Shown in pieces: positions 1-64,000 of a stretch of 64,000 nucleotides of DNA. The stretch lies in contig NZ_AP014724.1 of the NCBI RefSeq assembly GCF_001548055.1, positions 1,550,001 to 1,614,000 of the forward strand. Direction: 5' to 3'. Numbering within the stretch: position 1 is the first letter of the stretch; every line of letters begins with the position of its first letter. The notes beneath the pieces were generated by a model. The model searched no databases and had not been told where the DNA came from. It saw only the letters and a list, made by a program, of their open reading frames with translations. This DNA is from Sulfurospirillum cavolei. Its GTDB lineage: Bacteria > Campylobacterota > Campylobacteria > Campylobacterales > Sulfurospirillaceae. Position numbers and translations under genes: made by a program.

Positions 1-16
1 TGTCATGGTTGATCCT

Positions 17-355
17 TTATTTTTTAAATGGTTTAATCAAAACATCGCCCTTAATCATCATCATCGAAGCGATGCGCACTTTCGGGCTTACGGTAAATTG
101 TTGGCAAATATCGGCGTCTTCTTGGCTAATCGCACCTAATGTGACGAGTTCGTCGAGCTCTTCGTCTTCCATATAACTCGTCGGTTCCTCATCGCTGATA
201 TGCTCAACGCTAATCAGACATGTCGAATGATCTTTGGGATCAAACGTAATAGGAATCCCTTTTTCTTTCGCTAAACGAACGACGGGTTCGCCGATTTTGG
301 CATCGTAAATACCGTCTTTTTCCGCATCAAAATGCATAAAAATCACTTTGGCCAT
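17..355 (-). CDS. Degenerate 2Fe-2S ferredoxin-like protein of the nif operon
   Basis: A 112-residue protein, last gene of the leftward nifX operon, 15 bases after nifZ, with a strong AAGGAGG ribosome site before its ATG. The sequence follows the plant/adrenodoxin ferredoxin fold: a beta-rich N terminus, a cluster-binding loop near residues 36-50, and a CQQF segment near residue 84 matching the last-cysteine motif of that family. Only two of the four expected cysteines are present (Cys46 and Cys84). The first two positions are not cysteine, and His43 occupies the second by my alignment. It may bind no cluster, an unusual cluster, or serve another role in FeMo-cofactor assembly or electron transfer. 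The operon context supports a nitrogenase function; the precise role is unknown. Confidence 0.6.
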   Translation of the reverse strand: MAKVIFMHFDAEKDGIYDAKIGEPVVRLAKEKGIPITFDPKDHSTCLISVEHISDEEPTSYMEDEELDELVTLGAISQEDADICQQFTVSPKVRIASMMMIKGDVLIKPFKK

Positions 356-370
356 AACACTTCCTCCTTA

Positions 371-739
371 CTAAGATTTGTTTTTGTAATGCTCACTCAT
401 CCACGCATGCTCTTCGGCTTCGAGATCGCGATACGGCTCCATTGCCTCCAATTCGTGTTCCCGGCATCCGATCACTTCGACAACCGCTTCGGCATCTAAA
501 AAATGCACTTCGTAAACGCGTATGACTTGTAAAAAATCCCCGACGGATCGGATATAACCGATCGAGCCTTTTTGGATCATCACTTCGCCGATTTGAAGGT
601 ACGGATAGGTTCCGTCGTTTTTCACGTCTTCGAGCAATTTTACTTTCTGTCCGAGAAAAAACTTTGCTTTGGCTTCGTCTTTACCCGACAACTTTGCGGT
701 GACCGTATCGTGTAATACGACGTTTGGATCAACAATCAC
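371..739 (-). CDS. nifZ: NifZ, nitrogenase P-cluster maturation protein
   Basis: A NifZ-family protein; in other diazotrophs NifZ helps form the second P-cluster of the MoFe protein. Family landmarks are a VKNDGTYPY segment, a GEVMIQKG-GYIRSVGDFLQ stretch and the VYEVHF...VIGCREHELE ending. I place the start at a GTG at 739: an AGGAGG motif sits six bases upstream and the GTG overlaps the nifW stop by 11 bases, giving 122 residues. A frame-open extension to an ATG at 826 would overlap nifW by 98 bases and add an Arg/Lys-rich leader not expected in the family. Translational coupling to nifW is likely. Confidence 0.88.
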   Translation of the reverse strand: MIVDPNVVLHDTVTAKLSGKDEAKAKFFLGQKVKLLEDVKNDGTYPYLQIGEVMIQKGSIGYIRSVGDFLQVIRVYEVHFLDAEAVVEVIGCREHELEAMEPYRDLEAEEHAWMSEHYKNKS

Positions 740-1064
740 AACTGCCTCCTTTTTGCGAAGACGTCGTACACGAAGCACACCCTTTGGCATGTCCGTCTTC
801 CGCCATCCCCCATACTTCCGCGGCACTTGGAGAATGCCCGTGTTTATAGTCCATGTAAACGCGCATCAAAGCAAATTTTAAAAAATCCATCAAGTATTTT
901 TCATCGCCTTTGTAAAACTCAAAACCCTTTTTAATCAACGTGCCGTACTCTTTCATAATATGAAAACGCTTAACTTGAACGATGTGTTCGTCATACTCGA
1001 TAGCAAAAAAATCAAAGTAGTCTTCTGCCGCTCTTAATTGATAAAATTGCTCCAGCGTTCTCAT
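729..1064 (-). CDS. nifW: NifW, nitrogenase-stabilising protein
   Basis: 111 residues matching the NifW family: the N-terminal EQFYQLRAAEDYFDFFAIEYD segment (shown only in part here: LRAAEDYFDFF) and the following VQVKRFHIMKEYG. NifW protects or helps mature the MoFe protein. The C-terminal tail is rich in Cys and Gly (CASCTTSSQKGGSCDC), unusual for NifW and possibly metal-binding. The ATG is preceded by AAAGGAT. The gene lies 10 bases downstream of the flavodoxin gene and its stop is inside the start region of nifZ. Confidence 0.87.
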   Translation of the reverse strand: MRTLEQFYQLRAAEDYFDFFAIEYDEHIVQVKRFHIMKEYGTLIKKGFEFYKGDEKYLMDFLKFALMRVYMDYKHGHSPSAAEVWGMAEDGHAKGCASCTTSSQKGGSCDC

Positions 1065-1074
1065 GTCGTATCCT

Positions 1075-1593
1075 TTACGCCAATTCTTTTTTAAGTTGCG
1101 CTATCCAGTTTTCGATACGCTCTTCGGATTTGTCCTCTTCGTTGATATTGTCGATAGCCAAACCGCAAAATTTATCTCCCACGCACGCCAAACTCGCCTC
1201 GTAATCGTAATCGCTAGCATCGACAAAACCGATAACCTTTGCACCCGCTTTGGAAAAAATCTGATAAAACTTGCCCAAAGCGCTGCAAAAATGTTCTCCG
1301 TGCGTCTTACTATCGCCCGCACCGAAAAACGCCATCGTTTTGCCTTTAAAGTCGATATTTTCGGAAGTGATTTCAAAAAGAGCGTCGACCCAGCTAAAGT
1401 GAACGTCGCCTTGTCCCCATGTCGAACTTCCGAAGAAAAGGACATCGAATTCCTCAAACTGCTCAACGCTATCGAAGTCGTCTTCCATTAAAACGCACGC
1501 ATCGTCTTCGACCTCAAACGCCTCTTTCAACGCCTCTGCGATTTGTGTCGTATTGCCGCCCGCACTCGCGTAAAAAATACCGATATTTGCCAT
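1075..1593 (-). CDS. nifF: Flavodoxin of the nif operon (NifF type)
   Basis: A 172-residue long-chain flavodoxin. The FMN phosphate loop is at the N terminus (FYASAGGNTTQIAE, residues 7-20). The isoalloxazine-binding loops are recognisable at SSTWGQGD near residue 56 and FFGAGDSKTHGEHFC near residue 89. Flavodoxins of this kind pass low-potential electrons to nitrogenase reductase under nitrogen-fixing conditions. The position between the NifX-associated gene and nifW supports that role, but a more general electron-carrier role cannot be excluded. Confidence 0.85.
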   Translation of the reverse strand: MANIGIFYASAGGNTTQIAEALKEAFEVEDDACVLMEDDFDSVEQFEEFDVLFFGSSTWGQGDVHFSWVDALFEITSENIDFKGKTMAFFGAGDSKTHGEHFCSALGKFYQIFSKAGAKVIGFVDASDYDYEASLACVGDKFCGLAIDNINEEDKSEERIENWIAQLKKELA

Positions 1594-1597
1594 CGTT

Positions 1598-2038
1598 TTA
1601 TCCTGCTTTTAAAGTGTATTGTTCGTAAATTTCAATTGCGCTCTTGAGCATCTTACCGCCTTCTTTGACCACGTCTTCATAAGTGCGGAAACTGTAACGG
1701 TGCGCATCTTTAAAAAATTTATTCGTCACGACGATCTTATCCGCTAAGACGACCGCCCGACCGAAGCCCTCATGACTCATCTCCATCACGACCGAACACA
1801 TCACACCCGTTTTGAGCTCAAACGCCAAAGCGATCGATTGAAAAATGAGGCGAATATCTTGAATCTGCATCTCATCGATGTCGGCAATGATGGGAACATT
1901 TTTAAGCTCTTCTTTGCTTTTGACGTATTTTTCGCACAAAAGCTCTTCATCGCTTTTTTTTGCCCACGTACCAAACTGATCGAGTGCTCGGGTTTGTGAA
2001 ATCAGCGTTTCGATAAACAATTTTTCAAGCTCGTTCAT
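1598..2038 (-). CDS. NifX-associated nitrogen fixation protein (DUF269 family)
   Basis: A 146-residue protein of the family usually found directly beside nifX in nitrogen-fixation clusters (DUF269, NifX-associated). It opens with FIETLISQTRALDQFGTW and has a central IQDIRLIFQSIALAFELKTG-like helix (partly quoted), both typical. Biochemical function is unresolved in the family; it is thought to act in FeMo-cofactor traffic. Here it starts three bases after the nifX stop and ends four bases before the flavodoxin start. Confidence 0.85.
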   Translation of the reverse strand: MNELEKLFIETLISQTRALDQFGTWAKKSDEELLCEKYVKSKEELKNVPIIADIDEMQIQDIRLIFQSIALAFELKTGVMCSVVMEMSHEGFGRAVVLADKIVVTNKFFKDAHRYSFRTYEDVVKEGGKMLKSAIEIYEQYTLKAG

Positions 2039-2041
2039 ACG

Positions 2042-2398
2042 CTACGCCCTTGCCTCTAAAATTTTTTTGATAAACGGAGGAGGATTGGTTGCCATCATGG
2101 AGGTGAGCTTTTCCAATTCGTCTTCGATGTTGACAACCTGTTTGTATTTGATAGGGAAAATCTTTCCGTTAACGACTTTTGCCGCTGCCGCAGGTCCGAT
2201 CTCGACACAGTACATAATATCGACATGTTCGTTAACGAGCATCTCGACTCTGCCCTCGGTGCGCTCTTCACCGGTCGGAATAACGCCGTGTAGACTATAA
2301 CCGTTTGCATCGACGTCGTAAACGGCAAACTGCTCGCCTGAACCGAAATGGGCATCAATGTTTTTCAAATCGTTCGTAAAAAACGCTACTTTAACCAT
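2042..2398 (-). CDS. nifX: NifX, FeMo-cofactor carrier protein
   Basis: 118 residues of the dinitrogenase iron-molybdenum cofactor-binding fold shared by NifX, NafY and the C-terminal domain of NifB. It carries the DAHFGSGEQFAVYDV strand-loop near residue 15, and IMYCVEIGPAAAAKVV near residue 80. NifX binds NifB-co or VK-cluster during transfer from NifB to NifEN and on to apo-nitrogenase. It is first in its operon, with an AGGAGG ribosome site and a -24-like element about 50 bases upstream. Confidence 0.88.
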   Translation of the reverse strand: MVKVAFFTNDLKNIDAHFGSGEQFAVYDVDANGYSLHGVIPTGEERTEGRVEMLVNEHVDIMYCVEIGPAAAAKVVNGKIFPIKYKQVVNIEDELEKLTSMMATNPPPFIKKILEARA

Positions 2399-2437
2399 CG
2401 GTGTGTTCCTCCTATCCTTAAACTTACGGATGTATTT

Positions 2438-2451
2438 TCAAAAAGTGTTCC
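2438..2451 (-). promoter_or_regulatory. Probable sigma-54 promoter of the nifX operon (weak -12)
   Basis: On the minus strand GG-AACACTTTTT-GA: the GG and the following AACAC match the nifB and ferredoxin-operon promoters in this window, and spacing is right, but the -12 dinucleotide is GA rather than GC. The predicted transcript would start about 29 bases before the nifX ATG, leaving room for the AGGAGG site. Confidence 0.5.
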
Positions 2452-2510
2452 GTAGACAAATTTAGTTCCGATAAGATAAACTAAACAAAAATAATATGAG
2501 GAGTTTTTCT

Positions 2511-2996
2511 ATGATACGCTTTGAGCCGATCGGCGTTATTCACACGCCCTACCTTAACAATGCCCCATACCAACCGGTTTCAAACGACGCCGGAGAATTT
2601 TATATCGATCTCAACGAAGCCTATACGGACGGGCTTAAAGAGTTGTTGCGTTTTAAATACATCTACCTTCTGTTTTATATCGATCGGCTTCACGAAAAAC
2701 CGAAAATGCGCTTGACGCCGCCTTGGCTTAAGAACAAGGAGTTGGGTCTTTTTGCGACGCGTACGCCCAATCGCCCCAATCCTATCGGACTGAGTATCGT
2801 AAAGCTCGTTAACGTTATCGATCGTAAAATCATCGTATCGGGACTCGACGTCTTTGACGGTACGCCGCTTTTGGACATCAAACCCTATATCAAAGAGTTG
2901 GACGATAAAAGCGATGCCAATTACGGATGGCTCGAGGACGTCGACAACAAGGAACATTTTATGTTACACATCAAAGGAATACCGCACGATTATTGA
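2511..2996 (+). CDS. trmO: TrmO/TsaA-type tRNA m6t6A37 methyltransferase
   Basis: 161-residue protein of the TrmO (YaeB/TsaA) family, which uses S-adenosylmethionine to N6-methylate threonylcarbamoyladenosine at tRNA position 37. The diagnostic ATRTPNRPNPIGLS motif is near residue 85, preceded by the FEPIGVIHTPY opening. The start at 2511 is chosen because an in-frame ATG 15 bases upstream contains the GAGGAG ribosome site itself. Homologues also occur inside nif clusters, sometimes labelled only as SAM-dependent methyltransferase. It diverges from the nifX operon. A special role in nitrogen fixation is possible but not shown by sequence. Confidence 0.82.
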   Translation: MIRFEPIGVIHTPYLNNAPYQPVSNDAGEFYIDLNEAYTDGLKELLRFKYIYLLFYIDRLHEKPKMRLTPPWLKNKELGLFATRTPNRPNPIGLSIVKLVNVIDRKIIVSGLDVFDGTPLLDIKPYIKELDDKSDANYGWLEDVDNKEHFMLHIKGIPHDY

Positions 2997-3051
2997 CATG
3001 TCAACGACCACGCGTTCTTCTTAGTCGTTTCTAGCCAAGTTTATGGTAGGA

Positions 3052-3057
3052 TATAAT
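3052..3057 (+). promoter_or_regulatory. Sigma-70 -10 box of the ferritin gene
   Basis: TATAAT lies 24 bases before the ATG of the ferritin-like gene and is followed by AAGGAG. No convincing -35 hexamer is visible, which is usual for Campylobacterota promoters. Confidence 0.5.
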
Positions 3058-3080
3058 CCACCAACCTCTAAGGAGAACGT

Positions 3081-3599
3081 ATGAAACGAGATAAAAGTAT
3101 CGAGTTGCTCAATCGCGCTATTGCCGACGAGCTTGCCACGGTTCATCAGTACATGTTTTTTCATTTTCATTGCGACGATCAAGGATACGACTTACTTTCA
3201 ACCCTTTTTAAACGTATCGCGATTGCCGAAATGCTTCATATCGAACGTTTAGCCGATCGCGTGCTTTTCTTAAAAGGCACTATCGAGATGAAAGCCGCCC
3301 AAGAGGTTCAACAAATTACCGACGTCAAAGCGATGCTCGAATTTGCACGTCAAGGCGAAGACGATGCGGTAACGATGTACAACCAATTTGCGATCGAGTG
3401 CGGCAATAACGCCGACAGCGTGACCAAAAAGCTCTTTGAAGAACTGGTTTTAGACGAAGAAGGACATTACGCCGAGTACGACGACGAGATGGACAATATG
3501 CTTAAATTCGGCGAGCAATACCTCGTCCTTCAATCCATGGAACGCAGTAAGAAAAAAGCGACGATGGCAGCCGCCGCAACAACGGCAGAACCTGCCTGA
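3081..3599 (+). CDS. Bacterioferritin/ferritin-like iron storage protein
   Basis: 172-residue four-helix ferritin-like protein. Diiron ligands are visible in helix A (ELATVHQYMFFH, residues 18-29), in the EMLHIERLADRV motif of helix B near residue 53, and in the EEGHYAEYDDE motif of helix D near residue 130. It starts at an ATG after AAGGAGA. The last about 17 residues (KKKATMAAAATTAEPA) form a low-complexity tail beyond the usual bacterioferritin length. It could store iron for the many iron-sulfur proteins made during nitrogen fixation. Its neighbours are nif genes, but it has its own -10 box and terminator. Whether it binds haem cannot be decided here. Confidence 0.8.
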   Translation: MKRDKSIELLNRAIADELATVHQYMFFHFHCDDQGYDLLSTLFKRIAIAEMLHIERLADRVLFLKGTIEMKAAQEVQQITDVKAMLEFARQGEDDAVTMYNQFAIECGNNADSVTKKLFEELVLDEEGHYAEYDDEMDNMLKFGEQYLVLQSMERSKKKATMAAAATTAEPA

Positions 3600-3608
3600 G
3601 TCTTTTTG

Positions 3609-3634
3609 AGCATAGAAGGCAACCCTTCTATGCT
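3609..3634 (+). terminator. Terminator hairpin between convergent genes
   Basis: Perfect 11-bp stem AGCATAGAAGG/CCTTCTATGCT with a CAAC loop, 10 bases after the ferritin gene stop and followed by a T-rich stretch ending in TTTTT. The right arm reaches the stop codon of the oppositely oriented CheW-domain gene. Confidence 0.75.
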
Positions 3635-6137
3635 ACCTTCCTTGTTTTTCCAACAGTAAATACCGCTCAATTTTTAGCGGATCTAAAATCGAAAGCATCT
3701 CCGCTTTTTCCTGTCCGGCATCTGATTTGACGATGGCTTTAGTGAGGGTATGTTGCCCGAGCATCGCTTGGTTCGTCTCGTCGATGCAACGAATGGGCAC
3801 TTCGGGACTGTCTTGCACCGCATCGATGACCAATCCGAAAGGATGATCGTCGTTTCCTTTCAAAACGATAATATAATTTTTTTCTTTATCGTAACTGCGT
3901 TCGTGTTGAAAATACTTCGCCAACGAAGCAACGGGGATCGTTTTGTTATTCCACGTAATCATACCGACGTAGATTTCGTCCGAACCGATCACTTTCGTGA
4001 CGTCTTGCCCTTCTAACGCGGCGTAGATCTGCTCGCTTTGTATCGCGTACAAATTCCCGTATAGCCAAAACGTCGAAAGATCGACGCTTTTTTCGCTTGC
4101 CGTGACTTTAGGATACGCATAATGTTTTGCGTGGACTTTTTTTGCCTCTTGCGACAAAGCGTTTTTATGTGCAATCCGAATACACACGACCGCAAAAACG
4201 TCGTTGACGTATCCGTCGCTGACTTTATACTCGCGATACCCCTTCGAAGCCGATTTCCCGATAATGTAATAATCATCGTCGATTAAAACGATTTTTTCGT
4301 TCGTGTCGCAAAAACGGCAACGCTCGCCTACGTTCATTTTAGGCGACGTCGATGCGATGATCGTTTGGGTTTTAGCTTCGATAAACAGTGCGAAAGAGCG
4401 TTCGTCTTCGCCAATCACGTCATGCAACATCGCCTCAAATTGCGCTTGAGCGTCAAAAACGATCGCAATGCCTCCCAATGCCTCTTTGTGCCCTTCGATA
4501 AAGATCGGAGCATTATAGATATACGTGTATTTGCCTTCGTACAGTTCGCTGGGTTCGAAGGCACTGACGACATACTCTTTAGAACTTTTTAACGCCAAGG
4601 TTTGAGCGATATAAGGCGCACCGATACGTTTCCCGACGAAATGCGCGTATTTTTCTTGGCTGACCGCCAAAACACATCCTTGCGCATCGTATACAAGCAG
4701 GTGCGCATAAACGGTGTAAAGTGCGTTGATCGTGCTAAGAACATCGCTCATCTCGCGTCCGAACTCTTTTTTAATCGTACTAAAATCTTTATACTTAGCG
4801 CTAAAGGCTTTGATAAACACGGGACTGAGCGCCCACCAACGGCAATCGTTGGCACGCTCGTAAAGGTTGCGATCCATAATATCGATCGCCAACGTCGCAC
4901 GAAACGCCGCATCGTTAATATACGAAGCCACCACCGTCCAATTCAAATTGCCGATCGACTCCTCAAAAGTCTTTTTCGTTTGTGCACCCGTACGCGAGAT
5001 CTCGTTGAGAAGCGATTTTGAAAACGAATTATCGCCGCTTTTTTGATTGGCGATTTGCACGTTTCCGTTCCAAATCGTCATATCGAGTTTGCGCTGAATC
5101 GCTTCAGCTTTGGAAGGGATATTCGTGAACTCTTCGGAAAAAAGCGACGAGTTTTTAATGATTTTTGTCTGTTCATCGCTAAAAGGCAAATGCGCTTGTT
5201 TTTTGGAAAATGCAAACGAAAGCGGTATGAGCGCGTGGGATTGCCATCCCAAACCGAAAAACCCCTGATACCCTTTGGTCTGCTTCGTACATGCAACGTA
5301 CTCTTGGGCTAAAAAGGGTACCGTATCGACTCGATTCAAAACGGTTTTGTGCGGCGCGCACAAAGGGTAATGAAACGGGTTACTACTGTAAATCGTGCGA
5401 TTTTTAGCGTCTAAGAGCAAAATATCCGTCCACGTTTCATGATCGATCAAAGGAGAGATAATCACGTGCATTTCGTCTTGAAATTTAAACACCAATCCCA
5501 GCACCGCCAAAGGTTTGCCCTGATCGTCGCAGACGCGGTAGGAGTAGATCAAACTCTCTTTGTCGTTGACGATGGGATAGATACCGAAATTTTCAACGTA
5601 CTCTTTGGACGTGTTCAACGCCGTATCGATAAAACGCCGATCGATTTTCTTACCTAATTTTTCGCCGTGCGTCGAAGCGATGAGCGTACCGTCCAAATCA
5701 AACAAGAGCACGTCGTCGTAAACGCTGTATTTTTCGATGTACTCGGCAAACCGTGCTTGTATAGAAGCCAGCGCATCGCGTTGTGCGGGTGCGTCCATCG
5801 TCGCAAAATCGCATAAGCTAACATCCGTTGCCAAAAAACCGACGTCTGCTGTTCGTTCGAACAAATTGCGAATCAAAATATCGATGGCGACTTGCGCTTT
5901 GGAACACATTTCGGTCGAAAGTTTTTTAACGGTTTCTTCGCACAGTCGTCCTAAAAGTTGTTCGGAAAGTAAACTAAAGGCTTGTCGTGTTTCGGAAATA
6001 TCCATACCGATGTTACTCATTTGCCCTAGTAAAGAGAGTAAATTCCATCGTTCGGAAAGTTGATCGAGTGCTTTTTGATAAGCAACCACCTCGGGGATAA
6101 AGGCATTGTAACGCGACGTGTCTCCTTCTTGAACCAT
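3633..6137 (-). CDS. Soluble tandem Cache-like protein with C-terminal CheW domain
   Basis: A protein of 834 residues with no signal peptide or membrane segment. The C-terminal ~130 residues (from VDLSTFWLYGNLYAI) look like a CheW adaptor domain (GMITWNNKTIPVASLAKYF, IIVLKG...FGLVIDAVQD). Upstream are two related blocks resembling Cache sensor domains: residues about 130-280 (YDDVLLFDLDGTLIASTHGEKLGKKI) and 480-640 (HLLVYDAQGCVLAVSQEKYAHFVG), here quoted in part. There is no methyl-accepting helical hairpin. I use the ATG at 6137 (AAGGGG seven bases upstream) rather than the TTG at 6143. It begins 25 bases after the nifN stop in the same direction, so it is probably co-transcribed with nifEN. 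A role coupling metabolic state to chemotaxis is an inference. Confidence 0.7.
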   Translation of the reverse strand: MVQEGDTSRYNAFIPEVVAYQKALDQLSERWNLLSLLGQMSNIGMDISETRQAFSLLSEQLLGRLCEETVKKLSTEMCSKAQVAIDILIRNLFERTADVGFLATDVSLCDFATMDAPAQRDALASIQARFAEYIEKYSVYDDVLLFDLDGTLIASTHGEKLGKKIDRRFIDTALNTSKEYVENFGIYPIVNDKESLIYSYRVCDDQGKPLAVLGLVFKFQDEMHVIISPLIDHETWTDILLLDAKNRTIYSSNPFHYPLCAPHKTVLNRVDTVPFLAQEYVACTKQTKGYQGFFGLGWQSHALIPLSFAFSKKQAHLPFSDEQTKIIKNSSLFSEEFTNIPSKAEAIQRKLDMTIWNGNVQIANQKSGDNSFSKSLLNEISRTGAQTKKTFEESIGNLNWTVVASYINDAAFRATLAIDIMDRNLYERANDCRWWALSPVFIKAFSAKYKDFSTIKKEFGREMSDVLSTINALYTVYAHLLVYDAQGCVLAVSQEKYAHFVGKRIGAPYIAQTLALKSSKEYVVSAFEPSELYEGKYTYIYNAPIFIEGHKEALGGIAIVFDAQAQFEAMLHDVIGEDERSFALFIEAKTQTIIASTSPKMNVGERCRFCDTNEKIVLIDDDYYIIGKSASKGYREYKVSDGYVNDVFAVVCIRIAHKNALSQEAKKVHAKHYAYPKVTASEKSVDLSTFWLYGNLYAIQSEQIYAALEGQDVTKVIGSDEIYVGMITWNNKTIPVASLAKYFQHERSYDKEKNYIIVLKGNDDHPFGLVIDAVQDSPEVPIRCIDETNQAMLGQHTLTKAIVKSDAGQEKAEMLSILDPLKIERYLLLEKQGR

Positions 6138-6162
6138 ACTCAAACCCCTTGTGTAAAGTAAA

Positions 6163-7467
6163 TTATTGTGACGCTTGATGATGTACTAGCAGATTGTTGA
6201 CTTCGCACAAAAACGTGCAACTACCCTCGTACAAAATAGTGTTGCGAAGCCCGACGCCGACTTGCTCATAATTGGGAAATCCTCGAATCAACAAAGCTTT
6301 ATGGTAGCGATGCGCCAGACGTTCGCCGTGGAAGTTGGAAATCAACATGTCAGAAAGCGGCAAAGACTTTTCGACCTCTTCAAAATCGCCGATGCAAACT
6401 TCACATGTAAACTCTTCTTGAATCTCGCTTCGTTGCGCAATAAAGGCTTTAACGGAAGTGCCGACTTCTAACAACGCTTTGGCGATAGCGTACGCGCTAT
6501 CGGGTTCGTCGGCGATGATCACTTTGCTTTTGCCTAAAACAAAATGGGTATCCAAAAGAACGTCTTGCAAACGCGCTCGCCAACGCTTGACACGGTTAGG
6601 AACGCTTTGAATGCCAAGATACGCCAATATTTCGGCGTAGAAGCGATCGCTGGCTTCCAAGCCCGTTAAGGTGTCAAAATGCACATGTTTCGTTTGCGCG
6701 TTTTTCTCCAAAAAAAGCTCGCCGCATTTTCGAACCGAACGCCCTATCGTGACAACAAGCCCGCAATCACCGAGTGCTTCGATGTCGCGTACTAAAATTC
6801 CGCCGCCGCTTAAAGAGCCTTGTTTTACGCCCAAATGTCCGTCAAGCGAATCGCTCAAATCAGGCAGTGCAAACACGTCAAATCCCAATTCTTCCATCGC
6901 TTCTTTGAGTTTTTCGACTTCGATCGGACTCATATTGACGTTGGGGACGAGTAAGGCTTTCTCTTGTTTTACCTTGCTCGCGGGTACGACGAGTTGCGTT
7001 ATGATATTTTGAACGCTTAAGCTCCAACCGCTCTCCAATCCGCCTTCAAAATCGGGCGTATGCACGTAAACGATTTTTTGCTTTTCCTTCAAAAGCAGCG
7101 TCGCGCCTTTGATGTCATCCCCTTTGGTTTCGGTCATTCCCGTCGTAAAAAGACCGACCAAATCGGGCGTCGTTTTTTTCGTAATGTTCTCGATCGCTTC
7201 GGAGATACCCCTTTCCCCGCCGTCGATCACCGCACTAATATCGTTGACCGCGGTCGTTTGAATTGCGATCGGGTCATTGAAGTGACGCGTAAAAAGCACT
7301 TTCGTAAACGAAGCACACCCTTGCGCTCCGTGCATTAAAGGCATACAGTTTTTGATCCCTAAAAACGCCAAGGTCGCACCCATCGGTTGCGAAAGCTTCA
7401 GCGGATTGACATGTAAGGGTTTAAGCGTGTTTGTTTTTGCCTCTTTCAACGAAAATGCCGTACTCAT
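6163..7467 (-). CDS. nifN: NifN, FeMo-cofactor scaffold subunit
   Basis: 434 residues of the nitrogenase component 1/NifN family. NifEN is the scaffold on which NifB-co matures into FeMo-cofactor by gaining Mo and homocitrate. Seen here: the N-terminal LKLSQPMGATLAFLGIKNCMPLMHGAQGC segment (in part: MPLMHGAQGC with Cys51), a GLFTTGMTETKGDDIKG stretch near residue 105, and a C-terminal nitrogenase-like domain ending in the YEQVGVG region. An AGGAGG motif precedes the ATG, which lies nine bases after the nifE stop. Confidence 0.92.
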   Translation of the reverse strand: MSTAFSLKEAKTNTLKPLHVNPLKLSQPMGATLAFLGIKNCMPLMHGAQGCASFTKVLFTRHFNDPIAIQTTAVNDISAVIDGGERGISEAIENITKKTTPDLVGLFTTGMTETKGDDIKGATLLLKEKQKIVYVHTPDFEGGLESGWSLSVQNIITQLVVPASKVKQEKALLVPNVNMSPIEVEKLKEAMEELGFDVFALPDLSDSLDGHLGVKQGSLSGGGILVRDIEALGDCGLVVTIGRSVRKCGELFLEKNAQTKHVHFDTLTGLEASDRFYAEILAYLGIQSVPNRVKRWRARLQDVLLDTHFVLGKSKVIIADEPDSAYAIAKALLEVGTSVKAFIAQRSEIQEEFTCEVCIGDFEEVEKSLPLSDMLISNFHGERLAHRYHKALLIRGFPNYEQVGVGLRNTILYEGSCTFLCEVNNLLVHHQASQ

Positions 7468-7476
7468 ATGATCCTC

Positions 7477-8823
7477 CTAAGCCGCTTCCCACGGTGCTTG
7501 TGTTCCGACGAGTTTAAAAACGGGATTGCGTAACGCCGCGCAAACGTCGAGTGCTAGATTTTCAAGTCCGCCGTACGCTCCGTAACTCACTTTTTTCTCT
7601 TGATTGACGTCCACAAAGGCGATGCGTTTCTTAATCGCCGTATAGAGGCTACGCCCGCCCGCTAATAAAATATCGACCTTGTGTTCGTCGATGAGGCGCG
7701 GTTGTTCGGTTGCGGGACTTTTAAACACGATCGGCACGTACTCTTTGGCAATGGCGATGTCTTCTTCGGTCGCCTTTTGAATCGACGTCGCAACCACTTC
7801 TATGCCGATGTCTTGAAGTGCCGAAGCGATCGACCACGACTTGTTGCCGCCGGTATTTAAAATCGCTTTTTTCCCTTTAAGCAACAATCGATACGGAGCT
7901 AAACGCTCCTCGAGCTTTGCCTCTTCTTCGGCGATAATCCGCTCGGCGCGTGCCGACAAATCCGCATCTCCAAACGCGTTGACGATGGAGCGAATGGCGT
8001 TGGAGGTATCGCGCTTACCGTAAAACGAAACGCTCACGTAAGGAATACCGTAACGCTCTTGCATCTTGCGGCACAAGGTCACTAACGACTTCGCACAAAC
8101 GATCACGTTGAGCTTGGCGGTATGCGCTTGTTGGATCGCTTCGATACGTCCGTCACCCGAAAGCGTCGAAACGACGTGAATGCCGATACGCTCTAAAATC
8201 GGACGGTACTGCCACATATCTCCCGTCACGTTGTAATCGCCGATCAAATTAATACCGTAAGGATGAATCGTCTCAGGCTCTTTCGTGCCGATGAGTGCGT
8301 CCAAAACCGCTTCGCCGGCAAGTCTTGAGCCAAGGTTTTTACTGCCGACAAATCCGGGGGCATGCACTGCAACGATCGGAAGACCGAACTGCTCGCTTGC
8401 AACCTTACATGTATAGTCGATATTGTCCCCTATCATCGCCGTGACGCATGTTTCGTAGACAAAAATCGCCTTAGGCTTTTTATGCTCTACGATGTACGCC
8501 AAAGCCGAAGCTAGCTTCTTGTCGCCGCCGAAAATGATGTCTTGCGTCGTCACGTTCGTGCAATATCCCAAAGGCGTATTATTCTCGCCTTGATAGCTTG
8601 TAAGCGTTGCTCGTGTTTCCCACGAAGCACCAAGACAGGTGTCCGGACCGTGTACGAGGTGCACGGCGTCGGCATAAGGAAAGAGGGATATTTGCGCTCC
8701 TTCAAACGCACACCCTCCGCTTGTCGCTCCGGGTTTGGGTTTATCACAGCTACTTTTTTTGGTTTTGTTATGAGAACAAGCACTCTCGTTTAACAAATCC
8801 TTGATCAGTTTCGTATTTACCAT
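7477..8823 (-). CDS. nifE: NifE, FeMo-cofactor scaffold subunit
   Basis: 448 residues, partner of NifN. The N terminus (LLNESACSHN...KPKPGATSGGCAFEGAQ) matches classic NifE closely, fixing the start. Probable ligands of the permanent 4Fe-4S cluster and cofactor are Cys38, Cys63 (GPDTCLGASW) and the Cys in YETCVTAMIGDN near residue 125. No good ribosome site is seen; the sequence just upstream is a -24/-12 element whose predicted start point is within a few bases of the ATG, so the message may be nearly leaderless or another promoter may be used. It is first gene of nifE-nifN-CheW. Confidence 0.93.
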   Translation of the reverse strand: MVNTKLIKDLLNESACSHNKTKKSSCDKPKPGATSGGCAFEGAQISLFPYADAVHLVHGPDTCLGASWETRATLTSYQGENNTPLGYCTNVTTQDIIFGGDKKLASALAYIVEHKKPKAIFVYETCVTAMIGDNIDYTCKVASEQFGLPIVAVHAPGFVGSKNLGSRLAGEAVLDALIGTKEPETIHPYGINLIGDYNVTGDMWQYRPILERIGIHVVSTLSGDGRIEAIQQAHTAKLNVIVCAKSLVTLCRKMQERYGIPYVSVSFYGKRDTSNAIRSIVNAFGDADLSARAERIIAEEEAKLEERLAPYRLLLKGKKAILNTGGNKSWSIASALQDIGIEVVATSIQKATEEDIAIAKEYVPIVFKSPATEQPRLIDEHKVDILLAGGRSLYTAIKKRIAFVDVNQEKKVSYGAYGGLENLALDVCAALRNPVFKLVGTQAPWEAA

Positions 8824-8835
8824 ATAGCTTAATTT

Positions 8836-8849
8836 GCAAGAGGTGTTCC
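8836..8849 (-). promoter_or_regulatory. Sigma-54 type element facing nifE
   Basis: On the minus strand GG-AACACCTCTT-GC with TTTG before and AA after, an excellent -24/-12 fit. It ends only 12 bases before the nifE start codon and forms one arm of a 13-bp inverted repeat (8841-8853 and 8867-8879) whose other arm contains the divergent promoter. Confidence 0.6.
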
Positions 8850-8870
8850 TTTGACTTTTTTATCTCCAAA

Positions 8871-8884
8871 GGAACACCTTATGC
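8871..8884 (+). promoter_or_regulatory. Sigma-54 promoter of the ferredoxin-flavodiiron operon
   Basis: GG-AACACCTTAT-GC with exact 10-base spacing, preceded by CCAAA. The predicted transcript starts near 8896 and has a leader of about 120 bases that contains a long hairpin (8927-8962). Confidence 0.72.
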
Positions 8885-8926
8885 AATGTAGAAAGCGTGT
8901 ACCTTTAAAAACCCTTACTCAACGCG

Positions 8927-8962
8927 ACCCTGATGCAAATATGCCCTTATTTGCTTCAGGGT
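8927..8962 (+). promoter_or_regulatory. Long hairpin in the leader of the nif ferredoxin operon
   Basis: Arms ACCCTGATGCAAATA and TATTTGCTTCAGGGT pair over 15 positions with one T-T mismatch and a six-base loop. It sits about 30 bases into the predicted leader and is followed at some distance by GGTTTTTT. It may be an attenuator, a stabilising 5' structure, or a protein-binding palindrome in the DNA. Confidence 0.55.
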
Positions 8963-9016
8963 TGGTTTGTACAAAGGTTTTTTGAGAGACACTATTTTAC
9001 ATGTAAAGGATCTATC

Positions 9017-9394
9017 ATGGCAGTCAAAATTACCGAACTTTGCATCAATTGCGACAGTTGTATCGACGAGTGCCCCGCAACCGCGATCGTAAGTGCATCC
9101 GATTCGCCTATCAACGGCGAAACAACGTACGTCAAGCCCGAAAAATGCATCGAATGTGCCGACGGTACGATGCCAAAATGTGCGGACGCCTGTCCCACCG
9201 AGGGTGCTATCGTTTGGGATATGCCTTATACGGCGGAATTTAACGCGTACTACGTATCGGGTCACGAAAGCGGTTTATACAATATCCGCGAGCATAAGAA
9301 AAACGGCATTATGTTTCCCGAAGTTTCCCCTAAACCGTATCGCGAAGCTATCTCTATCGCTGATCGCGAAGCGCACGTTCCCGTTAACGCGTAA
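9017..9394 (+). CDS. 2[4Fe-4S] ferredoxin, nif-associated
   Basis: 125-residue bacterial ferredoxin. First cluster motif CINCDSCIDECP at residues about 9-20. The second, CIECADGTMPKCADACP, has a seven-residue gap between the second and third Cys, as in Allochromatium-type (FdxN-like) ferredoxins that serve NifB and nitrogenase. The start is the ATG after AAAGGATCTATC. A C-terminal extension of ~55 residues without Cys follows (NAYYVSGHESGLYNIREHKK). It heads a three-gene operon with a NifX-like protein and a flavodiiron protein. Likely an electron donor in cofactor synthesis or to nitrogenase reductase. Confidence 0.87.
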   Translation: MAVKITELCINCDSCIDECPATAIVSASDSPINGETTYVKPEKCIECADGTMPKCADACPTEGAIVWDMPYTAEFNAYYVSGHESGLYNIREHKKNGIMFPEVSPKPYREAISIADREAHVPVNA

Positions 9395-9403
9395 GGAAAT
9401 ACG

Positions 9404-9778
9404 ATGAAAATAGCATTTGCATCTACGGACAACCTCCATGTCAACGACCATTTCGGATGGTGCAAATGCTTTTACATGTACGAACTTCATAACGACTCTT
9501 TTAGCTTTTTAAAAACGCTCCCGTCGCCGAACGAGCATAGCGAAGAAGGGGATAAACTTGCCTACAAAATCGCTTGTTTGGAAGATGCAAATATCCTCTG
9601 TGCTTCCCATATCGGACCGCGTGCTTCGCTCTTGGTCAAGGGTTCGGGTATTTTTGTTTTAAAAAGCGAAAAAGAGAACGAACGCATCGAAGATGTTTTA
9701 AACACGCTTTTACGGCTCAAAAACACGCAACCTCCTTTGTGGATGCAAAGGTTTTTACATGCACCCTCTGCCTCTTGA
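9404..9778 (+). CDS. NifX/NafY-family FeMo-cofactor-binding protein
   Basis: 124 residues of the dinitrogenase iron-molybdenum cofactor family, paralogous to NifX at 2042-2398. The hallmark VNDHFGWCKCFYMYEL is near residue 13, with an extra CKC motif, and the central ILCASHIGPRASLLVKGSG matches the GPAAAAKVV region of NifX. The last residues, PPLWMQRFL, resemble the PPPFIKKIL ending of NifX. It probably carries a cofactor precursor. It begins nine bases after the ferredoxin stop and overlaps the flavodiiron gene by 20 bases. Confidence 0.8.
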   Translation: MKIAFASTDNLHVNDHFGWCKCFYMYELHNDSFSFLKTLPSPNEHSEEGDKLAYKIACLEDANILCASHIGPRASLLVKGSGIFVLKSEKENERIEDVLNTLLRLKNTQPPLWMQRFLHAPSAS

Positions 9779-10991
9779 AATCGCACCGGATATTTTTTAT
9801 ATAGGCGTACTGGATCCCGATATTCGAACGTTCGACATCGTGATGCACACCGCCAACGGCTCAAGCTATAACGCTTATTTGATTCAAACCAGCCAAGGCG
9901 TCATCATCGTCGATACCGTCAAAAAAGAGTTTCAAGAACTTTTTTTTAACCGCATCGAATCTTTATGCGATTATACGGCGATTCGCTACGTCATCGTCCA
10001 TCACATCGAGCCCGATCATTCGGGTGCGCTTCCAGAACTCATCGCGCGCGCACCGCATGCTAAAGTCTTAATATCGCCGCAAGCTACGACGATGCTTAAA
10101 GCCCTTACCGGAAGCGAAAATATCGACTTTGAAACGATCTGGACCAACAAACAACTGCATTTAGGAAACAAGACCTTAACGTTTTTGAGCACGCCTTATT
10201 TGCATTGGCCCGAGACGATGAGTTCGTACGTCGAAGAGGACAAACTGCTCTTTAGCGGCGACGTTTTCGGGGCGCACTATTGCGATCGACGCCTTTTTAA
10301 CGATAAAGTGGGCGATTTTTGGTATGCGTTTGAATATTATTACGACCATATTATGCGCCCGTTTCAAAGCTACGTGAAAAGTGCGCTCAAACTCTACGAC
10401 CGCTTGGATATTCAAACGATCGCGCCGCTTCACGGTCCGATCATTCGCGAAAATCCTTCCACGTATATCGAAGCGTACCGTCAATGGAGCACCAAGCTCG
10501 AACGCCATAAAAAGGGGCAAAAAGTTCTCTCGATTTTTTATTTAACGAGCTACAAAAACACGCAAGAGATGGCGCAAGCCATTTACGAGGGAGCGGAGAG
10601 CGTAGAAAACATCGTAACCAATATCTACGATTTGGCGTCTATCGAAGAGCAAAATATGATTCGGATTCTTGAAGAGAGCGACGGATTTTTAATCGGAACA
10701 CCGACCATTAACGCCGATGCGCCCAAACCGGTCTGGAATCTGCTTTCGTGTTTGATGTTTTTGGATAAGCAAGGTAAAAGTGCCGGAGCATTCGGCTCTT
10801 ACGGCTGGAGCGGCGAAGCCATCGATCATATTCTTGCGCGCTTGAAAGCTCTCAAACTCAGAGTCCCTCCGCTAGAACCGATGAAAATCAAGCTGATTCC
10901 CACCGAAGAAGAGCTTCAACGATGCTTTTGTTACGGCGTCGAATTTGCCGAAATTTTAAACGGTAAAATGATCGAAATCGATCTGGCGTAA
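9759..10991 (+). CDS. Flavodiiron protein (A-type flavoprotein, O2/NO reductase)
   Basis: 410 residues: an N-terminal metallo-beta-lactamase-like diiron domain (about 1-255) and a C-terminal flavodoxin domain. Diiron ligands are visible as HHIEPDHSG near residue 87, HWPETM near 150, the Asp in FSGDVFG near 170 and LHGPII near 228. The FMN loop is FYLTSYKNTQEMAQAI near residue 258. Flavodiiron proteins reduce O2 to water or NO to N2O. No rubredoxin domain is fused, so an external donor is needed, possibly the operon ferredoxin. In a nif operon the obvious inference is oxygen protection of nitrogenase. Confidence 0.88.
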   Translation: MHPLPLEIAPDIFYIGVLDPDIRTFDIVMHTANGSSYNAYLIQTSQGVIIVDTVKKEFQELFFNRIESLCDYTAIRYVIVHHIEPDHSGALPELIARAPHAKVLISPQATTMLKALTGSENIDFETIWTNKQLHLGNKTLTFLSTPYLHWPETMSSYVEEDKLLFSGDVFGAHYCDRRLFNDKVGDFWYAFEYYYDHIMRPFQSYVKSALKLYDRLDIQTIAPLHGPIIRENPSTYIEAYRQWSTKLERHKKGQKVLSIFYLTSYKNTQEMAQAIYEGAESVENIVTNIYDLASIEEQNMIRILEESDGFLIGTPTINADAPKPVWNLLSCLMFLDKQGKSAGAFGSYGWSGEAIDHILARLKALKLRVPPLEPMKIKLIPTEEELQRCFCYGVEFAEILNGKMIEIDLA

Positions 10992-10998
10992 CAAGGTG

Positions 10999-12732
10999 CT
11001 AGTTGAGCAGCTCTTGTTGCGGCTTACCGATAAAATACCCTTGAAATTCGTCGATACCTAAGGGAATCAACGTATCGAAAACCGCTTCGTTATGCACAAA
11101 CTCGGCAATCGTTTTGATTTGCAAAGCTTTGGCAAACGAGACGATCGCTTTGACCAACTGAAACGATTGGGTATCGTGATCGATGTCTTTAATCAAGCTC
11201 CCGTCGATTTTCAAGTAAGCCGGATGCATCTCCATAATGTTGGTAAAATTGGAATACCCCGTACCGAAATCATCGATCGCGATCGGCGCTTTTTCATACT
11301 TGACGTATTTTAAAAAATGCTTGATCGTATTAAAATCTCCGATTTTTTCGCTCTCTACGACCTCAAACACTAAGTTAAATCGTTGGCGTTTTTCTTGGTA
11401 ATCGATGATTTTCGCACGCACGCAATCGCGAATCTCTTTATTGAGCATATCCCGAAAACTAAAATTGATCGAAAAATCAAGATGTAAGTTGGCTTGCGCT
11501 TTTTCGAGAACTTTTTCGATCATACAAAAACTTAACATGTCATACTGTTTCGTTCGGCGCGCAATATCGAGAAAATAGTACGGAGAGACGTATTGCTCTG
11601 CTCCACATTTATCTTTCGTACGAATACGAATCAACGCCTCGTATTTGACGATGCGCTTGTCGGCGTTGCAAATCGGTTGATAAAACGGCACGACGTTGTC
11701 TTGATTGAGCGTGTCGTTAATGACGTCTTGCCAATAAAAATCGTTCGATAAGGATTCGGTTTCGTCAAGATTGCTCGTATAAACGACAAAACTTTTTCCC
11801 GTTTGCTTGGCAAAATCAAGTGCGGTAAAGGCTTTATTGAAAAGATTTTCTTGATCGAACGTCACGCCCATCGAGATATGAATCAAGATTTTTTCGCTTA
11901 ACGCGTCGACTTTTAACTCCAACCCGTCGAGGGCTTCCAAGGTTGCCTGCACGTCTTCGTAAATCTTTTCGGGATCAAGCTGTTGATCGATCGAGAGCAT
12001 CACGAATTCGTTGGTCGCAATACGAAATGCGCTGTAAAAAAGAGACTGTGCCGCCTCTTTTAACACGTCCGCAAAGGCTTTAAGGATGTCGTTGCCGATC
12101 TCCATACCGTAGAGTTTATTGTAATTTTTAAATTGATCGATCGTAATCAGGAAAAGAGCCGGTACGTCGTCGGACGAAATCTCTTTTAACATTAAATCGA
12201 GCGCATTTTTATTGGAAAGCTTGGTTAAAGGATCGTTGTAACGTTGCTCTTCAAGCGCATGATTTTGCGTCAAAATCGTCTGTTCCAATCCGTACATGTA
12301 CGCTTTGGTCTCTTGCTTCATCACGATCGTCTCGACGGTGGAAGAAAGCGTTTCAAAAAATTGGTCGAGTTCGAGAGGTTTTAAAATATAGCCGTTGACG
12401 TTTAAACGAATCGTTTCGATGAAAAACTCGCTGTCGTTATACGCGGACGTAACGATCGTTGCGATGTCGCGAGAGTGTTTGCGTATCTGAGCGATTAACT
12501 CCAAACCGTTCATTTTCGGCATTTTAATATCGCTCATTACCAAATCGTAAGGTCGTTTGGCTTCTCTAAAAAGACGGTACGCCTCTTCTCCGTCTTGCGC
12601 CGTGTCGATGTGTTCGAAAAAATCTTTTAAAATATCCAACATCGAACAACGAATTTCTTCGTCATCTTCAGCGTATAAAAGAAAAAGCGGTTTCGTGCGT
12701 ATTTTTAACGCCTCAATGTCGCAGGGTTCCAT
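10999..12732 (-). CDS. Response regulator with degenerate GGDEF and intact EAL domain
   Basis: 577 residues, cytoplasmic. Receiver domain residues about 14-130 with the acidic pair in YAEDDEE, the phospho-acceptor Asp in LVMSDIKMP, Thr/Ser in IVTSAY and Lys in ILKPLE. A GGDEF-type domain (about 175-310) has RIATNEF where the active GGDEF signature should be, so it should not make c-di-GMP. The EAL domain (about 335-575) retains KYEALIRI, DDFGTGYS, LKIDGSLI, AEFVHNEA and QGYFIGKP, the set needed for c-di-GMP hydrolysis. Probable output is c-di-GMP degradation controlled by phosphorylation. It is convergent with the flavodiiron gene. Confidence 0.85.
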   Translation of the reverse strand: MEPCDIEALKIRTKPLFLLYAEDDEEIRCSMLDILKDFFEHIDTAQDGEEAYRLFREAKRPYDLVMSDIKMPKMNGLELIAQIRKHSRDIATIVTSAYNDSEFFIETIRLNVNGYILKPLELDQFFETLSSTVETIVMKQETKAYMYGLEQTILTQNHALEEQRYNDPLTKLSNKNALDLMLKEISSDDVPALFLITIDQFKNYNKLYGMEIGNDILKAFADVLKEAAQSLFYSAFRIATNEFVMLSIDQQLDPEKIYEDVQATLEALDGLELKVDALSEKILIHISMGVTFDQENLFNKAFTALDFAKQTGKSFVVYTSNLDETESLSNDFYWQDVINDTLNQDNVVPFYQPICNADKRIVKYEALIRIRTKDKCGAEQYVSPYYFLDIARRTKQYDMLSFCMIEKVLEKAQANLHLDFSINFSFRDMLNKEIRDCVRAKIIDYQEKRQRFNLVFEVVESEKIGDFNTIKHFLKYVKYEKAPIAIDDFGTGYSNFTNIMEMHPAYLKIDGSLIKDIDHDTQSFQLVKAIVSFAKALQIKTIAEFVHNEAVFDTLIPLGIDEFQGYFIGKPQQELLN

Positions 12733-12828
12733 AAAGCCTATCCCAAATAAGCAAGATACACGAAGTATAGCGGAAAAAACTTCATTTATTATCAGCTTAT
12801 TCTGAGGATCGTTAGAGAAGGCTCTTTT

Positions 12829-13497
12829 TTATAAGACGAGCCTATAACCCGTTCCGTATTCGGTCATCAGATAAATCGGCTTTTTAGGGTTATCCCCTAA
12901 CTTTTTGCGAATATTTTGGATATGGTAATTTAACGATTGAGGAGAACTGAGAGAGGAGAGATGAATGGCTAAAACGTTACGATAAACCACACGATTTTTA
13001 TTTTCTATGAGGAAAGCAAGAATTTTATATTCGATAGCGGTCAACGAAAGCGGTTGTTGGTTAAATAAAATCGTCTGCGTATTGTAATCGATCGCCAAAC
13101 TTTTTCTCGCGACGTCTAATTTGATGCGCGAACAACGTTTTAAAATCGCCCAAATACGTACTTCCAGCTCCTCCAAAACGAAAGGTTTGCACACATAATC
13201 GTCCACGCCGAAACGAAAAGCCTGTATTTTGATCGCGGTATCGTTGTAGGCACTTAACACGATAATCGGAATGGTGCTTTGGTTGTTGATCTGTTTGATC
13301 ACTTCCAAACCGCTAAAATCGGGAAGGTTTAAATCCAACAAAAGCATGTCGTAAGCATGAAGCGAAAGCTTTAAAAGCCCGTCCACCGCTGTTTCCGAGA
13401 CGTCGACTTCGAAACCGACGTTTTCCAGAAAATGTACCGTTTGATTTGCGGCATCGCAATCGTTTTGCACTAAAAGAATCTTAATTTTTTTTTGCAT
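12829..13497 (-). CDS. OmpR-family response regulator
   Basis: 222 residues: receiver domain (1-~118) plus OmpR/PhoB winged-helix domain (~130-222, ending LMTEYGTGYRL). The phospho-acceptor is the Asp in MLLLDLNLPD and the conserved Lys is in DDYVCKPF; the acidic pocket is weakened to QND instead of a double acidic pair. No histidine kinase gene is adjacent. It lies 96 bases upstream of the EAL regulator gene in the same direction and is divergent from nifB. Its targets are unknown. Confidence 0.82.
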   Translation of the reverse strand: MQKKIKILLVQNDCDAANQTVHFLENVGFEVDVSETAVDGLLKLSLHAYDMLLLDLNLPDFSGLEVIKQINNQSTIPIIVLSAYNDTAIKIQAFRFGVDDYVCKPFVLEELEVRIWAILKRCSRIKLDVARKSLAIDYNTQTILFNQQPLSLTAIEYKILAFLIENKNRVVYRNVLAIHLSSLSSPQSLNYHIQNIRKKLGDNPKKPIYLMTEYGTGYRLVL

Positions 13498-13529
13498 TCG
13501 TCCTAACCGCCCAAGAATTCGTTATAACC

Positions 13530-13535
13530 ATTATA
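13530..13535 (-). promoter_or_regulatory. -10 box of the OmpR-family regulator gene
   Basis: TATAAT on the minus strand, 33 bases before the ATG of the regulator gene. No clear -35 is visible. Confidence 0.45.
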
Positions 13536-13644
13536 CACCAAAGAAAGGTGCTATTTTGCCAACAACCGTTTAAAACCAAGCTTATAGCTTATGAAATGCT
13601 CACATCGGGTAGCTTTGAAACCTTAGATGCATTTGCTCGTCCAA

Positions 13645-13658
13645 GGAACACTTCGTGC
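13645..13658 (+). promoter_or_regulatory. nifB: Sigma-54 promoter of nifB
   Basis: GG-AACACTTCGT-GC with exact spacing, preceded by CCAA and followed by AC. It shares the GGAACAC core with the nifE and ferredoxin promoters. The predicted start is near 13670, giving a leader of about 24 bases with AAAGGAT before the nifB ATG. Confidence 0.72.
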
Positions 13659-13692
13659 ACTTTTTAGACAAAATCACTTCAAAGGATCGCAC

Positions 13693-15123
13693 ATGAGTTG
13701 CTCTTGCTCATCCTCAACCAACACCCAAAACGAGCTGCATGCGAGCATCTTACAAAAGATTAACAACCACCCTTGTTACTCTCAAGACGCTCATCAACAT
13801 TATGCGCGTATCCACGTAGCGGTTGCTCCCGCTTGTAACATCCAATGCAACTACTGCAACCGTAAATACGACTGTTCCAACGAAAGTCGTCCGGGCGTGA
13901 CCAGTTACAAACTTAAGCCCGAAGAAGCCGTCAAAAAAGTCTTACATGTAGGCGGACTCATTCAACAACTAAGCGTCGTAGGCATCGCAGGTCCGGGGGA
14001 CGGTCTTGCCAATCCCAAACAAACGTTTGAGACCTTTGCACTGTTGAAAAAATATGCTCCTGACATCAAATTGTGCCTTTCTACCAACGGTTTGATGATT
14101 CATAAACATATCGATGAGATCGCTAAGTACACCATCGAACACGTGACGGTTACGTTAAACAGCGTCGACGAAAGCGGTGAAATCGGCGCAAAAATCTATC
14201 CGTGGGTGTTTTACGAACACAAAAAACATCGCGGCGTCGAGGGTGCAAAACTGCTTCTTGAAAAGCAGCTTTTGGGCATTAAGATGCTTGTTGAGCGCGG
14301 TATCTTGGTTAAGGTCAACTCCGTCCTCATTCCGGGCATCAACGACGAGCACCTTCCTTTGGTCGCCAAAAAAGTCAAAGAACTCGGCGTTTTTATTCAA
14401 AACGTTATGCCCTTGATCTCCAAACCGGAATTCGGTACAAAATTCGGCTTAGACGGCGTTCCGAGCGCAACGCACAAACAGTTAATGAAAGCGCAAGAAG
14501 CGTGCGACGTTAACGTCAAAATGATGCGTCATTGCCGTCAGTGCCGCGCCGATGCGGTCGGACTTTTAGGAGAAGATCGTAGCGACGAGTTTTTTAAAGA
14601 GAGTTTTGTAGAGAAAAGTTTTGAAGAACTTTCCCACCATTATAATCTCAATCAGCGTATGAAGACACACGAAAATATCGAAACGTGGCGTCGAGTGCTT
14701 CGTGCGGCGAACGGTCGAGCGCTCCAAGAAGAAGCCCTTGACAAGCACGCGCTTAGCTCCACGGGAGAGACCAAACTCATTGCCGTGACGACGCGCGGAA
14801 ACGGACTGATCAACGATCATTTCGGAAGCGCGAAAGAGTTTTTAATTTACGAAGCGGGCGATAAAGCAATTAAGTTTTTGATGCACCGCAAAGTCGAAAA
14901 AGCGTACTGTATGGGCAAAGAAGGATGCGACGGAACGTATCCGATCGACGAGATCAAACAAACATTACAAGACTGTGATCTACTGCTCACGCAAAAAATC
15001 GGCGAATGCCCGCAAAAAGAGCTCAATAGTATTCAGCTGACATGCGATGAGAGTTTTGCGGACGAACCCATCGAGATTTCCGTTTTGAAAGGTGCGCGAA
15101 AACACTTTTTTACCGCTTCTTAA
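13693..15123 (+). CDS. nifB: NifB, radical SAM FeMo-cofactor precursor synthase
   Basis: 476 residues. NifB uses two SAM molecules and a pair of 4Fe-4S clusters to build NifB-co, the carbide-containing 8Fe-9S core. The radical SAM motif is Cys48-x3-Cys52-x2-Cys55 (PACNIQCNYCNRKYDC), with SAM-binding segments such as GIAGPGDGLANP. The last ~110 residues form a NifX-like domain (GLINDHFGSAKEFLIYE). The start at 13693 follows AAAGGATCGCAC; a longer open frame upstream would cover the promoter. It heads nifB-nifV-small Cys-rich gene-LRR gene. Confidence 0.95.
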   Translation: MSCSCSSSTNTQNELHASILQKINNHPCYSQDAHQHYARIHVAVAPACNIQCNYCNRKYDCSNESRPGVTSYKLKPEEAVKKVLHVGGLIQQLSVVGIAGPGDGLANPKQTFETFALLKKYAPDIKLCLSTNGLMIHKHIDEIAKYTIEHVTVTLNSVDESGEIGAKIYPWVFYEHKKHRGVEGAKLLLEKQLLGIKMLVERGILVKVNSVLIPGINDEHLPLVAKKVKELGVFIQNVMPLISKPEFGTKFGLDGVPSATHKQLMKAQEACDVNVKMMRHCRQCRADAVGLLGEDRSDEFFKESFVEKSFEELSHHYNLNQRMKTHENIETWRRVLRAANGRALQEEALDKHALSSTGETKLIAVTTRGNGLINDHFGSAKEFLIYEAGDKAIKFLMHRKVEKAYCMGKEGCDGTYPIDEIKQTLQDCDLLLTQKIGECPQKELNSIQLTCDESFADEPIEISVLKGARKHFFTAS

Positions 15124-15141
15124 GAGGCAAAGGATACGGCT

Positions 15142-16254
15142 ATGATTATCAACGATACGACGCTTCGAGACGGGGAACAAGCCCCTTACGTCGCTTTCAA
15201 TACGGATGAGAAAATCGCCATCGCATCGGCATTATACCTTGCCGGAGCAGACGAACTTGAGGTCGGAATTCCGGCAATGGGCGCAAAAGAACAAGCCGAC
15301 ATTAAAGAGATTTTGGCACTCGATCTTCCGTTGCGCATTATGAGCTGGAACCGCGCTACGATGAGCGACCTTGAAGCCTCCCTTGCCTGCGGTCTGAAAG
15401 CGGTCGATCTGTCGATTCCGGTTTCGGATATTTTGATCGAGGCAAAATTTAAAGGCGATAAAACACGCCTCTTAAAAAACCTCGAAGAAGTCTTACATGT
15501 CAGCCGATCCGAAGGACTTTTTACCTGCATCGGCGGCGAAGACAGTTCGCGTGCCGATCTGGGCTTTTTAAAAGAAGTCATGAGCTTAGGCGCCCAAGAG
15601 GGAGCTGATCGGTTTCGCTACTGCGATACGGTCGGTATTATGCGTCCGCATCAGATTTACGAACATATTTCCGCACTGTGCGATCTTCACCTTTTAGAGA
15701 TCGAAATGCACACGCATAACGATTTCGGGATGGCAACCGCCAATGCGATCAGCGGCTTGGAAGCGGGAGCTATCAGCGTCAACACGACCGTTATCGGGCT
15801 AGGCGAACGCGCCGGAAACGCCAGCTTTGAACAAACGCTTATGGCACTGACCCATCTTTTCGGCGAAGCGCGCACGGTTGACGCTAAAGCGCTTCATCAC
15901 GTCGTCTCTTTGGTACAAAAAGCCGCACATCAAACCATTTCGCCGACCATGCCCATCGTCGGGAAAAACATCTTTTCGCACGAATCGGGCATTCACGTCA
16001 ACGGTATGATCAAACACGAACAAGCTTATGAAGCCTTCTCGCCGCAAAGCGTGGGCATGAAACGCACCTATCCGATCGGCAAACATTCGGGCAGCTCCAC
16101 CCTCGTGTATCATTTGCGCGCTATGGGCGTCGAACCCGAACACGAAGTCGTCAATCGCATTTTACCGACCGTACGGGAATTGGTTACGGAGCGTAAAAAA
16201 GTCCTCAACAAAAAAGAACTTAAGGCACTTTACAACGCACATAAAGCCGGATAA
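15142..16254 (+). CDS. nifV: NifV, homocitrate synthase
   Basis: 370 residues of the DRE-TIM metallolyase family. NifV condenses acetyl-CoA with 2-oxoglutarate to homocitrate, the organic ligand of FeMo-cofactor. Seen: the N-terminal NDTTLRDGEQAP motif with the catalytic Arg and metal-binding Asp, EVGIPAMG, the metal-binding MHTHNDFGMA near residue 195, and the SHESGIHVNGMIK region near 275. The length is typical for NifV (no leucine-type regulatory domain). The start follows AAAGGATACGGCT, 18 bases after nifB. Confidence 0.94.
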   Translation: MIINDTTLRDGEQAPYVAFNTDEKIAIASALYLAGADELEVGIPAMGAKEQADIKEILALDLPLRIMSWNRATMSDLEASLACGLKAVDLSIPVSDILIEAKFKGDKTRLLKNLEEVLHVSRSEGLFTCIGGEDSSRADLGFLKEVMSLGAQEGADRFRYCDTVGIMRPHQIYEHISALCDLHLLEIEMHTHNDFGMATANAISGLEAGAISVNTTVIGLGERAGNASFEQTLMALTHLFGEARTVDAKALHHVVSLVQKAAHQTISPTMPIVGKNIFSHESGIHVNGMIKHEQAYEAFSPQSVGMKRTYPIGKHSGSSTLVYHLRAMGVEPEHEVVNRILPTVRELVTERKKVLNKKELKALYNAHKAG

Positions 16255-16258
16255 AGCG

Positions 16259-16522
16259 ATGCACGAGTACGCCTCTAAAATCATTTGCGAATGCGGACAT
16301 AAAACGATCCAAGACGCCGTCGATATTTTCAAATCGACGACGCTCCCGTATAAAAAAGCCAAAAAATTAGTGACCGAATGCAATCAAACCTGTTGTCGAA
16401 GACCGCTGATGGCACTTTTTAATATGGTCGAATTCGGAGAAATCGACTATGAAGAGATTGCCTTTTTAATCGATCAAAAAAACAATCGCCGCGACGAAAC
16501 GGAAGGAGAAAACGATGGCTGA
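16259..16522 (+). CDS. Small Cys-rich protein of the nifBV operon, BFD-like
   Basis: 87 residues, starting four bases after nifV and overlapping the LRR gene by eight bases. I do not recognise a named family. The cysteine pattern Cys10-x-Cys12, then Cys41-x3-Cys45-Cys46, resembles the CxC...CxxC of bacterioferritin-associated ferredoxin (BFD) [2Fe-2S] domains, with slightly different spacing. A 2Fe-2S electron-transfer or iron-release role is possible. The C-terminal quarter is highly charged. Confidence 0.5.
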   Translation: MHEYASKIICECGHKTIQDAVDIFKSTTLPYKKAKKLVTECNQTCCRRPLMALFNMVEFGEIDYEEIAFLIDQKNNRRDETEGENDG

Positions 16523-17510
16523 GGGAATTCGCGATTTTGCCGCATGGATCAAGTCTCAAGGGTTGGAACATACGTTACCGCGCGATTTAAGTAAACTCGA
16601 AGGACTTACGACCTTGGATTTGAGTCGCAAAAAACTCAAAAGCCTTCCCGAGAGCATCGGTGCACTTCAAGAATTAAGCATTCTCAAACTCTCGGGCAAT
16701 CGTTTAAGCGAGCTACCCGAGAGCCTTTGTAGGCTTAAAAATTTGCGTAACCTCCAATGCGAAAACAACCTCTTAGAAAGCCTCCCCGAAGCGATCGGAA
16801 ACCTCTCTTCCTTGGTCATCCTCAATCTCAACGGCAACCAGCTAAGCTCTCTTCCTTTGGGCTTTTACGAATTGTGCAATTTGACGCGTTTAACCTTAGC
16901 GGTCAACCGATTGAGTCGCTTGGACGATGCGTTTAAAAACCTCAAAAAACTCTTACATGTCAGTTTGGATACCAACTATTTCGCTCATTTGCCCGAAGTG
17001 TTCGGCTCGATGCAATCTCTTTATTATCTGGATCTCTCTTTCAATAAACTTCATGCGCTTCCGCAATCGCTCGGCGAAATCCAAGAACTAGAAACGTTGA
17101 TTCTAGAAGGCAACCTTTTACGCGACTTACCCGCCTTGGAAGTGCATGACATGTTAGTCAAACTCAACCTTGCGTCCAACAATCTCTCTTCGATCGATAT
17201 CGATTTTTCCAAACTCGAAGATTTGCAAATCCTCTCTTTAGAAAACAACCGACTTGAGAGCGTGCCCGACTCGCTTTGTTCACTCCAAAAATTGACCTCG
17301 CTCGATCTGAGTGCTAACCGCCTCAAAAGCCTGCCCGAATGCATCGGAAAGCTGGAAAACCTCTACGAACTCGATGTCGAGGAAAATGCCCTCAGTTCGC
17401 TTCCCGAATCGATCAAAGAGCTCAAACACCTCAAAAACCTCTACATTGCCGACAACCGAGGGCTCAAACGTCCCAAGCTTGCTTCGCTGGAATACTGCGA
17501 CGTAGAATAA
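16515..17510 (+). CDS. Leucine-rich repeat protein in the nif operon
   Basis: 331 residues made almost entirely of about a dozen 23-residue leucine-rich repeats (consensus LxxLxLxxNxLxxLPxxIxxLxxL), beginning near residue 28. No signal peptide, transmembrane segment or catalytic domain is visible, so it should be a cytoplasmic protein-binding scaffold. LRR proteins are found in some nif clusters without a defined role. The ATG overlaps the small Cys-rich gene, so it is probably translationally coupled to the nifBV transcript. Confidence 0.8.
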   Translation: MAEGIRDFAAWIKSQGLEHTLPRDLSKLEGLTTLDLSRKKLKSLPESIGALQELSILKLSGNRLSELPESLCRLKNLRNLQCENNLLESLPEAIGNLSSLVILNLNGNQLSSLPLGFYELCNLTRLTLAVNRLSRLDDAFKNLKKLLHVSLDTNYFAHLPEVFGSMQSLYYLDLSFNKLHALPQSLGEIQELETLILEGNLLRDLPALEVHDMLVKLNLASNNLSSIDIDFSKLEDLQILSLENNRLESVPDSLCSLQKLTSLDLSANRLKSLPECIGKLENLYELDVEENALSSLPESIKELKHLKNLYIADNRGLKRPKLASLEYCDVE

Positions 17511-17545
17511 GGAGTTTTTAACTCCTCCTTGGCTACCATATATGA

Positions 17546-18202
17546 ATGACACCTATTGAAAAAATTCGACTTCTAAAGCTCTTGTACCAATACCGTGCCA
17601 TGGGTTTTGAGTATTTTCAAGAATACCGACCTTTAGCGTCCGTGCCTTCCTTGCCTCAAACGCTTGAAGAACTGAAGCGCGACGTGGCGCATTGCCATTT
17701 GTGCGCACTTTCCAAAAGCCGAAAAAACGTCGTTTTCGGAGCCGGAAATTTGAGGGCTAAAGTGATGTTCATCGGGGATAATCCCGGAGCGAACGAAGAT
17801 GAAACAGGCTTACTCTACGCGGGAAAAAGCGGTGAGTTGCTTGCTAAAATGATCGAAAACGTTTTACTCGTTCCCAAAGAAGAGGTTTACGTGACGACGA
17901 TTTTAAAGTGCAAAACGCCGCAAAATCGCGTTCCGACACCGGAAGAAGTGGCGTGTTGCAAACCCTACGTGATGCAACAAATTCAAACGATTAAGCCTCA
18001 GATCATCGTGGCTTTAGGCTCGACCGCCTTTCACCATTTAACGGGCGAATACGACACGCCGATCGATCGGGTGCGAGGCTCCGTGCTCAATTTCGGAGAA
18101 GCGAAACTCGTTGCGACGTTTCATCCGAGCTTTTTATTGCGAAATCCCAGTGCCAAGAAAGAGGTTTTCGCCGATTTGCTAAAAATAAGGAGTATGTTAT
18201 GA
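17546..18202 (+). CDS. Type 4 (Fe-S) uracil-DNA glycosylase
   Basis: 218 residues of UDG family 4, which removes uracil from DNA and carries a 4Fe-4S cluster. The catalytic loop is GDNPGANEDETG near residue 78 and the second motif is HPSFLLRNP near residue 194. Cluster cysteines are likely the CHLC pair near residue 51, the Cys in ILKCKTPQNR and one in VACCKPY. No convincing ribosome site precedes the ATG; the nearest AAGGAG is about 30 bases upstream. It overlaps the following lipoprotein gene by four bases. Confidence 0.85.
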   Translation: MTPIEKIRLLKLLYQYRAMGFEYFQEYRPLASVPSLPQTLEELKRDVAHCHLCALSKSRKNVVFGAGNLRAKVMFIGDNPGANEDETGLLYAGKSGELLAKMIENVLLVPKEEVYVTTILKCKTPQNRVPTPEEVACCKPYVMQQIQTIKPQIIVALGSTAFHHLTGEYDTPIDRVRGSVLNFGEAKLVATFHPSFLLRNPSAKKEVFADLLKIRSML

Positions 18203-19527
18203 GATTTTGGACAACCGTAGCGATTCTCGTAGCTTTTTTAACCGGTTGTACGACGACCCAGTCGACGCCGCAACCCTATAAACCTTCAACCTACAACGTA
18301 TCGTCCGCCCAAAAAGGCAACCAAAAAAGCACCGTAACCTATCCCGGTTCGGAAGGTGCCGCACCGACGATTACCGGCAAAGTAATCCAACAACAACCCA
18401 AAGCGACCCCACAACAAGAACCCGCGACGCCTTATGCCGAAACGGCGATCAGCTCGACGACCTTGGCTATGGCGACGCCAACACCCTCTACCGGCGTTGA
18501 AGCGACTCCGATGACGCCGACGCAACCGGAAGCTTCCGAAGAGAAAGAAGGCGCGCTTAGCGTTGCATCGCCGATGCCAAAACCCTTAAACGACGATAGC
18601 ACGATGATTAAAGTCGCCGTTTTAATTCCGCAAAAAACCATCAAAAAATACGCGATTTCAACGGTCAATTCCGTCATGTCGTATCTGTTGTATAAAAACT
18701 ACTATTTCGATTTGAACGTCTTTAATTCCGGAGACGAAAGAGAAGCTTCGATCGTTCAAGCGTTGAACGAGATCAAAGCGGGCGGTTACCGCTATATTAT
18801 CGCGCCGGTCACGAACGAGGGAGCGGTCGTCATCGCGAACAACGTTCACGATACTTTGGTTTTCATCCCGACGCTCAATAAATCCGCCGTATCGATCACC
18901 AACGCCAACATCGTCTTCGGCGGTATCGATTACGACAAACAAATCGCGCTTCTTGCCGAAAAAGCTAACGAAAAAGTGGGAGCTTTTGAAGACGGAAGTG
19001 CGCTTAGTTCACAACTCAATACCTTCGTCAGACAACATAACAGCCGTGTTTTTTACGAAAAACGCGTCGAAAACTCCAAAGCTAATTTTAAAGGAATGTT
19101 TAAAGGAAACGGCTCTTTAAACAACGCTTCGTTTTACCTCAATACGCCGATCGTCACGTCAAGCTTGATCGCATCGCAATTACGCGCAAACGACATTCAA
19201 GCTTACGCCTTGCTCTCATCGCAAATCAATTACAACCCTTTATTGCTCACGTTGACGCAATACGAAGATCGTAACCGCCTCTACATCGCCAACTCGATTC
19301 AGCGCGCACCGAGCGGACTTGAAGAGATCAACGCAATGTTTGGGCATGACATCGTGTACGATTGGGTCAACTATTCGACCTCTATCGGAGCGGATTTCGT
19401 CTGCTCCAACTTTTTTGAAGGACGCGTGGCTCGCGCGTTTAAAGAACCGATGATCAATAATCAAGTGGCGTATCAAACGTCGCTTTATCAAGCCGGACGT
19501 AACGAATTTATCCGCGTTACGCCTTAA
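18199..19527 (+). CDS. Periplasmic lipoprotein, type 1 solute-binding-like fold
   Basis: 442 residues. The N terminus is a lipoprotein signal with lipobox LTGC (Cys17). Residues about 20-130 are a low-complexity Pro/Thr/Ala/Gln-rich linker. The C-terminal ~300 residues alternate beta strands and helices (IKVAVLIPQKTIKKYAIST, YRYIIAPVTNEGAVVIANN; partly quoted), resembling type 1 periplasmic binding proteins and LpoA-like lipoproteins. Function is unknown; cell-envelope maintenance is one option. It overlaps the UDG gene by four bases and converges with the thioesterase gene by 11. Confidence 0.6.
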   Translation: MRFWTTVAILVAFLTGCTTTQSTPQPYKPSTYNVSSAQKGNQKSTVTYPGSEGAAPTITGKVIQQQPKATPQQEPATPYAETAISSTTLAMATPTPSTGVEATPMTPTQPEASEEKEGALSVASPMPKPLNDDSTMIKVAVLIPQKTIKKYAISTVNSVMSYLLYKNYYFDLNVFNSGDEREASIVQALNEIKAGGYRYIIAPVTNEGAVVIANNVHDTLVFIPTLNKSAVSITNANIVFGGIDYDKQIALLAEKANEKVGAFEDGSALSSQLNTFVRQHNSRVFYEKRVENSKANFKGMFKGNGSLNNASFYLNTPIVTSSLIASQLRANDIQAYALLSSQINYNPLLLTLTQYEDRNRLYIANSIQRAPSGLEEINAMFGHDIVYDWVNYSTSIGADFVCSNFFEGRVARAFKEPMINNQVAYQTSLYQAGRNEFIRVTP

Positions 19528-19891
19528 GGCTTAGGAAAAACGCTTTCGTATCCTCATCGATACGAGAGGGTTTTCCTTCTTTGACGTACGCCAACGTCGC
19601 AACCATCCTAAACAATACCGCTTCTTCTTTGTAAATCGTTTGCTTTAGAACCAATGATGCATTTTTCAATTCGACCAATTCGCTTTTCACTTCGATAAGA
19701 TCGCCGAGCTTCGCGGATTTGAGATAATCGGCTTCCAAATGCTTCACGACGAAATGACCGCCGTTTACCGCCGGACTCATACCCCGTTCGTAAAAAAGAT
19801 CGCTACGCGCACGTTCGCACAACGTGAGATAATTTGCATGATAGACAACGCCTCCGGCATCGGTATCGTCGTAATAAATCCGTGTCTTCAT
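19517..19891 (-). CDS. ybgC: YbgC/FadM-type acyl-CoA thioesterase
   Basis: 124-residue single hot-dog domain of the 4-hydroxybenzoyl-CoA thioesterase family. The active-site motif YYDDTDAGGVVYHANYL is at residues 6-22. YbgC enzymes hydrolyse short acyl-CoAs or malonyl/acyl carriers and in other bacteria are linked to envelope lipid metabolism. Its ATG overlaps the stop of a possible 17-codon leader frame (19888-19941). The end overlaps the lipoprotein gene on the other strand. Confidence 0.82.
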   Translation of the reverse strand: MKTRIYYDDTDAGGVVYHANYLTLCERARSDLFYERGMSPAVNGGHFVVKHLEADYLKSAKLGDLIEVKSELVELKNASLVLKQTIYKEEAVLFRMVATLAYVKEGKPSRIDEDTKAFFLSLKA

Positions 19892-19941
19892 CGCTCAAAA
19901 ACCTTTGTGGTAAAAATGGCTTCGTCGCAGGCTTTTTGCAT
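19888..19941 (-). CDS. Possible 17-codon leader peptide of ybgC
   Basis: A short frame, MQKACDEAIFTTKVFER, ends in a TGA that overlaps the ybgC start as ATGA. It is preceded by GAAGGG close to its ATG and by TATAAT about 30 bases upstream on the minus strand. No homology can be judged at this length. It could be a coupling frame or chance. Confidence 0.2.
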   Translation of the reverse strand: MQKACDEAIFTTKVFER

Positions 19942-20137
19942 CAGCCCTTCAACTTCAACAAAGTCTATTATACAAAATGCACTCTTTCACGCCACTTTGA
20001 AGTATGTGTCGAAGATAATGACATGTCAAAAAAAATCAAGGCATGCCGTCTCTTACATGCCTCGTTACAACATCGTTTTGGCAGGAGTGTACAATGAGCC
20101 AAGAAGCCGCTTCCTAAGGCTCCTTACACATCACATG

Positions 20138-22732
20138 TTAAAAAAGATCGGCGTTTTCGTCTATCCATTTAAAATACTCGATAATATCTTTGATCTCTTG
20201 ATCGTTCATATTTTGGTTCGGCATTTTAAGATTGAAAAATTCGATCAGCTTTTTCATATAAGGCTCTTGAAATTTGCTCTCGGGATTTTTGACGTATTCG
20301 GCAACCCATTGTTCCGCATTTTTGTGACGTTTTAACACGCCCGTTACGTCAGGGCCCGAACTCACTCTCCCGACGACATGGCATCCCGAACAGCCGCCTT
20401 CTTTAAACGCACCCTCGCCTCGCTTAGCGGCGGCAGATTTGGGAGAAGCCAAGGTGTTGACCAAGAGATCTTTCGCTCTAATCGCCGAGTCCGCGGTTTT
20501 AATGATGTACTGCCATGCCATATTCTCAAAAAGAATCGCATTTTCCAAATTATTTTCTTTGAACGCTTTTGCCGCTTTCTCTTTCTCCGGAAGAATCTTC
20601 GCATATTGGTCTTTTGCATCTTCGAGCAAGTTATTTACGGTCGGATATTTTGAAGCTTGGTTCTCTTTTAAAAATGCAAACAGAGCATCGACGACGCGTT
20701 GAGACGCTTCGTTATTCGCCGTAATTTTTTGATACTCTTCTTGCAGTTCCGCCGGAGAAAGATTTTTGATTTTGGATTTTTGGCTCCAATCATACTCTTT
20801 TTTCGGATCTTTGACTAAAAAATACCCCATCATTTCCAGATGCAACGCCGAACAAAATTCCGTACAATAGTAAGGGAAAACGCCTTCGATGTCGGCAACA
20901 AAATCGATCTGCGCCGTTTCGCCCGGTTCGACGGAGACGTGAATATCGTGATGGTCGATCGTAAAGCCGTGTGTTTCGTCTTCGGCACGTTCGACGTTGG
21001 TAATATACATCGTAATTTTATCCCCTTTGTTGACGGTAATATGCTCGGGGTTGATGTGCGAGCGTACCATCGTCGCATAAACATACACATGATCTCCTTT
21101 ACGAACGATATGCTCTTCTCCCGCAAGCGTTTTACCGATATGCGGCTGATTTGTTTTCGGGTTCGTTCCCATAGGGTATCTGACTTCGGGGTGTATTTTA
21201 CTGGCGCGAATGGATGCAGCTTGATGCGGCTCGCCTAAAGGTATCGGCAAGTCGTACAAGAGTTCCATTTTCTTATCGCCGATGTCGATGAGCTGATTAT
21301 TTTGCGGATGCAACGGTCCTACCGGTAAAAATCTATCAATCGCCAATTTATTTAAAGCGATCAGATATTTTCCTTGCGGATCGGCGGATTTACCCTCCAT
21401 CGCTTCGAGGTGACCGACATTGTAATGAATATTGACCCTATCGTATATCTTCAAGTTTTTATAGTCCCATTTGACGATTTGAGAGTCGACGTATAACGAG
21501 CTGTATACCGTCCCGTCTTCTTTTCCGAAGCTGTTATGAAGATGTCCCAATCCCAATTCCAGTTGACCGTGCAATGATTTCTTTAAATCAAGGATCGGTA
21601 TGCCGTACGCATCTTTACCGACGAACTCTTTAGCGTCTATTTGTTGAAGAATTTTTTTAAAGTCATAGACGGATGCATGCGTATCGAGCTTTCCGGAAAC
21701 GATAATGTATTGACCGTCCGGGTTCACGTCGACGCCGTGCGGAGATTTATTTTCGGGAATTAAAAAAAGCGCATTGTTTTTGACCGCTATATCGATCGGA
21801 ATGACTTTGTGATTATTAATGATTTTGACGTTTTTTGCATCTTTTGCAAGCTCGGCCAATTTTTTCCAGTTATAGACATGTAAATAATCCGTATCGTTTC
21901 GACTGCATCCGGCTTCAAAAGGAGGAAGCCCTTTTTCGATGCCTCCCGTATAAAGTTCGGAATTATAAGAATTGGTAAATCCCCACCCTTCCGAAATACC
22001 TTTTCCGGCATCGGTCAAGTCTTGCATGTACGGAGGCAGTTCCAGAGTAAACGATTGTTCGGGTAAAATTCTTCCTTTTTCTTTGTTAAATTTCCAAAAC
22101 GTCACGCCTCCTCGATACGTGTCTTGATACGCTTCCATCGGATAATAATCGTTTGTTAAAGGTGCGGCATACTGGCACGATTCGAGAATATATTCGGTAT
22201 TGGGCGTTACGAATGCACCGCCGTGATCCGATTTAAAAAGAGGGTTAACGACAATTTGCGAAGTTTCGAAATACTTCAAGTTAATCACGGCGATTCGCGC
22301 ATTGGCTTTATCGTTGATAAAAAGGTATTGCCCGTCATACACGCCGTTGGTTTCGGAAAGTGCGGGATGGTGCGTATCGCCCCAATTAATTTCACGACCT
22401 CGGATATTGCCTTCGCGTAAAATTTCTTTTGAATCCGTATCAAAACCGTATCCTTGCCACGGCTCGGGAGTAAAAACGCTGATATATTTCAATATCCGCA
22501 TCGAAGGAACTCCGTAAACCAACACTTGTCCCGATTGTCCGCCGCTGGCAAACACGTAGTATTCATCATGCTTACCGCTCGGCTGATAAACTTTTAATGC
22601 CGCAATCGCGTCTTGTTCGGAGAGCCCGCGTTGTTGCATCACGTCTTGAAATTTAGATTGCGCCTCCGTCGATTGTGCTAAAAACAACCACACCGCTATC
22701 ACGCTATAGAGCAACCATACATACTTTTTCAT
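20138..22732 (-). CDS. nosZ: Clade II nitrous oxide reductase with C-terminal haem c domain
   Basis: 864 residues, periplasmic. A Sec-type signal peptide (about residues 1-25, ending TEAQS) rather than a Tat signal is typical of clade II NosZ. The seven-bladed propeller that holds the Cu-Z cluster occupies most of the protein (MEGKSADPQGKYLIALNKL region). The Cu-A cupredoxin domain has HGFTIDHHD and YYCTEFCSALHLEMMG. The C terminus is a monohaem cytochrome c domain with CSGCH at about 781-785, as in Wolinella cNosZ. I prefer the ATG at 22732 after AAGGAG over the GTG just before it. No nosDGHFYL genes follow, so maturation genes must lie elsewhere. Confidence 0.93.
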   Translation of the reverse strand: MKKYVWLLYSVIAVWLFLAQSTEAQSKFQDVMQQRGLSEQDAIAALKVYQPSGKHDEYYVFASGGQSGQVLVYGVPSMRILKYISVFTPEPWQGYGFDTDSKEILREGNIRGREINWGDTHHPALSETNGVYDGQYLFINDKANARIAVINLKYFETSQIVVNPLFKSDHGGAFVTPNTEYILESCQYAAPLTNDYYPMEAYQDTYRGGVTFWKFNKEKGRILPEQSFTLELPPYMQDLTDAGKGISEGWGFTNSYNSELYTGGIEKGLPPFEAGCSRNDTDYLHVYNWKKLAELAKDAKNVKIINNHKVIPIDIAVKNNALFLIPENKSPHGVDVNPDGQYIIVSGKLDTHASVYDFKKILQQIDAKEFVGKDAYGIPILDLKKSLHGQLELGLGHLHNSFGKEDGTVYSSLYVDSQIVKWDYKNLKIYDRVNIHYNVGHLEAMEGKSADPQGKYLIALNKLAIDRFLPVGPLHPQNNQLIDIGDKKMELLYDLPIPLGEPHQAASIRASKIHPEVRYPMGTNPKTNQPHIGKTLAGEEHIVRKGDHVYVYATMVRSHINPEHITVNKGDKITMYITNVERAEDETHGFTIDHHDIHVSVEPGETAQIDFVADIEGVFPYYCTEFCSALHLEMMGYFLVKDPKKEYDWSQKSKIKNLSPAELQEEYQKITANNEASQRVVDALFAFLKENQASKYPTVNNLLEDAKDQYAKILPEKEKAAKAFKENNLENAILFENMAWQYIIKTADSAIRAKDLLVNTLASPKSAAAKRGEGAFKEGGCSGCHVVGRVSSGPDVTGVLKRHKNAEQWVAEYVKNPESKFQEPYMKKLIEFFNLKMPNQNMNDQEIKDIIEYFKWIDENADLF

Positions 22733-22758
22733 CACTTCTCCTTTCTCATAAGCTCGAC

Positions 22759-24042
22759 TTATTTGGCTTCAAACCGACTAATCTCGTCGATAACGCTTTG
22801 TATCTCTTCTTTTGACATGTGATCCAGTACGGCAATGTGCATCTCTTCTTGGTGTTGCTTATAGTCCAATAACGTTTGCATCATCGCGTCTTGTTTTAGT
22901 CCAAGCAGTTTTGTTCCCATCGCTCCTTCGCCGTTAACGCCGTGGCAGGGAGCACAATTGCTTTTATAGAGTTGGCTGACTTTAAACTTTCCAAGAGAGC
23001 CTGCTCGATCTTCTAAAGCTTTGACTTTGAGTGCTTGTTTATTTTGTTCGGCTTCTCTTTCTTTTTCGATCGCTTCTTGCGTCTTCACGGAAGGGGTTTG
23101 AACGATGACTTCCGTTACAGGTTGGGGTTTCGTCGTACCGACGATAGCGGAAATTTTTGCCAAAGTATTGACGTTACTATCCGTCATTAACGTATAAAGT
23201 CCTGCTAAGAGAGAAGCTATCACGACACATGCCGCCCAAAAATGGCGAAGAAGCGTCGCTTTGCGTTCGACGTGATGTTTGCATGCTTTGACTTTGAGTA
23301 TCCACGCCGCTAACGACAATACGCTAATAGACGCCAATGCCCAAAAACCGATAACGGGATAGGCATGCGTCGTAAATTGAGCGACTTTCCCGTCTCCAAG
23401 CAGTATGGGCATAAACGGCTTTATCGTAATCGCGCCGCTTTGAAGCGTATGCCCGAACCAATAGAGCCAATACCCGTAAATTCCCATAAACAAAAAAGGC
23501 AAGAGTACGGGAATCGCCATCAAAAAATCAATCCATTTATAATCGTAAATCATAAATAAGGCAAGCAACAGCGCCAGCATAATCAAAGCGTAAGGAGCAA
23601 GCGCACGTTCGTAAATGCCGCCTCTTTCCATATGCGCCATACCGACATAGTGGTTAATCGTATTCATCTCGTGTACCTCGCCGCTGAGTCCATCAAAATG
23701 AATAAAGACGGGTAGCCCGTAAGGGAAAGCTTCTTTGGGATAGTTCGGGGCTTCAAGCGAAAATTTCCATACCGGCATGGACGGGACACCGATCTCTTCG
23801 GATATCTCTATCATTTTTTTAAGATCGCCTCGTACTTTTTGGGGTGTATTGATACTGATATACCGATCTTTTTGATAAAAATTCCACAGCGGGTAGACGT
23901 AAGCGGGAATCTCTCCGACTTTACCGTCTTTGATACGCTCCAACGTTCCGTGAAAACCTACCGAAGGAACGACAAATCCGTACATTAAAACGATCAAAGC
24001 CAATCCCGCCAATATTTTTGATAGCCAATACGCTACTTTCAT
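22759..24042 (-). CDS. Membrane protein with C-terminal cytochrome c domain, NosB-like
   Basis: 427 residues, 26 bases upstream of nosZ and in the same direction. An N-terminal membrane anchor (~5-25) is followed by a periplasmic block, then about four membrane segments between residues 145 and 280. A charged coiled linker (about 305-350, EAIEKEREAEQNKQALKVK) leads to a small cytochrome c domain with CAPCH at 363-367 and a likely distal Met in EEMHIAVLDHM. The membrane part may correspond to NosB of clade II nos clusters, here fused to a haem domain; that assignment is tentative. A role delivering electrons to NosZ is likely from position. Confidence 0.55.
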   Translation of the reverse strand: MKVAYWLSKILAGLALIVLMYGFVVPSVGFHGTLERIKDGKVGEIPAYVYPLWNFYQKDRYISINTPQKVRGDLKKMIEISEEIGVPSMPVWKFSLEAPNYPKEAFPYGLPVFIHFDGLSGEVHEMNTINHYVGMAHMERGGIYERALAPYALIMLALLLALFMIYDYKWIDFLMAIPVLLPFLFMGIYGYWLYWFGHTLQSGAITIKPFMPILLGDGKVAQFTTHAYPVIGFWALASISVLSLAAWILKVKACKHHVERKATLLRHFWAACVVIASLLAGLYTLMTDSNVNTLAKISAIVGTTKPQPVTEVIVQTPSVKTQEAIEKEREAEQNKQALKVKALEDRAGSLGKFKVSQLYKSNCAPCHGVNGEGAMGTKLLGLKQDAMMQTLLDYKQHQEEMHIAVLDHMSKEEIQSVIDEISRFEAK

Positions 24043-24061
24043 AATGAGCTCCTTGTGACTT

Positions 24062-24067
24062 ATTATA
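24062..24067 (-). promoter_or_regulatory. -10 box of the nos transcript
   Basis: TATAAT on the minus strand in a strongly T/A-periodic stretch, 20 bases before the ATG, with AAGGAG between. This is the usual look of a Campylobacterota housekeeping promoter lacking a -35. Confidence 0.5.
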
Positions 24068-24281
24068 AAAATTTTTTTAATTTTATTTTTTAATTCTATA
24101 CCTTTGGCGGTCTCTTTTCGGTCGCTCGTAAGAAAAATATGCCAAAATTATTTTTTTGAGTGATGGATCTCTTAAGCGGGGCAAATGAAAGTAAGGGAAA
24201 ATTCGTATTTTTTCACGCACAAAAGGTGCTATAACGCAAGGATAAGCAGAAGAATGACCGCGCTACAAAGGAAGACTTTTT

Positions 24282-24323
24282 CAATACCATACGATGAAGA
24301 GCGTCTAACATCGCATGGTATTG
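24282..24323. repeat. 15-bp inverted repeat (hairpin)
   Basis: Arms CAATACCATACGATG and CATCGCATGGTATTG match at 14 of 15 positions around a 12-base loop. No T-run follows on either strand, so it is not a standard intrinsic terminator. It lies between the 70-residue gene and the nos promoter. Confidence 0.6.
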
Positions 24324-24355
24324 AAGCAAACGATCGGCTATGACGCGTTTAAGCG

Positions 24356-24568
24356 TTAAAGCAAATCGTCGATGTCGGCTTGTCCCTCTTCGATTTGGGC
24401 TAAAAGCTCTTTTTCTCTTTTAGAATCGCGCGTGACGACGCCCAGTTTGGATTGAATTTTTTGGATCCACTCTTCTTTTTCGCGGTACTCGAGATTGCTG
24501 GTTTTGACCGTATCGAGCAGTTTTCGAAGCTCTTGCGGCGATTTTTCGTCTAAGTTAATCGTAGGCAT
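24356..24568 (-). CDS. Small conserved-looking hypothetical protein
   Basis: 70 residues, charged, predicted helical throughout (PQELRKLLDTVKTSNLEYRE, KEEWIQKIQSKLG), ending in an acidic tail (EEGQADIDDLL). No Cys, signal or membrane segment. I do not recognise the family. It stands alone on the minus strand with AAAGGAT just upstream of the ATG. Confidence 0.55.
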   Translation of the reverse strand: MPTINLDEKSPQELRKLLDTVKTSNLEYREKEEWIQKIQSKLGVVTRDSKREKELLAQIEEGQADIDDLL

Positions 24569-24706
24569 ACGAAATCCTTTAAAATGACATGTAAGCGAGA
24601 ATTATAGCACGCATTGAATCTAAAACGGTTACCTTAGCTTCCGTCAAGAAAAAGCGTGTTAGAATCGCCTATATTCGATCGAAAAAACGATCGTTAGGAG
24701 AGTGAC

Positions 24707-25312
24707 ATGGTTACGCATCGATTTCAAAACAAAGCCGCCTTCGTACTTACCATTGGTTTACTAGGCTCATGCCTCTTTTGGAGCGGATGTGCAACGCATC
24801 CCGATACGCCACCGCTTCCAAGCGTTGCTTCGGTCGATTTGGAACGCTACGCGGGAAAATGGATCGAAATAGCACGCTATGAAAACCGTTTTGAAAAAGG
24901 GTGCGTCGGAGCGACCGCCCAGTACCACGTAGAAGCCGCTAGCGTATCGGTACTCAATCAATGTTACGATGCGAAGGGCGAACGCATCGGCGAAGCTAAA
25001 GGAGAAGCAAAAATGGTAGAAGGGAGCAATAACAGTCGCCTAAGAGTGAGCTTTTTTTGGCCTTTTTACGGTAATTATTGGATCGTTATGCTCGATAAAG
25101 AGTATCGCTATAGCGTCGTGGGCGAGCCTACAAGACGCTATTTGTGGATACTCTCTCGAACCGCGACGCTTTCCTCGCACGATAAGCAAACGATTTTGGC
25201 GTATCTGCCGACGATCGGTTACGATCCCGATCAACTTTATTGGACGAAACCGATCGATTTAGCGCAATCGGTTGTTGACAAATCGCACGCTCAAGAAAAC
25301 CAAAATCGATAA
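24707..25312 (+). CDS. blc: Outer-membrane lipocalin lipoprotein (Blc family)
   Basis: 201 residues. The N-terminal signal ends in a lipobox-like WSGC (Cys28). The lipocalin signature GKWIEIARYENRFEKG is near residue 48, followed by beta strands of the barrel (AQYHVEAASVSVLNQCYD, LRVSFFWPFYGNYWIV; partly quoted) and the closing YLWILSRT region. Blc proteins bind lysophospholipids or fatty acids at the outer membrane. It is preceded by TTAGGAGAGTG and its 3' end overlaps the tungstate permease gene by 54 bases in opposite orientation. Confidence 0.85.
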   Translation: MVTHRFQNKAAFVLTIGLLGSCLFWSGCATHPDTPPLPSVASVDLERYAGKWIEIARYENRFEKGCVGATAQYHVEAASVSVLNQCYDAKGERIGEAKGEAKMVEGSNNSRLRVSFFWPFYGNYWIVMLDKEYRYSVVGEPTRRYLWILSRTATLSSHDKQTILAYLPTIGYDPDQLYWTKPIDLAQSVVDKSHAQENQNR

Positions 25313-26029
25313 AATGATCATCACGCCGGCAACCGGAGCGGAATAACTGAGTCCAAAACTCGTAAAACGATCGTAAATCAAAACGGGCGCGGTCATCGGA
25401 TGGTAAACCAAAATCACCACGGCACCGAACTCTCCGAGTCCTCTCCCCCACATCATCAAACAGCCGTTAACAATGTCTTTTTTCGCATTGGGCAGAGAAA
25501 TTGCAAAAAAGACTTTCAGAGGCGTTGCCCCAAGCGTGCGTGCAACTTTTTCGAGCTTAACGTCCACTTTTTTAAATCCCTCTTTGGCTCCGTTAATCAA
25601 AAACGTGGAAGAGAGGAACATCATCGCGATCATAATACCCGTTTCCGTACCGATAAAATGAATCCCCAAAGCGTTGAAAAAATCGCCCCATAAACCGCTT
25701 CCAAATGCCACAAGCAATGCAATTCCCGCCGCGGTATGCGGAATCATAATCGGAATATCGATCAAGGTTTCTAAAAACGAACGCCCGAAAAAAGTGTGTC
25801 GCGCGATCAGATACGCCAAAGGCAGTCCGGTCAGTAACGCGAAGAGGGTCGAGAAAAAAGAGACTTTCATCGTCAACCATACCGAAGCCGCAACATCGGC
25901 TTCTTGAATCGTCTTTAAAAGCGTTTTAACGTCGTTTCCGATCAGCATCTTAAACAAAGGAACGGTTAAAAACAGCAACATCACAAGCCCTAACAGTGCT
26001 AAGAACGTCGTAAACCAGTAGCGTCTCAT
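25259..26029 (-). CDS. wtpB: Tungstate/molybdate ABC transporter permease
   Basis: 256 residues, an inner-membrane permease with about six hydrophobic segments and the EAA-type loop KVARTLGATPLKVFFAISLPNA near residue 165 (partly quoted) that docks with the ATPase. It belongs to the ModB/WtpB group. The ATG at 26029 overlaps the ATPase stop as ATGA; a GTG nine bases upstream is the alternative. Last gene of wtpA-wtpC-wtpB. Its 3' end overlaps the lipocalin gene on the other strand. Confidence 0.85.
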   Translation of the reverse strand: MRRYWFTTFLALLGLVMLLFLTVPLFKMLIGNDVKTLLKTIQEADVAASVWLTMKVSFFSTLFALLTGLPLAYLIARHTFFGRSFLETLIDIPIMIPHTAAGIALLVAFGSGLWGDFFNALGIHFIGTETGIMIAMMFLSSTFLINGAKEGFKKVDVKLEKVARTLGATPLKVFFAISLPNAKKDIVNGCLMMWGRGLGEFGAVVILVYHPMTAPVLIYDRFTSFGLSYSAPVAGVMIILSILVFLSVRFVNNRLR

Positions 26030-27009
26030 AAGTAACACACATCCTTTCGATTAAATCCGATATACATCGCTTCTCCCCGATGAATCGAACACCCTTCGTG
26101 TTCGCGTTTGATCATTTTGACGAAAAATTGCTCTTCACCCACCGTAATAAACAATTTAAAATGATCCACGATACCCATACATTCGTCCAGAGTTCCGCTA
26201 AAACGATAATCACATGTCAACGTATCTTCTTTGGAAACCATAATGTCGTTCGGATCGATCGAAAAAAGTTTGGTCGCGTCTTCATCGATAAGTGCCGTCG
26301 AAAAAATATTTTTAAAGCCTAAAAATTCGGCAACTTTTAACGATTTCGGATGGGAAAGCACTTCGTTGGCGGAGCCGACTTGTTGGACACATCCGTCCAT
26401 CACGATAGCGATACGATCCGCCAAATAGGACGCTTCTCGAAAATTGTGCGTGACATGTAGCGTGGTTAAGCCGTAACGGCGATGCACGTCTTTGAGAAAT
26501 TTCATAATGGCGTTTCGAAACGTCGGGTCGATCGCACTGAGCGGTTCGTCTAGCAGTAAGATTTTGGGGCGCGCATAGATCGCTCTGGCAATGGCGATGC
26601 GTTGTTTTTCGCCGCCGGAAAGGTTGTCGATGCGACGTTCTAGCAATTTTTCCAAACCTAAAAATTCAACCAAGTCTTCAAACAAGCTCTCGGCGTCTTC
26701 GATCATTTTATAACGTCCGGCAAAACGGATATTTTCGCGTACGCTTAAATTGGGGAAAAGCGCAAAGTCTTGGTAGACAAATCCGATCGAACGCTCTTCG
26801 GGAGCTTTGTGCATGATCTCTTCGTTATTAAAGATCAGCTTACCGCCGACGTGGTGTAAGCCGGCGATCGATTCTAAAATGACCGTTTTCCCCGCACCCG
26901 AATGCCCCAAAATCACAAAGTATTCACCCTCGCCGACGTCGAAGCTAATGTCTTTTAAATCGAACGCCCCTACTTTACATGTAAGGGCTTGCAAGGAGAG
27001 ATAACTCAT
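26026..27009 (-). CDS. wtpC: Tungstate/molybdate ABC transporter ATPase
   Basis: 327 residues. Walker A GHSGAGKT near residue 35, signature LSGGEKQRIAIARA near 130, Walker B ILLLDEP near 150, and the switch His in LHVTHNF near 185. A C-terminal extension of about 90 residues after the nucleotide-binding domain resembles the regulatory domain of ModC/WtpC-type ATPases but is short. The ATG overlaps the wtpA stop as AAATGA. Confidence 0.87.
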   Translation of the reverse strand: MSYLSLQALTCKVGAFDLKDISFDVGEGEYFVILGHSGAGKTVILESIAGLHHVGGKLIFNNEEIMHKAPEERSIGFVYQDFALFPNLSVRENIRFAGRYKMIEDAESLFEDLVEFLGLEKLLERRIDNLSGGEKQRIAIARAIYARPKILLLDEPLSAIDPTFRNAIMKFLKDVHRRYGLTTLHVTHNFREASYLADRIAIVMDGCVQQVGSANEVLSHPKSLKVAEFLGFKNIFSTALIDEDATKLFSIDPNDIMVSKEDTLTCDYRFSGTLDECMGIVDHFKLFITVGEEQFFVKMIKREHEGCSIHRGEAMYIGFNRKDVCYL

Positions 27010-27956
27010 TTTTTTCCTAAAATAGAGGCATCACCCGTGATAATCGGCGGATTCATCGTATCTTGACCGTTTTTCTTCATGATCGCCTGTCCTTCAGGAC
27101 TCAAAATAAAGTTGACAAATGCCACCGCACCCGCTTTATTGGCAGGAGATTTAGCGTTTTCAAAAATACTCAAACCGTACACCATCGGCGCACCGACTTG
27201 CTTCTCGACTTCGCCCGGCTTTTTACCGTCGATATTAAACGATACTTCGGAATAGACGTTATCGTATTTAGCACTTTTGAGCGAAATAGCTTCGGGGAGC
27301 GTAACGTATTTGAGGTGATGTTGATCGGCTACGGATTTATAAATAAACAAATAGTCGTATTGTCCTGCTTCCAACAAACCTAAAAGATCGGTCTCTTTCG
27401 GTCGAACGACGACTTTTTTAGGGTTTTCTTCTCCGACTTCGTAATGGTCGCCGTAATTAAAAAGCGCTTGATACAAACCGGGTTTAACGTAGTATTTTTC
27501 CGCCAACATCGTCACCAACATCGAGCGATAACCGCACGGATCGAGATTAGGGTTTGAATGTCCTACGACAACGCCCTCTTTCATAAAAATATCCGTCCAG
27601 TTCTTCTCGTTAATTTCTTTGGAGAATTTTGATTTGTCGGTATAGGCTAAAACCATTTCGTTGGTTGCAAACTGCGCGTTAAATTTGGCATTATTAGGGA
27701 TTAGCATCGCATCGATCACTTGATAGTCGGCACTGCCCATAACGTCCGCCGCACGTCCAAGATCGGTTACTTTACGCGCTGCGGCGATACTGCCGCTGGG
27801 TTCTCTTTGCACGTCGTACTGCGGGTATTTTTCTTCAAACACTTTTTCGATCTCCGCAAACGGCACCGAAAGGCTTCCGGCATGTAAAACGACGATAGGC
27901 TCTTTTGCCAACAAAAACGACGCCGCTAAGGCACTGAGTAACCATACTTTTTTCAT
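27006..27956 (-). CDS. wtpA: Tungstate/molybdate-binding periplasmic protein (WtpA type)
   Basis: 316 residues with a Sec signal (residues 1-17, ASFLLAKEP). The mature N terminus VVLHAGSLSVPF and the PSGSIAAARKVTDLGRAADVMGSAD stretch (quoted in part) are the oxyanion-binding loops of the WtpA/ModA family, closest in style to archaeal WtpA. It captures tungstate or molybdate in the periplasm. An AAGGAG precedes the ATG, and a TATGT-N7-GCATA palindrome lies 19-35 bases upstream of the start, where it could block the promoter. Confidence 0.87.
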   Translation of the reverse strand: MKKVWLLSALAASFLLAKEPIVVLHAGSLSVPFAEIEKVFEEKYPQYDVQREPSGSIAAARKVTDLGRAADVMGSADYQVIDAMLIPNNAKFNAQFATNEMVLAYTDKSKFSKEINEKNWTDIFMKEGVVVGHSNPNLDPCGYRSMLVTMLAEKYYVKPGLYQALFNYGDHYEVGEENPKKVVVRPKETDLLGLLEAGQYDYLFIYKSVADQHHLKYVTLPEAISLKSAKYDNVYSEVSFNIDGKKPGEVEKQVGAPMVYGLSIFENAKSPANKAGAVAFVNFILSPEGQAIMKKNGQDTMNPPIITGDASILGKK

Positions 27957-27974
27957 ATAAAACTCCTTTTAAAA

Positions 27975-27991
27975 TATGTATTTTTTGCATA
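27975..27991. promoter_or_regulatory. TATGC-N7-GCATA type operator upstream of wtpA
   Basis: TATGT-ATTTTTT-GCATA, four of five core positions symmetric, flanked by AA and AT. It overlaps the likely -10 region of wtpA (a TTGAAG -35 candidate is 17 bases before TTATGC on the minus strand), a repressor-like position. Same palindrome as at 29638, 35411 and 38671. Confidence 0.6.
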
Positions 27992-28091
27992 ATCACACTG
28001 CGCGAGGGGCTTCAAATGAAGCACGCGCTCACACAAAGGATATCGGAAAATCTTACCCTATTTGCATAGCGACAAAATAGCCGATACTGTT

Positions 28092-28829
28092 TTAATCTTT
28101 AAATTCTTTTTTATTTCTCGGTCTTAAAAACAACTCTTTAAAGCGTTCGTTCGCATAATTTTCGATGTCCGCTTGGAGTTTACGATAGTTGTCCATATAC
28201 TCTTTGGCAACGGAGGTGAGTTTCGTACCCGCGTCTTCTCCGCCGCCTTGTTTGGTTTCAACCATCACGTCGTTGATGTTTTTCTGCAATATCTTAATAT
28301 GCGTCCATGCTTTTTTATAGTTCATACCGATTTTTTCGGAGGCCTTGGCGATAGAGCCCTCTTGCTCGATCAGCTCTAAAATCTCGGTCTTCCCTTTGCC
28401 GAAAAGCAACTCTCCCTCGGCGTTTTCGATCCACGTTTTGGTTTTAACGTAAAGCCTCGGACGCTTTTTTTCGGTAAAACATCCCAAAGAACAATACGTC
28501 ACGTCGATATTTTTTTCTTTGAGCGTTCCTCGAATTTTCTTCAACCCGATACCCGAAGCCTGCGCGCGTGCGGCCTGACATGTCACGCGATTTTTATCGT
28601 CTAAAAGCGGCGTCAAACGATTGAGTGCTTCAACGTCGAATACGCCGCCTTCAATCTTACCGAACTGTCCGAGTTCGCAACGATCGATGCGTATTTCAAG
28701 TGCTTTGGCGGCATCGCCGACTTCGCGGATCGGACATTTTAACTTGGCGGCAATTTTATACGCATCGGAGCAATCGAGCTTGCCGTGTTCGTTCAAATAC
28801 TGCCGAATCAACGCTTCCATTTCGTTCAT
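28092..28829 (-). CDS. ModE-like regulator with an extra N-terminal domain
   Basis: 245 residues. The C-terminal half (from about 130: GKGKTEILELIEQEGSIAKASEKIGMNYKKAW, partly quoted) is the ModE-type winged-helix DNA-binding domain. The molybdate-binding (molbindin/TOBE) domains that normally follow it are absent. The N-terminal ~125 residues have six Cys, including DVTYCSLGCF, and a helix-turn-helix-like start; they may be the sensing part. It lies two bases after fdhD and upstream of wtpACB. It is the best candidate for the protein that reads the TATGC-N7-GCATA sites. Confidence 0.75.
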   Translation of the reverse strand: MNEMEALIRQYLNEHGKLDCSDAYKIAAKLKCPIREVGDAAKALEIRIDRCELGQFGKIEGGVFDVEALNRLTPLLDDKNRVTCQAARAQASGIGLKKIRGTLKEKNIDVTYCSLGCFTEKKRPRLYVKTKTWIENAEGELLFGKGKTEILELIEQEGSIAKASEKIGMNYKKAWTHIKILQKNINDVMVETKQGGGEDAGTKLTSVAKEYMDNYRKLQADIENYANERFKELFLRPRNKKEFKD

Positions 28830-28831
28830 GC

Positions 28832-29623
28832 TTATGCCTCCTCCATCACGATACGGTGTGCATGGCGGTAAACGTTCATCGTATCGCCGCGTACAAAACC
28901 GATTAAAGTAAGTCCGAATTTTTCGGCGATCATCAAACCTAAACAGGTCGATGCGGTACGTGACGCTAAAATAGGAATTTGATGCATGACCGCTTTTGCC
29001 ACCATTTCCGAAGAGAGTCTGCCGCTAACCATTAAAAAAGCATTGCGCGTATCCACACCCGCCATCACGGCTTTACCGACGACTTTATCGATCGTGTTGT
29101 GCTGGGCGATGTCTTCGCCGATAAAATAGGTCTTTTCATCGGTAAAAAGTTTTGCCGTATGCACGCAACCCGTTTGCTCGTACAACGGACATTCGGTATA
29201 AAATCGGCTCATTTCGTAACTCAGTTTTTGAGCACTCAGGCAAAAATCGCTTTTGATCACTTTCGCTTCGATGGCTTCGGGATCGATATTGGCGGTCATA
29301 CTCTTACCGCATCCGCTAATGACCACGCCTTCGGCGTTGAGCTTGTGAATGTTTGCTTCATTGACTTTAGCCTCGATACAAACTTGCATACCGTCGTTTA
29401 GGAGCTTGAGCGAAAGGACGTCGCTAAATTTTTCGATAATGTTTTCACTCATCAAATAACCGATTGCCAACGCTTCTTGATCGACGGGTGTTGCCATCAA
29501 CGCACCCACGCGCTTTTCATTGACGAAAAGTTCCAGTTTAATTTCGCGTACCAGCGTATCGTCTCGCTCAAAGACCTCTTTGCCTTTAATTTTAGTAATT
29601 TTGGTTGAAAAAATCGGTTCCAT
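28832..29623 (-). CDS. fdhD: FdhD, sulfur carrier for formate dehydrogenase cofactor
   Basis: 263 residues. FdhD moves sulfur from cysteine desulfurase to the Mo/W-bis-pyranopterin cofactor before insertion into formate dehydrogenase. Family features: PVDQEALAIGYLMSENII near residue 45, the active loop VVISGCGKS near residue 103, the SGRLSSEMVAKA and ASRTASTCLGLMIAEK segments. The active loop has only one Cys where E. coli FdhD has a CxxC pair. It starts a unit with the ModE-like gene and has its own palindromic site 15-31 bases upstream. Confidence 0.88.
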   Translation of the reverse strand: MEPIFSTKITKIKGKEVFERDDTLVREIKLELFVNEKRVGALMATPVDQEALAIGYLMSENIIEKFSDVLSLKLLNDGMQVCIEAKVNEANIHKLNAEGVVISGCGKSMTANIDPEAIEAKVIKSDFCLSAQKLSYEMSRFYTECPLYEQTGCVHTAKLFTDEKTYFIGEDIAQHNTIDKVVGKAVMAGVDTRNAFLMVSGRLSSEMVAKAVMHQIPILASRTASTCLGLMIAEKFGLTLIGFVRGDTMNVYRHAHRIVMEEA

Positions 29624-29637
29624 ATTCGTTCCTTCGT

Positions 29638-29654
29638 TATGCGTTTAGCGCATA
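29638..29654. promoter_or_regulatory. TATGC-N7-GCATA operator upstream of fdhD-modE
   Basis: TATGC-GTTTAGC-GCATA, a perfect 5-bp core palindrome. On the minus strand TTGACG followed after 17 bases by GCATAA suggests a promoter whose -10 overlaps the site, so autorepression by the ModE-like protein is plausible. Confidence 0.65.
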
Positions 29655-29663
29655 TTTATCGTC

Positions 29664-29701
29664 AAAAAAAGTGTAGCGTACGAAGCTTAATCGTACGCTA
29701 C
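29664..29701 (-). terminator. Intrinsic terminator of the fdh operon
   Basis: Perfect 11-bp stem GTAGCGTACGA/TCGTACGCTAC with a seven-base loop, followed on the minus strand by AC and a run of seven T. It ends the fdhMXABC transcript 16 bases after fdhC. Confidence 0.88.
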
Positions 29702-29716
29702 ATGACACGCTATTTT

Positions 29717-30616
29717 TTAAAACTTACCCTGATTTTTGAGCTTTTTATACCACGTGCTGTGGAGGATTTTCACTTCCTCTTCTTCCACGTAACCCGTGAT
29801 AATACTTTGCACCGCACCTTTAATGGCAAACATTGACATGTACACATGCGTGATGAAAAGTGCAACAACCGCAAAACCCATAACGTTATGGATAATCGCG
29901 GCGGCACGTAACATGTCGATTTGACTCATGCCCGTTAGATTATGGAGCATTTCCATTTTAAAGTCAAGAAAAAACATAAACGCACCGCTTAAAATCATCG
30001 TAATGCCGCCAAGGATTGCTACCCAATACCACATCTTTTGACCCGCGTTAAATTTTCCCGCGAGGATCGGTTTTTTCTCTTTGGAGAGATACCCTCCTAG
30101 GATCATAAACCATTTAACGTCATCAAGGTTAAAAAGAGCTTCTTTGAGCCACATCAATGCCATCGGAATGACGACGATCGTAAAAGGAACCGTAAAGAGT
30201 CCGTGTAAATTTTTACAAAATCTAACAAACATTCCTCCGCCGAAGAAGTCGCCGAAAACGATCACGAATCCCGTCGGGACGATCACGATAAAGCTAATCG
30301 CCGCGATTTGGTGGATTATACGGTTATACAGATTAAAGGCGTAGTATTTCTTTTCACTGTGCGGAAACACTTTAGGCCCTATAATCTTATAATGCAGGAA
30401 AAAAGCTCCCGGTACGCCGATTAAGATGCCTAAGAATATCCATGCAAAGTAGTGATGTTGGAGCATGGTAAACAAGGGGCCTAATTTCAAGCTCTCTTCT
30501 TGTCCGTATCCTAAGATATTTTGTATGCGCATCTCACCCCATATTTGGCTATCGACGGCAAATGCCGCCGATGCCAACGCTAGGGTCGCAATGAACATGT
30601 AAAGGTATTTTTTCAT
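29717..30616 (-). CDS. fdhC: Formate dehydrogenase cytochrome b subunit
   Basis: 299 residues. An N-terminal signal-like segment (residues 1-20, ALASAAFA) is followed by four main membrane helices of the FdnI/FdhC cytochrome b556 family, with haem-ligand histidines in LYNRIIHQIAA, KNLHGLFT and AAIIHNVMG. It anchors FdhAB to the periplasmic face and reduces menaquinone. I start at 30616 because AAAGGAG is five bases upstream; an in-frame ATG 15 bases earlier covers that site. It lies 11 bases after fdhB. Confidence 0.88.
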   Translation of the reverse strand: MKKYLYMFIATLALASAAFAVDSQIWGEMRIQNILGYGQEESLKLGPLFTMLQHHYFAWIFLGILIGVPGAFFLHYKIIGPKVFPHSEKKYYAFNLYNRIIHQIAAISFIVIVPTGFVIVFGDFFGGGMFVRFCKNLHGLFTVPFTIVVIPMALMWLKEALFNLDDVKWFMILGGYLSKEKKPILAGKFNAGQKMWYWVAILGGITMILSGAFMFFLDFKMEMLHNLTGMSQIDMLRAAAIIHNVMGFAVVALFITHVYMSMFAIKGAVQSIITGYVEEEEVKILHSTWYKKLKNQGKF

Positions 30617-30627
30617 TGCAACTCCTT

Positions 30628-31230
30628 TCATTGGTTTTTATACGCCTTATCCCATACCAACGGATTGCTTGCGCCTTTTGCGCGGGAAGAGACACGGGTT
30701 CGGATAATGGCAGACACCGATTCGGAGTCTCCGACCAAGAGTGCTTTAGTAGAACACATCGCCGCACATACGGGTACTTTCCCCTCGGCGATTCGGTTTT
30801 GACCGTAAAGGTGTCGCTCTTTTTCGGAGTTTGTCTCAAGTGGTCCTCCGGCACACATGGTACATTTATCCATCGCTCCTTTAGCCCCGAAAATCCCTTC
30901 ACGCGGAAATTGCGGTGCGCCGAAAGGACATGCGTACAAGCAGTAGCCGCAACCGATGCATTTTTCTTTATCGTGTAACACGATGCCGTCTTCACGAATG
31001 TAGAAACAATCGACCGGACAGACTTGCTCACACGGTGCGTCGGTACAATGCATACATGCGATGGAGGTTGAAAACTCTTTTCCGGGAATGCCTTCATTGA
31101 TCGTAATCACTTTTCGTCTTGCAATTCCTACCGGCAGTTCATGCGCTTCGGCGCACGCTACCGAACATCCGTCGCACTCGATACATCGGTGCTCATCACA
31201 GTAAAATTTCATTCTTGCGTATTCCATCAT
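30628..31230 (-). CDS. fdhB: Formate dehydrogenase iron-sulfur subunit
   Basis: 200 residues with four 4Fe-4S motifs: CIECDGCSVAC, CMHCTDAPCEQVCP, CIGCGYCLYACP, and CTMC...CAAMC. It wires the catalytic FdhA subunit to the cytochrome b. There is no Tat signal of its own, so it should be exported with FdhA. The first codons are ATGATG after a GGGGGTGG stretch, seven bases after the fdhA stop. Confidence 0.9.
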   Translation of the reverse strand: MMEYARMKFYCDEHRCIECDGCSVACAEAHELPVGIARRKVITINEGIPGKEFSTSIACMHCTDAPCEQVCPVDCFYIREDGIVLHDKEKCIGCGYCLYACPFGAPQFPREGIFGAKGAMDKCTMCAGGPLETNSEKERHLYGQNRIAEGKVPVCAAMCSTKALLVGDSESVSAIIRTRVSSRAKGASNPLVWDKAYKNQ

Positions 31231-31237
31231 CCACCCC

Positions 31238-34096
31238 CTACGCTTTCTCTATGCGACACAAGCCGCCTTTAGTCTCAGGAATCTGAGTGATGATGTCGTA
31301 ACCGTAGTTGGTAACGGTGTTAACACTCTCACCGCTTGCATACGGTTTCGTTCCTGCCGGGAAATTGCCCGTTCGATCCGTACCTTGAAAGTAACCCGCA
31401 AAGTGAAACGGCATAAAGACCATATCCGGAAGCACGCTGTACGAATACTTCGCTTTGACTTTAATCTTCGTACCCTCCGGAGAGTGTACCCACATCATCG
31501 TTCCGTTTTTAATGCCGTGTTTCAACGCTAAATCCGGATGGATATGGCAAAACATCTCAGGCGTTAACGCTGCAATATACTTCGACGCACGGTTTTCGAT
31601 ACCCGCACCGTTCATGGTTACCAAACGTCCCGTGACCATATTGATCGGGAACTCTTTCGCGTAATCTTGCGCACTTTGAACGGAGATATACTTCGTCATA
31701 ACGCGGAAGTGGTTCGCTTTGTCCGGATAAGCCGGATATTTGGCGACTAAGTCGGTACGCGGAGAGTGTAGAGGTTCTCGGTGCATCGGAATGTGATCCG
31801 GGAAGTTCCAAACGATCGCTCTGGCTTTGGCATTACCGTAAGGGCAAACGCCGGCTTCTAAAGCTTTTTGAACCAAAATACCGCTGTTATCGACTTTCCA
31901 GTTCGCACCGCATGCCGCTTTTTCTTCTTCGCTTAGCGTAATACCGAGCACTTTTTCGATATTTTCTTTCGTGATTTCAGGGTATCCCGTTTCGATTTTA
32001 GAACCTTTCGGGAAAGAGCCTTTCTCAGCCAAGAGGTTTACGCCGTCTTTTTCCAAACCGAAGTTGTTTCGAAAGCCCATACCGCCCTCGGATACGGGAA
32101 TACTCGTATCGTAAAGGTTTGGAGAACCGCCGTGCGTTTTCGTCCAACACGGCCATGGAAGTCCGTAAAATTCGCCTTTCATCGGTCCTATTCCCGCACC
32201 GCTTACTTCATCGAACATATGCCAGTTGTCGGTATGCTTTTTCACGCGCTCCGCCGTCCAGCCTGTTAAGCCGATGGTTTTGATGATACGTGCGATTTCG
32301 TTGGTCGCATCTTCCGGCCACGTAAAGTTCGTTTTACCCGGAATCGTCTCAAGTTTTCCGTCTTTCGTCTCTTGCATCAACATACCTTTGGTATATTGCT
32401 CATAAAAACCTAAACGCTTGGCGAGTTCAAACATAATCTCCTGATCGGGCTTGCTCTCATACATCGGCTCGACGACTTTGTATCGCCATTGCGCACTTCG
32501 GTTGGTTGCAACGACTAAGCCGCTCGTTTCAAATTGCGTTGCCGCAGGAAGAATAAAGACATTGTCTTTTTTGTCGGTCAAAATCGCCGCTTCATTCACG
32601 AACGGATCGGCAAGTACGAGCATATCGAGGTTGTCAAGGCCCTCTTTGATTTTGGCTTGTTGCGCAACGGAGGTAATACCGTTTCCGAAAACCAAAAGTG
32701 CTTTCAGCGGTGTTCCCGCATTTTCGATTTTTTCGTCGGATTTAACGTTTTGCACGCCCGCCCACCATCGTGCGAGTGAAAAACCGTTTTTCTCCATCCA
32801 CGACGCATCTTTAAACTGCTTAACGAGATAATCGTAATCGACGCCCCACGACTTGGCAAAATATTTCCATGAACCTGCCGCCAAACCGTAATATCCCGGA
32901 AGCGAATCGGCAAGACATCCCATATCGGTTGCGCCTTGAACGTTATCGTGACCTCGAAGAATGTTCGTACCGCCGCCGGCACGTCCCATATTTCCGAGTG
33001 CCAACTGAAGAATCGGAGCCATACGGGTATTGGACGTTCCAATCGTATGTTGCGTCAATCCCATCGCCCAAATCAACGTTCCCGGACGATTTTTAGCATA
33101 AAGCGTCGTAATTTGAATCAACGTATCCGCAGGAACGCCCGTAACGTCGGCAACGACTTCCGGCGTCCATTTTGCCGCTTCTTCTCTGATTTTATCCATA
33201 CCGAAAACGCGTGCATCGACGTATTCTTTATCTTCCCAACCGTTTTTGAAAATAATGTTCAACATACCGTACATAAACGGAATATCCGTACCGGGACGAA
33301 TTTGCGCATAAAGATCCGCTTTTGCCGCCGTTTTCGTAAAACGAGGATCAATAACGATCAGTTTAGAGTTGTTTAACTCCTGCGCTTTTAAAAAGTGTTG
33401 AAAACCGACAGGGTGGTTGACCGCAGGGTTTGCACCGAAAATGATAATGGCCTTTGACTTTTGAATATCTCCAAGAGAATTCGTCATCGCACCGTATCCA
33501 AATGTATTCGCCACACCGGCGACTGTGGAAGAGTGTCAGATTCTTGCTTGGTGATCGGTATTGTTCGTGCCGAAAAATGCCGCAAACTTTCTAAAATAAT
33601 AGGCTTGCTCGTTACTCATTTTCGCCGAGCCTAAAAACTGAACCGCATCAGGACCGTCTTTACTTTTAAGCTCTTTAAGTTTGCTTGCAATGCGATTTAG
33701 CGCATCGTCCCAACTTAAGCGTTTCCATTGGCCGTTTTCTTTGACCATCGGATATTTCAAACGGACTTCCGATCTGACCATATCGATCATATCGGCACCT
33801 TTACAGCAGTGTCCGCCGAGGCTAATCGGGTGATCTTGAGCAACTTCTTGACGCACCCATACGCCGTTTTGAACTTCTGCGATTACGCCGCATCCTACCG
33901 AACAGGACGTACAGATCGTTTTTACTTTTTTACTTCCCGGAAACGGATTTTTGACTTCTTCTTCCGTTGCCGCTCTGGTGACGTTTTCTCCGGCGAAGCT
34001 TGAAGTTGCGCCAAATGTACCGGCAATTGCCGCCATTTTGAGGAAACTTCTTCTACCGACGGTCGTACTTAGAGCACGTTGCGTCTCACTCTTCAT
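31238..34096 (-). CDS. fdhA: Formate dehydrogenase catalytic subunit, selenocysteine-containing
   Basis: One 952-residue protein read through an in-frame UGA at 33536-33538, which I decode as selenocysteine 187. The sequence across it, DHQARI-U-HSSTVAGVANTFG, is the conserved active-site context of Mo/W formate dehydrogenases. The N terminus is a Tat signal (RRSFLKMAAIAG), then a 4Fe-4S motif (CTSCSVGCG plus GGHCCKGAD). The rest has the bis-pyranopterin domains (AMGLTQHTIGTSNTR, MHREPLHSPRTD) and a C-terminal molydopterin-dinucleotide-binding domain (MVTGRLVTMNGAG). It oxidises formate to CO2 in the periplasm; metal is Mo or W. Read as ordinary code it would appear as two broken frames. Confidence 0.92.
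33505..33538 (-). promoter_or_regulatory. Sec codon and candidate SECIS hairpin of fdhA
   Basis: UGA at 33538-33536, followed after eight bases by CCACA...UGUGG enclosing an eight-base GC-rich segment (33511-33528). Bacterial SECIS elements lie directly 3' of the UGA and are bound by SelB. The fit is by position and stem only. Confidence 0.6.
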
Positions 34097-34113
34097 TACG
34101 CTATCCTCCTGTC

Positions 34114-34311
34114 TTAACGGGCAGATTTATAATAATCTTCCCATGCTTGTGTTTTTTTGTACGTCACTTCTTTTTTCTTTGAGTGACCTACAATAACGCC
34201 GTTTGTACCTTTTGAAGCGGAAGAACTTGCTTGCAGCGTTGCAATACCGAGCGTGCTAACGGCACCGGCAAGTGCGGCTTTTTTCACAAAACCGCGTCGA
34301 CTCTCGTTCAT
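34114..34311 (-). CDS. Small Tat-signal protein of the fdh operon
   Basis: 65 residues. The N terminus ESRRGFVKKAALAGAVSTLG is a twin-arginine signal; the mature part is short and basic (GVIVGHSKKKEVTYKKTQAWEDYY). Similar small Tat-signal proteins sit between the fdh chaperone gene and fdhA in Campylobacter (Cj1513c type); function is not established. I start at 34311, directly after AAAGGAGGTATTCT; a longer frame to 34377 would run through that ribosome site. Confidence 0.72.
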   Translation of the reverse strand: MNESRRGFVKKAALAGAVSTLGIATLQASSSASKGTNGVIVGHSKKKEVTYKKTQAWEDYYKSAR

Positions 34312-34415
34312 AGAATACCTCCTTTGGTGGGGTTCATCTCTTTGACATGTTAACGTTACATATAAGAGATTGCTCAAAAAAACCGACGTTTTCTTGAGCC
34401 ATCCCTTCAGGATCG

Positions 34416-35180
34416 CTAAGCGTGAGACGTGAGTTTTTTTGCTGCCTTGTCCGCATCACGTTTGGCTTTGTTTTCCGCCCTTCGTCTTGCTTCGGCACCC
34501 GAAACGACCTCTAGAGGTTGCGCTCTGGCAACGCGGTTTTTCTCGCGAAACGGCGGTTGTGCCACTTCAAAGTAAAGACGCTCGAAAGCGATAAACGCAT
34601 TCATCACGATCGCTACGGCTTTATAGGCTCGTGCTTTAGGATGTTCGTAAACGTTCACGATAAATTCGTCGATAAAAGGATTGATAATTTCCGTAAAGAG
34701 GCAATGCGCCAAGGTGTCGTATTCACTTTGATTTGAGAGAATAAGCTCGATAATATCGTGCATAAACGTCACAATAAACCCGACGCTGTCTTCGTTTTCT
34801 TTGAAGTGCTTTTCATCGCGTCTAATGCGCGTTTTGGCTAAAAAGTTTTTGACTTCGAGTTGTTTGCGACCGCTCTCCAAGCCTTCGTCGTAATACGAAG
34901 CCGTATTGCGAACGATGCGATACGAAGGGTTGTGAAAAATATCGTCGTACTCTTGAATCAACGCGCCTTCGCCCTCTTCAAGGTAGAGTTGTTTGAGCTC
35001 TTTTAATGCCTCGGCGGAGTTTTCATCCAAGGGATTATCGATCATCACGTTGATCGCTTCTAAAATGCCTTTAAAACGATTTTTATCGATCGTAAAAACA
35101 AACATTTTACTCAAAAAGCCGTAATAGAGCGAACGTGCTTGATTAACCGATGCTTTGTTTATCATCTTTTTGTTCTCCAT
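34416..35180 (-). CDS. fdhM: TorD/FdhM-type chaperone for formate dehydrogenase
   Basis: 254 residues, mostly helical, with the TorD/DmsD/NarJ-family pattern (QARSLYYGFLSKMF near residue 14, YDDIFHNPS near 80, FMHDIIELI near 140). It should bind the FdhA Tat signal and hold the apoenzyme until cofactor loading, like FdhM (Cj1514c) in Campylobacter. The C-terminal 45 residues are Ala/Lys/Arg-rich and likely disordered. The first ATG has little ribosome site; an ATG five codons in is preceded by GGAG, so the true start may be 35165. Confidence 0.78.
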   Translation of the reverse strand: MENKKMINKASVNQARSLYYGFLSKMFVFTIDKNRFKGILEAINVMIDNPLDENSAEALKELKQLYLEEGEGALIQEYDDIFHNPSYRIVRNTASYYDEGLESGRKQLEVKNFLAKTRIRRDEKHFKENEDSVGFIVTFMHDIIELILSNQSEYDTLAHCLFTEIINPFIDEFIVNVYEHPKARAYKAVAIVMNAFIAFERLYFEVAQPPFREKNRVARAQPLEVVSGAEARRRAENKAKRDADKAAKKLTSHA

Positions 35181-35532
35181 TTCTTAAAGTCAACAAAACT
35201 AGACCGATTTAGTCCGAATTAGTCAACGACGATCGTAAAGTCCGAAAACAAGGGAAAGCACGGAATCTTGGTGGAAACATTGCCCTTTTTTTACGGTGCG
35301 TTATAGTGTTTCAGTAAACAACCGTTTACCGATTTTGAGAAAATGTACCACAGATTTGCTTAGGTGAAAATGGAGAAAAAAGAGTAGTATTAAAACTTAA
35401 ATATTACTTAAATATGCAATTTAAGCATATTACTTTGAGAGTTTTTGCGGATGAAAAAGTATAGTTTACAAAAGGTTAAATTTTCCTGAATAACAGGTTT
35501 TTTGCCCTTCGGTTCGTGTGAGATCGCAAGGC
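35181..35532. other. Regulatory region between the moeB-like gene and the fdh operon
   Basis: 352 bases, AT-rich, no gene. Contents: tandem decamers (CGATTTAGTC-like, 35205-35223), an inverted repeat GTAAAC-AACC-GTTTAC (35314-35329), and the palindrome AATATGC-N7-GCATATT (35411-35431). These most probably serve the fdh promoter. Confidence 0.6.
35411..35431. promoter_or_regulatory. AATATGC-N7-GCATATT operator upstream of fdh
   Basis: AATATGC-AATTTAA-GCATATT, perfect 7-bp arms with the same seven-base spacer as the aor, fdhD and wtpA sites. It is about 230-250 bases before fdhM and about 100 bases after the moeB-like stop, so it probably acts on fdh, possibly by activation or looping. Confidence 0.6.
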
Positions 35533-36318
35533 TTAAAAGAGCACCGTCTCGTACTCTTTCAAGTCCATAAAAAGCGTTTGATCTAAATGCGGACGATGGA
35601 GCAAAAGCTTCACGACTTCCGCACTTTGCAATGCTGCCGCACACGCAACGGTAAACGAAAGATTGCCTAACAGCGTTTCTGCACCTTTGCCCTCTGTCGG
35701 ATAGAGCTCTTCCAAACATCGGTTGGTTGAACACTCTAAAGTCATACCCGCAATAGCGGCGTGCACAAAAGGCATATGACGTTCATACGTCCATCGCGCC
35801 AACACTTTTTTAAACGTCGGGTCGTCCAAAGCGTCAACCGTCACATGAACCGTTTCTAAAAGGGTACTATGGCGTTCTAACGAAAAAAATTCGGGATACG
35901 CACTGACATGTAAAGAGGGATTGATCTGCATTAACCGTTCGGCGAGCACTTGAGCTTTATTTTTTCCGAGCGTTGGTACGGTTGCCCCGATTTGACGATT
36001 GAGGTTGTGTTCTTCAAAAACGTCGCCGTCAAATAAAGAGATGTTTCCCACGCCGATACGCGTTAACAATTCGGCGACAAATCCGCCCAGCCCTCCGCAT
36101 CCCACGATCAGAACGTTGGATTGAAGCAGTGTTAATTGTTCTTGCACGCACAGACTCTGAACGTTTCGTTTGTAGCGAAGCGGCATGATACCCTCGTTCA
36201 TGGCTACGATTTCGACATCGCGAAAACTCATACCGTACTCTTTTGCCGCTTTGAGCGTCATCGTCAAGGGTAAAAAGCCCTCTTCTTGGTTCACATGTAA
36301 AAAATCTAAGAGTTCCAT
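35533..36318 (-). CDS. moeB: MoeB/ThiF-family adenylyltransferase
   Basis: 261 residues of the E1-like ThiF/MoeB/HesA family, which adenylates the C-terminal Gly-Gly of a MoaD-type carrier. The nucleotide-binding motif VLIVGCGGLGGFVAELL is near residue 69, then FDGDVFEEHNLNRQ and the DALDDPTFKK segment. The CxxC zinc pairs of E. coli MoeB are not evident. It ends the aor-moaD-moaD2 operon and probably charges the MoaD protein encoded two genes upstream. Confidence 0.82.
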   Translation of the reverse strand: MELLDFLHVNQEEGFLPLTMTLKAAKEYGMSFRDVEIVAMNEGIMPLRYKRNVQSLCVQEQLTLLQSNVLIVGCGGLGGFVAELLTRIGVGNISLFDGDVFEEHNLNRQIGATVPTLGKNKAQVLAERLMQINPSLHVSAYPEFFSLERHSTLLETVHVTVDALDDPTFKKVLARWTYERHMPFVHAAIAGMTLECSTNRCLEELYPTEGKGAETLLGNLSFTVACAAALQSAEVVKLLLHRPHLDQTLFMDLKEYETVLF

Positions 36319-36335
36319 AGTTCCTCTTTGGTGTC

Positions 36336-36623
36336 TTAAGTGCCTGAGGCGTCCTTAATGCCTAACATCAGCCGATACGACCCCGGTGTGCCGGGCGGGA
36401 GTAAGGCAACGCGATCGTTATCCTTTAAGAGTGTCTCTTTGGGCATAACGACACGATTGATAAAAACCGCTTCGACCTCTTCGGGTTTGAGTCCTAAGGT
36501 CGCGATGAGCGTATGCACGTCGCACGGCGGCGTAATTTCCATTGGCGCTTCAATAGGTTCAATACCTTGAAGGCGTAACGTATCGCGCAAAAAGGAGAAA
36601 GCATTCAAGATAATACGCATCAT
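36336..36623 (-). CDS. MoaD/ThiS-like protein with non-canonical C terminus
   Basis: 95 residues with a ubiquitin-like beta-grasp pattern (VHTLIATLGLKPEEVEAVFINRVVMPKETLLKDNDRVALLPP, quoted in short: VALLPPGTPG). The usual terminal Gly-Gly is missing: the protein continues SYRLMLGIKDASGT. It therefore should not be a normal sulfur carrier unless processed. The ATG overlaps the preceding moaD stop as ATGA. Confidence 0.65.
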   Translation of the reverse strand: MMRIILNAFSFLRDTLRLQGIEPIEAPMEITPPCDVHTLIATLGLKPEEVEAVFINRVVMPKETLLKDNDRVALLPPGTPGSYRLMLGIKDASGT

Positions 36624-36847
36624 CCTCCGCCTATTTTAGGGAAAAGTGCGATTTCGTCCGCCTCACGTAAAACATACTCGGGCGATACGTGCCTGCCGTT
36701 AACCATCAATACGCCTAAAGGAGAAGTTTTTTCAAGCTCCAAAGAAGCAATGATCTTGGCGGCGGTTGTGCCGAGGGGGAAATCCCCCTCTTGCACTTTA
36801 AATCGTCCTTCTCGATAATGCGCAAAGAGTTTAACGACGATGCGCAT
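36620..36847 (-). CDS. moaD: MoaD-type sulfur carrier
   Basis: 75 residues, ubiquitin-like, ending in IGGG; the terminal Gly-Gly is the thiocarboxylate site used by molybdopterin synthase. FAHYREGRF near residue 8, VLMVNGRHV near 45 and EIALFPKIGGG at the end are family features. Its ATG overlaps the aor stop as TAATG, so it is translationally coupled. It likely makes cofactor dedicated to, or co-regulated with, AOR. Confidence 0.82.
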   Translation of the reverse strand: MRIVVKLFAHYREGRFKVQEGDFPLGTTAAKIIASLELEKTSPLGVLMVNGRHVSPEYVLREADEIALFPKIGGG

Positions 36848-38583
36848 TAAAAATTCCAGAACTCGTCGATCTCTTCACCCGTAAAATCCCATGTAACGTT
36901 GTGAGGAGGCAAGGTCTCGTATTTCATAAATTCCGGTAAACGATCGTCCGCCTTACCGAATCCCGCTTTGATGTTAAACTCATGCTCTTTTTTGAGAATC
37001 GTTTTACCCAAATTCATCACGTCGTCGATCGTCAAAGCACAACCGAAACGTGCATTGATCATATCGATCAACGAAGGTAAACATTTAGCGTCATCAAGCG
37101 CGGCAAAAGCGACGAAGATACACATACCCGTGCTATCGACCGCCGCGGAAGCGATTTGGAGATTACGCGCAAGTTCGACTTGACCCTCTTTTTTAAGCGG
37201 ATCGACATGTCCGCCGCTGTTGAGGATGTTGGTTGCCACCGCATAACCCGCCGTGTGATCGGCACCCATCGGCGTCGTCGCATACGTAATGCCTTGACCT
37301 TTAACCGCTCTTGGTTCGTACGCCGGAATACCTTGACCTTTCACGGTCGGAACTCTGACCAACCCGTACGCTTTACCTAAAATATGCGTTCCCGCACCCA
37401 AGATTCTTCCAAGAGGCGTTCCGGTAGGAATTTCATGTGAAAGCAGTTCGTACGCTCTTGCACCGTCGCCGTAAGCAAGGATTCCAGCATCGACGGCAAG
37501 ACCCAACATGACGGACGTTTCAATCGAATCAACGCCCAAATCGTCCATCAAACCGTCCATTTTAGCGATCAAGTCTAAGTCTTGAATGCCTAAGTGCGCG
37601 CCCAAAGCCCAGATAGTCTCATACTCAAAACCCGACGTCAAATAATTGCCGTCTTTGTCGTTATAGACTTGTGAACATTGAATCACGCAGCCCGCATGAC
37701 AACCGTGGGTCGTTTTTCCGCCTCTGGCTTTGATGTTTTCCGCCATCGTCTCGCCGCAGATTTTTTCGGCATGTTCCCAATTTCCGGCTCTAAAGTTACG
37801 CGTCGGAAGTCCGCCCGCTTCATTAAGGATATTGACAAGCACGTTGGTACCGAATGCCGGTAAGCCTTGTCCGCTGATCGGATTTTCTTGCAAAGTTTTG
37901 GTAAAGATTTTACTCGCTTCTTTGAATTTTTCAGGATTTTCGATCGTGACTTCTTTGTAGCTTTCCGCATCGACGGTGATACATTTGATCTTTTTAGAGC
38001 CCATAACCGCGCCCAAGCCGCCGCGTCCGTGGCTTCTAAGCTTTCCGCCGGGATCTTTGACGGAAATATTGGCGATGTTCATACGCATCTCACCGATACG
38101 TCCGATACTCATAACCGCTACTTTTTTATCGTATTTAGCCGCCATCGCATCCAACACGGCGTAGTTATCCAAACCGACGAGTTCTGGGACGGGAATAAAT
38201 TCGACACAATCTTTGGTAACATGTAATTGATAAAAAGTCCCTTCATCTTTGGGCAAGCCTTCGATAATCAAGGCTTTGACGCCGAGTTTTGCCATAATAG
38301 CCGCACTCGTACCGCCGACGTTGGATTCTTTGATACCTCCGGTTAAAGGGCTTTTCGCACCACAGGAGTTACGACCGCTATTGGAAGCACTCGTACCGGA
38401 AAGCAAGCCGGGAGCAAAAACCAGTTTGTTATTGGGTCCTAGAGGATGACACTCCGGATCGACCTCTTCGGCAACAATCGTTGAAGTCAAACCGCGTCCG
38501 CCTAATCCCATCCATGATGCGGGAACTTCTTCAATCTTAAAACTAAGATTTGACATGTTAACTCTGTAAATTTTATCAGCCAT
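36847..38583 (-). CDS. aor: Tungsten-containing aldehyde:ferredoxin oxidoreductase
   Basis: 578 residues of the AOR family, cytoplasmic tungstopterin enzymes that interconvert aldehydes and carboxylic acids with ferredoxin. N-terminal domain with GLGGRGLTSTIV and the PLTGG segment; the 4Fe-4S cysteines are Cys-x2-Cys-x3-Cys in HGCHAGCVIQC near residue 290 and a later one in STGMCIFVAF near 490. HTAGYAVATNIL and EYETIWALGAHLGI are further hallmarks (partly quoted). A perfect palindromic operator and TTGACT/TATACA promoter precede it. Confidence 0.9.
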   Translation of the reverse strand: MADKIYRVNMSNLSFKIEEVPASWMGLGGRGLTSTIVAEEVDPECHPLGPNNKLVFAPGLLSGTSASNSGRNSCGAKSPLTGGIKESNVGGTSAAIMAKLGVKALIIEGLPKDEGTFYQLHVTKDCVEFIPVPELVGLDNYAVLDAMAAKYDKKVAVMSIGRIGEMRMNIANISVKDPGGKLRSHGRGGLGAVMGSKKIKCITVDAESYKEVTIENPEKFKEASKIFTKTLQENPISGQGLPAFGTNVLVNILNEAGGLPTRNFRAGNWEHAEKICGETMAENIKARGGKTTHGCHAGCVIQCSQVYNDKDGNYLTSGFEYETIWALGAHLGIQDLDLIAKMDGLMDDLGVDSIETSVMLGLAVDAGILAYGDGARAYELLSHEIPTGTPLGRILGAGTHILGKAYGLVRVPTVKGQGIPAYEPRAVKGQGITYATTPMGADHTAGYAVATNILNSGGHVDPLKKEGQVELARNLQIASAAVDSTGMCIFVAFAALDDAKCLPSLIDMINARFGCALTIDDVMNLGKTILKKEHEFNIKAGFGKADDRLPEFMKYETLPPHNVTWDFTGEEIDEFWNF

Positions 38584-38896
38584 AATAGACTCCTTTTGGT
38601 TGGTTGTTTACCCCATACTATTCAAAGTGTATAGCACCAAAATAGCAAAGTCAACAAAAATTATTAAAACAAAAATATGCTTTTTTAGCATATTTTTTTT
38701 TACACACTTTTGGAAACACTATGCGAACTCTACACTCACATGTAAGATTCATTGAGGTGTTTTTTCGCTCGTTTTTTTGTAGCAAACACCAACGCGCTCC
38801 CCCTCTTTTCCCCTTTTTTCGCGCTATCATCTCATAAGGCTTCTTTCAGCCCCCTCCTTGAGAGAAGCCTCGTTCAAGATAAGTGAAGGAAAAACC
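38584..38896. other. Regulatory region upstream of aor and the thioredoxin-like gene
   Basis: 313 bases. On the minus strand: a -35 TTGACT (38649-38654) and TATACA further down, and the 10-bp-arm palindrome at 38671-38697. On the plus strand toward the thioredoxin-like gene I see an inverted repeat GGTGTTT...AAACACC and T-rich DNA, but no clear promoter. Confidence 0.55.
38671..38697. promoter_or_regulatory. Perfect AAAAATATGC-N7-GCATATTTTT operator of aor
   Basis: Ten-bp perfect arms with spacer TTTTTTA, the best copy of the shared palindrome. Its centre is about 30 bases upstream of the aor -35 (near -69), typical for an activator; a terminator reading is unlikely because no gene ends here. 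Confidence 0.7.
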
Positions 38897-39289
38897 ATGA
38901 ACTTTCTTTTTAAAAGCCTTTTAGCGGCAAGCATCGGTCTTGTCGTGTTACATGCGGATTTTTTGGAAACGCAAAGTGCCCAAGCGCTCAAAGAAAAAAA
39001 ATTGATTTTGCTGAACATCGAGAGTGAAGATTGTCCCTACTGCCAAAAAATGAAAAAAGAGATTTTTAACGATGCGCTCTATCGCAAACAGATCGATCAA
39101 CGCTTTATTTTTGTCTCCAAAAATGTCAACGATCCCAGCTTGCCCGCCGTTTTTCGCGTCCAAAGCGTTCCGGCCAATGCGATCTTAGAACCTTCTTCCA
39201 AAGAGATCGTCGATGCGTATACCGGCTATATCGAACCTAAAACGTTTATGGGTATATTAGACGAGGCGTACAAAGCAAAAATGAAATAA
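38897..39289 (+). CDS. Periplasmic thioredoxin-like protein (SoxW type)
   Basis: 130 residues with a cleavable Sec signal (ending VLHADF). A thioredoxin fold with active site CPYC near residue 48 (ESEDCPYCQKMKKEIF) and cis-Pro in QSVPANAIL. It probably acts on periplasmic disulfides. It is convergent with the last gene of the mcc cluster, so could help keep MccA or NosL-like cysteines reduced, which is inference. Start follows AAGGA at 38897. Confidence 0.8.
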   Translation: MNFLFKSLLAASIGLVVLHADFLETQSAQALKEKKLILLNIESEDCPYCQKMKKEIFNDALYRKQIDQRFIFVSKNVNDPSLPAVFRVQSVPANAILEPSSKEIVDAYTGYIEPKTFMGILDEAYKAKMK

Positions 39290-39296
39290 AAGCGTT

Positions 39297-39806
39297 TTAG
39301 AGCTTATTTTCGACCAACAGACGACGAACGATAGGATTCCATAACGTCTCTCCGCGAATCGCGCACGTATACATTTCATCAAAATAGTGATCGGCTAAGG
39401 CGTAAATTTGAAATTCATACGCTCCAAAACCGTATCCCATCGGCGTCACTTCGATGCGCGAATACCATGCCGTGCGTGCGGGAACGTAACGCTCGGTATC
39501 TTGGGCATAGACATAAAGCGTTAACTCGTCCTTGTCTTCTTGACGTTCCAACCATAAAAACAAACTTCCGATGTCGTTAAAAAAGTAGGTGTCGCCGTTA
39601 GGTCTGATCGCTTGCGCGGTGTTGAAAGATTCCGTAATCGGTACTCTGTCTTGGGAGCAAAAATAGCGATCAAAGACGATTTCCAAAGGCTCTTTCGCCT
39701 GATTTCCTTTGACTACGTATATTTTTTTCTCGCCCATATCGACCGCGCTGATCAAGGTAAAAGCGATGCAGGCGAATACGATCAGGCTTATCAACGATTT
39801 GATCAT
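39297..39806 (-). CDS. NosL-like lipoprotein-type protein, end of mcc cluster
   Basis: 169 residues with an N-terminal hydrophobic segment (ISLIVFACIAFTLISAV) and a NosL-like core: YFCSQDRVPI, then VYAQDTERYVPARTAWY and the TPMGYGFGAYEFQ motif. NosL proteins bind Cu(I) and supply copper to NosZ; here the neighbourhood suggests supply to the copper-containing sulfite reductase MccA. The ATG at 39806 overlaps the preceding stop as ATGA; a longer frame upstream is not needed. Confidence 0.62.
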   Translation of the reverse strand: MIKSLISLIVFACIAFTLISAVDMGEKKIYVVKGNQAKEPLEIVFDRYFCSQDRVPITESFNTAQAIRPNGDTYFFNDIGSLFLWLERQEDKDELTLYVYAQDTERYVPARTAWYSRIEVTPMGYGFGAYEFQIYALADHYFDEMYTCAIRGETLWNPIVRRLLVENKL

Positions 39807-40756
39807 AAAAACACTCCGGTCATCACGTAGTAACGTACCACGTAAAACGTACAAATCGCCGTCATTAGGCTTAAATAAAACGTCGAGAACTTCAAGAGTC
39901 TTAGGTGAGGCTTTTTCGTTATCAGCTCAATCAAAAACGGCATCATTCCAAAAAAGATTCCTAAAAAAAGCGTACCCCAAATCGCGTAACCGATATAGTA
40001 ATACTCTTTTTGCAACATACAGTACGGGCACTTGTGATTGGGCATCTCGTACACGTAAAGCCCGAAAAAATAAGTAATCGCGTAGTAAGCGACGAACAAA
40101 AAAAGCACGTTGCAGATAAAACTTGCCATCGCGTTTTTCAAAACGTTTAAGACCGCGATCGCAACAAAAAGACCGTAAAACAAGCTAACCAAGAACTCTT
40201 GCGTGTACCCAAAAGGCAGTTTAGGGGCTTGAAAGACGACCGAACAACAAAAGACCGGAACGTTTAAGGGAATGTCTCCGAAATAGGCGATTTCCAAGAA
40301 AAACTCTAGCACGACGCCGACAAACAAAAACGTATAGAGCCAATATTTGCGCCTCAAATACGGAAAATCTACCGCGGCTAAATCCAGTTTGTTGACGATC
40401 AACCAAAGGCCGAAACCAAAAATCAACCATAATTTGACCAATAACAAAAGATTGCCGTATACGTTCGCTCCTACGACGCCTGCCGAGCACATCGCACCGG
40501 GGACGACGCCGGAGAGCGAATTTAACGACTGAACGAAAAAAAGAAAAAGAATGATTTTCGTCGCAACCGTAAAGTATAAAATCGTATTGATCAGGTAGTT
40601 TTTTTTCTCCAAACGATACTGAAGTGCGCTACTCGCTTCAAAATCCCAGTAGCGTAAAATGACGACGATATTGGCTTGCGCGATGCTCATCAACACCAGC
40701 AAAATAACCTCTATCACTAAAAAAACGACGATTTCATGCGATAAAAAGATACTCAT
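39803..40756 (-). CDS. Polytopic membrane protein of mcc cluster
   Basis: 317 residues with seven to eight hydrophobic segments. A conserved-looking motif MPNHKCPYCMLQKEYYYIGYA near residue 235 (shown in part: HKCPYCMLQ) places a CPYC pair close to the membrane surface, and there is a CSAGVVGANVYGN loop earlier. I do not recognise a named family; a role in metal or thiol transfer together with the neighbouring NosL-like proteins is possible. Start overlaps the ATPase stop as ATGA. Confidence 0.6.
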   Translation of the reverse strand: MSIFLSHEIVVFLVIEVILLVLMSIAQANIVVILRYWDFEASSALQYRLEKKNYLINTILYFTVATKIILFLFFVQSLNSLSGVVPGAMCSAGVVGANVYGNLLLLVKLWLIFGFGLWLIVNKLDLAAVDFPYLRRKYWLYTFLFVGVVLEFFLEIAYFGDIPLNVPVFCCSVVFQAPKLPFGYTQEFLVSLFYGLFVAIAVLNVLKNAMASFICNVLFLFVAYYAITYFFGLYVYEMPNHKCPYCMLQKEYYYIGYAIWGTLFLGIFFGMMPFLIELITKKPHLRLLKFSTFYLSLMTAICTFYVVRYYVMTGVFL

Positions 40757-41430
40757 GAAACTATTTCTCCGTCTTTCATACGAATGCATCGGTCGATCAC
40801 GTCCGATTCTTCGAACAACACGTCGTGCGTTGCGATCAGTACCGTTTTTCCCATCGCTTTAAACGTTTTTAAGATCTCGATGAACATCAAGCTGTTGTGC
40901 GTGTCCAAATTGGCGGTCGGTTCGTCCGCTAAAATAATAGGAGGGTCCATCACAAGGGCACGTGCGATAGCACAACGCTGCTTTTCTCCGCCGCTCAAAT
41001 CCGAAACTTTTTGCTTTTTTTTATGCGCAATATTGGCGATTTGAAGGGCTCGATCGATTTTTTCTTCTCTTTGCGAAGCACTCCATTCGCTCAACATCAA
41101 AGGTGCCGTCACGTTTTGATACACGTTTAACCCGTTTAAAAGATTGAACGATTGAAAGATAAAACCGACACGCTCGTAACGGTAAAGCGACGCCAGCCGA
41201 TCGGGAAGTTTTGCGATTGTTTCACCCTCGACGATGATGTCGCCGGAACTGGGTTTACTCAAGCCTCCGATCAACGATAAAAGCGTACTTTTACCGCTTC
41301 CGCTGACTCCTTTTAAGATCACGATTTCCCCCGCTTCGATCTCAAAAGAGATCTGTTTTAAAGCATAAAAAGCGTTTTCTTTGGTTGAATTGTAAATTTT
41401 ATCGACGTTGGATACCGTAATTTGTTTCAT
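40753..41430 (-). CDS. ABC transporter ATPase (MacB/LolD type) of mcc cluster
   Basis: 225 residues. Walker A GVSGSGKST, signature DLSGGEKQRCAIARAL and Walker B IILADEPTANLD identify a MacB/LolD/FtsE-type ATPase. Its ATG at 41430 lies inside the permease stop (CGATGA). With the permease at 41427-42536 it forms a small mechanotransmission-type ABC module resembling NosFY in position, presumably used in MccA maturation or export. Confidence 0.82.
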   Translation of the reverse strand: MKQITVSNVDKIYNSTKENAFYALKQISFEIEAGEIVILKGVSGSGKSTLLSLIGGLSKPSSGDIIVEGETIAKLPDRLASLYRYERVGFIFQSFNLLNGLNVYQNVTAPLMLSEWSASQREEKIDRALQIANIAHKKKQKVSDLSGGEKQRCAIARALVMDPPIILADEPTANLDTHNSLMFIEILKTFKAMGKTVLIATHDVLFEESDVIDRCIRMKDGEIVS

Positions 41431-42536
41431 CGTACCGCCTCGCTCATATCGGCAATGGCGATTTTCCACGAAGGAATAATCACGAAAGCTAAAAAAGGAA
41501 TGACGCTGAAGACGAAAAGTAAAAAGAGCAGATTCAAATCCACGATCGGCGTAAACTCAACGCTCCGCCCCAATTGCGAGCCTAAAAAAATCGCTCGAAG
41601 CAAAGGAGCTTGGAAAATAAAAACGTACATGTAAGCGATCCAAACGCCGAGCAAAAAGGCACTGAAGGCGACGAGGGCGTTTTGGATAAACTTCAACGCG
41701 ATAATATCTTTAATGGCATATCCGATACTGCGCAAGATAGCGATCTCTTTTTTCTTTTCGCCGTACGCAAGGCTGATCTGATTTTTGAGTAAAATCAAAA
41801 ATGCAACCGTACAGACCCAATACAAAATCATAAAAATCCCGCCCTTGTAGTAAAAAAGATGGCGATAGCTAGCTTGAATGTCTTCTTTGGACGTCGCTTT
41901 AACGGTGGGGAGAAGCTGAACGATTTTCAGCGTTATATCACCCACTTCGTTGGGATTGGGAACGGTGACCAAAAGCTTGGAATATTCGTCGACCTTAAAA
42001 CCCAAAATCGCTCTTACGTTTGCCGGATGCATAAAAATCACGTCGTTGGAGAGAACGTTTGTCTGCTTCGATTCCGTTTTGAGCATTTTGAGCGTGATTT
42101 TGCCTTGCGTTGAAAAGAAGTTAAACGCATCGTCGTAGTGCCATACTTTCATCGCTTCTTTGACGCCTTCTCCGATGCTCATTTCGCGTAGCGAAAGGCT
42201 CGAATCGCCGATCAAGTGAAACCAAACGCGTTGTTGCGAAAAGTAGTAGTACCCCTCGACGTCTCCTTCGACGGCACTGACTCCCGCAAGATCGGCGATG
42301 CTTTCTCTATCCTCTTCGTTCAGTTTGTACGCACGTCCGGCTAAAGTGTTTTCCACGACGATATCAGGACCAAATTTCGCCGCATCGACCAAATCGGAGC
42401 GAATCGCGTCGGAGACAAACAGTACCGCACTTAACAACGAGACGATAAACGTAAAAATAATAAAACTAAACAGATGATCGGCGCGATCTTTGAAGAGTAA
42501 AATAACGGCATATTCGATCAGATTTTTACTGAACAT
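41427..42536 (-). CDS. ABC transporter permease (MacB/FtsX fold) of mcc cluster
   Basis: 369 residues: one N-terminal membrane segment (~22-45), a large periplasmic domain (~50-230), then three C-terminal membrane segments, the MacB/LolE topology. The EKKKEIAILRSIGYAIKDI loop (quoted here in part) near residue 265 is the FtsX-family signature. I start at the ATG at 42536 with AAGGAG seven bases upstream; it overlaps the small upstream gene by 11 bases. Confidence 0.78.
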   Translation of the reverse strand: MFSKNLIEYAVILLFKDRADHLFSFIIFTFIVSLLSAVLFVSDAIRSDLVDAAKFGPDIVVENTLAGRAYKLNEEDRESIADLAGVSAVEGDVEGYYYFSQQRVWFHLIGDSSLSLREMSIGEGVKEAMKVWHYDDAFNFFSTQGKITLKMLKTESKQTNVLSNDVIFMHPANVRAILGFKVDEYSKLLVTVPNPNEVGDITLKIVQLLPTVKATSKEDIQASYRHLFYYKGGIFMILYWVCTVAFLILLKNQISLAYGEKKKEIAILRSIGYAIKDIIALKFIQNALVAFSAFLLGVWIAYMYVFIFQAPLLRAIFLGSQLGRSVEFTPIVDLNLLFLLFVFSVIPFLAFVIIPSWKIAIADMSEAVR

Positions 42537-42714
42537 ACGCAAACTCCTTATATTCCTTCTCTTTAAAGCAAAAAGAGGGCTCGACGTATTTCATACGAAG
42601 CGCACTCTCTTCGATCTTCTTTTCTTTGCCCCGATGATCGAAACTGAGGTAATGCATCAGCACGATCGCATAAGCAAGCGCGAAAAAAAGTGCCGTAAAG
42701 CGCAAGGTTTTCAT
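42526..42714 (-). CDS. Small single-span membrane protein of mcc cluster
   Basis: 62 residues: one hydrophobic segment (TALFFALAYAIVLMHYL, residues 8-24) and a charged tail with a single Cys (PSFCFKEKEY). Its start overlaps the preceding NosL-like gene stop as ATGA and its 3' end overlaps the permease start, so real expression is likely. Function unknown. Confidence 0.6.
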   Translation of the reverse strand: MKTLRFTALFFALAYAIVLMHYLSFDHRGKEKKIEESALRMKYVEPSFCFKEKEYKEFAYVQ

Positions 42715-43763
42715 AGGCTTTTGAGCGTTTTTTCGTCGATGTCGCTAAAGCTTAACACGCGTTTACCGTTATGATCTTTCATAAAAGCACTCGCTTCGTT
42801 TTCGTTCGCAAACGGGATTAATTCCGAACCCATCGGACCGTAAACATTCGCTCCGATCACGAAAAAAGCCTGACGTGCGTCGATTTTTTTCAACGTGTAA
42901 TAATCGCTCACGTAGATTTTCTCAAAATTCTTTTTTTGTGCGAAACAATATTTCATCATATCTTTGACGCCGTCGAAATAGATGTTTTTCTCCGAAGTTT
43001 CGATCATCGCAGCCCATTGAGGGTATTTGGCGACGAACATACCGCATACGGGACATTTGGCATCTTTGGGAACGACGATTTTTGCTTCGCTTTGTGCGGA
43101 AACGACGTTTTTATGATCCCACAAATAAAGCGCGACTGCTTGGTACTGGCTTTCGGATTCAAGTCGGCATGATTTGGCAAGAGAAACTTTTAATTCGGCA
43201 ATCGTTGCGAAGCGATTGGCATCGATCGTTTCGCAAGCGTTTTGGTACAGTTTTTCGCCCGTACCGTAAACGTTTTGCTCGCGTTTTGCCTTAATCATTG
43301 CCGTATCTTTGGGAAAATCTTCTTGCGCGATAGCATACGCTTCTGCAAATTTCACGATACGACCGCCGTTTTCGCTTTGAAAGGCTTTCGCGTCTTCTTC
43401 ACTCGCAAAAGCGTATTGGCTATTCATCGTCATCGTTCCGGGTTTGGAACTGCCCACAACGATAAAGGCTTGGAACGCATCGATCAAGCCGAGGTTTTTC
43501 GTATCGGCAACTTTAACGTCTTTTTGAGGAATGACGCCTTTGGTCGCTTCGACCAAACAGTGAATCGAACAGTATTGATGCTCTTCATGAACGTAACTCG
43601 TTTTATAAAATTTCACCAAATCCATACCGCAATTGGGACAATAACGCTTTGCGTCGCCCTTTTGAACCAAGGTCGCCTTTTCTTCCGGAACGCTTTGGAA
43701 CATATCCATCGCCCACACAAAGGTCAAACATGTGATAAGAAACACGGCAATACGTTTTAACAT
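42711..43763 (-). CDS. Tandem NosL-like copper-binding protein
   Basis: 350 residues, Sec signal (residues 1-18, LTFVWAMDMF). Two NosL-like domains: the first with RYCPNCGMDLVKFYKTSY and CSIHC, the second (from about 240) with KCPVCGMFVAKYPQW and FDGVKDMMKYC. NosL domains bind copper through a CxxCGM motif and a Met. A mid-protein stretch (185-235) resembles a small helical linker. In the mcc cluster this is the most likely copper donor for the MccA active site. Confidence 0.75.
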   Translation of the reverse strand: MLKRIAVFLITCLTFVWAMDMFQSVPEEKATLVQKGDAKRYCPNCGMDLVKFYKTSYVHEEHQYCSIHCLVEATKGVIPQKDVKVADTKNLGLIDAFQAFIVVGSSKPGTMTMNSQYAFASEEDAKAFQSENGGRIVKFAEAYAIAQEDFPKDTAMIKAKREQNVYGTGEKLYQNACETIDANRFATIAELKVSLAKSCRLESESQYQAVALYLWDHKNVVSAQSEAKIVVPKDAKCPVCGMFVAKYPQWAAMIETSEKNIYFDGVKDMMKYCFAQKKNFEKIYVSDYYTLKKIDARQAFFVIGANVYGPMGSELIPFANENEASAFMKDHNGKRVLSFSDIDEKTLKSL

Positions 43764-43791
43764 TTTTTCTCCTTAAACATTGTAAGATCGT

Positions 43792-44637
43792 CTATTTCAT
43801 ATGCGGCGAATCGATAATACGTACATTATCGCATCCGACTTGCAAACCTTTGTCGCAACTTTGTTGAAACAACGCTTTGGCTTTTTGGTCGTCTTGCGCG
43901 ACGCCTTTTCCCTCGGCATACAAGATCCCTAAGTTGTTACACCCTTTGTCATACCCGAGTTGACACGCCTTCTCGTAAAAACCGAACGCTTTTTTATACT
44001 CTTGCGTCACGCCGCGACCCGATACGTATAAAAGTCCCAAGTTGTCGCAGCCCATACTCACGTTGCCGTCGCAGGCTTTTTGGTAGTATTCGCTCGCTTT
44101 TTTAGCGTCTTGCGCCACGCCGCGTCCTTCGGCATACAAAAATCCTAAATTGTTACAAGCAAAAAGGTTTTCGCTTTGGCAGGCTTTTTTGTAAAGCTCG
44201 CTTGCTTTTTGATAGTTTTGCGTCACGCCCGAACCGTTGGCATACAAAAGTCCCAAACTGTTACATGCGCTGTCGTCATCGTCCGCACACGCTTTTTCGT
44301 ACAACGCTTTGGCTTTTGTAAAGTCTTGTTTGAGCGCGGTGCCCTCAACGTACATTAGCCCCAAGTTGTAACATGCCGAACTGAAATTTTGATCGCAGGC
44401 TTTTTCGTAGAACAACGCCGCTTTTTTAAGGTCTTTGGCGACATTGCCTTCGCCTTGTTCGTAAACGACGCCCAAGTTATAGCATCCCGAAGCCTTGCCC
44501 TCTTTGCACGCTTGATCGTACACTTCGACCAATTTTTGATGATCTCCGCCCTCTTTTGCTTCGATACCCTCTTTGATAAATCCGGCATGCGCGCAAAGTG
44601 CCGCCGCTAAAAATAATAGTGCTACACGGTATTTCAT
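43792..44637 (-). CDS. Periplasmic Sel1-repeat protein
   Basis: 281 residues, signal peptide (ALCAHAG, residues 1-19), then about seven 36-residue Sel1-like repeats each with a Cys pair (ASGCYNLGVVYEQG, SACYNLGLMYVEG and so on). This Cys-containing Sel1 subtype (HcpA-like) forms a disulfide-stabilised solenoid for protein binding. The start at 44637 follows AAAGGAGAAACC. Perhaps an assembly factor of the mcc system. Confidence 0.82.
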   Translation of the reverse strand: MKYRVALLFLAAALCAHAGFIKEGIEAKEGGDHQKLVEVYDQACKEGKASGCYNLGVVYEQGEGNVAKDLKKAALFYEKACDQNFSSACYNLGLMYVEGTALKQDFTKAKALYEKACADDDDSACNSLGLLYANGSGVTQNYQKASELYKKACQSENLFACNNLGFLYAEGRGVAQDAKKASEYYQKACDGNVSMGCDNLGLLYVSGRGVTQEYKKAFGFYEKACQLGYDKGCNNLGILYAEGKGVAQDDQKAKALFQQSCDKGLQVGCDNVRIIDSPHMK

Positions 44638-44653
44638 GGTTTCTCCTTTGGTT

Positions 44654-45922
44654 TTATGAAGCATTTTGATAAAACGTTTTACTCAAATACGTACGAACGA
44701 GATCCATACCGCTGTAAAACGTTTTCATCATCGTCGCACACAAGTAATCGCCGAAAAGCGTCGTATAAATAACGCCTTTTTCTTTGCGAATCGCATGGTT
44801 GGACTCCAACCACCACAACTCGATGCTAAACATTTTTTCGACGCAAATGCCAAAGCGCGCGTTAAAACGCTCCATATCGAGGCTTCGCGAAAAAAGCTCC
44901 AGCAAAAAGGCGTATTGAACCTGCTGTTTGGGCGAAAAAACGGGCGTTTGCGCAATAATCGCATGGCGTCGGTCTTTGATACACTGAAGGTACTCGCTCA
45001 AAGAGTAGGCGTTCACGTAAAGTCGGCCGTTAAACGCGCTAAACGCACCGCTTCCGACTCCGATGTATTCGGGATAATGAACGACGTATTCGTCGCTTAA
45101 CGCACTTTTTTCTTTGGCAAACGCCCATGCGTTATTAAGGTTATACTCGCTCATTTCGTCGCGAATCGCTTGGTAAAGCGTCCACTCTTTGATGCCCTCT
45201 TCTTCTCCGAAAGCATTTTTGATGCTCTCCTTCATTAACGAAGAGCGCATCAGCGGATACGTGGTGATTTGTTCACTGCCTAAGGCTTTGGCGATGCGTA
45301 AATCTTCGCGTAACATCGCTTCGCTTTGGGCGGGAAAATTAAAGATCAAGTCCAAACTGATCGTGGGCAAAATGCCTTGAAGCGATTCGATTTTGCGTTG
45401 AAGCTCTTTGGAAGAGCCGTAACGCTCGTACCGCCCCATGCGTTTTAAAAGCGTATCGTCAAAGGTTTGTACGCCGATGGAAAGCCGATCGATCAGCCCT
45501 TTAGCTTCGTACACTCTTTCACGATCGATCGAAGCGGGCGAACTTTCGCAGGAGACTTCTTTGATATCAAAAAGCTCTTTTGCCACACGAATCGTCTGAA
45601 AAAGCTCTTTGGGATCAACGAAGGGCGTACCGCCGCCGATGTAAAGGCGATCGAAGGAAAACCCTAAGCGTTTTAAAATGAACAACTCTTCGCGCAACGA
45701 ACGAAAATAGCTTTTGGCGTTTAGGACGTCGTATTTAAATTTGTGGAACGAGCAAAAGGGGCAAAAATCGTGACAAAAAGGAACGTGCATGTATAGAAGA
45801 TAGGGTTTCGACGCGTCTATGTCGTAGGTAACGGGCGCGTCGAGCCTTTGAATTTTGAGGGCTTCTTTGAGCTTGGATTGCATCATAGATTGCGCAAAAT
45901 AAGACGAAAACCGTTTTAACAT
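44654..45922 (-). CDS. HemN/HemW-family radical SAM protein
   Basis: 422 residues. The radical SAM cluster motif is Cys-x3-Cys-x2-Cys (PFCHDFCPFCSF) near residue 50, followed by the YIGGGTPF, SIGVQTFDD and DLIFNFP motifs of the coproporphyrinogen III oxidase/HemW family. HemW-like proteins bind haem; HemN decarboxylates coproporphyrinogen. Which activity this has is not clear. It follows the HemJ-like gene by one base. Confidence 0.75.
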   Translation of the reverse strand: MLKRFSSYFAQSMMQSKLKEALKIQRLDAPVTYDIDASKPYLLYMHVPFCHDFCPFCSFHKFKYDVLNAKSYFRSLREELFILKRLGFSFDRLYIGGGTPFVDPKELFQTIRVAKELFDIKEVSCESSPASIDRERVYEAKGLIDRLSIGVQTFDDTLLKRMGRYERYGSSKELQRKIESLQGILPTISLDLIFNFPAQSEAMLREDLRIAKALGSEQITTYPLMRSSLMKESIKNAFGEEEGIKEWTLYQAIRDEMSEYNLNNAWAFAKEKSALSDEYVVHYPEYIGVGSGAFSAFNGRLYVNAYSLSEYLQCIKDRRHAIIAQTPVFSPKQQVQYAFLLELFSRSLDMERFNARFGICVEKMFSIELWWLESNHAIRKEKGVIYTTLFGDYLCATMMKTFYSGMDLVRTYLSKTFYQNAS

Positions 45923-45923
45923 G

Positions 45924-46430
45924 TCAAGCCTTTAAGGTCGCGATTTTATAAATGACGAAACCGAAAAACACGATCACACCGAGGGAAAAAAGCGGCATTG
46001 TCTCTTTGGTAATCACGTAGGTGACGATCAGGATCGACAACAATGTCGGCACTTCGTTATAGGCTCTAAAAAACTGTCCGCTTCGCGTCGTCGGTTGGGT
46101 CTGAAGCTTGAGCCTGTAATGCTCCATGCTAAACGAAAAAAGCGTTAAGAGTACCAACACGAGCAGTTTTAGATGCATCCACGACTGCTCTAAAAGCGCA
46201 TTGTTGAGCGCGATCATCCATACGCCGCTGATGATGCTTGCCCAAAATGCGGGTAAGCCGATGTATTTGTAGAGCTTGTATTCTTGAATTTGCACGACCG
46301 AGACAAAGCCTGCGTTATTGTTATGTTCTCGATGGTAAACGTAAAGCCTCGGCTGGTAAAACATGACTGCCATCCACGACATCACCGCCATAATATGAAA
46401 CACCAAAAGGTACATGTAAAGCATTTTCAC
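45924..46430 (-). CDS. HemJ-like membrane protein
   Basis: 168 residues with four hydrophobic segments. It matches the HemJ (protoporphyrinogen oxidase)/CopD family in HIMAVMSWMAVMFYQPRLYVYH (quoted only in part: SWMAVMFYQPRL) and MHLKLLVLVLLT. The conserved His and Arg for haem binding appear present. Together with the HemN-like gene it suggests a haem-supply function tied to this multihaem cytochrome cluster. Confidence 0.72.
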   Translation of the reverse strand: MKMLYMYLLVFHIMAVMSWMAVMFYQPRLYVYHREHNNNAGFVSVVQIQEYKLYKYIGLPAFWASIISGVWMIALNNALLEQSWMHLKLLVLVLLTLFSFSMEHYRLKLQTQPTTRSGQFFRAYNEVPTLLSILIVTYVITKETMPLFSLGVIVFFGFVIYKIATLKA

Positions 46431-46433
46431 TCC

Positions 46434-49136
46434 TTAAACTAAACGTACTTTGCGACCGCGATACGCCGCAAACGCTAAACACGCGATGATTGCCAAACCA
46501 TAATAAACGCCCGAAGGAATCGCCGGACTCTCTCCGGTAGCGGCATACGAATGCATGCCCGTCAAATAGAAATTGACGCCGAAATACGTCATCAAAATCG
46601 AGCCGAAACCGACGATCGAAGCAATCGAAAAAACGTAAAGCGAAGAGAATTTGGGCACAAAACGTAAATGCAAAATCAACGCATAGACGATAATCGAAAC
46701 GTACGACCACGTCTCTTTGGGATCCCAACCCCAATAGCGTCCCCACGATTCGTTTGCCCAAATACCGCCGAAAAAGTTACCGACGCTCAACATCGAAAGC
46801 CCGATAATCAGGCTGATTTCGTTAATGGCACCGATCATACGAATCTGCTCGTTGATGCGTTCTTCGTTGGGAGCACGTTTGAGTGCCATCAAGACCAAAC
46901 TAACCGCGCCCAAAAGCGTACCCAAACCCAAAAAGCCGTAACTCGCCGTAATAACCGACACGTGAATGCTCAACCAATAAGATTTTAAGACGGGAACCAA
47001 GTTGGTGATTTGCGGATTGACGAAACTCATATGCGCTACCAACATGACGATTGCGGCTAAAATCGCGGCGGACGAAAGCGATAAAATAGAGCGTCGAAAT
47101 ACGACCAAGCCCGCCAGTGCCGCCGACCAGCCGATGTATATCATCGATTCGTACGAATCGCTCCAAGGCGCATGCGCGGAGACGTACCAGCGAAGGGCAA
47201 GCGCAAAGGTGTGCACGCCAAAACCGAGGGCAAAAAGCACGATCGTCGCTTTTTCCAAGACGATCAAACGTTGTCCCCGAAACAGGTAAACCAACGCTAA
47301 CAAAAATGCCCACAATCCGACGATAAAGTAAAACCCGACGAGCTTTTGAAAAAGTCCTAAGCGGTTGTACGTCACTTCGGCTTTCACGCGCGTTGCGCTT
47401 GGCAAAATCTCCGAAGCTTCCGCTCTTTGATGCGCTTTAAGTCCGTAAAGTGCTTGCGTCGCCTTCTCCCAACGGTTGGTTTCGATGCCCTCTTGCAATC
47501 CCGCAAAATAGTTGCTAATCAACGTTTTGACTTCCGAAGAGACGCTCGGATGGTTTAACGCACCGCTAGGATCGACCCATGTGTGCGCCGGATCGTTCGG
47601 TAGGGGGATAAACTTGAACAAAACGCCTTTAAACGTCAAATAGGCGATATTGAGTTTCTCGTCGAATTTAATCAAGTCGTTTTCGAACGTACCGCGTTTG
47701 GATTGCGCTTTTTGGTTGGCATCGTTCATCGCTTGCGCTAGTTTATAACGTCCGCTTTCGTCGAACACCTGCGAAAACGAGGCATACTCTTGATCCTCTT
47801 TCATACCGATCAGTGTTTTGATTTGTCGGTTGGAAAGCTTGACGATCGCAATGTCTTGCCAGATGTCCGGTCGCGTGCTCATGGCTAAAACCATCTGTTC
47901 GGCACTTAAACCGTAAAGAGAACGTTGCGTCGTCAATTTCGTGACGATTTCGGTCGCTTCGGTGCTAAAAGGCTTCATTCTTCCTTGCATATCCTGCACC
48001 AAAAGCTCGCTGAGATCCTTATCGGCATGCACTGCGCTGTTCACGCGGACTTGCTCCAAATAAGCACTATAATCTGCCGTATTTGCCCTCACGTCCACGC
48101 CTAAAAAGCTTACAAAAAGGGCTATCCACACCAATTGCGCGTTTTTAAGATACTCTCTTAGTTTGAAAAAACGGCTACCGCGCGTAAAAAAGTTCATTAA
48201 AAATCCCGCCGTTAAAAGAAAATATCCCGCATACGTCGGCCACTTTCCGGGATCTTTATTGATCTCCAAAACCGTTCCTTTTTCATCCGTATCGTATGAC
48301 GATTGAAAAAAGGTATACCCTTCGTAATGTAAAGGGTGATTCATAAAAATGCGATACGCCATTACAGGCTTTTTGAGGGTGTCCAAAACATCGATTTCAC
48401 TTGCATACGAAGAAGCACTCATCGAGCCGGGATAGCGTTCCAACTGAAAATCGCGCAAGGCTATGGAAAAAGGTAGTACTAGCACTTTTGATCCCCACGA
48501 CAGATGAACGTCAAGCCCCTGAAACGAAACGGTAACCGGCTCTTCGATCCAGCCGGCACCGCCTTCGATTTTTACCGAGCGCATTTCACTTCCGTAACGA
48601 ACGTCGACCCAAAGCGTCGCCAATTCGCCTTTGGCTTTATAGCGGTAATTTTTATACGTGACGACCAAAGGCTTTCCCTCGATCGTCTCTTTATAGGTAA
48701 AATCGTTCGATCCGAGTTGCGTTAACGCGAGCGGATATTCAAACGAAGCTTTAGGCGTTTCGACGTGAAGGTACGACGTCACCGTGAGCATTTCGTTTTC
48801 GCTCTTTCCCTCACGAACGTGCATGACCCCTTCGTATCCGAAATAACGCGTCAATCCCGCGCCGATTAAGATCACCGCAAAAGCGGCGTGTATCAAAAAA
48901 GCACCTTTTCGTCTCCACATACGGGTTTGATACATCAAACCGATCATACAAAGGCATGAGAGTACCATGACCGTTTCGTACCACGCCGCGTCGTACACGG
49001 CGATTTTGGCACTTTGCGTATCGTACGCGCTTTCGATAAACGTCGCAACGCCTGCGCCGATGCCTAAAATCGCCAATAACAGTAGCACGACCCCGTAAGA
49101 GAAAAGATAACGCATCCCTTTTTCAATCCACACCAT
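46434..49136 (-). CDS. ccsA1: CcsBA-type cytochrome c haem lyase (CX15CH-specific type)
   Basis: 900 residues: an N-terminal ResB/CcsB half (about 1-330, membrane segments plus a periplasmic domain) fused to a CcsA half that has the tryptophan-rich haem-handling motif WGRYWGWDPKETWS near residue 790. Such fused CcsBA proteins ligate haem to cytochromes. In Wolinella the mcc copy, CcsA1, serves the special CX15CH motif of MccA, which is present here too. The gene lies between mccD and the HemJ-like gene. Confidence 0.9.
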   Translation of the reverse strand: MVWIEKGMRYLFSYGVVLLLLAILGIGAGVATFIESAYDTQSAKIAVYDAAWYETVMVLSCLCMIGLMYQTRMWRRKGAFLIHAAFAVILIGAGLTRYFGYEGVMHVREGKSENEMLTVTSYLHVETPKASFEYPLALTQLGSNDFTYKETIEGKPLVVTYKNYRYKAKGELATLWVDVRYGSEMRSVKIEGGAGWIEEPVTVSFQGLDVHLSWGSKVLVLPFSIALRDFQLERYPGSMSASSYASEIDVLDTLKKPVMAYRIFMNHPLHYEGYTFFQSSYDTDEKGTVLEINKDPGKWPTYAGYFLLTAGFLMNFFTRGSRFFKLREYLKNAQLVWIALFVSFLGVDVRANTADYSAYLEQVRVNSAVHADKDLSELLVQDMQGRMKPFSTEATEIVTKLTTQRSLYGLSAEQMVLAMSTRPDIWQDIAIVKLSNRQIKTLIGMKEDQEYASFSQVFDESGRYKLAQAMNDANQKAQSKRGTFENDLIKFDEKLNIAYLTFKGVLFKFIPLPNDPAHTWVDPSGALNHPSVSSEVKTLISNYFAGLQEGIETNRWEKATQALYGLKAHQRAEASEILPSATRVKAEVTYNRLGLFQKLVGFYFIVGLWAFLLALVYLFRGQRLIVLEKATIVLFALGFGVHTFALALRWYVSAHAPWSDSYESMIYIGWSAALAGLVVFRRSILSLSSAAILAAIVMLVAHMSFVNPQITNLVPVLKSYWLSIHVSVITASYGFLGLGTLLGAVSLVLMALKRAPNEERINEQIRMIGAINEISLIIGLSMLSVGNFFGGIWANESWGRYWGWDPKETWSYVSIIVYALILHLRFVPKFSSLYVFSIASIVGFGSILMTYFGVNFYLTGMHSYAATGESPAIPSGVYYGLAIIACLAFAAYRGRKVRLV

Positions 49137-49145
49137 AAAAACCCC

Positions 49146-50102
49146 TTATGCGCTAAACGTTTGTCCGGCATATAAAATAAAAAGACGTAACGATAAAACT
49201 CCCAGCACGCTTGCCGTACCGCTGAGATAAAATGTAAATGCGCTATGAGCGACTTTTTTCCCTAAGAGAAAATTCAACACCAAAGGTACGCCAAAGCCGA
49301 TTCCGACGACGCCGAACCAGAAAAGCGCACTGTAACCTCCTTGAAAAAATGCACCCGCCGTTTGTTTATCGAAGCTCGTTCCGACGATTAAAGAGACGAA
49401 AAGCATAAACAAAAGCAACATCTCCAACGCCATAACGGGCCACTCGATCGTATGCAAGGTTTTCATATCGCCCGCGTGAGCGTCGGCTTGAAAGAAAAAC
49501 GAAGCGATCAGGCTTGAAAACGCCGTTCCGGCAGAAAGACCCGAGACGATGAACAAGGCGGGTAAAATCGCGGTATTTAAGAGCGGAAAACGAACCAATA
49601 CCGAAATCAAAAATCCCGTATACGCACACACGACGATCGCGAACACAAACGCCAACACTTCGACCGCCGGACGCAAAGCTTTCAAAAGAGGAAAGAGAAA
49701 AAAGAGTTTTGCCAAAGGCGTTGTCGCCAAATGCTCTTTTATCCACCCCTCAAACACGATCGCTACCAACACAAACGTTAACGGTATGTACAGACATAAC
49801 GCCAAAACGCCGATCGACATAACCGACTTAAAGTTGTAATTGATCAAGATTTTCCAAAAATAAAGCGGTTTTTCCAAATCGCCCACTAAGAAAACCATTC
49901 CAAAAACGATGGTGACAAACGAAACAAGCGAAGCGGCTTTGAGTAAAGGCGTCTCCACGCTTTGGCGTTGATAGTAGCGAAGCGCCAACGAGACGATTAA
50001 TGCGCCTCCGGAGATTCCCGCTAATAACAAATAGACGCCGATCGGCCAGCCCCATTCCACACCGTGGGAAAATCCGACGGTAAATTCTATGGCTTCGTTC
50101 AT
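49146..50102 (-). CDS. mccD: NrfD-type quinol dehydrogenase membrane subunit
   Basis: 318 residues with eight or more membrane segments; NrfD/PsrC family. It should oxidise menaquinol and pass electrons to the iron-sulfur protein MccC. Landmarks are EWGWPIGVYLLLAGISGGA near the N terminus (partly quoted) and IEWPVMALEMLLL. Second to third in the cluster by analogy with Wolinella mcc. It starts two bases after mccC. Confidence 0.88.
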   Translation of the reverse strand: MNEAIEFTVGFSHGVEWGWPIGVYLLLAGISGGALIVSLALRYYQRQSVETPLLKAASLVSFVTIVFGMVFLVGDLEKPLYFWKILINYNFKSVMSIGVLALCLYIPLTFVLVAIVFEGWIKEHLATTPLAKLFFLFPLLKALRPAVEVLAFVFAIVVCAYTGFLISVLVRFPLLNTAILPALFIVSGLSAGTAFSSLIASFFFQADAHAGDMKTLHTIEWPVMALEMLLLFMLFVSLIVGTSFDKQTAGAFFQGGYSALFWFGVVGIGFGVPLVLNFLLGKKVAHSAFTFYLSGTASVLGVLSLRLFILYAGQTFSA

Positions 50103-50104
50103 GA

Positions 50105-50788
50105 TTAAACTCCTACTTTCACAACGGGAATATAACGCAAGCTCGGTTTGGTTCCAAACGTCGGTTTCATACGTACCGCATCTTTGACATGTAGGATTTG
50201 GTTGATGTACGAATCCGGATCGTTCAGATCGCCGAACACCAAGGCTTTATACTTGCACGCTTGCACGCATGCGGGGTCTTGTTTTTTCGCAAAATTCGTA
50301 TTAAAACAAAAATTGCAGTTCTCCGCCGCTTTGGTTTCGTGGTTGATAAAACGAACGTCGTACGGGCACGCTACGATACAATACTTACATGCGATACAAT
50401 CATCGGCGTTCATCGTCACGATGCCCGTTTTCTCGTCTCGATGACAGGCTTTGGTGGGACATACGTTCACGCACGGCGCATCTTCGCATTGTTGACACGA
50501 AACGCGTACATAGCGTTTTTCCATCGGCGTAGCGGGATCGGTTTTATTTTGCACGTAAAGCCTTGCTTGACCTTGGGGCACGGCGTTTATTTTGTGACAT
50601 GCGACTTCGCACTCGGTACAACCGACGCATTTGTTTTGATCGAAAATCATCCCGTAATGGGGTTTCTTACCTTCGTTTGACGTTTGCGCTTGTTCTTCGG
50701 CTAAGACACCTTGCCCGATGGTGCCTACTACGACGGAACTCGCACCTAAATACTTTAGAAAATTTCTTCTTTTCTCATCTTGTTCCAT
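50105..50788 (-). CDS. mccC: Periplasmic 4x[4Fe-4S] protein of mcc
   Basis: 227 residues. A Tat-type signal (RRNFLKYLGASSVVVG) precedes four 4Fe-4S motifs: CVGCTECEVAC, CQQCEDAPCVNVCP, CIACKYCIVACP, and CNFC...CVQAC. NrfC-like electron carrier between the quinol dehydrogenase MccD and the sulfite reductase MccA. No other catalytic feature. Confidence 0.88.
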   Translation of the reverse strand: MEQDEKRRNFLKYLGASSVVVGTIGQGVLAEEQAQTSNEGKKPHYGMIFDQNKCVGCTECEVACHKINAVPQGQARLYVQNKTDPATPMEKRYVRVSCQQCEDAPCVNVCPTKACHRDEKTGIVTMNADDCIACKYCIVACPYDVRFINHETKAAENCNFCFNTNFAKKQDPACVQACKYKALVFGDLNDPDSYINQILHVKDAVRMKPTFGTKPSLRYIPVVKVGV

Positions 50789-50821
50789 TCTCGTCTCCCC
50801 TTTTTGTGTGACTACGAACCT

Positions 50822-51619
50822 CTACTGTTTCTTGAGTGTTTTGTCCGTCGTCGTCAACTCTTTCTTCGTCTCTTCACTGAGCGGTTTTGCGCTATTGTTC
50901 AATTCGCCCGGTTTAAGCACTTTGACGAGTTCGACTTCAAAAACGACCGTCGATCCGGCAGGAATGGCTTGAACGTCCGCATTACCGTACGCAAGCTCAC
51001 TTGGAATAACCAATTTGGCTTTCTCACCCTCGCGCATCAACATCAAGCCCTCTTGTAAACCGTCGATGACGTTGACCATCGAAAGGTGAGCCGGCGTTTT
51101 GCGCGCATAGGTGTCGTCGAACACCGTACCGTTGAGCAACGTTCCTTTATAATTGATCATCACAATGCTTTCAGGTTTAGGCTTCTCGCCTTTACCTTCC
51201 GCTAACATTTCGTACTGAAGGCCTGATTTCGTGGTAACGACTTTCTTGTTCTTGGCATTGTTTGCAAGGTATTTTTTACCCTCTTCTAAATTTTTATTGA
51301 GCTCTTGGTTAAATCTCTCTTGGCTGATTTTATTTAAACCCTCTGCTCGATTGTTTAGATACGTAATAATCTCTTCGTCTGAAAGTTTTTGCTTTTTCTT
51401 TAAAGCATCGACGAAACCGTCGATCAATGCTTCAACATCTGCCTTAACGCCGAGCTCGGATTGTTCAAAGAGTTGATTCGAGATATAAGAACCCGTCGAA
51501 ACGCCGATACTGTACGACTCTTTTTGAACATCCGTTTTGAGCTCAACCGCAAAACCCCTTGATACCAAACAAATAAATACAAACAACCCAATAGAGATTT
51601 TTTTACTACTCATCATCAT
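50822..51619 (-). CDS. mccB: FKBP-type peptidyl-prolyl isomerase of mcc
   Basis: 265 residues, Sec signal (LVSRGFAVE), an N-terminal helical dimerisation domain (~25-130) and an FKBP domain (~130-235: VTTKSGLQYEML, SIVMINYKGTLLNGTVFDDTY, quoted in part, and IPSELAYGNA). It matches MccB of Wolinella, thought to help fold the large cytochrome MccA in the periplasm. A charged tail follows the FKBP domain. It starts after AAAAGGC. Confidence 0.87.
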   Translation of the reverse strand: MMMSSKKISIGLFVFICLVSRGFAVELKTDVQKESYSIGVSTGSYISNQLFEQSELGVKADVEALIDGFVDALKKKQKLSDEEIITYLNNRAEGLNKISQERFNQELNKNLEEGKKYLANNAKNKKVVTTKSGLQYEMLAEGKGEKPKPESIVMINYKGTLLNGTVFDDTYARKTPAHLSMVNVIDGLQEGLMLMREGEKAKLVIPSELAYGNADVQAIPAGSTVVFEVELVKVLKPGELNNSAKPLSEETKKELTTTDKTLKKQ

Positions 51620-51631
51620 GCCTTTTACCGT

Positions 51632-51665
51632 AAAAATTCATGAGCCAAGCGAGCTTGGCCCATGA
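51632..51665 (-). terminator. Partial terminator hairpin between mccA and mccB
   Basis: TCATG-G-GCCAAGC-TC-GCTTGGC-T-CATGA with one mismatch, followed on the minus strand by ATTTTTA, a short T-run. It likely stops a fraction of transcripts after mccA or stabilises the mccA message, giving more MccA than accessory proteins. Confidence 0.6.
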
Positions 51666-51689
51666 TAAAGTCGCTAACGCGACACCTGC

Positions 51690-53762
51690 TTAGAGATTCT
51701 TTTTCATGACGCGTTGCGCTTCATTAATATACTCAACCGCTGCATCGAGTCTTTGTTTCGTATATTTAAATCCGTGTACGCCCCATGAACCGTCTTTTTC
51801 CACTAAATCAACGGTTTCTTGCGCTTTTTCGATCAACTCGTAAACGCGTGCTTTATCGGACGGTGCCAATTTTTTGACTTCAAGCATTGCATAAAGCCCT
51901 TGGATACCGACTTTGACTTGCGTAAACTGGTCTTTGACCGGTGTTTGCCAGCCCATAACTTCATCGTAGACTTGTTTTTGGTCTTTGAAGTGTAAGGTCT
52001 CTTTTAATTCAGAGTTAATCGGACTATGACATCCTTTTGCCTCGACTTGCTCTTTATCCGCCCATGTCGTTCGAGCGCACGCCCACATCAAGTCGACGAA
52101 GTTACGTCCGTCTTTATTTCTATCGAAATGCCAATCTTTCGTATCACGAGGTCCTGTTGCGGCAGAGCTTGCAACCATCGTTTTCATTTTCGGATCGACT
52201 TCGATTTTCCAGATGTGTGAACGACGTTGCGTATCAAATCCCGCTTGATCTTGGAATTGAACCGCATAGAAGTTTTCACAACTCATCATAAACGGCATAT
52301 GGCACGTCGCACAACTGTTTTTACTATGCGTATCGGATTTTGCATGAATATACGCTTGCTCTTTATGGCAATCCGCACACTCTTTTTTGAGTTTCGGTTT
52401 CGTATAGAACGAACTCAAATAACCTTGGTTGGCGTTATAGTTCGTACCTTTGACGTTTTTCTCGCCCGAAACGTCACCCGTAACGTCGTGAGGATCATGA
52501 CATGTAGAACAACGCATTCCTTTTAAGTAGTGCGCCGTAAAGTACGATTGAGCACCTTCGGTTCCGCATCCAGGTCCCATGGATTTGAATTTTGAGCTCA
52601 ACGCTAGGTCGGGTTTACCGACGTTAAGCGGATTGCTTTTCATCAAATCGGGGTTGTAGCTAAAGCGTTGGTGACAGCGTTCGCAGTTAGAGATCAATAA
52701 GCCCGAACCGCCTTCCAAGTGACCGCCCGCTCCGTGGCACTCTTCACATGAAACGCCTTTGGAGATCGTATGTTTTTGAAGCTCTTTGGCATTACCTAAA
52801 GCCGCAAAAAATTCGCCTTGGTTTTTAAAATCGAATTTCCAAGGGTGGCATACTTCACAATACGAAGTCGATGCTTGGAACGACATCTCTTTTTTATACT
52901 TCGCCGCATAAGAAGCAAGTCCTCTGACGTATCCGCCGTTATCGCCGTATTCTTGAAGCGTTACGGGGAACTCTGGAACCCATTTTTTAATCTTTTTCGC
53001 GACTTCAGGCGTTAGGTTGTACGCCCACGTACGTTGCCATTGGTTTGCTCCGGCCGTGATTTGACCCGTACCGTTTTTGAGTAAACCGCCTTCGACATGG
53101 TATGTTCCACGTAATAACCATGCATCAAAGAAGCCCATTTTTGTTCTAAGGTGTCCTACGGTACAATAAATAACGTCGGGTGTGATACCTTGCGGTAAAA
53201 TCGATGCCGTGTCGCTGTCAAAAACCGGATCGTTCAATTTATTATTGACCTCAGGGTGTTCGCCCGGAAAACGTATTGTGGACGAGTGTCGTGATCTGCT
53301 CCAAGCTTCATATTGCGCAGCATGGCACTCGCCGCATTTTTCAGGTCCGATGAATTTGTTAGGATACGCAAGCGTTGAATTACGCGCTACCCGATACATC
53401 ATCGAACTAAAACCCTCACCGCCGCTGCGTTTAGAGTTTTTGGAAAAATCGACGCCGTGACCCTCTTCGATCCACTCGTGACCGCGATCGCCTACGACCA
53501 TCTTACCGACCGTTTTTCCGCCGTATTTGGTAAAAATGGGGTGATTTTTAAAGAGCCAGTCGTACATCGCTTGCTCTTCGACAATATAATCTTGCAACGA
53601 AATGACGCCTCGGCTCTCTTTCGTTCCCTTCGCGTGAGCAATAATCTCGCGCGCTTCCTTAGTCATCTGCATGCCTTCCATGGCGGCGGCACTGGTTGCA
53701 CCGACGGCAAAGATACTCGTGCACATGAATAAACCCAGTAACACTTTGTCCCAATTTCTCAT
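51690..53762 (-). CDS. mccA: Octahaem sulfite reductase MccA
   Basis: 690 residues, Sec signal (to ATSAAAM). Seven CxxCH motifs at 143, 302, 339, 360, 418, 462 and 484, and one CX15CH motif (Cys562...Cys578-His579). In Wolinella MccA the active-site haem is CX15CH-bound and pairs with a Cu(I) held by Cys399 and Cys495; this protein has Cys at exactly 399 (GPGCGTEG) and 495 (MSCENF). It should reduce sulfite to sulfide by six electrons. I start at 53762 after AAAGGAGGAAAC; a frame extending upstream lacks such a site. Confidence 0.95.
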   Translation of the reverse strand: MRNWDKVLLGLFMCTSIFAVGATSAAAMEGMQMTKEAREIIAHAKGTKESRGVISLQDYIVEEQAMYDWLFKNHPIFTKYGGKTVGKMVVGDRGHEWIEEGHGVDFSKNSKRSGGEGFSSMMYRVARNSTLAYPNKFIGPEKCGECHAAQYEAWSRSRHSSTIRFPGEHPEVNNKLNDPVFDSDTASILPQGITPDVIYCTVGHLRTKMGFFDAWLLRGTYHVEGGLLKNGTGQITAGANQWQRTWAYNLTPEVAKKIKKWVPEFPVTLQEYGDNGGYVRGLASYAAKYKKEMSFQASTSYCEVCHPWKFDFKNQGEFFAALGNAKELQKHTISKGVSCEECHGAGGHLEGGSGLLISNCERCHQRFSYNPDLMKSNPLNVGKPDLALSSKFKSMGPGCGTEGAQSYFTAHYLKGMRCSTCHDPHDVTGDVSGEKNVKGTNYNANQGYLSSFYTKPKLKKECADCHKEQAYIHAKSDTHSKNSCATCHMPFMMSCENFYAVQFQDQAGFDTQRRSHIWKIEVDPKMKTMVASSAATGPRDTKDWHFDRNKDGRNFVDLMWACARTTWADKEQVEAKGCHSPINSELKETLHFKDQKQVYDEVMGWQTPVKDQFTQVKVGIQGLYAMLEVKKLAPSDKARVYELIEKAQETVDLVEKDGSWGVHGFKYTKQRLDAAVEYINEAQRVMKKNL

Positions 53763-53915
53763 GTTTCCTCCTTTGAAACAGACCAACCTAAACCGCTCTT
53801 TTTCGCGTATGAATCGTGGAAATTTCACATGCGCTTTCGAGCAATTAAAGCATTAACCAGCACAAATGCTTCAAGGGAATGGTAACACTAAAAAAGGGGG
53901 GAAAAGGGGGAAGTA

Positions 53916-53933
53916 TTAAATATATGTTAAATA
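53916..53933. promoter_or_regulatory. Direct repeat TTAAATA-N4-TTAAATA upstream of mccA
   Basis: Two TTAAATA heptamers, 11 bases apart, between the mccS stop and the mccA start. An 11-bp period of direct repeats fits an OmpR-family dimer site, here presumably MccR. AT-richness means it could be chance. It is followed by an A/G-only stretch toward mccA. Confidence 0.35.
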
Positions 53934-53939
53934 GAAGAA

Positions 53940-55361
53940 TTAAAAGATAATTGTAAAGATAACGCCATCATCCGTATTGTCCACGCGTAAGGTTGCACCG
54001 TTTTTTTCGGCAATCATACGGCTCATGTAAAGCCCCAGTCCGCTACTAGACTCTTTCGTCGTCACGTAAGGATCGAAAATAGTCTCGATCAAATTTGCAT
54101 CGATATTTCCGGCATTGTTCTCAATCGTAAGAATCGGCATTGAACTGGCAAGAAAAGCACGAATACGAATAATGCGCTCTTGTCGCTCGGGCACGTTCGC
54201 CAAAAAAGCCTCTTTGGCGTTGTTCATAATATTAATCAAAACTTGAACGATCTCGTTTCGATACCCCAAACGTATAAAATTGTCTTGAATCTCGACGTGA
54301 ACGTCGATCGCGTATTTTTCCAGCGAGGCACTTAGCAGTCTTTTGGCTTGAGAGACGACCTCTTGCGCGCTAAACTCGTGTTTGGTCGTACTCGGCGTAA
54401 AAAAGTTTTTAAAATCGTCGATCGTATGCGACATAAACGAGAGCTGTTCGCTGGCTTCTTTGATTTTTTGCGTGAGTTTTTCTTTGGTTAACTTGTCTTT
54501 TTCGCTGTGCAATTCGAGGTTGATTAAAATCGAGCTGACTTGTGCCAAAGGCTGACGCCATTGATGGGAAATATTGCCGATCATCTCTCCCATCGACGCA
54601 AGACGGTTTTGGCTCATCATCAGCATTTTATTTTTTTCCTGCAAGCGAAGTTCGCTACGGTAGATTTTATACAAAAACAAAATGAAAACGACAAAGACGA
54701 TAAACATCACCGCTCCGCCCACCATAAACTCCTTAACGTGGTACGTTAAAATGCTAAAAACGGGGATTTTAAACGTAATCATCGCAATGACGTCGCCGAC
54801 TTTGCTCTCAAACGAGGGAATGACGTGGTACTGCTCAATCATACGCTTGGGCGCACTATTGGACGTATGGCATTGCATACACGAAGTGTCCGAATTGCGA
54901 ATCGGCAATCCGACGAAAAAATACGGTGCATTATTTTCGTGAATAATCCGTGAATACTCCTGATACTTGCCCTCTTTAAAGTCGTCTAGGATTTCATTTT
55001 CAAACTCGTTTCCCTCGTGTGCGGGATTGAGCGGATTGTATGCGACCAATTTATAATCGTAGTTGATGTTCTTTTTTAAACGCTGTATATCGTAAATCGA
55101 ACGCGTAATGTAGGTTGACGAGAGCAATCTCGGGTCAAAAAAATCGCGCGCAAGCATCTTTTTTTCCTTGAGTTCTTCGATAAGCGGACGCTGCACCACG
55201 GAAACGTAGTCGCGAATCGCATTCATCGTATCCAAAACGAAAAACGCCTCTTGTCTGGCGTCTTTCATCGCAAGTTCACGGTAAAAGTTGAAAAACAAAA
55301 GCGTAATAATCGCATAGAGCACGACAAAAAGCGCGATGATGATTTTAAAATTATACCTCAC
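53940..55361 (-). CDS. mccS: Sensor histidine kinase with periplasmic haem-binding motif
   Basis: 473 residues: membrane segment 7-26, periplasmic sensor domain with a CMQCH motif at 161-165, second membrane segment ~213-232, then HisKA with the phospho-His266 (GNISHQWRQPL) and HATPase_c (NIMNNAKEA, GLGLYMSR). The sensor resembles the DUF3365/Tll0287-type domain, in which CxxCH binds haem c. It overlaps the response-regulator gene by 11 bases and precedes mccA; a sulfite, NO or redox signal is plausible. Confidence 0.85.
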   Translation of the reverse strand: MRYNFKIIIALFVVLYAIITLLFFNFYRELAMKDARQEAFFVLDTMNAIRDYVSVVQRPLIEELKEKKMLARDFFDPRLLSSTYITRSIYDIQRLKKNINYDYKLVAYNPLNPAHEGNEFENEILDDFKEGKYQEYSRIIHENNAPYFFVGLPIRNSDTSCMQCHTSNSAPKRMIEQYHVIPSFESKVGDVIAMITFKIPVFSILTYHVKEFMVGGAVMFIVFVVFILFLYKIYRSELRLQEKNKMLMMSQNRLASMGEMIGNISHQWRQPLAQVSSILINLELHSEKDKLTKEKLTQKIKEASEQLSFMSHTIDDFKNFFTPSTTKHEFSAQEVVSQAKRLLSASLEKYAIDVHVEIQDNFIRLGYRNEIVQVLINIMNNAKEAFLANVPERQERIIRIRAFLASSMPILTIENNAGNIDANLIETIFDPYVTTKESSSGLGLYMSRMIAEKNGATLRVDNTDDGVIFTIIF

Positions 55362-56040
55362 ACACGTACCCGACGCCGTACAAATTTTTTATAAATCCGT
55401 TATCGATCTTTTTGCGCAACTCTTTCACGATCGACTTGAGGGCTTCTTTGCTCGGCTGTTCAAATTCCCACATGTACTCGAAAAGCTGTTCATACGTAAT
55501 CGTTTGATTAGGTCGTTTTAAAAAGTATTCGAGTAGGCGGCTTTCGCTTTTGGAAAGGTGGATCGTCTCGTTGCGACAGGATAAGGTTTTACGGCAATAA
55601 TCATAGGTGTATTCCGCGCTGATTTGAAAACTCGGACGATGGTCCACGAGCTCCAACGCCACTTCTTCCAGTGCTTTGATCAAACTGTTTTTATCGTACG
55701 GTTTGGTTAAATAACGCGTAATTTTGAGTTCTACCGCACGCCAAAGGTACTCTTGTTCGGTGTGCGCCGAAAGAATAATAATCGGAATTTTTTTATTCAC
55801 TTGGCGAATTTTTTTGACGACTTCAAGCCCGTCGATATGCGGAATCGAGATGTCGAGCATTAAGACGTCGTAGATGTTTCCCAAAGCCTCGTCCAAGGCT
55901 TCAAGCCCGTCTTTCACGCCGACGACTTTACCGAAAAAAAGCTCCAAAGATTCGACGATATTGTTTAAAATAATCTCTTCGTCTTCAACGCACAGAACCT
56001 TTTTATCCGATAAAATTTCTAAAGGGTTATACTCGTTCAT
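55351..56040 (-). CDS. mccR: OmpR-family response regulator of mcc
   Basis: 229 residues: receiver with acidic pair VEDEE, phospho-acceptor Asp in VLMLDISIP, Thr/Ser in IILSAH and Lys in YLTKPY; a winged-helix output domain from about 140 (LSKSESRLLEYFL...LYGVGYVCEV). Partner of the overlapping kinase gene. By analogy with Wolinella MccRS it should switch on the mcc operon. It is followed directly by mccS. Confidence 0.87.
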   Translation of the reverse strand: MNEYNPLEILSDKKVLCVEDEEIILNNIVESLELFFGKVVGVKDGLEALDEALGNIYDVLMLDISIPHIDGLEVVKKIRQVNKKIPIIILSAHTEQEYLWRAVELKITRYLTKPYDKNSLIKALEEVALELVDHRPSFQISAEYTYDYCRKTLSCRNETIHLSKSESRLLEYFLKRPNQTITYEQLFEYMWEFEQPSKEALKSIVKELRKKIDNGFIKNLYGVGYVCEV

Positions 56041-56115
56041 AGCTGTTATCTTTTATCTCACAAGTTTCGCTTGCATCAAGCGTTGATCACAAAAGGCGAA
56101 AAAATAGTATCGGAT

Positions 56116-56146
56116 TTTATCTTATAATAAAATTTTTTAAGATAAA
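56116..56146. promoter_or_regulatory. Operator-like palindrome TTTATCTTA-N13-TAAGATAAA upstream of mccR
   Basis: Nine-bp perfect arms around a 13-base spacer, about 76-106 bases before the mccR ATG. TATAAT-like sequence lies inside it. Likely a regulator site or a promoter region of mccRS. Confidence 0.45.
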
Positions 56147-56256
56147 TTTTACACTGACATGTTAAAGAATCGACGCACGCGTCAAAACGGTTCTTGTTTG
56201 CTTTTAGTTTAAAAAAGGTTAGCAAAACGTTTAATCTTTTTTTCTATACTTTCGTT

Positions 56257-56337
56257 ACCAAGACAATACCTCCTTTTTAGAAAACCTAACCACTTGAAAC
56301 ACCAAACGCTCGAATTGCCCGATTCGAGCGTTTTTCT
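56257..56337 (+). ncRNA. Candidate small RNA with an anti-Shine-Dalgarno stretch
   Basis: A TATACT -10 box (56245-56250) is followed by ~80 bases without a coding frame, ending in a perfect intrinsic terminator (56304-56335, stem AAACGCTCGAAT/ATTCGAGCGTTT, loop TGCCCG, then TTTTTC). The predicted RNA contains ACCTCCTTTTT (56268-56278), complementary to AAGGAGG ribosome sites such as that of mccA. No gene lies upstream for this terminator to serve. Confidence 0.45.
56304..56335 (+). terminator. Strong intrinsic terminator of the candidate small RNA
   Basis: Twelve-bp perfect stem AAACGCTCGAAT/ATTCGAGCGTTT with a six-base loop and a plus-strand T-run (TTTTTCTCTTTT). Confidence 0.85.
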
Positions 56338-56453
56338 CTTTTCCAAACTACGCTATACTTCGATTACATTAAAAATCCTAATAACGCGAAACGCGCTTTA
56401 CAAGGCTTTGCTAAAAGCGACGCTCCTGCTTTGTTTTTTTGAAAGAGTTACCC

Positions 56454-57185
56454 ATGTTTGACGGTAAAAAAGTCGTTATTTTCGATATGGACGGTACGCT
56501 TATCGATTCGGTCGGTATTTGGAACGCCGTCGACGCCGAACTTATCAATGCTTTGGGCGCACAAGCACCAAACGAGTGTGCGATTCAACACCGACGCGAT
56601 TCGCTTTTACACGCTCTAAGCCATACGCAAGATGCTTATTTGGAGTATTGCGACGCGCTGCGAAAAGCCTATAACGCGCGCTATTCGAAAGAAGAGATTC
56701 GCGCGATGCGGTATCGTATTGCCAAGCACTACCTTCAAAACGTTATCGATTTTAAGCCTGACGCTCCTGCGCTGTTGCATTTTCTTCGCGAAAAAGGCTT
56801 AACGCTTGCCATTGCTAGTACGACCTCACAGAGCAATCTTCATACGTACATGTACGAAAATTCTCAGATGATGCAAAAGGTCGATTTTGCCGAAACCTTT
56901 GCGATGATTCTCGGGCGTGAAAGCGTTAGCCGCATCAAACCCCACCCGCACGTCCATCATCACGTCATGCAAACGCTCAACGTCACGCCCGAAGAGTGTT
57001 TAATTATCGAAGATTCCCTCGTCGGACTCGAAGCCGCACGTCACGCCGCCATCGACGCGATCATTGTGTACGACCGTTACGCACGCGACGATCAAGAAGC
57101 GTTAAAACAAGGCGCATACGCTTACTTCGACGACTTTCAAACACTGCTTTACGCCGCGCAAAAAGAACTGGCGTCACAGGCGTAA
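56454..57185 (+). CDS. HAD-superfamily phosphatase
   Basis: 243 residues of HAD subfamily IA (phosphoglycolate/beta-phosphoglucomutase-like). Motif I FDMDGTLIDS near residue 10, a helical cap (about 20-100), motif II IASTTS near 120, motif III Lys in RIKPHP near 163 and motif IV IIEDSLVGLEAA near 185. Substrate unknown. I prefer the ATG at 56454 over an in-frame TTG at 56439, because GAAAGAG precedes it. Confidence 0.82.
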   Translation: MFDGKKVVIFDMDGTLIDSVGIWNAVDAELINALGAQAPNECAIQHRRDSLLHALSHTQDAYLEYCDALRKAYNARYSKEEIRAMRYRIAKHYLQNVIDFKPDAPALLHFLREKGLTLAIASTTSQSNLHTYMYENSQMMQKVDFAETFAMILGRESVSRIKPHPHVHHHVMQTLNVTPEECLIIEDSLVGLEAARHAAIDAIIVYDRYARDDQEALKQGAYAYFDDFQTLLYAAQKELASQA

Positions 57186-57235
57186 CGATGGGGCGCATTG
57201 TCGCGTAGAGTCTATTATCGCAACTCAGAAGTTTT

Positions 57236-58100
57236 CTTAAAGGAAATTTCGTTATATTTTTAAATATATAAATAAAAAGGATGCTCGATGAGTTCACATG
57301 TAGCGCTTTGGAGCCGTGCTTCCAAGCATGCTTTGCAACAAAACGATTTTTCCGAAGACACCGACTATATTCTCAACTGGATCGAAAATCAAGGCATCGG
57401 TTTTGAGGGCTATTCGCTTTTAGACATCGGATGCGGCACGGGGACGTTTGCGCTTCCTCTTGCGCTCAAAAAAGCCCATGTCACGGCACTTGATCTTTCG
57501 TGCGATATGCTCAAAATCATCAATGAAAAAAGCGAAGCACTCGATACCGACGTCTCCGTGAGGCTTCAACACGCCGATTGGAGTGCATTTACGTCCGAAG
57601 AAATCTACGACATCGTCTTTGCATCTATGACGCCTGCCATTAGCACGCAACGCGACATTGAAGCGATGCTAAACGCAACCCGCTCGCTTGGAATTTTCGT
57701 CGGCTGGAAGAAGTACCGTCACAATTCTTTGCTCGATCTTTTGCTCATCGCGCACAATGCACCCGAATGCCACGCCAACCCCAGCGTCGAAGTCAAAGCC
57801 TTTTTACACGCCTTGGAAAAAGCCTCCATCGCCTACAACGTCCACTACTTCCCAAGCACCTACAAACGCGCCTACACGTTCGAACAAGCCAAAGAGTATG
57901 CTTACAAACAACTCATCGGCTACAACATCTTCCCAAGCGAAGCCAAAATCAACGCCGTCTTAAACGACCTCATGGAAAACAACCTCATCGTCTCCGAAAA
58001 CAGATCCGAAAAGGGCGTCGTCCTCTTTTCCAAATGCCCGCTGTTGCACCATTTTAGTTTGGTGTGTTAGAGGGTTTTTGGGTTTACATGTAAAGACATT
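57236..58100 (+). repeat. Left copy of ~860-bp direct repeat
   Basis: Contains the methyltransferase gene at 57288-58070 with its upstream stretch (TTTCGTTATATTTTTAAA) and downstream stretch (TTAGAGGGTTTTT then TTTACATGTAAAG). The same order recurs at about 62650-63515. The 3' halves are nearly identical, the 5' halves much less so. Confidence 0.75.
57288..58070 (+). CDS. Class I SAM-dependent methyltransferase, copy 1
   Basis: 260 residues. The Rossmann motif I YSLLDIGCGTGTFALPLAL is near residue 46; motif II region ALDLSCDMLKI near 68; IVFASMTPAIS near 110. A C-terminal ~120-residue domain (LLDLLLIAHNAPE...) is unrecognised and may bind substrate. Substrate unknown. A paralogue with an almost identical C-terminal half is at 62700-63488. 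AAAAGGATGCTCG precedes the ATG. Confidence 0.72.
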   Translation: MSSHVALWSRASKHALQQNDFSEDTDYILNWIENQGIGFEGYSLLDIGCGTGTFALPLALKKAHVTALDLSCDMLKIINEKSEALDTDVSVRLQHADWSAFTSEEIYDIVFASMTPAISTQRDIEAMLNATRSLGIFVGWKKYRHNSLLDLLLIAHNAPECHANPSVEVKAFLHALEKASIAYNVHYFPSTYKRAYTFEQAKEYAYKQLIGYNIFPSEAKINAVLNDLMENNLIVSENRSEKGVVLFSKCPLLHHFSLVC

Positions 58101-58364
58101 TGTAAGCAGTTTATCGGAAATGTTTGCAAGAGAAAGTGTAAAACGTTAGCCTTGCCTTTGGCTTTATATGACGATATACCGTCAAAACACGCTATTTCGA
58201 ACAATACTGACCATACTTTCCAAAAAACACCCTAATCAATTACAAATTTTGCCTTAAATTTCATTGTTCCTGTAACAAGCAAAGAAATTTTACTTAATTT
58301 GCTATATATTAATTGACATTTATATGCGAAATAATATATACTTGGTTAACTAAAAGGGGTGAAG
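58071..58364. other. Intergenic region upstream of the TetR gene
   Basis: 294 bases, much more AT-rich than the left flank. It contains the end of the direct repeat and a promoter for the TetR gene: TTGACA (58313-58318) with TATACT (58337-58342) 18 bases later. No gene seen. Confidence 0.55.
58313..58342 (+). promoter_or_regulatory. Promoter of the TetR-ABC1 operon
   Basis: TTGACA, 18-base spacer, TATACT (or TATATA with 16), followed by a GTTAAC palindrome and AAGGGG before the ATG. TetR proteins often repress their own promoter. Confidence 0.6.
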
Positions 58365-59102
58365 ATGAAAATTTCCCAAGAAAACAGAGAACTTACCAAA
58401 ATCAAAATTTTGGAAGCTGGTGTTGCACTCATGATTGAAAAAGGGTTCAAAGAGGCTTCGATGCGAGAAATCGCACACAAAGCAGGCGTGAGTAACCCTA
58501 CTATTTATAACTATTTCCCAACAAAAGAGCATATGTTATATACCTACATCGAATGGAAACATCAACAAGCACGCACTCTTGTGGATTCTATCGAGGGATT
58601 TGATACTTATACATTAAGGGAGCAGCTTCAAACCTTCGTTGAAACAGAAATTGAGCTCTATTTGGAAGATCGGGAATTTATCGCGCAAATTGCAGAGATG
58701 GTTTTTCACTCTTCATCAATTAAACTTGAATCTATCTACGCTACTAATCGACTTTTTACAGAAACGATTGCTGATATGATTGCAATCGCCGTTGAAGCAG
58801 GAGAGATTGAAAGACCTCCATTTGAAGAGTATTTACCTAAGATTTTTTGGGATTATTTTGTGGTCGTTGTCACCTATTGGATCAAAGATGAGAGTCAATC
58901 CTTTGAAAACACCACCCAATTTATCGACCACTCTATGGGTGTCATTGAAGCTATTTTAAATTCAAATTTGCTTAATAAAGCCTCAGATTTAGGAATGTTC
59001 CTCTTTAAAAATCATCTGCTCTCTGCCATTACCCGTTTTTCAACCAAACAGAGTCGTTTTACAAAAATCAAACGAAAGTTGGGGGACGTATTTCATGGAT
59101 AA
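58365..59102 (+). CDS. TetR-family transcriptional regulator
   Basis: 245 residues. N-terminal helix-turn-helix (IKILEAGVALMIEKGFKEASMREIAHKAGVSNPTIYNYF, quoted in parts: MREIAHKAGVSN, TIYNYFPTKEHML) and a helical ligand domain. The ATG at 58365 is preferred over a GTG six bases earlier because of AGGGGTGAAG. It overlaps the ABC1 kinase gene by eight bases and probably regulates the following operon. Confidence 0.85.
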   Translation: MKISQENRELTKIKILEAGVALMIEKGFKEASMREIAHKAGVSNPTIYNYFPTKEHMLYTYIEWKHQQARTLVDSIEGFDTYTLREQLQTFVETEIELYLEDREFIAQIAEMVFHSSSIKLESIYATNRLFTETIADMIAIAVEAGEIERPPFEEYLPKIFWDYFVVVVTYWIKDESQSFENTTQFIDHSMGVIEAILNSNLLNKASDLGMFLFKNHLLSAITRFSTKQSRFTKIKRKLGDVFHG

Positions 59103-60423
59103 GCCAATTCCCATCACGAGTATGGCTCGAGGTAAAGTCATCGGTAAGACGCTCCTTAAAATTGGAGCAACCCATTCAAAAGGGGCTCTTAAAAAAATAC
59201 TCTCTTCGGAAAATCATAAACAATCCATTCAAGATGAGACGCATGAAGAGACAGCCAAAATTATCATCGAAGCACTGGGTGAGCTCAAAGGCATATCGGT
59301 TAAAATTGCGCAGCAAGTTATGGTGGCACTGCCATTTTTACCACAAAACTATCTTGAGCACATCGGAAAATCTTTTAATGCCGTTCCACCCATCAACCGT
59401 GCCCTTATTCGTAAAATTATCAAACAAGAACTTGGCAGCTATCCCGAAGAGATATTTGAATCGTTTGAAGCAATACCTTTTGGAAGTGCAAGTCTAGGAC
59501 AAGTGCATAAAGCAAAGTATAAAGGCGAAACCGTCGCCGTTAAAGTGCAATATCCAGGAATTGCAAACTCAATCCACTCCGATATGGGCATGGTCAAGTT
59601 TATGCTAGAACGCTTTGCGAAAGGGCATAACATTGACCATTTGATTGAAGAGATCAATCGAAGGCTTTATGAAGAGGTAGATTATTGCTTTGAAGCCGAC
59701 AATGTGATGTTTTTTAAAAATGCTATCACACATCCTAACATCGTAATACCTCGTGCTTACAAAGACCTCTCAACATCAAAAGTGCTCGTTTGCTCCTGCG
59801 TCGAGGGCTACTCGTTGATAGATTTTTTAACATCAAAGCCAACGCAAACGCAACGCAATCATTACGCTCAAATTCTGTTTGACACCTTCTTTTCAACGCT
59901 CTATGAGCTCAAAGCCATTCACGCCGACCCCAATCCTGGTAATTTCATCTTTATGCAAAACGGAGATTTGGGTGTAATTGATTTTGGATGCATCAAATAC
60001 GTTGATCAAGAGTTTTTAACGCATTATAACCATTTGCATCTCTCGTTGATTTACGGTGAGAATGAAGATGAGATTGTACGTCAATATGCCAATCTTAAGA
60101 TGATTGATCAAAGCGACATCGAAACCATGCGTGCTTTTTACCAAGAGATTATTCGACCGCTCGATTCACTCTACATAGAGATTTTAAAAGAGGATTACTA
60201 CGACTTTGGAGCGGATCACTCTTTTTCTAAAAGAGGGTTTGAAACCATTTTAGATATACAGAAAAAACAGACCCACTCTGTGCATAAATTTAATCAAGAG
60301 TATCTATTTTTAAATCGCACTTTACTTGGATATTACACCCTATTCGAGCAAATGAATGCTCAAATTGATACCAGATTTGCAAAAACTGTTATGAAAACGT
60401 TTCAAGGGGAAAACAATGGCTAA
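59095..60423 (+). CDS. ABC1/UbiB/AarF-family atypical kinase
   Basis: 442 residues. ABC1 features: KISVKIAQQVMV near residue 67 (KxGQ-like), PFGSASLGQVHKAKYKGETVAVKVQYPG in part (ATP-binding Ala/Gly-rich loop and Lys), HADPNPGNFIF catalytic loop and VIDFGCIK metal site. UbiB-type proteins act on quinone or other lipid pathways. It overlaps the TetR gene by eight bases and the next membrane protein gene by eight. Confidence 0.82.
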   Translation: MDKPIPITSMARGKVIGKTLLKIGATHSKGALKKILSSENHKQSIQDETHEETAKIIIEALGELKGISVKIAQQVMVALPFLPQNYLEHIGKSFNAVPPINRALIRKIIKQELGSYPEEIFESFEAIPFGSASLGQVHKAKYKGETVAVKVQYPGIANSIHSDMGMVKFMLERFAKGHNIDHLIEEINRRLYEEVDYCFEADNVMFFKNAITHPNIVIPRAYKDLSTSKVLVCSCVEGYSLIDFLTSKPTQTQRNHYAQILFDTFFSTLYELKAIHADPNPGNFIFMQNGDLGVIDFGCIKYVDQEFLTHYNHLHLSLIYGENEDEIVRQYANLKMIDQSDIETMRAFYQEIIRPLDSLYIEILKEDYYDFGADHSFSKRGFETILDIQKKQTHSVHKFNQEYLFLNRTLLGYYTLFEQMNAQIDTRFAKTVMKTFQGENNG

Positions 60424-61840
60424 TTTTATTGAAGAAACTCAAGCAATAGAGAGTGTCGATACGCCTTTTAGCGATATTCGTTTTAGCGTATTGCTTATAG
60501 GAATCAGTCTATTGCTAGCACTTTTCAAAACCCAATTCGTGCCATCTCAAGCAATTGGTTTAGGCACTATTTTGCTCTATATGATTGCACTCGTTCCACT
60601 GATTTATCTTATTGTAAAAAACCAAATCATCAACCGTTATACACTTTTTGCATTACCTTTTATACTAATTTGGTGCATTGATATTTTTATCTACAACAAC
60701 ACATTGGTGCATGTTTTTTTGCCTTATATCATCGTAGGCACGATTGCCGTTTTGTATGTAACGAGTATGCACAAAGTGGATTATTTCTATCAAGCCTTTA
60801 TTCCAAGACTGTTGATCTCTTTTTCATTGATCTCATACCTGAAAACATTTACGACACATCTCTTTTCGTATAATCAAAACTATTCTGTTTATAAACGAAG
60901 TTTGATTGCTGTGCTAATTACATTTCCTTTCGTTGGCTTATTCTTGGTTCCGTTTAGAAATGCCGATACAAATTTTAATAATGCCGTTACCCAGTTTATG
61001 CACTATTTTTCTCTCTTGAAGTTAGACCATATCATGATGATACCGGTTTACTTTTTGATCTACTTAAGTCTCTTTCTTTACAGCTATCTTAACCACGCGT
61101 CACGCCCACTCAAAGAAAACAAAACATCCTTTGATACGCTCATTATCGGTATTTTTTTAGGTGCCTTAAATGTGATTTTCATAACATTCTTAATCTTCCA
61201 AATTGCCTATTTATTTGGTGGTGAAGCCTATATCAACGAGTCTGGAATTTCTCCCGCCCAGTTTGCAAGAGAAGGATTTTTTCAACTCGCGTGGGTCATT
61301 AGTCTGGTTGTCATCATCTTTTTAGTCATCATGCGTCGGTATCAAGGGGAATTAAGTATTAAAATTTTGATGACCGCATTAATGTTGCAGACAATTATTA
61401 TGGGATTTGCTTCTCTTAAAAAAATGTATTTATACCAAGAACTTTTAGGGGTAACAACCTTGCGTTATTATATAGAATGGTTTGAATATTTTTTGATTCT
61501 CGTATTGGTTATTGGCATCCTTTTTACACTTTTACGCAAATCGTTTCATCTACTCCTAAATCTTATCATGATGTTAGGGTTGATCGCTTTTAGCATTGTT
61601 GCCTCCTTAAATATTGACTATATGATTGCTTCGCATACTATAGAAAAATTCAAATATGAGCCCAGTAAACTGGATAAAGTTATGCTTACACACCTTTCGA
61701 TTGACGCATTACCAGCATTAATGCAAGCATCTATTGCCTTTACAATAAATTTTTCAGAAGAGAGTTGTCACACGCTTATGCAGTATCATTTTGGCAAATG
61801 TCAACGTATAAATCATTATAACGCAACACATCAACACTAA
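60416..61840 (+). CDS. Polytopic membrane protein (DUF4173/DUF4153-like)
   Basis: 474 residues with about ten to twelve hydrophobic segments. The FAREGFFQLAW motif near residue 281 is characteristic of the DUF4173/DUF4153 family, whose function is not known. It contains no recognised catalytic residues. It lies between the ABC1 kinase and a small unknown gene in one transcript (overlap eight bases upstream). Confidence 0.65.
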   Translation: MANFIEETQAIESVDTPFSDIRFSVLLIGISLLLALFKTQFVPSQAIGLGTILLYMIALVPLIYLIVKNQIINRYTLFALPFILIWCIDIFIYNNTLVHVFLPYIIVGTIAVLYVTSMHKVDYFYQAFIPRLLISFSLISYLKTFTTHLFSYNQNYSVYKRSLIAVLITFPFVGLFLVPFRNADTNFNNAVTQFMHYFSLLKLDHIMMIPVYFLIYLSLFLYSYLNHASRPLKENKTSFDTLIIGIFLGALNVIFITFLIFQIAYLFGGEAYINESGISPAQFAREGFFQLAWVISLVVIIFLVIMRRYQGELSIKILMTALMLQTIIMGFASLKKMYLYQELLGVTTLRYYIEWFEYFLILVLVIGILFTLLRKSFHLLLNLIMMLGLIAFSIVASLNIDYMIASHTIEKFKYEPSKLDKVMLTHLSIDALPALMQASIAFTINFSEESCHTLMQYHFGKCQRINHYNATHQH

Positions 61841-61851
61841 GGAGAGTTCCT

Positions 61852-62220
61852 ATGGATATTTTTGAATTTTATAAAACTTCAGGTATTGATCTTGAAGAAC
61901 ATAACGGAGCCAAATTTTATGCCGTGCAACCCAAAGATGCATGTGCATTGCTAGATTTACTCAACCAACAGCATGTCATCGTCCATAGCATTGACGTACT
62001 CTACAAAAACGAAAATGGTCTTTATGGCTATAGTACGCAATCGGGTAAGTGTATTTCTTGGGATTTGGACTCTGCCAATATACCCGAAGAAAAAAGGTAT
62101 GAGGTCGTTAAGCAGAAAATTCAAGACTTTGATGCACGAAGTGACCATGAAAATTTAGCGTTTTTATTTTCAGATGAACAATCCTATAAAGCATGGAAGA
62201 AAAATCATGCAAAATTTTGA
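61852..62220 (+). CDS. Unknown small soluble protein
   Basis: 122 residues, acidic, no signal or membrane segment, mixed alpha/beta (KFYAVQPKDACALLDLLNQQ, NLAFLFSDEQSYKAWKK). I do not recognise the family. Starts after AAGGAGAG, 11 bases downstream of the membrane protein gene, and its end overlaps the VanZ-like start by 14 bases. Confidence 0.6.
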   Translation: MDIFEFYKTSGIDLEEHNGAKFYAVQPKDACALLDLLNQQHVIVHSIDVLYKNENGLYGYSTQSGKCISWDLDSANIPEEKRYEVVKQKIQDFDARSDHENLAFLFSDEQSYKAWKKNHAKF

Positions 62221-62611
62221 GACTACACAAACGCAAAAAAGATCGGATCTTTTGAAACGGATCTTTCTTCCGACAGCTTTCTTTGCTTTTCTCGTTTTGA
62301 TTATCTATCAAGCAGATACGGCTCACTATAATTTCGCGTTCAAAATGGTAGGGAGAATCCCCTATGGAGACAAAATAGGACATATCGTACTGTATGGAAT
62401 TATGGCATTTTTGTTAAATTACGGCTTTAAAGGGAAAAAATGGTTTAAGATTCAAATTGGCTCTTTAATTGTTCTTGTATTTTCAATACTAGAAGAAATC
62501 AGCCAAGCCTATTTTCCAAGTCGTTCATTTGACTTGGCTGACATTATGGCGAGTATCGTTGGAATTATTATTTTCACTTTTTTATTTCAACATTTGAAAA
62601 GAGAAGCCTAG
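62207..62611 (+). CDS. VanZ-like membrane protein
   Basis: 134 residues with four hydrophobic segments. The pattern DKIGHIVLYGIMAFLL, then EEISQAYFPSRSFDLADIMAS (partly quoted) is the VanZ family signature. Function is unclear; VanZ itself gives low-level teicoplanin resistance. I start at 62207; an upstream in-frame ATG lies deep inside the previous gene. Confidence 0.75.
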   Translation: MQNFETTQTQKRSDLLKRIFLPTAFFAFLVLIIYQADTAHYNFAFKMVGRIPYGDKIGHIVLYGIMAFLLNYGFKGKKWFKIQIGSLIVLVFSILEEISQAYFPSRSFDLADIMASIVGIIIFTFLFQHLKREA

Positions 62612-62649
62612 TTTATGCTTTACATGTAACCTTCGCATGTCTTGACATT

Positions 62650-63515
62650 AAAGAAAATTTCGTTATATTTTTAAAGATATAATGTAGAAAGGATTTTCGA
62701 TGAGTTCGCAGATAGCCCTCTGGAATGCTTCTTCCAAACGACACCCGCATGACGATGATGCGTCTATCAACGAGGACGCGCAACACATCATCGCATGGGT
62801 GGAAAGTCACGGCATCGCTTTTGAGGGCTATTCACTCCTCGACATCGGCTGTGGTACGGGCGCTTTTGCTATTCCATTAGCGCTCAAAAAAGCACACATC
62901 ACCGCGCTTGACATCTCCTATGACATGCTCAAAATCGTCAATGGAAAAAGTGAAATGCACGACTTAAGCGGCTTTGTCACGCTTCAACATGCCAATTGGA
63001 GCACGTTTACACCACCTGTAACGTATGACATCGTTCTTGCGTCCATGACACCCGCCATCAGCACGCCACGAGACATCGAAACCATGCTCAATGCGACCCG
63101 CTCACTTGGTATCTTCGTCGGTTGGAAAAAACACCACACCAACTCCCTGCTCGATCTTTTGCTCATCGCGCACAATGCACCCGAATACCACGCCAATCCC
63201 AGCGTCGAAGTCAAAACGTTCTTGCACGCCTTGGAAAAAGCCTCCATCGCCTACAACGTCCACTACTTCCCAAGCACATACAAACGCACCTACACGTTCG
63301 AGCAAGCCAAAGCTTATGCTTTCAAACAACTCCTAAGCTACGGCATCTTCCCAAACGAAGTCAAGATCAACGCCATCCTCAACGACCTTATGGAAAACAA
63401 CCTCATCGTCTCCGAAAATAGGTCCGAAAAAGGTGTCGTGCTCTTTTCCAAATGCCCGCTGTTACACCATTTTAGTTTGGTATGTTAGAGGGTTTTTAGG
63501 TTTACATGTAAAGCT
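62650..63515 (+). repeat. Right copy of ~860-bp direct repeat
   Basis: Second copy of the repeat at 57236-58100, including the methyltransferase gene and the same flanks (TTTCGTTATATTTTTAAA upstream; TTAGAGGGTTTTT and TTTACATGTAAAG downstream). Confidence 0.75.
62700..63488 (+). CDS. Class I SAM-dependent methyltransferase, copy 2
   Basis: 262 residues, paralogue of 57288-58070. Motif I YSLLDIGCGTGAFAIPLAL near residue 48. The first ~120 residues differ from copy 1 at many positions, while from LGIFVGWKK onward the two are nearly identical, including silent sites. AGAAAGGATTTTCG precedes the ATG. Substrate unknown. Confidence 0.72.
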   Translation: MSSQIALWNASSKRHPHDDDASINEDAQHIIAWVESHGIAFEGYSLLDIGCGTGAFAIPLALKKAHITALDISYDMLKIVNGKSEMHDLSGFVTLQHANWSTFTPPVTYDIVLASMTPAISTPRDIETMLNATRSLGIFVGWKKHHTNSLLDLLLIAHNAPEYHANPSVEVKTFLHALEKASIAYNVHYFPSTYKRTYTFEQAKAYAFKQLLSYGIFPNEVKINAILNDLMENNLIVSENRSEKGVVLFSKCPLLHHFSLVC

Positions 63516-63518
63516 TAT

Positions 63519-63578
63519 TTGACTAACATATTTGACATTTAGACTTTAAAGTTATAAAATGTCTAAAATATTAGTCAA
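63519..63578. promoter_or_regulatory. Nested palindromic operator of the hipBA-like genes
   Basis: TTGACTAA (63519-63526) pairs with TTAGTCAA (63571-63578) and TTTAGAC (63538-63544) with GTCTAAA (63561-63567). They surround TTGACA and TATAAA elements, the usual arrangement for an autoregulated toxin-antitoxin operon. Confidence 0.5.
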
Positions 63579-63586
63579 GGAAAAAC

Positions 63587-63829
63587 ATGGACTTAAAAGA
63601 GTTTGGAGCCTACGTTGCACAGCTTCGTAAAGAGAAAAAAGTCTCACAAGAACAACTCTCTCGTGATCTTTCTATTTCTCGCGCGACCATCAGCTCCCTT
63701 GAAAACGGCACAAGTTCCGATGTTGGCATAAAGAAGATACTTCACATCCTTGACTACTTAGGGTACGAGCTTACATGTAAAGAAAAATCTCCCTTCCCAA
63801 CTTTTGAGGAGTTAAGAGATGAAAGATAG
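63587..63829 (+). CDS. hipB: HipB-like XRE-family antitoxin/regulator
   Basis: 80 residues: a single helix-turn-helix (AQLRKEKKVSQEQLSRDLSISRATISSLENG, partly quoted) of the Cro/CI type. It overlaps the hipA-like start by 11 bases. In HipBA systems HipB binds operator palindromes and neutralises HipA; matching palindromes are just upstream. Confidence 0.78.
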   Translation: MDLKEFGAYVAQLRKEKKVSQEQLSRDLSISRATISSLENGTSSDVGIKKILHILDYLGYELTCKEKSPFPTFEELRDER

Positions 63830-64000
63830 TTTACATGTAAAAGTTTCTAGCGAAAAAGCAGGCACTATCCTTCTTGAAAATAACGAATACATCTTTGACT
63901 ACACAACCAATGCTCAAGATACCTTTGTGTCACTCAGTATGCCTGTACGAACGAAGAGTTATGTAAACCCAAAACTCCACCCCATTTTTGAGATGCACCT
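63819..64000 (+). CDS. hipA: HipA-like kinase, N-terminal fragment (runs off window)
   Basis: The first 60 residues (starts MKDSLHVKVSSEKAG) match the HipA N-terminal domain: AGTILLENNEYIFDYT, VSLSMPVRTKSY, LHPIFEMHL. The kinase core is beyond the window. It overlaps hipB by 11 bases. Incomplete because of the window edge, not disrupted. Confidence 0.68.
   Translation, partial: MKDSLHVKVSSEKAGTILLENNEYIFDYTTNAQDTFVSLSMPVRTKSYVNPKLHPIFEMH

Follow-up and report, generated by a model that had tools for sequence, protein, structure and literature searches.

A stretch of 64,000 nucleotides of the Sulfurospirillum cavolei genome, hereafter the window, carries directly behind nifN a gene for an 834-residue protein in which two double-Cache (dCache) sensor modules are followed by a C-terminal CheW domain, and which has no membrane segment. 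On balance, we favour the reading that this protein is an accessory cytosolic sensor, made under nif/sigma-54 control, which docks on the chemotaxis array by way of a diverged CheW domain. More tentatively, and as a proposition about which we are rather divided, it may represent a widespread tandem-dCache-CheW class found in at least three phyla, which docks through its diverged CheW domain, belongs to the nif/sigma-54 regulon in many diazotrophs, and furnishes the array with a new input.

The sensor gene and its nif neighbourhood

The features on which the regulatory argument rests are as follows.

3633–6137, minus strand: sensor gene of dCache-dCache-CheW architecture, 834 residues, no membrane segment (open reading frame, Pfam, orthologues, hydropathy, AlphaFold model)
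6163–7467, minus strand: nifN, on the same strand as the sensor gene (TIGR01285, 381 bits; cut-off 327)
7477–8823, minus strand: nifE, opening the predicted nifE-nifN-sensor operon (open reading frame and orthologue cluster)
8836–8849, minus strand: sigma-54-type promoter of nifE, GGAACACCTCTTGC, of the form GG-N10-GC (one match in the window, against 0.20 expected in shuffles)

The sensor frame opens with an ATG at 6137 and closes with a stop at 3633-3635; a TTG two codons upstream of the ATG is also a possible start. A preliminary description had proposed an 834-residue protein at 3633-6137, lying 25 bases after nifN. The frame is real, and can now be assigned to the minus strand; the gap, measured at 25 nt (6138-6162), separates it from the end of nifN at 6163 on that same strand. 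Fourteen orthologues and strong conservation rule out a chance reading frame or the wrong strand: mean column identity across the 14 is 88%, and the protein sequence, as read from this alignment, is under selection. Convergent with the sensor gene is a gene for a ferritin-like protein of 172 residues (window 3081-3599, plus strand), which is a member of the nif cluster in many relatives (cluster 17).

Among 24 Sulfurospirillum-group genomes surveyed, 14 hold a full-length sensor gene, and one further genome a fragment at a contig end. All 14 full-length orthologues lie downstream of nifE-nifN, on the same strand and before the nifX operon, so that the linkage to nifEN noted in the preliminary description is conserved in every full-length carrier of the genus. 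In four of them the sensor gene follows nifN directly, at 16-21 nt when longest-frame starts are used, and in the other ten further genes intervene. Seven nif-positive genomes of the genus have no sensor gene, so nitrogen fixation as such does not require it. The interval between nifN and the sensor gene is an insertion hot spot in relatives (L081, L084, L086, L087), with strain-dependent insertions that by eye include an aldehyde dehydrogenase, a flavocytochrome c with a multihaem cytochrome, a porin, an MscS-like channel and a histidine kinase. Elsewhere, at 1232338-1236431 of genome G000 and outside the window, further NifN/NifK-like and NifA-like genes make up a second set, also present in G006, G008, G015, G017, G020 and G023, which is possibly an alternative nitrogenase.

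Promoter evidence runs parallel to that of gene order. Each of the ten genomes whose sensor gene is not behind nifN has a sigma-54-type element, such as CTACGGAACACTTCTTGTATA, upstream of that gene; the nifX operon is preceded by the identical element, and nifE and a nif-linked ferredoxin gene by close variants of it. The exact 18-mer occurs five times in the 24 genomes, four of these upstream of the sensor gene, and a reversed-pattern control gave no occurrence. Rather than an independent promoter and a loss of synteny, which would have spoken against the preliminary interpretation, we thus find synteny kept and free-standing promoters that resemble those of nif operons. If membership of the nif regulon is taken to be position in a nif operon or possession of a sigma-54-type promoter, the sensor gene belongs to it, and in the window it is predicted to close an operon of nifE, nifN and the sensor gene that is read from a sigma-54-type promoter. 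The genome encodes two NifA-like activators; the classical NifA site, TGT-N10-ACA, is not enriched at the sensor gene or at the nif operons compared with it (2 found, 2.3 expected).

Three further observations concern these promoters. The GG of the nifE element precedes the predicted ATG by 26 nt (window 8821-8849, minus strand), as it does in G003, G007, G010, G018 and G022; with this spacing, transcription would begin no more than one or two bases from the ATG, and the nifE mRNA may be leaderless, or its start codon further in. At window 8838-8880 the divergent sigma-54-type promoters of nifE (minus strand) and the nif-linked ferredoxin (plus strand) form an inverted repeat, AAGGTGTTCCTTTG...CAAAGGAACACCT, and are mirror images about a 13-nt centre. 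Finally, a pyridoxal-phosphate aminotransferase gene outside the window has upstream of it, at G000 1492794-1492810, the exact 17-mer of the promoter found at the sensor gene of relatives.

Domain architecture and predicted fold

Three regions of the protein can be delimited.

5196–5948, minus strand: first double-Cache module, residues 64-314, with a long N-terminal helix bearing RNLFERTADVGFLATD (model, DctB match, partial dCache_1 match, family-wide motif)
4149–4949, minus strand: second double-Cache module, residues 397-663, with a helix bearing DRNLYERANDCRWWAL (Pfam and model); it duplicates the first half
3651–4088, minus strand: C-terminal CheW domain, residues 684-829, with LRG replaced by WNN (PF01584, TtCheW fold)

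The domain search that the preliminary description had proposed places both CheW and Cache_WalK above their Pfam cut-offs, the latter at 30.7 bits for a cut-off of 27. The dCache_1 family gave a partial match (E 2e-6, 27.7 bits) which does not reach the curated cut-off of 45, a cut-off that the relative L066 clears at 50.9 bits. An AlphaFold model was built on an alignment of 26 sequences, including CheW-bearing relatives from other families, and reached a mean pLDDT of 83.7; in an earlier model from 17 sequences the sensor part was folded and the CheW part, where that alignment was shallow, was not. Residues 66-307 of the model match DctB (3by9; Z 20.0, rmsd 2.3, 221 residues) and residues 397-663 a histidine-kinase sensor domain (3lif; Z 18.6, rmsd 3.0). 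Both modules of the model therefore have the tandem PDC fold after a long helix that characterizes dCache domains, but not the extracellular position between flanking membrane helices, as the protein has no hydrophobic segment. Two Cache-like blocks had been described initially, and two are present; that count slightly understated the sensor, each block being a full double Cache. The halves are 27% identical to each other (E 2e-16) and are, on this similarity, an internal duplication, with the family motifs RNLFERTAD(I/V)GFLATD and DRNLYERANDCRWWAL in the long helices of the first and second halves, respectively.

The cytosolic and non-receptor character first ascribed to the protein is likewise borne out. 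Its peak 19-residue hydropathy is 1.24, against 2.79 in a methyl-accepting chemotaxis protein (MCP) control, and neither a membrane helix nor a signal peptide is evident from the hydropathy profile. MCPsignal (PF00015), which would mark a methyl-accepting region, has no Pfam match at E<=1, nor have receiver or kinase domains, and a CheR-like SAM-binding domain is absent from the Pfam results; the protein ends with CheW, with no receiver after it in Pfam. This domain content rules out identification as an ordinary MCP or CheV.

Conservation is unevenly spread along the 14 orthologues, identity being 99% in CheW residues 707-743, 97% in the connecting helices (residues 335-435), and lowest, at 86-88%, in the Cache cores, a pattern which would fit conserved signalling with a drifting input site. 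Separately, the second Cache module has a CxxC (CRFC, residues 607-610) in nearly all orthologues of the genus, though not in G010 or in other families, and this is a possible redox or metal site.

The C-terminal CheW assignment of the preliminary description stands on both profile and fold: PF01584 matches residues 689-823 (E 4e-16, 59.3 bits, cut-off 23.5), and the model matches TtCheW (2qdl) over residues 683-832 (Z 16.9, rmsd 2.3, 138 of 146 residues) and, at its C-terminus, chain C of the E. coli core-unit entry 6s1k (Z 16.3). The domain is nevertheless diverged. The LRG arginine is present in all 35 canonical CheW, CheV and CheA-P5 domains compared, which come from nine carrier genomes; it is missing from every one of the 19 Campylobacterota fusions examined, and survives in just nine of 71 fused domains in a wider set. 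The protein of the window has N at this position. We take this arginine to be R62 of E. coli CheW, and to be functionally important. Fused CheW domains group together, apart from the 35 canonical domains and on a branch nearer CheV than CheA-P5, which suggests a single fusion event. Since the arginine has been lost, a role as an ordinary coupler is unlikely; since the rest of the domain is strongly conserved, the sequence argues that it still binds some partner. Given the absent arginine, docking on the array may be weak or altered.

The same combination, a lost conserved arginine within an otherwise strongly conserved CheW fold, could also be expected of an array decoy or brake, in which the diverged domain competes with CheW or caps the rings and so damps CheA. 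Energy-limited, nitrogen-fixing cells would then swim less, until a ligand on the Cache modules relieved the damping. We consider both the braking role and this elaboration of it improbable; that a single conserved residue has been lost is no demonstration of a dominant-negative effect.

Distribution and the nature of the input

A double-Cache protein of this kind occurs in 75 of 397 Campylobacterota genomes, of which 48 were judged CheW-bearing by an open frame of at least 840 residues, with the CheW sequence confirmed directly in the fusions that were fetched. nifN accompanies 39 of these 48, compared with 33 of the 349 other genomes (Fisher test, 1.5e-25, not corrected for phylogeny). All 18 double-Cache carriers of a Sulfurimonadaceae-like family are nif-positive, and in one of them the sensor gene follows at 59 nt a gene for a NifA-like activator, whose score of 512 bits falls slightly short of the cut-off of 529. 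Carriers in an Arcobacter-like family, where the gene has a housekeeping neighbourhood, divide into 13 of 23 that are nif-positive and ten that are nif-negative. An in-frame TAG cuts the CheW part short in L130 (G388), an extra copy of the sensor gene that is probably a pseudogene.

Homologues without CheW also exist, and evidently the sensor half can work without that domain. This bears on a reading in which the protein has no part in chemotaxis, its CheW being a reused protein-interaction module directed at some other target, for example in nif regulation. Azospirillum CheA mutants alter nif promoters (PMC8561660), which lends that reading some support, although the cross-talk there runs in the other direction. 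We think it very improbable: CheW is among the most conserved parts of the protein, and canonical CheW, CheV or CheA domains were found in all nine carrier genomes examined. In addition, the CheW-less relative L065 (G056, 8167-11100) is followed after 21 nt by a gene that is CheV-like by eye (CheW plus receiver), an arrangement which suggests a partnership of double Cache and CheW without fusion.

The architecture had been called unusual in the preliminary description, a judgement that does not survive a wider search. At least 516 relatives turned up across about 85,000 species genomes, and the best 80 of them are nearly all full-length fusions; non-diazotrophs are among the carriers. These span Sulfurimonadaceae-like and Arcobacter-like Campylobacterota, Beta- and Gammaproteobacteria and Deferribacterota, with Rhodocyclaceae, Gallionella, Methylobacter, Allochromatium, Acidithiobacillus and Seleniivibrio named among the best 80 of the at least 516; an architecture unique to the genus or phylum is thereby ruled out. 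NifH scored above its cut-off in 29 of 46 carriers outside Campylobacterota, a best-scoring set without a matched control; a published survey puts the general figure at about 9% of genomes (PMC12903952). Several methylotroph carriers have no nifH.

Neighbours were searched at 80 loci, five of which yielded no family frame with the ORF picker and were counted as loci and excluded from the promoter test. Outside Campylobacterota, a nif-type gene lies within 8 kb, by similarity, at nine of 48 loci. In Rhodocyclaceae the order is nifN, a NifX-associated gene, fdxN and, after 15 nt, the sensor gene, with NifN, the NifX-associated protein and the ferredoxin confirmed by profile; a Methylobacter locus runs from nifDK to the sensor gene, and Gallionella loci have nifE/nifK flanks, with NifK profile-confirmed in both. 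Some carriers have the sensor gene beside nifHDK, and draG/nifQ neighbours occur, DraG being profile-confirmed at two other loci. Sigma-54-like sites scoring at least 8 precede the sensor gene in 18 of 43 cases outside Campylobacterota, against 44 of 490 control genes.

Nif-negative carriers rule out a strict tie to diazotrophy, and since some carriers lack nif, the sensed cue need not be specific to nitrogenase. With relatives present in non-diazotrophs, a general metabolic cue is probable, and the link to nif would then lie in how expression is controlled. Taken further, the protein could be a general sigma-54-controlled metabolic sensor which docks in any low-nitrogen or motility-related state, its nif linkage reflecting shared sigma-54 control and nothing else. 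The nif-negative Arcobacter-like carriers, the methylotrophs without nifH, and the enrichment of sigma-54-like sites outside Campylobacterota, which extends to carriers without nifH (L248, L260), all favour this. We regard it as unlikely, if well worth weighing, as every full-length carrier in the genus keeps the gene inside the nif cluster, its promoter matches those of the nif operons themselves, and linkage to nif arose again in Rhodocyclaceae, Methylobacter and Gallionella.

In the favoured reading of an accessory, nif-controlled array sensor, the protein would be made once the sigma-54/nif system is on, and its CheW domain would join the CheA/CheW ring of the existing array, though in a capacity other than that of an ordinary coupler. 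Binding to the Cache modules of a small molecule inside the cell, or of a metabolic cue, would shift the helices and so change CheA activity, biasing swimming toward conditions friendly to nitrogen fixation, such as low oxygen and a good energy or carboxylate supply. Possible partners are at hand in the organism's own genome, which encodes 35 MCPs, two CheA, two CheW and one CheV. That the ligand might be a carboxylate or amino acid, as bound by the structural neighbours, is only a hint. The direct tie of a sensed signal to the chemotaxis array, put forward in the preliminary description, is an inference.

Precedents and biological meaning

The protein belongs to a known kind, the sensor-CheW fusions, and its closest precedent is CheWS of Treponema denticola, in which the CheW part anchors a cytosolic sensor at the array (PMC10653840). 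The two share the fusion of CheW to a cytosolic sensor, anchoring having been shown for CheWS (PMC10653840). CheWS, however, joins an N-terminal CheW to a CheR-like SAM sensor (PMC10653840), whereas the protein described here has its CheW at the C-terminus, two double-Cache modules and a link to nif. That paper counts 30 CheW architectures that had not been described; Cache goes unmentioned in its main text, and its Fig. S10 may list the present one. CheV resembles the protein in pairing a CheW-like domain with a second domain, and in lying nearer to the fused CheW domains than CheA-P5 does, but our protein lacks the receiver, has a large Cache sensor and has lost the LRG arginine. Each half shares its fold and long N-terminal helix with the dCache sensors DctB, KinD and Tlp1/Tlp3 (PMC4822843); unlike these extracellular sensors, the protein is cytosolic, has its modules in tandem, and has CheW as output in place of a kinase or MCP signalling domain. 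TlpD of H. pylori is likewise a membrane-free chemotaxis sensor in Campylobacterota, but it is a receptor whose MCP signalling domain is bound by CheW (PMC13001251), where the present protein has no such domain and carries CheW itself. A literature search on CheW-Cache fusions and on sensors linking nif to chemotaxis found no description, and the family is apparently as unstudied as it is widespread.

The usual view makes Cache domains the chief extracellular sensors of bacteria, with Cache families principally extracellular save for two small intracellular exceptions (PMC4822843), and CheW a passive coupler; in the present family, which is large, double-Cache sensors sit inside the cell and CheW itself is the output. 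The interpretation linking nif and the array is plausible, and regulon and synteny support it better than could be known from the window alone. Repeated placement among nif genes offers a genetic handle on how diazotrophs match their movement to the demand of nitrogenase for little oxygen and plenty of energy, suggesting that nitrogen-fixing physiology is allowed to influence swimming. In Azospirillum, chemotaxis kinases affect nif expression (PMC8561660); if our reading is true, influence would also run the opposite way, from the nif regulon to the array by means of this sensor.
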